NCBI GenBank assembly: GCA_010015675.1
Contig: ML977009.1
Coordinates: 102,497 to 119,229, forward strand
Direction of reading: 5' to 3'
Origin: Byssothecium circinans
Taxonomy: Eukaryota; Ascomycota; Dothideomycetes; Pleosporales; Massarinaceae
Length of the DNA stretch: 16,733 nt
The translations under genes and the position numbers were made by a program. This document shows positions 1 through 16,733 of the stretch, piece by piece. Every line of letters starts with the position of its first letter. The stretch's first letter is position 1. The notes beneath the pieces are model-generated. The model was given only the letters and a program-made list of their open reading frames with translations, had not been told where the DNA came from and made no database searches.

Positions 1-1
1 C

Positions 2-190
2 GAGCTTGGCGACCTTCTTGAGCCCCGACGACGGCAGATCTCACCCCAGTTACTAGCTGCTATACAGTGCGTACGGCGGTGGTATAGGGCTGGTTTTGAT
101 GAGTGTAGTAGCATTGCCACAGCGACACCAACTGACGCTGAGATAGACGCTATGTACCAATTGTGGGATTGGGATCGCGAGAATGAGTAG
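2..190 (+). CDS. hAT-family transposase, C-terminal fragment (5' end outside window)
   Basis: Frame 2 is open from the window edge to TAG at 188-190 and encodes the last 62 residues of a protein. It contains RRRQISPQL, IQCVRRWYRAGF and a tryptophan-rich acidic tail (LWDWDRENE). The pattern 'RRR-x-isp-L-x-a-IQC-l-r-x-W-y' fits the C-terminal dimerisation region of hAT transposases as known from the family. No RIP-type stops are present, unlike the Fot1-type elements next door, so this copy is probably younger. The downstream subterminal repeats and terminal inverted repeat (222-357) support the call. The catalytic part lies upstream of the window and cannot be assessed. Confidence 0.6.
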   Translation, partial: ELGDLLEPRRRQISPQLLAAIQCVRRWYRAGFDECSSIATATPTDAEIDAMYQLWDWDRENE

Positions 191-357
191 TTAGTATAGG
201 CAATCGATCTGTAAAACACCAAGCCAATCAAGCTTTTCAATCAAGCCTCAAGCTAATACTGCAATCAAGCCAATCAATCAAGCCTCTTAACACCATGTTC
301 AAGCCTCAAGTCAAGCCGGAGGCTAAGGCTTGATCGGCTTGATTGTTGACAAGTCTG
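191..357 (+). mobile_element. 3' end of a hAT element: subterminal TCAAGCC repeats and terminal inverted repeat
   Basis: From about 222 the sequence is packed with TCAAGCC/TCAAGCT motifs, mostly as CAATCAAGCC on the plus strand, then inverted as GGCTTGAT near the end. It stops at GACAAGTCTG (357), after which RIP-mutated transposon sequence resumes. Read on the minus strand the end is CAGACTTGTCAACAATCAAG, which nearly matches the element end at 16553 (CAGAGTTGGCAACAATCAAG, two differences in 20). The next 8 bp, GCATTTAA (358-365), would be the target duplication expected for hAT, but the other end is outside the window so this is unverified. Confidence 0.6.
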
Positions 358-441
358 GCATTTAATACTAAGCTAAAGGTGGAACTACTAGATAGACCCT
401 TAGATAGCTAGGTATGCCGCGCAATAACTACTTAGCCTATA

Positions 442-901
442 TGTTACCGAGGGGTATACTGGCCTAGCCTGATCCGTGTGAGGGGAGGAAGGTTGGTGTA
501 TGGTGTATACGTTAGGTGGTGTTCTTCAGTGGTTCAAGAGGCAAACGTATGAAGCAAACCAATTCTATAACGAACTATAGAATAACTAAGTATCAATCTG
601 GGTAAGAGATGAACTATTGAGAGTTGACTACGAAGAACCAGAATCAGAAAGACAAAGGAAATCCATCCAGTCTTTATACCGCTCACTCTGTTCCTTCGCT
701 GAGTCCTTGATCCCGCCTAGAGCCTCTGCTCCCTGGATCTCTGCCTGATCCGGGACCTCAGCCTGCTCCCGGGACCCTTTGGTCTTGGCGGGATCACGAT
801 CACGTGACCGACGCTTTGACCTTGTCCTGCGCCCCACCGTCCGATACTCTCCCTGAGCGTATCGTTCTCCCGTGGCTGCGCTCACACACTGTCTTGTAAC
901 A
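442..901 (-). mobile_element. Solo LTR (460 bp) with 5-bp target-site duplication
   Basis: The segment runs from TGTTACC to TTGTAACA, giving TG…CA ends with a 6-bp terminal inverted repeat TGTTAC/GTAACA. It is flanked on both sides by CTATA (437-441 and 902-906), a perfect 5-bp duplication as made by LTR-retrotransposon integrases. A TATAAA on the minus strand (673-678) suggests transcription to the left, so I assign minus. Base composition is balanced and shows no RIP-like stop pattern, unlike the surrounding element 2. No internal retrotransposon region remains, so it is a solo LTR left by LTR-LTR recombination. A short minus-strand open frame (628-885) inside it is not considered a gene. 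Confidence 0.85.
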
Positions 902-1187
902 CTATAATAAGAGGAGGGACTTATAGAGTATATTAGAGGGCTTATAGCTTATAGGCTACCTCTTATAAGAGCTATAATCTAAAATTTCGCGTCTAATATA
1001 TTAAAAAAGCACGTTAGAGAAGGCTAGGTTTCACATTTTATTAACTATAACTATAACTATCTTATCTTTAAATAGAGCGCTAGCATAGATGTTATACGCT
1101 ACTAGACTAACTTATAATACAAGTATAAGTTATACTTTAACCTCCTATATTATAAAATTATTTAGTATAAGGTAAAGCTTTATAATA
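902..1187 (+). pseudogene. Element 2 transposase, N-terminal DNA-binding part (CENP-B-type HTH), RIP-inactivated
   Basis: Read in the frame that joins the downstream piece, this stretch gives EEGLIEYIRGL, then a 'LPLIRAII-NFAS' segment, then 'EG-VSHFIN' and KYKLYFNLLYYKII, with TAA/TAG where Gln or Trp is expected. The order matches the HTH_Tnp_Tc5/CENP-B region of fungal Fot1/pogo transposases: a helix, a 'G-lpPtr-mi-nfA' motif, a 'gk-Wv-rFi-r' motif, and a linker to the DDE domain. The piece 358-441 appears to carry the preceding residues (…AAQ-LLS), but only weakly. The solo LTR separates the two. Confidence 0.65.
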
Positions 1188-1248
1188 ACGTATTCTACTA
1201 CTAAACCGCCTAAACTACTAAACTGCTTAAAATTCCTTAGCAACACTA
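1188..1248 (+). repeat. Left terminal inverted repeat of element 1
   Basis: It begins ACGTATTCTACTAC and pairs with 2978-3038 on the opposite strand with six transition mismatches. It contains a 17-bp tandem repeat, CTACTAAACCGCCTAAA (1198-1214) followed by CTACTAAACTGCTTAAA (1215-1231). That repeat is a plausible transposase recognition module, which is inference. Confidence 0.85.
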
Positions 1249-1274
1249 TTACTATCTTTAATGCGAAAATACCT

Positions 1275-2973
1275 TAACTATACTAATTAGAATGAGACTA
1301 ACACGAAGGCAGGCTATAGCTTACCTTTGCCGCATATAATAGAGGCTAATTTAATAGCTACCGACGCGCTGCTAAGGCCTTTAACATCAAACATCACGTC
1401 CTATTTAAATGAGCTAGAGGAGTACCTTTTTAACTAGAAATAGTTCTAAACAGTTTAAAACTATCCTTAACTAAAGAGGAGATAATTATCTAATACATCC
1501 TTAACTTTAATTCGCGAGGATTCACGCCTACGTTAAGCGAAGTATTAGATATAGCGAATAAACTACTACGCGAGCGAGGTAGTAACAAAGTAGGCATTAA
1601 CTAGTTAGCATAGTTTGTAAACTATTTAAAACTATTAAAAATAGCTTAGAACTATTTAAAGGACTATTAAAAAATACTATAAAAAGATCCTAAGGTAATT
1701 AGTACGTAGTTTAAGCTTATAGAAGACACTAAAATTAAGTATAGTATACATGATAATAATATCTATAACTTTAATAAGACTAGCTTTTAGATAAGTATTA
1801 TTAGTTCTATAAAAGTAGTTACTAGCTTAAAGAAGTAAGCAAGGCCTACTATTATTTAGCTAGGTGATAAAGAATAAGTAATGGACATCTAAAGTATACG
1901 TTTAAATAGTGAATATACCTTGCTATTTATTATCTATAAAGAACGCGTTTATATTTTTTCATAGTATTAGGAAGCTAATATACTACGCAATTAAAAGCTC
2001 TTTATCTTAGAGAATAAATAGATAATTAATAAGCTTAGCCTTACGTAGTTAAAGCACTTTAATGCGTATATAAAGGATACCATAGTAGGCGTCTATTAGT
2101 TACTAATTTTAGATAGCTACGAAAGCTACCTAAATTAAGATTTTAAGGATTATTGTTAAGATAATAAGATCTTTACGCTTTGTATGCTAGCGTACTTGTC
2201 ACACATCCTCTAGCTACTTAATGTAGTATTATTCTCGCTACTTAAGCGTAGGTACTTTAAGATCATTTAGGACTTAGCACGCTAACGCGTTTTTTATATT
2301 AATAAGGAAGCGTTTCTACTAGCCTTTAGAAACGCGTTTAAAAGCGTGTTTATGGTTTAAAACTATTAAAAGGCCTTTAAGGCGTTAGGGCTAGTTCCTT
2401 TAAATGCGTAGGTAGTACTTAATTACTTTAATATATATATATGTACTTTACTAGGACCCCTACTACTAAAGACGCTGTGGCAATTAAGAATACTAAGTAA
2501 TACACGTAAATTTAGCTTATAGTTAAAGTTTATACGTGATTCTATTACTTAATTACCACGAACGGCGCAAGGTAGGCTTTCATAGCTTGTTAAAGATACT
2601 AAATTAGTGCTGCTTAGTACTACGCTTATAAAATCGCGCATTAAAGAGCTTAAAAAGCAACTTAAAGTAATAACTAAGCGTAAAATACGCAAGCATAAGT
2701 ATATTTAAAAGGGTGGCACTATAGAGTATAGTCCTATAGTAGACTAGAATAGTTCTAAACTATTAAGAACTATTTAGAACTATAAGAGAGTAAAAGTAGA
2801 AAGTAAATATAAAGTATAATAACTAGATGTTTGCTACTACGGCAACTATAGTAAGGCTAGGCATAACGCGAGAACGTATTAAATAGATAAAGAGGGTTCT
2901 TCTAAGTTAGATGCTAGTACTTAGTATATTTTTTTAGATAGTGATGCGGACAATAATAATAATGAAGTTAAGT
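1275..2973 (+). pseudogene. Element 1 Fot1/pogo-type DDE transposase, RIP-inactivated
   Basis: The plus-strand frame shows an N-terminal HTH region (FNSYRRAAKAFNI, then 'TKEEIII-YILNFNSRGFTPT'), then IYNFNKTSF at 1761-1787, which corresponds to IYNFDETGF, so the first catalytic Asp is now Asn. LLILDSYES follows, with the second Asp kept at 2112-2114, then 'LNVVLF', with the third Asp now Asn at 2220-2222. Near the C-terminus is KARHNARTY, the degraded zinc-knuckle-like end seen in some Fot-type transposases. Dozens of TAG/TAA codons replace Gln and Trp. The 5' start is approximate. Confidence 0.75.
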
Positions 2974-2977
2974 AAGT

Positions 2978-3038
2978 TAGTATTGCTAAGGAATTTTAGG
3001 CGGTTTAGTAGTTTAGGTGGTTTGGTAGTAGAATATGT
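2978..3038 (-). repeat. Right terminal inverted repeat of element 1
   Basis: Its reverse complement begins ACATATTCTACTACC and matches the left end over 61 positions. TA follows at 3039-3040. The same duplicated 17-bp module is present here in inverted orientation. Confidence 0.85.
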
Positions 3039-3040
3039 TA

Positions 3041-4440
3041 CCTATAATATAAATAAAAAGAGCTTTATAATTAGTATCACAGGACGCTTAAAATAGGTGT
3101 TTAGTTAGCTATAATAAGAAGAAAAAAAGGTTCAAGCAGCGCTTTAAGATAGCTCTTAAGAGTAGGTAACAGTCATAGCAACTATTAGAGTAGATAAGAG
3201 TATTTTACCACTAGCTCTTATATACTTATTAGCTAACTGCACACTTTAAGCCTTATAGGTAGTTTAAATTAAAGTAGAAAAGCATGGCGTGTTTGTAAGC
3301 TCCTTACTAATAGAATAAATGAATAATAACATTAGATTAGCCTAGTTAAAGTAGGTTTTTAACCGCAAAATAAAGTAGAAAGCACGCCTTAGCTAAGCTT
3401 AGCGTCTTTTTATACTTAACGGCTACGATAGCTACCTCTTAATAGACTTTATCAAATACTGTAAGGCTTATAAAATATTGCTAGCTATGTTTCCCCCTTA
3501 CTTAACCTATATACTACAGCCTTTTAATATAGTTTGTTTTAAACCTCTTAGTAGCAACTACTCTGCTAAGCTTACTAATTACCTTTTTAAAACGTAGGGG
3601 TTACTAGCCGTCTAGAAGGGAAACTTTTTTTTACTATTCTAAGGTGCTTAGGAGTTTACGTTTATAATAAAACTTATTTTTAAGGCGTTTAAAGCTACTA
3701 GTATAGCCCCTATAAAGGCTAACGTCGTACTTAAGCATTTCCGCAAATAGGATAATGATAAGAGTAAGGCATAGTTCTTAGCCCTCTTGCCTGAGGACTA
3801 GAGGCAGATAGAGCGTCTCGTACGTGCTGTAGTAAAGGATACCTTAGCAGAGACTTTATAGAAGCTTTCCTAAACGCTATACTAACTTTAGGTTTAAAAT
3901 GAGCTACTACACTATAAGAACAGCGGCCTAAAGGATGCTCTTACTACTAAAAAGCAGCGTAAGAACGCTAGTAAACCTTTTAATTTGCAGCGCAAGGAGG
4001 AGTACTACGGTAGTGCTACTTTCTAGTCACTCTTTAAGTTTAAGCGAGCACGTAAGCGTAAGGTAGAAAAGCAACACTAAAAGGAGTAAAAGAGGCTAGC
4101 AAAGTTAAATAGAAAGGAGCTTTAAGCTACTGCCAAGCTCCTGAAGGAGCAAGAGAAGGAGGAGCGTCATGTAGAGAGAGAGAGCCAAAGAGGTGCGAGA
4201 TCGGATAAAGGCCGAATAGGTAGCTACCTGGGATGCTAGAAAAGCTACTTAAAACACTAGGTAAACCTCTATAATTACTTAAAGAGGCAAGCGCAAAGCT
4301 TTAAAAGCACCTCTAGCAAAGCGTAAGCTAAAACGAGCCAAGGGTGGTGCTGCAGCTTATCCGTCGTCCCTAGAAGCTGCACTAGCACCTCCACCTAAAG
4401 TCAGCTCTCGCGGTTGCGCAATTACTCTCTCGCGAAAACT
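3041..4440 (+). pseudogene. Element 2 transposase, DDE catalytic part and C-terminus, RIP-inactivated
   Basis: The frame beginning TAT at 3043 reads YNINKKSF, the degraded form of the YN-x-DEKGF motif with the first catalytic Asp (codon 3052-3054, now AAT). Further on come ILNGYDSYLLIDF, corresponding to 'ILDGHxSHvt', and ILQPFNIVCFKPL, corresponding to 'LQPLDVxxFkPL'. All three catalytic Asp codons now read Asn, and many TAG/TAA stops sit at expected Gln/Trp positions. The C-terminus is rich in Lys, Arg and Glu, usual for this family. No function is possible from this copy. Confidence 0.75.
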
Positions 4441-4517
4441 TAGATAGTACAACTTGTTCGTACGCCTCTACGGAGTAATAACAACAAAAAATCTCGCGAT
4501 AATCGCTTTTGTAGCGC

Positions 4518-5019
4518 TCACAATAACCTCATCTTTGTGGTGGTGAGCATGTTGGTGTTGGTGCACGAGCCCGCGCGGTGCACGAGCCCGTCGGGCATGG
4601 TATGCCGAGCGCTCCTATTTGTCGGAGAGAATATTCTCCGCCACTCGACCTCGCACTTTGCGTCTTTACGAACGTGTCTCCACTCCCCTCCCCCACGCCT
4701 CTTCTTCCGTATATTTTCCATTCGCTCATCGACATACATCATTGTCTCATCTTTCTCTCTTTCCAGAGCCATGATCCTGTCTTGAATAGTTCTTGTTCTA
4801 ATTCATCAATCTTGCGCTTGAGTTGGTTGAAATGGTGGCGGGCGACTACAATATGTGAGCTTTGAATAAACTCTAGCCCTGTAACAAAGCACTTACAGAT
4901 TGGGCCGGACAGGATCGTGTCCACAGACCGGCTGGGCTGTGGCAATGCTGTCTCGCCATGCCCCTTCAGTTGATCTTCGGGATTTCGCCGTCTTCGTTCT
5001 CCACGGACGGTGGGGTTCC
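4518..5019 (-). pseudogene. Coiled-coil protein gene fragment with one intron and a frameshift
   Basis: Read leftwards, exon sequence (5019 to 4897) encodes a basic stretch (RRRRNPEDQLKG) and SRSVDTILSGPI. A good intron follows (4846-4896, 51 nt, GTAAGT…TTGTAG). The next exon gives FARHHFNQLKRKIDELEQEL, a heptad-patterned helix. At about 4785 the reading shifts by one: the original frame soon hits a stop, while the other frame continues as helix (DRIMALEREKDETMMYVDER) to about 4518. I read this as one gene with a frameshift, truncated near the right end of element 2. The family is not recognised. Confidence 0.4.
4561..4590. repeat. Short direct repeat GTGCACGAGCCCG, two copies
   Basis: GTGCACGAGCCCG occurs at 4561-4573 and 4578-4590, separated by four bases. 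It lies in normal-GC sequence just outside element 2. No function is evident. Confidence 0.7.
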
Positions 5020-5029
5020 CTACATGTAA

Positions 5030-5362
5030 ATTACTAATATATCACGATATGACGAGAATATAGCCTTCAGAATCGGCTTACTTGGATATCGTATTACCCG
5101 CGATAGTAAAAAGCAGTTCGAATTACCAGATGGTCATCTCTCAGATATACGGTTCCTTGAGACCTTGATTGGAAAGCTAGAAGAAACGCACAATCGTATT
5201 GACACGTTTGCGCTCGCCGAAGAACTTGGTAAAGAATTGCAAGGAGTTCCAGGCTACCGTTCTATTATAGACTTGTGGAATCTAAGGGACTCTCAAGACG
5301 TTCTTGGTCTGTTTCCTTTGGAGATTCCACGACTTGGGGGTCATGTAGGTAAATCTGGGTGA
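5030..5362 (+). CDS. Unidentified coding exon (hypothetical protein, 3' part)
   Basis: The frame is open from just after a TAA at 5027 to TGA at 5360-5362 and reads IGLLGYRITRDSKKQFELPD, RFLETLIGKLEETHNRIDTF and GYRSIIDLWNLRDSQDVLGL. This is a normal, globular-looking amino-acid composition. The first in-frame Met is not convincing. An intron ending CCTTCAG (5070) could join it to an ATG at 4958, giving a donor at TACAT|GTAAAT, but the branch site is poor. The minus-strand coiled-coil fragment overlaps that proposed first exon, so at most one of the two readings is right there. The family is not recognised. Confidence 0.4.
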   Translation: MTNISRYDENIAFRIGLLGYRITRDSKKQFELPDGHLSDIRFLETLIGKLEETHNRIDTFALAEELGKELQGVPGYRSIIDLWNLRDSQDVLGLFPLEIPRLGGHVGKSG

Positions 5363-5581
5363 TAGGTGCGAGATTCCAGCATTTAGCGAGGTATGCGGGA
5401 CGGAGGCAGCGAGTGTGGTTCGAGGAGGGAGGTCGGTCGTCAGTCGACGCTTCAAGGATAACGGGGGTTTTAAAGCTTGTTTTATTCGTCTCCTGCGGCG
5501 TCTAGAGTTCTTCTTGTCTTTAGCCCGTGTTAATACGCCTCTTCGCTGTAGTGCTTTCGTTAGGGGAGATATTCATTTCCG

Positions 5582-6115
5582 GTACGCAGGCCTATGGCCC
5601 ATCATGTCGAAGAAGAAACCATGTCTGGCACCGCCAGCCGCAAATGGCGACACCGCTGTCGCCGCGTGGGACACGGACGACAGCAAGGCCATGGTCATGC
5701 TGCTGTCGTCAGTGCATGACGATCTCACCATGTCTATCGCCAGCTGCGACACCTCGCCCGCTGCCTGGGAGCACTTTGCAAACCGATTCGATCGCGGCAC
5801 AGGTAACTCGATGACGATCTGAGGATGCACCTCGACGAGTTCCACCGCTGGTGGACTCGCATGGCTAAACGGGTGATAGGCTCCACGCAACCCGTCGCCG
5901 CCCGCCATGAGACCTGTGTTTGAGTCAGATGAAGTCAAGGGCTCATCTTCCTAGCCACCCTGCCAGACACCATGGACACGATCATAGACAACCTGTCCAC
6001 CCGCAATCTCGCTGCTTTTCAGGACATTGAGCCCAAGGTCCTCTCCATCTCCGAGATGCACTCCCTCGCCTCCGCCAGCTCCTCAACCGCATATGGTGGC
6101 TTTAGCGGTCACCGT
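5582..6115 (+). pseudogene. Ty1/copia-type Gag fragment, 5'-truncated and frameshifted
   Basis: In three successive frames the sequence reads AGLWPIMSKKKPCLAPPAA, then AWDTDDSKAMVMLLSSVHDD and CDTSPAAWEHF, then (after a shift at about 5812) DDLRMHLDEFHRWWTRMAKR, then (after a shift near 5930) LIFLATLPDTMDTIIDNLS and SEMHSLASASSSTAYG. This order and the 'AWDTDDSKA…AAWEHF' core are those of the copia Gag (UBN2-like) domain of fungal elements. The homology starts abruptly near 5582, so the open frame upstream (5415 on) is unrelated. Residual Gag similarity may extend to about 6240. No protease, integrase or reverse transcriptase follows. Confidence 0.75.
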
Positions 6116-6469
6116 GCCCGCGGCCACCGCGCGCATCGTTCTTGGTGATGTATGCCAAAGCCAAAGGTGTGCCGTATAATCGGCGATGCAGACCAAGAAG
6201 CATGAGATGACGCTGATGACGGCCAAAACTTCATGATGTTGCTCCGCCATCTTTTTCTACCCGATGTGCGACTAATGCATTGTGGATATTTCTCGTCCTT
6301 TCCACAATGCCACTTGACCATCAGACTAACTACGTCAAATCCTGTCGGCTTAAGGCCACTTAGCTCGAAGCAAGGAGGCTTTCAAGCAAGGCATTGCGGT
6401 TGGACTACCATGCAGAGGAAGTTTTATACCTACCACCAAAAAGACCGCCCGTTTGGGGACGCGTTGAGG

Positions 6470-6604
6470 TGTTAGACAGTAGAGACCCGAGAGCAAGTGT
6501 GTGCAAGTGATGTATTGTGTGTCGAGCTAAGGTGCTCAGGAGAAGTGGCTATATAGGGAGAAGCCAACGCTAGGCTAGAAGCGGAGGCTGAACCGTACGG
6601 AACA
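6470..6604 (+). other. Possible LTR remnant (TGTT…AACA) with TATA box
   Basis: The stretch starts TGTTAGACAG and ends GGAACA, with a TATATAGG at about 6549. It sits just downstream of the copia Gag relic and directly against the BTB gene's stop codon. No 5-bp duplication (TGAGG before, GTTTA after) and no second copy are seen in the window, so the call is weak. It could equally be the BTB gene's 3' flank. Confidence 0.2.
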
Positions 6605-6606
6605 GT

Positions 6607-7550
6607 TTAAGGCGCTGGAAACACGACACTTTTAAAGTAGTCAACAGCAAAATCGCCACCTTCGCGGATGAGATCCGTAAAGACGGCCTTTTTGCCTAGT
6701 TCTCTTACGTGGTTCTTGGCAACCTCAACTACAGCAGATCGCATCGCACGATCGCTCTCAGGAGTAGTCGCATATACTTCGCGAATACATTCTGGAAAGG
6801 AGTCGCTTGTCCAGAGCTCTTGTAACTTCTGTCGAAGTTTTGCTGTAGCAAGCACTTTCAAGTTCTCCAAGAAGAACATGTTAGCAAGGGCGTATACACA
6901 AGGCTCTTTCAGCAACGCGGGGTCATCTGGTAACCATTAGGAAATCGAGCGCATAGGTTTAGGTTCTACCGCACCTTTGAATCTTGTGATAGATCGTCCG
7001 AATAATCCCCAGTGTACAAGTACTCAAACACCCTCCAGTAGGCGGCTCCACTTCCATTGTCAAATGTGAGCTCCCCTGAGCATCCCTCAACAAATGCCGC
7101 CTGAAATGCCTTTGCGAAGTATTCGCTTTGTGTGCAGATGACGAATTTGTGGACGGGTAGTTCTTTACCGTGGATAATAACCGTAGCATCAGAGTATTTC
7201 GTGTCGTTGAACGTTCTATACAAGTTAGGCGAAGTTACGTAAGTCTAAATCGTGAATAACTACCTAGCGATGTCTCCCATGAACTTGGCCTCACGTGCTG
7301 CCATTATTGCGACAAGCGATATGGTAGCCGGGTATGCTTCTGGTACGGCTGCTAGCGGGCTTGGTTGGCGGTCTAGGACTAGCTGTCGTGCAAATCTGTG
7401 TATCCTTTCCTCCTCCTGACGCCGGTTCCTGGCCCTATCTCTCTGGGATTGCGCCCGTCGGCGCCTGGCTGCTTCTTCCTCTCGACGATTCCTGGCCTTG
7501 TCTCTCTGTGATTGTGCTCTTCGACGTTTGAGTTCGGCTTTGTCTGGCAT
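6607..7550 (-). CDS. BTB/POZ domain protein with arginine-rich N-terminus; three exons, last junction uncertain
   Basis: Exon 1 (7550-7264) starts at MPDKAELK and holds two tandem copies, 21 residues apart, of an RRRAQSQRD-x-ARNRR-x-EE block, then MAAREAKFMGDIAR. Intron 1 (7216-7263) is 48 nt, GTAGTT…CCTAAC…TATAG, and joins the frames exactly. Exon 2 (7215-6975) is the BTB core: YSDATVIIHGKELPVHKFVI, SEYFAKAF, FEYLYTGDYSDD. Exon 3 carries VYALANMFFLENLKVLATAK and ends FAVDYFKSVVFPAP at 6607. BTB domains mediate dimerisation and often recruit CUL3 ligases; fungal BTB-only proteins like this are mostly uncharacterised. The obvious second intron (6927-6974, 48 nt, GTGCGG…CTAATGGTTACCAG) leaves exon 3 out of phase. 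A 71-nt intron ending at 6904 (GCTGAAAGAG) restores the frame, giving about 274 residues. Otherwise this is a one-base frameshift. Confidence 0.75.
7216..7263 (-). other. Intron 1 of the BTB gene (48 nt)
   Basis: Donor GTAGTT, branch-like CCTAAC ten nucleotides upstream of the acceptor TATAG. Splicing fuses GCT-AG with A-ACG and continues the BTB frame (DIAR then TFNDTKYSDA). Confidence 0.75.
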
Positions 7551-7829
7551 TCGGAAGATCAGACAGTCCAACAGCCGCGTGCAAGAACGTGGTCGCAATG
7601 TAGGGCTGTCAACTGCGGCTGGTCGGCTAATAAACGGGCGGACGAACTTTGGAATAGAGCGATGTACTGGTGGCTTTGCAGCCTCAACAATTGTGTCGTA
7701 GGCAAGGTTAATGCGCGTTGGTCCTTTGCAGCCGCTGCAGGATGGCTGGATACGTGGCGCTGTTGCTGAGTCAACCAAAGCGCCGAGGTCTTTGCGCGAG
7801 AGCGACGACTAATTCACGACCAACATCAC

Positions 7830-8998
7830 AATGCAGCACAGCACACGGCCATATCGACATCGCAAGCAGATGTAGCGCAGCACCAGCGCGCCACGCCGCC
7901 CCCAAGTTTAACTGACCAGCCTTTAACGCCTCCGCTGGCCGACAAGAAGTCATTTGCCGGAGCGCTTCGCGTTATTGCACTTTGTAGAGAAATCCAAGAA
8001 TGAAGAAATATCACGAGGGACACGCAGATAGAGTTCGAGCTTGCAGAAGGAGAGTACAGCCACATAGAGAGGACGCTCCAGCAAGACGATGTGCTTTCAG
8101 GATACGTGCAAGACAAGATACGGTTCGTGGACCTTAGACACCACGAAGACCACAGCTGACGGTAGTCATTGGCAGGTATGACTACGACGAAGATCGGTGC
8201 GGACTAGCCGTTCGCATGCCTACCGAGACACACGAACGCTCCATCGACGCACTAGAGGATGACATTCGGAGCCAGCTGAAAAAGATACGGAACGGATCAG
8301 GGAAGAAGGCTGAATTCGCGCAGAACGTGCATCCAGCCCGACGCCAGCGCTTTGTCTAGCAAATCGAAGTACGAGCCTGACGTGTCATTCAGGCAGGAGG
8401 ATGCACAATATCCGGGCGTCATTATCGAAGTCGCATACTCGCAGAAGAAGACGCGCTTCGGTCGGTTGGCCGAGAGCTATCTTTTAGATTCGGATGCCAA
8501 CGTACGGGTGGTCGTCGGTCTAGACATTGCGTACAGCAAGGAGTCGCGCAAAGCAACGTTGTCGTCATGGCGGCCCCAATTATTCGATGCTCCTGACGGG
8601 CCTGAATTACGAGCTGTGGATGTGGTCATGGATGAGGTAGATTCAATTCTTATAACCCTGACTCGTTCTCAATGTTCTGACGTTCCTCCCAGGCTTTCCG
8701 CGACGATGAAGGAAACCCCGTCCATCATCCTGGCATACAGCTCCGCCTCAGCGACTCACCTCTGGAATACAGCTCTGCCGATATGTTGATGCTGCGGAGA
8801 GCAAAGTACGGCGAGCACTGCGCACGGAATCTTTGGGTAATAATGTCAAGAAGCGGAAACGGTCGGAAATACCTCCTGAGGAGATCCAGTCAAGCGATGA
8901 AGCTAAGTACGCTAAGCAAGAGGAGAGAGCAGCGAAGCGCGCAGATCATGACCATTGATTACGAGGAAAAATCGTTAACCAAGAGCCTCTCAGGCTAG
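7830..8998 (+). pseudogene. Decayed conserved fungal gene of unknown function, two introns, several frameshifts
   Basis: Recognisable pieces in order are LTPPLADKKSFAGALRVIAL (then an in-frame TGA), FELAEGEYSHIERTLQQDDV, an intron at 8123-8175 (53 nt, GTTCGT…GCTGAC…GGCAG), YDYDEDRCGLAVRMPTETHE, SKYEPDVSFRQEDAQYPGVI, EVAYSQKKTRF, VVVGLDIAYSK, an intron at 8637-8692 (56 nt, GTAGAT…CTGAC…TCCCAG), AFRDDEGNPVHHPGIQLRLS, then in another frame VDAAESKVRRALRTES and KKRKRSE. I recognise the middle as a family of uncharacterised fungal proteins with this exact segment order. Small deletions with frame changes lie near 8345 and 8750, and another near 8955. Both introns still look spliceable. The N-terminus and start codon were not found. 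Confidence 0.65.
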
Positions 8999-9051
8999 AA
9001 TAACTACTAGATTTTCCGTCAAACAAACGCCTTCGCGATTCTCTTGTCGTG

Positions 9052-9371
9052 TTATAACGCGCCATTCTGCTGCACAAACCGAAGGCTTATCCCAACCGTA
9101 TCAGCAAGACCGCGGCTATGCTCCCACACGTGCTCGTCTGGATCATCTCGGGGACGGAAATCTGGGGCCGTCCGAGGCGGTAGATGAGGATCGGTCGTAT
9201 ACCGCCACTCTTGCTCGATTGTACGGCGCGCGGCTGGTGTCGTTGCTGTCCTGTGTGAATCTTCCTCCTGCAGATGGAGGAGAAAGCTGCTTCGAAGGAG
9301 CCAGGATAAGCCCATACGTGTCCGGGAAGGAGGTCGGCATGGGCATTGTCTATTTTAAGATGGCTTCTAGC
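9052..9371 (-). CDS. Unidentified gene fragment, two exons
   Basis: Exon A (9371 to 9318) encodes ARSHLKIDNAHADLLPGH. An intron of 50 nt (9268-9317, GTATGG…TTTCTCCTCCATCTGCAG) joins it in frame to exon B (9267-9052), EEDSHRTATTPAARRTIEQE, WRYTTDPHLPPRTAPDF, WEHSRGLADTVGISLRFVQQ, ending NGAL-stop. The pyrimidine-rich acceptor and the frame-preserving junction support it. All three minus frames are fairly open here, so composition alone is weak evidence. No start codon is seen upstream (a TAG lies just before exon A), so this is a 3' remnant or lacks an upstream exon. The family is not recognised. Confidence 0.4.
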
Positions 9372-10135
9372 CACAGGCTAGGCTTGAGTGGTGTGGCTTA
9401 GATTACAAGTAAAGTATTACGTGAGACGTGCTAATGGTGTTTTGGTACGGCAAGACTCGCTCGCTTAACGAGAAGGTACCGACAGGGGTAGCGACGTTGC
9501 ATGAATCATCCTCGTATCGCCGCCACAGGGCTGAGGTTGGCTTACGAGCGTGGCAGTAAGGCTGAAGAGGTTGATATTACAAATACTATAACTGCTAGAA
9601 GTAATGCAAGCTGAGTAGTAGAGCTGGAGGAGAGGTGTTCTGCCGTGCTATGGGACAAGGCCCTCCTCAAATCAGGCGCGGAGGCGACAACATCGGTAAT
9701 TTTCCAGTAGCGACCGTTAAGAGGCTAAGGAAGACCCCTCGCATTTCACTCACGTACTGTCATACAGGTACAGAGACGTAGAAAGGGTTTCTCCTGCTTA
9801 CTAGTCTAAGTACCTATGATTTTTCTCGTAACGGAGTGGTTCTCGCTACGTAGTGGGGGATATTAGGTACCTCTCGACTTTAAAGACGAGAAAAATTCCG
9901 AATCTTTCCTGAAATCTCTTCCGGTCCTAGTAAGCCTTAAAATATACCTATTTGTAAAGACCTTGAGCCTTGCGGCGCTGAAAATTACGTTCGCATCGTC
10001 GCTACCGGCTTCATTTGCTCACGGCCTGTTTTCTATGCTATGCTCTAATAGCACGGAATCACTACACTGCTGCTGGTAGCTGCTTTTTGCTATTTAAATT
10101 TACATAACCTTTTGGAATGAGCGCCTAGGTCTATA
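9372..10135. other. No supported gene
   Basis: I see no coding region with convincing composition or splice sites. A short plus-strand stretch near 9535-9700 reads like old coding sequence (LAYERGSKAEEVDIT, VLWDKALLKSGAE) with stops, but I cannot place it. An 11-bp inverted repeat, ATTTTTCTCGT (9819-9829) with ACGAGAAAAAT (9886-9896), could form a hairpin. The sequence becomes AT-richer towards 10100. Confidence 0.5.
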
Positions 10136-10602
10136 TTGATATCTAGAAGTTTTGATGAGCTTTATCGCGGCTATTCTACGCGATGTTATGCGCTGTCGCT
10201 ACCCATATCGGTACTTCCGGACAAAGCGAACAAGGATATGATAGCCGAAATATCGTTTTGTTTCTTACCTAATAAAGCGCCAAGGAGAGTGTGGCTGCAG
10301 ACATGTGGCTTGGGTGCTGCCGACACGTTGTGTCAAACCGAGGACACCGTGTAGTAGCGTATGACACTTGATTCTATCCCAAGAGCCGGCTTGAAGGTCT
10401 CCGAATCATGTTTATATTGCATCCAAAAATTAAGGACTATTATGGCACGGATTTAACTTCGGTATTTTTGAAGATTTTATCTGCGTTGGCATGTTTGTGG
10501 ACGTGTCAAACCAGTCATTCGGTTGCCTTAGTTATCAGTACCTCTCTCTACCCCTTAAAAATAAAAAAGGACGCATTTATGAGATTAGCTGTATTCGTCC
10601 GC
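10136..10602. other. No supported gene
   Basis: Two short plus-strand open frames occur (10136-10354 and 10408-10662). The second runs into the tRNA gene and ends in the FEPWLP peptide that any antisense T-arm encodes, so it is not a gene. The first has no neighbours, splice sites or recognisable motif. Confidence 0.5.
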
Positions 10603-10608
10603 AAAAAA
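10603..10608 (-). terminator. RNA polymerase III terminator of tRNA-Ser
   Basis: Six A on the plus strand are six T on the tRNA strand, beginning ten nucleotides after the discriminator base. No run of four T occurs inside the tRNA gene or its insert on the transcribed strand. Confidence 0.8.
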
Positions 10609-10618
10609 GACATTGATG

Positions 10619-10747
10619 CGACACCTCAGGGATTCGAACCCTGGCTCCCCTGTGTTTGTTAGTTGTACATCTTCGATTTTTATTTTGGGTAACCTACGAA
10701 GGAACAGGCTTAGCAGGCCTGCGCGATAACCACTCCGCCAAAGTGTC
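10619..10747 (-). tRNA. tRNA-Ser(GCU) with a 48-nt intron-like insert in the variable arm
   Basis: On the minus strand the acceptor GACACTT (10747-10741) pairs with AGGTGTC (10626-10620, one G-T), and the discriminator is G. The D-arm has a 3-bp stem GCG/CGC, as in tRNA-Ser. The anticodon arm is CAGGC-CTGCTAA-GCCTG with anticodon GCU. The T-arm is CAGGG-TTCGAAT-CCCTG. The A box (TGGCGGAGTGG) and B box (GGTTCGAATCC) are intact. The anticodon loop is not interrupted, so there is no canonical 37/38 intron. Between the anticodon and T stems are 61 nt instead of 13. Removing 48 nt (GTAGGT…ACTAAC…ACAG) leaves TTCCTTCGGGAGC, a TCC/GGA stem with a TTCG loop, giving an 81-nt canonical tRNA-Ser. TATA-like sequence lies upstream (about 10755-10790). 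Confidence 0.93.
10639..10686 (-). other. Spliceosomal-intron-like insert (48 nt) inside tRNA-Ser variable arm
   Basis: The insert starts GTAGGT (donor consensus GTANGT), carries ACTAAC (fungal branch consensus CTRAC) with its A about ten nucleotides before the end, and ends CACAG. The boundaries could slide by one G, but GT…AG is one of the two placements. It splits the UUCG tetraloop of the variable arm between C and G. It is A-rich on the transcribed strand, with no T-run that would stop RNA polymerase III. Two inferred introns of the nearby BTB gene are also 48 nt. Confidence 0.7.
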
Positions 10748-11069
10748 TTGATTTGATATATATGTTGAAAATTTTATAATATATATACTAATGCAAAAAT
10801 GCAGTCATGGAATGATGACCAAATCGTTTGAGGTGGAGCAGCGATGATGTCAACGAGGCTTGGCGCTCGCCTACCGCACTAGGCAGTCCCGCACCCGATC
10901 CTCTTAGCGACGCACGCCACGGATCGTATTCGTCGGTCAATGAAGGCATCAAGACATTAAACTAACGCTAACAAGCAGCGATAGCTCAGTGTCTGGTGTT
11001 ACCTACGCCTACGATAGGCTTTTCCACTATACTTATCCACGGAACCACATACCATTATTGGCGACAAAA
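10748..11069. other. No gene; AT-rich tRNA upstream flank, then nothing recognised
   Basis: Positions 10753-10795 are AT-rich with several TATATA motifs, consistent with TFIIIB positioning for the minus-strand tRNA. From 10800 to 11069 I see no coding or repeat signal. It probably includes the 5' region of the plus-strand pseudogene that follows. Confidence 0.5.
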
Positions 11070-12405
11070 ATGAGTTCTCTTGGTTCTCCGATGGCTCAGT
11101 GCCTACCAGACCCTTCGGAATCGCTCGAAACGGTGTCGACCTCAGGGAATTTAATCCTCCCACATCCCCGCGACCACTTCCCACAAGAGCAGGGATGGGT
11201 TCAGCGGATATGCGAGCTGCTTCCTCACATCCACCAGCTCCACGCCCGGGATTTACGCAGTGAGTCTACCGCAACAGATCGTCGAGGTCACGACGATACT
11301 GACTTCTTTATATCAGGTCTACATCCCCGCTTGACCGACCTATCTGAGGCTTTTAAGAGCTTTAAGAGAGAGTAGACACACGCTTGGACAACTTCCGGAA
11401 CCACACCCGAGTTTGGAAGCTGCCTGACTTCTCTGTCAGGATCTCTGGACGCTCCTTTAGCTCACCACCTCCATCAACCTTCATTTGCAACCTCCACGCC
11501 CGGCAAGTACGGATGTGGCAGACAGAGCCAATCCTTGCATAGCGATGGTCATGGCCAATGCTTTTCGAGAGGGTGAAACGCTAATATACGATCATCTACA
11601 TCGGCGGTCGAAGCGATCGAAAGGTCTGAGGACTTATCTAGAGAACGTACTCCTTGTTCACGAACAATTTACTCGTCGTATCATGGAGTCATCTGCGGCG
11701 AAGGTCAAGGTCATTTATGGGAAACCAGTGCAAAAGCGTTTACTCCGAATGATGAAAACGACTACCATCTCTCTTTGGGACCGATTCAAGAGTGTCTTTC
11801 TAGTTCTACTCCACGAAGATAATTTTGAGAACCAAGACTCACGATTCATGTTTCGAAAGATCTTACTCTTTGCCGCGCGTCCGCAATGGATGTTGTACCA
11901 ACGGTCCGGCTCCGCTCTTAACTAGGACCGTACCTTGGAAGCTGCTATTCTTATGACGGACCCGTCTATCAAGTTCAGCCCAATCTACTTCCAAAGTAGA
12001 GCCTGGGAGCCTGTGGTATCGGCATCTTACAGAGCAAGACACTTGGGCGACCCCGCACTGAGGGAGATACTATGTTCTTTACAGGAGCCTACGTATGGTC
12101 ACTTGCAGTCGAAGAATACCCAGGGAAGCTCGAAACTCAACGCGAAACCGAATTCTTGGAGTACATTTTTTGACTGCAAACCAAGTAGCAACGAATCGAC
12201 CCGCACGCTTCTTCCTGCCGCAATCGATACCATCCAGGCTGAGACAAATGAAGAATGGAGGTATCCATCTGAATTACCTCACTTGAGACCCTTGTCGCGT
12301 CCATCCGGGAAAGTCCGAAAATGCTATCACGTGATGTCTCTCTCTGAGTTTTTATGCGCTGTCCGCCTCTCTCCCCTTCGTCATCACCATCTTCAATTTT
12401 CTTGA
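11070..12405 (+). pseudogene. Decayed gene of unknown function (two frameshifts, one in-frame stop)
   Basis: ATG at 11070 (context CAAAAATGA) opens MSSLGSPMAQCLPDPSE, then WVQRICELLPHIHQLHARD and LTDLSEAFKSF. At the AG repeat near 11360 the frame shifts and continues ERVDTRLDNFRNHTRVWKLP, DFSVRISGRSFS. It shifts again near 11460 into SINLHLQPPRPASTDVADRA, MVMANAFREGETLIYDHL, KGLRTYLENVLLVHEQF, KVKVIYGKPVQKRL, FRKILLFAARPQWMLYQRSG. A TAG at 11923-11925 then interrupts, and the same frame resumes with DRTLEAAILMTDPSIKFSPI to TGA at 12403. The flow of sense across the breaks shows one ancestral gene. The TAG fits a CAG-to-TAG change. I do not know its function. Nothing suggests a signal peptide or membrane segments. 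Confidence 0.55.
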
Positions 12406-13158
12406 CGACATGCTACGTATGAGTCATTCTTTACCTCGCGCCTGCTCCCGTTTTCTCAGGACCATGGCTTCTTCAGCCGCACCCCCACTTCGCGATGACC
12501 TCGTTCTTATAGCTTTTCTTAGCATTGGTAGAGAAAACGGGAAGGTTAGTTGTGTTTATTGTTGTCATTTGCATAGGACCAACTTTTAGCACAAGTGTGT
12601 GTAGTTCTTCCCCTTGTAGCTTCTAGCTATCACTTCTACAATACACACTCTTTACTTTACTAGTTGTATTGCAATGTCTAACTTAACGCAATCATCATCT
12701 ATTAATCTAACATACAATAAACCATCACTCTCGCTTGTTCCAAACGGGCCTCGCTAGTACATATGAAACCTATCAAAGAAGGTATTAGAAGAGGAGATGA
12801 AGCCGTTAAATCCGCTATTTCATTCGGCAGAGTAAGCAATCAGAAAATACATGAGATGAAAAGCATTGAAGAACGTATTAAACTGTGACAGAACTTAGCT
12901 TCCAAAGTAACCGTCGGCGTTGCCCGAAGGTTTCCTGCGTACTGGTCCCTCGCGCCACGAAGAGGCGTCTGTCGTGCTGGGGGTTTTTTTTTTTTTTTTT
13001 TACCATTCTCTTATAGTTTGGCACCGCCAAAAGAGAAGCACAGTGTTCGTTCCTCGGTGTACAGTATCCGCGAAAGGCCATGGAGAAGAGTGCAGTCGCC
13101 GTAGGAAGAAAGGATCAATCATGGTTCCATTCGGTGGGTCCCCCAAGAGTGCGCCCGG
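12406..13158. other. No confident gene; pyrimidine-rich promoter-like stretch, two tiny frames, poly(T)
   Basis: A CT-rich stretch (12340-12460) precedes ATG at 12464 in good context (GGACCATGGC), opening a 41-residue frame (MASSAAPPLRDDLVLIAFLS) that ends at a TAG without a clear intron. A second tiny frame, ATG 12763 to TGA 12888, gives a charged 41-residue peptide (MKPIKEGIRRGDEAVKSAIS). Neither is supported beyond being open. The rest holds no recognised feature except the homopolymer at 12984. Confidence 0.4.
12984..13001. repeat. Poly(T) tract, 18 nt, preceded by five G
   Basis: A homopolymer run of 18 T follows GGGGG. It could be a simple microsatellite or the poly(A) tail of an inserted retrosequence on the minus strand. 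No target duplication or source sequence was recognised. Confidence 0.9.
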
Positions 13159-13160
13159 TA

Positions 13161-13201
13161 CCGTGATTTGTCATCTGGCGATCGCCCTCGGCTAACGATC
13201 G
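13161..13201 (+). repeat. Left terminal inverted repeat of element 3
   Basis: 41 bp, beginning CCGTGATTTGTC, with 39 of 41 positions matching the reverse complement of 15234-15274. TA precedes it. Confidence 0.9.
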
Positions 13202-13249
13202 GTTCCAGCACTTATCACTAAAAGTTCAACTCAACACCAAACCATCAAT

Positions 13250-15115
13250 ATGAGCCCAATTGACGACGCACTGGCCTCATTAGAATCGCTAAAACCAGGA
13301 GAATCAATTAATTACGCTCAGGTAGCTAAAAAGTATGGCTGTGATCGCAACACGTTGTCGCGGAGGCATCGCGGGGTACAAGGTACGATGGCTAAGAAGA
13401 TTAAAAACTTACAACTTCTAAACAAAACCTAAGAGAAGGAGCTTCTAAAATACATTAACGGGCTTTATACGCAAGGGCTACCACCTTCAAGACAGATGAT
13501 ACGCAATTTTGCCTCTGAAATAGGTGGTAGGTAGGTAGGCAGGTTGTGGGTTAATCAGTTTATTAAGCGCTTTAACGTTAATCTTATATCTTGATAGACC
13601 TCTAGTATAGATACTAATAAGAAAAGAGCTAATTCAGCCTTTAAATACTCTCTCTATTTTAAGCTTTTGCGACGCAAAATTAAGCAATATAACGTTAATC
13701 CACGGCATACGTATAATATAGATAAGAAGGGCTTTTTAATTAGTATACTATTAAGAATAAAGCGGATCTTTACTAAATAATAATATAAAGAGGGGGGCAT
13801 TAAGTAGATTATATAGGATAGTAATCGCGAGTAGATTACTATAATTACCTATATCTGCGCTAATAGATTGTCTCTTACGCCTGCACTAATTTATTAGGCT
13901 CTTACTAGCAACATACAAGACACCTAGCTATAGGACTTTAATCTTACTGTATATAAGGCCTTTTTTACCTCATCTCCTAGTAGGTAGACTAATAATAGCT
14001 TAGGCCTAAGATAGCTCAAGCAGGTGTTTAATTATAAGATAAGAGCAAAGGCCTATTAATCCTATTAACTATTACTCCTTAATGGCCATAGATTGCATGT
14101 AACTATAGAGTTTATTAACTACTATAATAAGAATAAGATCCTCTTAGCTCTATACCTGCCTTACTTAACCCATACGCTTTAGCCTCTAGATGTATGCCTG
14201 TTTAAACCGCTTTTAACAGCTTACTTAGCTGCCCTAGCTAATCATATAGATAAATGCTAGGGCCTCTTAGGGATTATAAAAAGAGACTTCTTCCGCCTGT
14301 TCAACTAAGCCTAGGGGGCCTCTTTTAAGTAGGAAACTATACTCTCTACCTTTAAAAAGTGTAGGCTTCATCTATTTAATTTATAGAGAGTATTAGCTTA
14401 ATTTAGCTATAAAGAGGAGGACTACCAATCCTCTAGTAACTTATTAGGCTTAGTACTTAGCGCAAGTAATTAGAGGAAGATTAAGAGGCTCTTACGTAAG
14501 GTTATTACTAATATCTATAATAAAGGCTCTTAGTAACTTAGCTAGACTATCTACTCTATCTCTATACGCAATGTGCTCCTAGAGGATAAGAACAACTAGC
14601 TTAAAGAGGCTCTAATTAATAAGAAGAGGAAGTAATAGCGTAGTAAGGCTCTCCTACTAGAACTAACACTAGAGTATAATAGAGGGGCCTAGTTCTAGTC
14701 ACTATAAAAGGTTTAAGAAGCCTAAGAGCGTTAAGCTTAAAAGGACGTTAAGGTAGAGGTACTATAACACTAAAAGATAGAGGACTAAGTACGTAGGATA
14801 AATAAGAAGGCTAAGAAGGCGCGTATGCTAGAGGAAAAGAAGCGTATTAGGGCTACTACAAAGGAGATTTGGCTTCAAGCACAGGCCCAAAAGGCTGCTA
14901 AACGAGAGGCTGCAAAAATACGTCAGCAATTAACTTAACACTAAGCAAAGGCTTTTAAAAAGGGTAAGGGTAAGTAGAAGATTGCTACACCAGTAAGCTC
15001 TAGTAATAGAGATGAGCCTGATGATAAGGAATTATATGTAGAAGTAGGAGCTCCTACCCCTATAAGGAGCCGTCGCATGAGGAAAATTAACCTCCCCACC
15101 AGATTTCGTACGTAG
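13250..15115 (+). pseudogene. Element 3 Fot1/pogo-type DDE transposase, full-length frame with RIP-type stops only
   Basis: From ATG 13250 (AATATGAGC) a single frame runs 621 codons to TAG 15113-15115 without an indel. Residues about 15-44 form a psq-like HTH (INYAQVAKKYGCDRNTLSRR). Residues about 60-130 are a CENP-B-type HTH (LLKYINGLYTQGLPPSRQMI, then WVNQFIKRF after stops). The DDE domain has YNIDKKGF (first Asp kept, codon 158), LLLNGHRLHV (second Asp now Asn, codon 278) and LDVCLFKPL (third Asp kept, codon 314), a DD35D spacing. The C-terminus is Lys/Glu-rich and helical (MLEEKKR, LQAQAQKAAKREAAK). Stops are TAA/TAG at Gln or Trp positions, the first at 13430-13432. It would have cut and pasted the element at TA sites; this copy is inactive. 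Confidence 0.88.
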
Positions 15116-15233
15116 TAAATAGTACTAGGAGACTCTCCAAACTGTATAGACTGTAACACTAAAAAATGGCTTCAATTTACCATTTGTATAGAGCTCTAGA
15201 GCCTCAAAAGTTGTGTAGTAGTACGCCCAAAAT

Positions 15234-15274
15234 CGATCGTTAGCCGAGGGCGATCGTCAGCTGACAAATCACGG
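15234..15274 (-). repeat. Right terminal inverted repeat of element 3
   Basis: Partner of the left repeat. One of the two differences is a C-to-T change (GATCGTC against GATCGCC), compatible with RIP. TA follows at 15275-15276. Confidence 0.9.
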
Positions 15275-15276
15275 TA

Positions 15277-15673
15277 ACTTACTAGATCCGTTGACGGCAA
15301 GTCCCAAGTGAGTCCACGCAACTTCAGCTGCAAAGCGGAATGACGAACACAACATGCGCTGATGGGAACGCAACCGGCGTCGCCAGGGTCTCTCAGCAGC
15401 GGTCAGCCTATGCACGTGAAAGCGCATCCGTGACACATCTGCTTGCGATGCCCATGGCTAATCGTTATGCGTGGTCCACATCAACTGCACTGTTGTATTC
15501 ATCAAGCCGCAGAGCCGCAACGCGCTAACCCCGCCGCCAAGCATTCTAGCGTTTGTGGTAAGCAAAGCAAGGTGGACGAACCATCGAATGAAACGGATTG
15601 ACACGGCCGTGGGGCCTTTCTGTACGGCCCATGGACCGCCTAGGCCAGATGTATTCGATTGTTGAAGAGATCT
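15277..15673. other. No supported gene between element 3 and the C2H2 gene
   Basis: GC-balanced sequence with only short, overlapping open frames on the plus strand (15340-15528, 15471-15665), no splice sites that join them and no recognisable motif. It probably contains the 3' untranslated region of the minus-strand C2H2 gene. Confidence 0.5.
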
Positions 15674-16346
15674 CTATTGTCGTCGTCGTTTGCCGTTGTC
15701 CGTTTGGTCAGGTGGGGGGTGACGGGTTCGCATGTGGCGCTCATAGTTGTCTTTACGTGGGAATACGAGCGTGCATGGCGGGATGTTGCAATACCATCGC
15801 AGATGCGGCTCGTCTGAATGAATAGACCTCCTGTGGCGTGCCAAGTCTTTGGGGTAGCCAAAGGCGGCGTTGGGGCAATCTGCACACCGATATGGCTTTT
15901 CATGGTGGATTCGGTGGTGCTTCCTGAGCAAGGTTGTTAGCGAGAATATGGGAGGGCTGATCTTGAACTCACCTGAGGTCGCCTTGAGAGGAGCAAGCAC
16001 GACGGCATTGAGAGCATTGCAAGGCATCATTCGAGACGCTTTCGTCGTCGGGTTCTTCCAGAGGCGGAAAATCCCACACAGTGGAGTTGATGCCGCCAGA
16101 TTGAGAGAGCATATCGTCAAAGCAGGATAGCCAAGGGGAGTTGCCATATGCTTCTGGCGCAACTGGATTGGACGGTTGAGAACATGAACTCGGCGTTGAG
16201 CCACCGGGAGCAGATTGTGGACTGGGCAAGGAACGAGTGGATCGCTCGCAGGAGCAAATGAGATCATCTTGATCGGGCGGTTCACCGAATACAAATGGAG
16301 GCGGTGTTTGCGGGCTGTTGAAGGATTGTCGATCACCAGAGCATCT
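15674..16346 (-). CDS. C2H2 zinc-finger protein, three fingers, one clear intron; 5' end unresolved
   Basis: Exon 1 (to 15973) is read in the frame CSGDRQSFNSPQTPPPFVFG, GGSTPSSCSQPSNPVAP, WDFPPLEEPDDESVSNDA, then CSQCRRACSSQGDLR. A 49-nt intron (15924-15972, GTGAGT…GCTAAC…GCTCAG) splits the first finger and joins in phase to KHHRIHHEKPYRC. Finger 1 is C-x2-C-x12-H-x3-H across the intron. Finger 2 is C-x2-C-x13-H-x4-H (CADCPNAAFGYPKDLARH). Finger 3 is C-x4-C-x12-H-x4-H (CNIPPCTLVFPRKDNYERH). A basic tail ends GKRRRQ at the stop. The Pro/Ser-rich acidic N-terminal region could be an activation region, so a nuclear DNA-binding role is likely, target unknown. The exon is open to 16358 and may begin after an acceptor at 16347 (CTTAAC…GTCAG); no start codon was settled. 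The unspliced 268-residue open frame is wrong upstream of the intron. Confidence 0.75.
15924..15972 (-). other. Intron of the C2H2 gene (49 nt)
   Basis: GTGAGT donor, GCTAAC branch site, TTGCTCAG acceptor. Splicing rebuilds a complete first zinc finger (CSQC…HHRIH), which neither unspliced frame contains. Confidence 0.85.
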
Positions 16347-16552
16347 CTGACAAATTGGTTAAGGAGGGACCGGTTAGAGTCCCCCTCATCCACTAACGCC
16401 TCTGTTAGTAGGTTGTAATCATGGGATCCGGGTGCTCCATACACTGAGGGAAGTGATGTATCGCGATTCTTATCTGTCAAATTCGTAAGCTATTTCTGGG
16501 GACTAAGGAGTCCGAAAGAGACCAGTGACCCGCAGGATCTTATAGACGTTGA

Positions 16553-16733
16553 CAGAGTTGGCAACAATCAAGTCGACTTGATAACTTGACTTGATTGACT
16601 TGATTGTATCAAGTCAATCAAGTCAATCAGGGAGGCGAAATTTAGCAAGTCAATCAAGCAAATCCTGCCGACTTGATTGACTTGATTGATAGACTTGAAT
16701 CCCTAGGATCTTAGGGGTTTATCGTAGAATACT
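16553..16733 (+). mobile_element. Left end of a second hAT element (continues beyond window)
   Basis: The sequence CAGAGTTGGCAACAATCAAG at 16553 matches the hAT end at 357 (minus strand) with two differences in 20. It is followed by dense TCAAGTC/GACTTGA repeats in both orientations. The 8 bp before it, GACGTTGA (16545-16552), would be the target duplication, unverifiable here. The motif here is TCAAGTC rather than TCAAGCC, so this is a related but distinct family. No coding sequence of it is in the window. Confidence 0.6.
16586..16626. repeat. Perfect 19-bp inverted repeat (hairpin) in the hAT end
   Basis: TTGACTTGATTGACTTGAT (16586-16604) is followed by TGT and its exact reverse complement (16608-16626). 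It is built from the TCAAGTC subterminal motif in opposite orientations. Confidence 0.9.

Follow-up and report, generated by a model that had tools for sequence, protein, structure and literature searches.

Introns in tRNA genes and in other non-mRNA genes

By standard teaching, tRNA and mRNA are spliced by distinct systems, each with its own enzymes. Introns of the mRNA type also occur in the U6 snRNA of some fungi, a polymerase III RNA. The tRNA genes described here resemble these U6 genes in carrying spliceosomal signals inside a short polymerase III gene; the difference is that U6 is a part of the spliceosome, whereas the hosts here are tRNAs. The U6 of this genome is intron-less, which counts against a spliceosomal reading of the inserts reported below. 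About 150 bases from the full U6 lies a shortened, inverted second U6-like copy (L098, positions 1754 to 1816, minus strand; 48.6 bits). Spliceosomal introns are also described from the nuclear rDNA of ascomycetes (Bhattacharya et al. 2000, cited in PMC8527467), and yeast removes one such intron from a polymerase I transcript (PMC8527467). Like these, the inserts found here appear to be ectopic spliceosomal introns in non-mRNA; the rDNA introns, however, belong to rRNA, polymerase I and a multicopy locus, whereas here they interrupt tRNA genes bearing polymerase III marks, and five of these eight have an added intron at 37/38. A 25-mer of 18S rDNA had no match in the assembly.

Introns of nuclear tRNA genes at 37/38 are described in reviews (PMC4090602, PMC3978253, PMC4033280). 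With such canonical introns, the substrates of the Sen endonuclease and tRNA ligase, our inserts share a nuclear tRNA gene as host. They differ from them in length (48 to 64 nt, compared with 11 to 32 nt for 21 canonical introns placed by ARAGORN in this genome), in position, and in their GU..CURAY..AG signals, and both kinds occur together in five of the eight. In archaea and a red alga, non-canonical tRNA introns are linked to cutting at bulge-helix-bulge motifs, while the mode of cutting in nucleomorphs is given as unknown (PMC4090602, PMC3978253, PMC4033280). The introns of archaea, Cyanidioschyzon, and nucleomorphs resemble our inserts in lying at several places, including the acceptor stem and the D and T arms, and in occurring more than once per tRNA. 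However, the archaeal and Cyanidioschyzon introns are associated with bulge-helix-bulge structures and the nucleomorph introns measure 3 to 24 nt (PMC4090602 for likeness and difference alike), whereas the inserts here fold into such structures no better than shuffled sequences and bear mRNA-intron signals.

The initial annotation knew of no established case of a spliceosomal intron in a nuclear tRNA gene. Our literature search, covering titles and the starts of abstracts with most subscription papers and all preprints outside its scope, likewise gave no report of one. In their available text, two reviews of tRNA introns (PMC4090602, PMC4033280) contain no word starting with "spliceosom", and the rDNA-intron paper (PMC8527467) does not contain the word tRNA. 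The text available for the Cladonia grayi genome names nuclear rDNA introns and gives tRNA once, in an organelle-genome table (PMC6652019), and that of a Pleosporales paper on an 18S intron makes no mention of tRNA (PMC11889510).

A tRNA-Ser(GCU) gene with 48 extra nucleotides in its variable arm

The window, by which we mean the whole 16,733-nt stretch analyzed, corresponds to positions 102497 to 119229 of its contig, within a 48.4-Mb assembly of 109 contigs. A TCP-1 theta exon from this assembly shares 94% identity with Ophiobolus disseminans and Massarina eburnea and 89 to 93% with the remaining named entries among the 120 matches listed of 4,759; almost all of these belong to the Pleosporales, and the host is thus probably a member of that order. 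A cmscan search with the Rfam tRNA model RF00005 found one tRNA in the window, at 10747 to 10619 on the minus strand, scoring 53.9 bits (cut-off, 29), above the curated score that we took to mark a nuclear tRNA gene. Model positions 1 to 71 are complete and the surplus letters are placed in the variable region, in agreement with the initial annotation, which had described intact tRNA parts around 48 extra nucleotides in the variable arm. ARAGORN with bacterial settings reported no tRNA in the whole window. Elsewhere in the window are a Copia-type gag fragment (5415 to 5822, plus strand; Pfam Retrotran_gag_2, E = 2e-9) and an open reading frame matching a C2H2 zinc finger (15674 to 16480, minus strand; Pfam zf-C2H2, E = 6e-6).

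All parts of the gene lie on the minus strand. Exon 1 (10698 to 10747, 50 nt), delimited by cmscan with RF00005 and by ARAGORN on the joined exons, comprises the 5′ strand of the acceptor, the D arm, the anticodon arm, and the 5′ half of the variable arm, ending in TTCCTTC. Exon 2 (10619 to 10649, 31 nt) starts with GGGAGC and provides the 3′ half of the variable arm, a T arm with 5/5 pairs, the 3′ strand of the acceptor (7/7 pairs), and discriminator G. The anticodon, GCT (10712 to 10714; letters and ARAGORN), reads the serine codons AGC/AGU, and its loop is uninterrupted: the insert sits in the variable arm and not at 37/38, where canonical nuclear tRNA introns lie. This 48-nt insert (10697 to 10650), gtaggttacccaaaataaaaatcgaagatgtacaactaacaaacacag, holds the three signals pointed out earlier, namely, the 5′ splice site GTAGGT (10692 to 10697), the branch-site motif CTAAC (10658 to 10662), and the 3′ splice site ACAG (10650 to 10653). 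The predicted branch A would be at 10659, followed by 9 nt to the end of the insert.

Exact removal of the insert yields, as the initial annotation had it, an 81-nt RNA, which ARAGORN calls tRNA-Ser(gct); with the insert retained, the call is tRNA-Pyl. The joined exons give TTCCTTCGGGAGC, the uninterrupted variable arm of three sister tRNA-Ser genes with other anticodons (L005 to L007, two of the three identical), so that the boundaries of the spliceosomal-type intron restore an arm found elsewhere in the genome. The A box (TGGCGGAGTGG, 10730 to 10740) and B box (GGTTCGAATCC, 10630 to 10640) are unbroken, and a TATA-like element (10773 to 10778) lies 25 nt upstream of exon 1. The poly(T) terminator noted earlier is present as a T6 run (10603 to 10608) 10 nt downstream of the gene, a likely polymerase III terminator. 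The longest T run inside the insert is 2 and no TTTT occurs, which bears out the claim that the insert lacks T runs that would stop polymerase III.

We searched for further copies of this gene with a fixed pattern of D arm and anticodon arm, allowing up to three mismatches; copies interrupted inside the pattern escape it. Three of the six matches have the anticodon GCU: the window gene, L046, and L048. Both L046 and L048 have a 37/38 intron and a normal TTCCTTCGGGAGC, but neither has GGTTCGA in its T arm or pairing of that arm over five positions. With RF00005, L048 scores 24.3 bits (cut-off, 29) and L046 gives no hit at E ≤ 0.5; a tRNA model, R1, gives the two copies 22.4 and 15.5 bits, compared with 40.4 for the window gene. 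Both copies are probably dead. Their acceptor, D, anticodon, and variable arms are intact (R1 match coordinates: L046, 1457 to 1539; L048, 1435 to 1540; both minus strand), and their trailers and T runs are similar. The T arms are broken differently in each and, besides the intron, are the most divergent part of the gene, like a B-box footprint. A DNA search of the genome with the window gene, of low sensitivity and missing the sister tRNA-Ser genes too, returned the gene itself only. A search for the tRNA-Ser 5′ half in viral contigs found nothing. Thus, within the pattern and DNA searches of an incomplete census, no other tRNA-Ser(GCU) with an intact T arm was found, and AGC/AGU serine decoding is accordingly predicted to depend on splicing of the insert.

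Further interrupted tRNA genes and their splice signals

The initial annotation proposed looking for other tRNA genes with GT...CTAAC...AG inserts, and the same genome holds seven more. A genome-wide Rfam tRNA search gave 44 matches; since only 63 of 1,497 first-look candidates were scored, this census is a lower bound. We inspected the letters of all 44 and set eight aside by judgment (L029, L031, L032, L035, L036, L038, L040, and L043), either as repeats resembling tRNAs, as organelle-like, or for want of a proper anticodon. Among the remaining 36, which include the poor tRNA L039, 7 carry such an insert. Five of the matches set aside (L031, L032, L036, L038, and L043) belong to a dispersed tRNA-like repeat family (about GGTGGGATGGCTYAGTRGTAGAGTGCTGCAGCC...) on several contigs, perhaps SINE-like, and another two (L029 and L040) are related tRNA-like genes with similar upstream letters, to which ARAGORN gives a four-letter anticodon (tcac).

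The seven further inserts, of 52 to 64 nt, interrupt an acceptor stem, a D loop, or a T stem, at six places: after nucleotide 3 or 4 of the acceptor, at two places in the D loop, and after nucleotide 2 or 4 of the T stem. With slashes marking the boundaries, the T-stem inserts are those of tRNA-Lys(CUU) (L033; GCGG/GTTAGT..CTAAC..TTACAG/GTTCGA), tRNA-His(GUG) (L037; CTGG/GTAGGT..CTGAC..ACACAG/GTTCGA), and, after the second nucleotide of the stem, tRNA-Thr(UGU) (L041; ATCAC/GTAAGC..CTAAT..TTACAG/TGGTTC). D-loop inserts are found in tRNA-Arg(CCU) (L044; GCGCAAT/GCACGT..CTAAC..ACACAG/GGTAGC) and tRNA-Val(CAC) (L076; GTGGTA/GTAAGT..CTAAC..ATACAG/TGACG), the latter from a pattern search that required CTAAC and ACAG, so that its signals are not independent evidence. 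The acceptor stem is interrupted in tRNA-Thr(CGU) (L034; GCC/GTAAGT..CTAAC..AAGTAG/CGCATGG) and tRNA-Arg(ACG) (L042; GGAC/GTAAGT..CTAAA..ACCAG/GTGTGG). For tRNA-Thr(CGU), exon 1 was predicted to be GCC from the 3′ strand before the upstream letters were read, and GCC/GTAAGT was then found there.

With the inserts removed, all eight genes have 7/7 acceptor and 5/5 T-stem pairs, and ARAGORN calls each with one isotype: Ser(gct), Lys(ctt), His(gtg), Thr(tgt), Arg(cct), Thr(cgt), Arg(acg), and Val(cac). With the inserts kept, it makes no call for four of the eight, calls two tRNA-Pyl and one Pro, and recognizes Lys with both introns merged, so that the correct isotype is obtained in 1/8. The Rfam model recovered 7/8, with some exons misplaced. 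ARAGORN placed a second, canonical intron at 37 or 38 in five of the eight (Lys, both Thr, Arg(ACG), and Val), and those transcripts are therefore predicted to need two splicing machineries. At least eight nuclear tRNA genes, among them the one intact tRNA-Ser(GCU) gene found, thus carry 48- to 64-nt inserts with splice signals of the mRNA-intron type, and the spliceosome likely has to mature tRNAs too.

The intron-less counterpart whose search had been proposed was sought in the same genome and found for one gene: L016, a second tRNA-Arg(ACG), is a clean empty site for the insert of L042. Their 72-nt exons are identical (72/72), and the 56-nt acceptor-stem insert is in L042 only; their canonical introns and upstream DNA differ. 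For the window gene, no such counterpart with an intact T arm came to light.

The polymerase III signals of these genes are largely spared. In the DNA, the B box is unbroken in 8/8 interrupted genes and the A box in 7/8; in Lys and His, the last G needed for the B-box GG comes from the intron AG. TATA-like letters occur 18 to 51 nt upstream in 8/8, and the same rule is positive for 16 of 28 tRNA genes without such an insert. The distance from the end of these letters to GGAC is 36 nt in L042 and 33 nt in L016, a spacing that supports a transcription start before the 4-nt first exon. A run of five to eight T's starts at most 40 nt downstream in 8/8, and none of the eight has TTTT inside. Selection against T runs inside the inserts was considered and is not significant (chance product for no TTTT, 0.19; TTTT in 1 of 13 mRNA introns).

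We compared the inserts with 13 mRNA introns of the same genome, taken from stretches of seven chaperonin (TCP-1) loci and picked by open frame, GT..AG, and CTRAY; one likely intron of L113 without a clear CTRAY was excluded. Nine of the 13 junctions (L107, L108, and L112) are backed by gapless alignment to TCP-1 gamma, zeta, and beta chains of solved structures, which we take to be those of yeast. The L111 junction matches P0001, a Pleosporales TCP-1, by eye, and those in L109, L110, and L113 are based on the open frame. These introns are 46 to 60 nt long, with one of 101 nt; they start with GTAAGT, GTACGT, GTATGT, GTAGGT, and similar letters, and they end in AG. All 13 have CTRAY (CURAY) with 9 to 15 nt after the branch A, partly a selection artifact because CTRAY was used to choose them.

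The inserts follow the same scheme. Seven start with GU and one with GC, and all eight end in AG, as the terminal dinucleotides of U2-type introns do. Their lengths of 48 to 64 nt fall within the 46 to 101 nt of the mRNA introns, and a CURAY branch site of the host type lies with 9 to 12 nt after its branch A in 7/8. The exception is L042, whose weak branch motif CUAAA stands 5 nt before the insert end; this counts against a spliceosomal reading, as do the GC..AG ends of L044, whose A box is short of one G. The GUAGGU of the window gene is identical in all six letters to the 5′ end of an intron in the TCP-1 beta gene (L112). By contrast, with boundaries set by ARAGORN, 0/21 canonical tRNA introns show G[TC]..AG ends, and they are only 11 to 32 nt long.

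Shuffling was used to gauge how often such signals arise by chance. Among 20,000 mononucleotide shuffles of the window insert, G[TC]..AG in a register that preserves the product occurs in 0.8%, and with CTRAY near the end in addition, in 0.085%; over all inserts, with 20,000 shuffles each, the corresponding ranges are 0.2 to 1.9% and 0.03 to 0.26%. For the Ser, Lys, His, Thr(UGU), and Arg(CCU) genes, the five in which both boundaries are fixed by intact tRNA letters and which were found without a motif search, the product of the G[TC]..AG chances is ~3e-11. Motif patterns searched genome-wide were not enriched over reversed controls (24 versus 34, 4 versus 10, and 18 versus 18 matches), and the case hence rests on tRNA context, not on motif counts. 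Scanned with R1, the 24 matches of the first pattern contained the window gene, L071 (a tRNA-like gene close to one of the matches), and L060 (a partial match with a weak score), and the 4 matches of the second contained L076 and the gene of L044. The 18 T-arm matches were scanned as 17 loci, since the 18th overlaps another, and the Lys and His genes, already known, were the only ones to score. Introns 3′ of the B box were sought with a further pattern, which had 7 matches, versus 14 for its reversed control. L060 has a lone T-arm-like hairpin (~1494 to 1513, minus strand), GTGGGTTCGAGTCCCGC, preceded by ACTAACATTTAACAG; no 5′ tRNA half was recognized there, and it may be chance or a further split gene.

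Competing readings and the case for spliceosomal introns

We asked which other processes could account for such inserts. One is that the tRNA splicing endonuclease cuts them at sites resembling a bulge-helix-bulge, as in archaea, the red alga, and nucleomorphs. Such introns have many positions: archaeal ones lie at sites including 3/4, 45/46, and 53/54 and nucleomorph ones in D and T arms (PMC4090602). Introns at 37/38 are, moreover, in use in other tRNAs of this genome. However, the central helix has 1, 2, 3, 1, 1, 1, and 1 of 4 pairs in the seven testable genes (L042 in a shifted register only; Thr(CGU) left out, its first exon being too short), while ~61% of shuffled inserts reach 2 or more. 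Lys (2 central, 3 outer, and 2 inner pairs) and His (3, 2, and 1) pair somewhat better than the rest, the window gene has 1 of 4, and the set as a whole does not exceed the shuffles. Endonuclease cutting also leaves unexplained the GU..AG ends of eight inserts (GC in one) and the CURAY of seven, and we consider it very unlikely.

That the genes are dead copies, interrupted by insertions while unseen genes do the work, is a slightly fainter prospect still. Eukaryotic tRNA genes with short D- or T-arm insertions are, for the most part, presumed to be pseudogenes (PMC4090602), and our tRNA census is incomplete; against this, eight genes retain full acceptor and T-stem pairing after removal, TATA-like letters, and T runs, they share a splice signature, and no intact tRNA-Ser(GCU) was found elsewhere. 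We also weighed recent copies of one mobile intron family invading tRNA genes as well. Van der Burgt et al. are said to have described such introner-like elements in fungi in 2012. At E ≤ 10, however, and at the sensitivity of that search, the eight inserts match only themselves in the genome, the nine matches being the inserts and an inverted self-match inside that of Thr(CGU), and they have in common only words of 7 to 10 letters. With no other genomic match and no mutual likeness, they do not resemble recent copies of a single element, and this origin appears highly improbable. Finally, the insert might simply be retained in a functional tRNA with a variable arm of about 60 nt. Class II tRNAs tolerate changes in variable-arm length, and the uncut window gene still scores 53.9 bits, but retention is inapplicable to the acceptor-stem, D-loop, and T-stem cases. 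In addition, the uncut 129-nt RNA is no stabler than shuffles (z = −0.74), whereas the joined RNA is (z = −2.24), its minimum-energy fold having acceptor, variable, and T stems and no anticodon stem. We regard retention as barely credible.

The insert in the window gene is instead very probably a true U2-type spliceosomal intron in a working polymerase III gene, to judge from its letters and context. The initial annotation had read it as spliceosomal in type, and that reading is supported by the match to host mRNA introns, by the seven further genes, and by bulge-helix-bulge pairing not above shuffles. In this model, the gene would be transcribed by means of its own A box, B box, and terminator, and excision of the 48 nt at GU...AG by the spliceosome would give tRNA-Ser(GCU). 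U1 and U2 would need to recognize uncapped tRNA transcripts, a lariat would form during removal, and splicing would presumably take place before or together with end trimming. Transcripts of the five genes with both kinds of intron would need the tRNA endonuclease and ligase besides the spliceosome. As for origin, the inserts possibly arose by reverse splicing, as the initial annotation suggested, in which case the donors would have since diverged; at E ≤ 10, the genome holds no donor copy for any of the eight.

More broadly, we find it quite probable from these comparisons that spliceosomal introns are a standing, functional part of tRNA genes in this lineage, acquired on many occasions in acceptor, D, variable, and T arms and nearly always sparing the internal promoter. 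Several transcripts would then pass through both the spliceosome and the tRNA endonuclease, one after the other, on their way to maturity, and the decoding of serine AGY codons would be spliceosome dependent. Introns of the mRNA type in tRNA genes thus likely extend to the spliceosome a job known so far for a dedicated tRNA-splicing enzyme. An unusually clean test of intron gain is offered by tRNA genes, in which a sister copy can show the empty site. If the findings are confirmed, tRNA finders can miss or misname such genes, as seen here for ARAGORN and the Rfam model, and fungal genomes seemingly without some tRNA isoacceptors deserve a renewed search. Confirmation would also mean that polymerase III transcripts with first exons down to 3 nt (plus leader) are spliceosome substrates, that two splicing machineries act on one tRNA, and that the translation of one codon pair hangs on the spliceosome.
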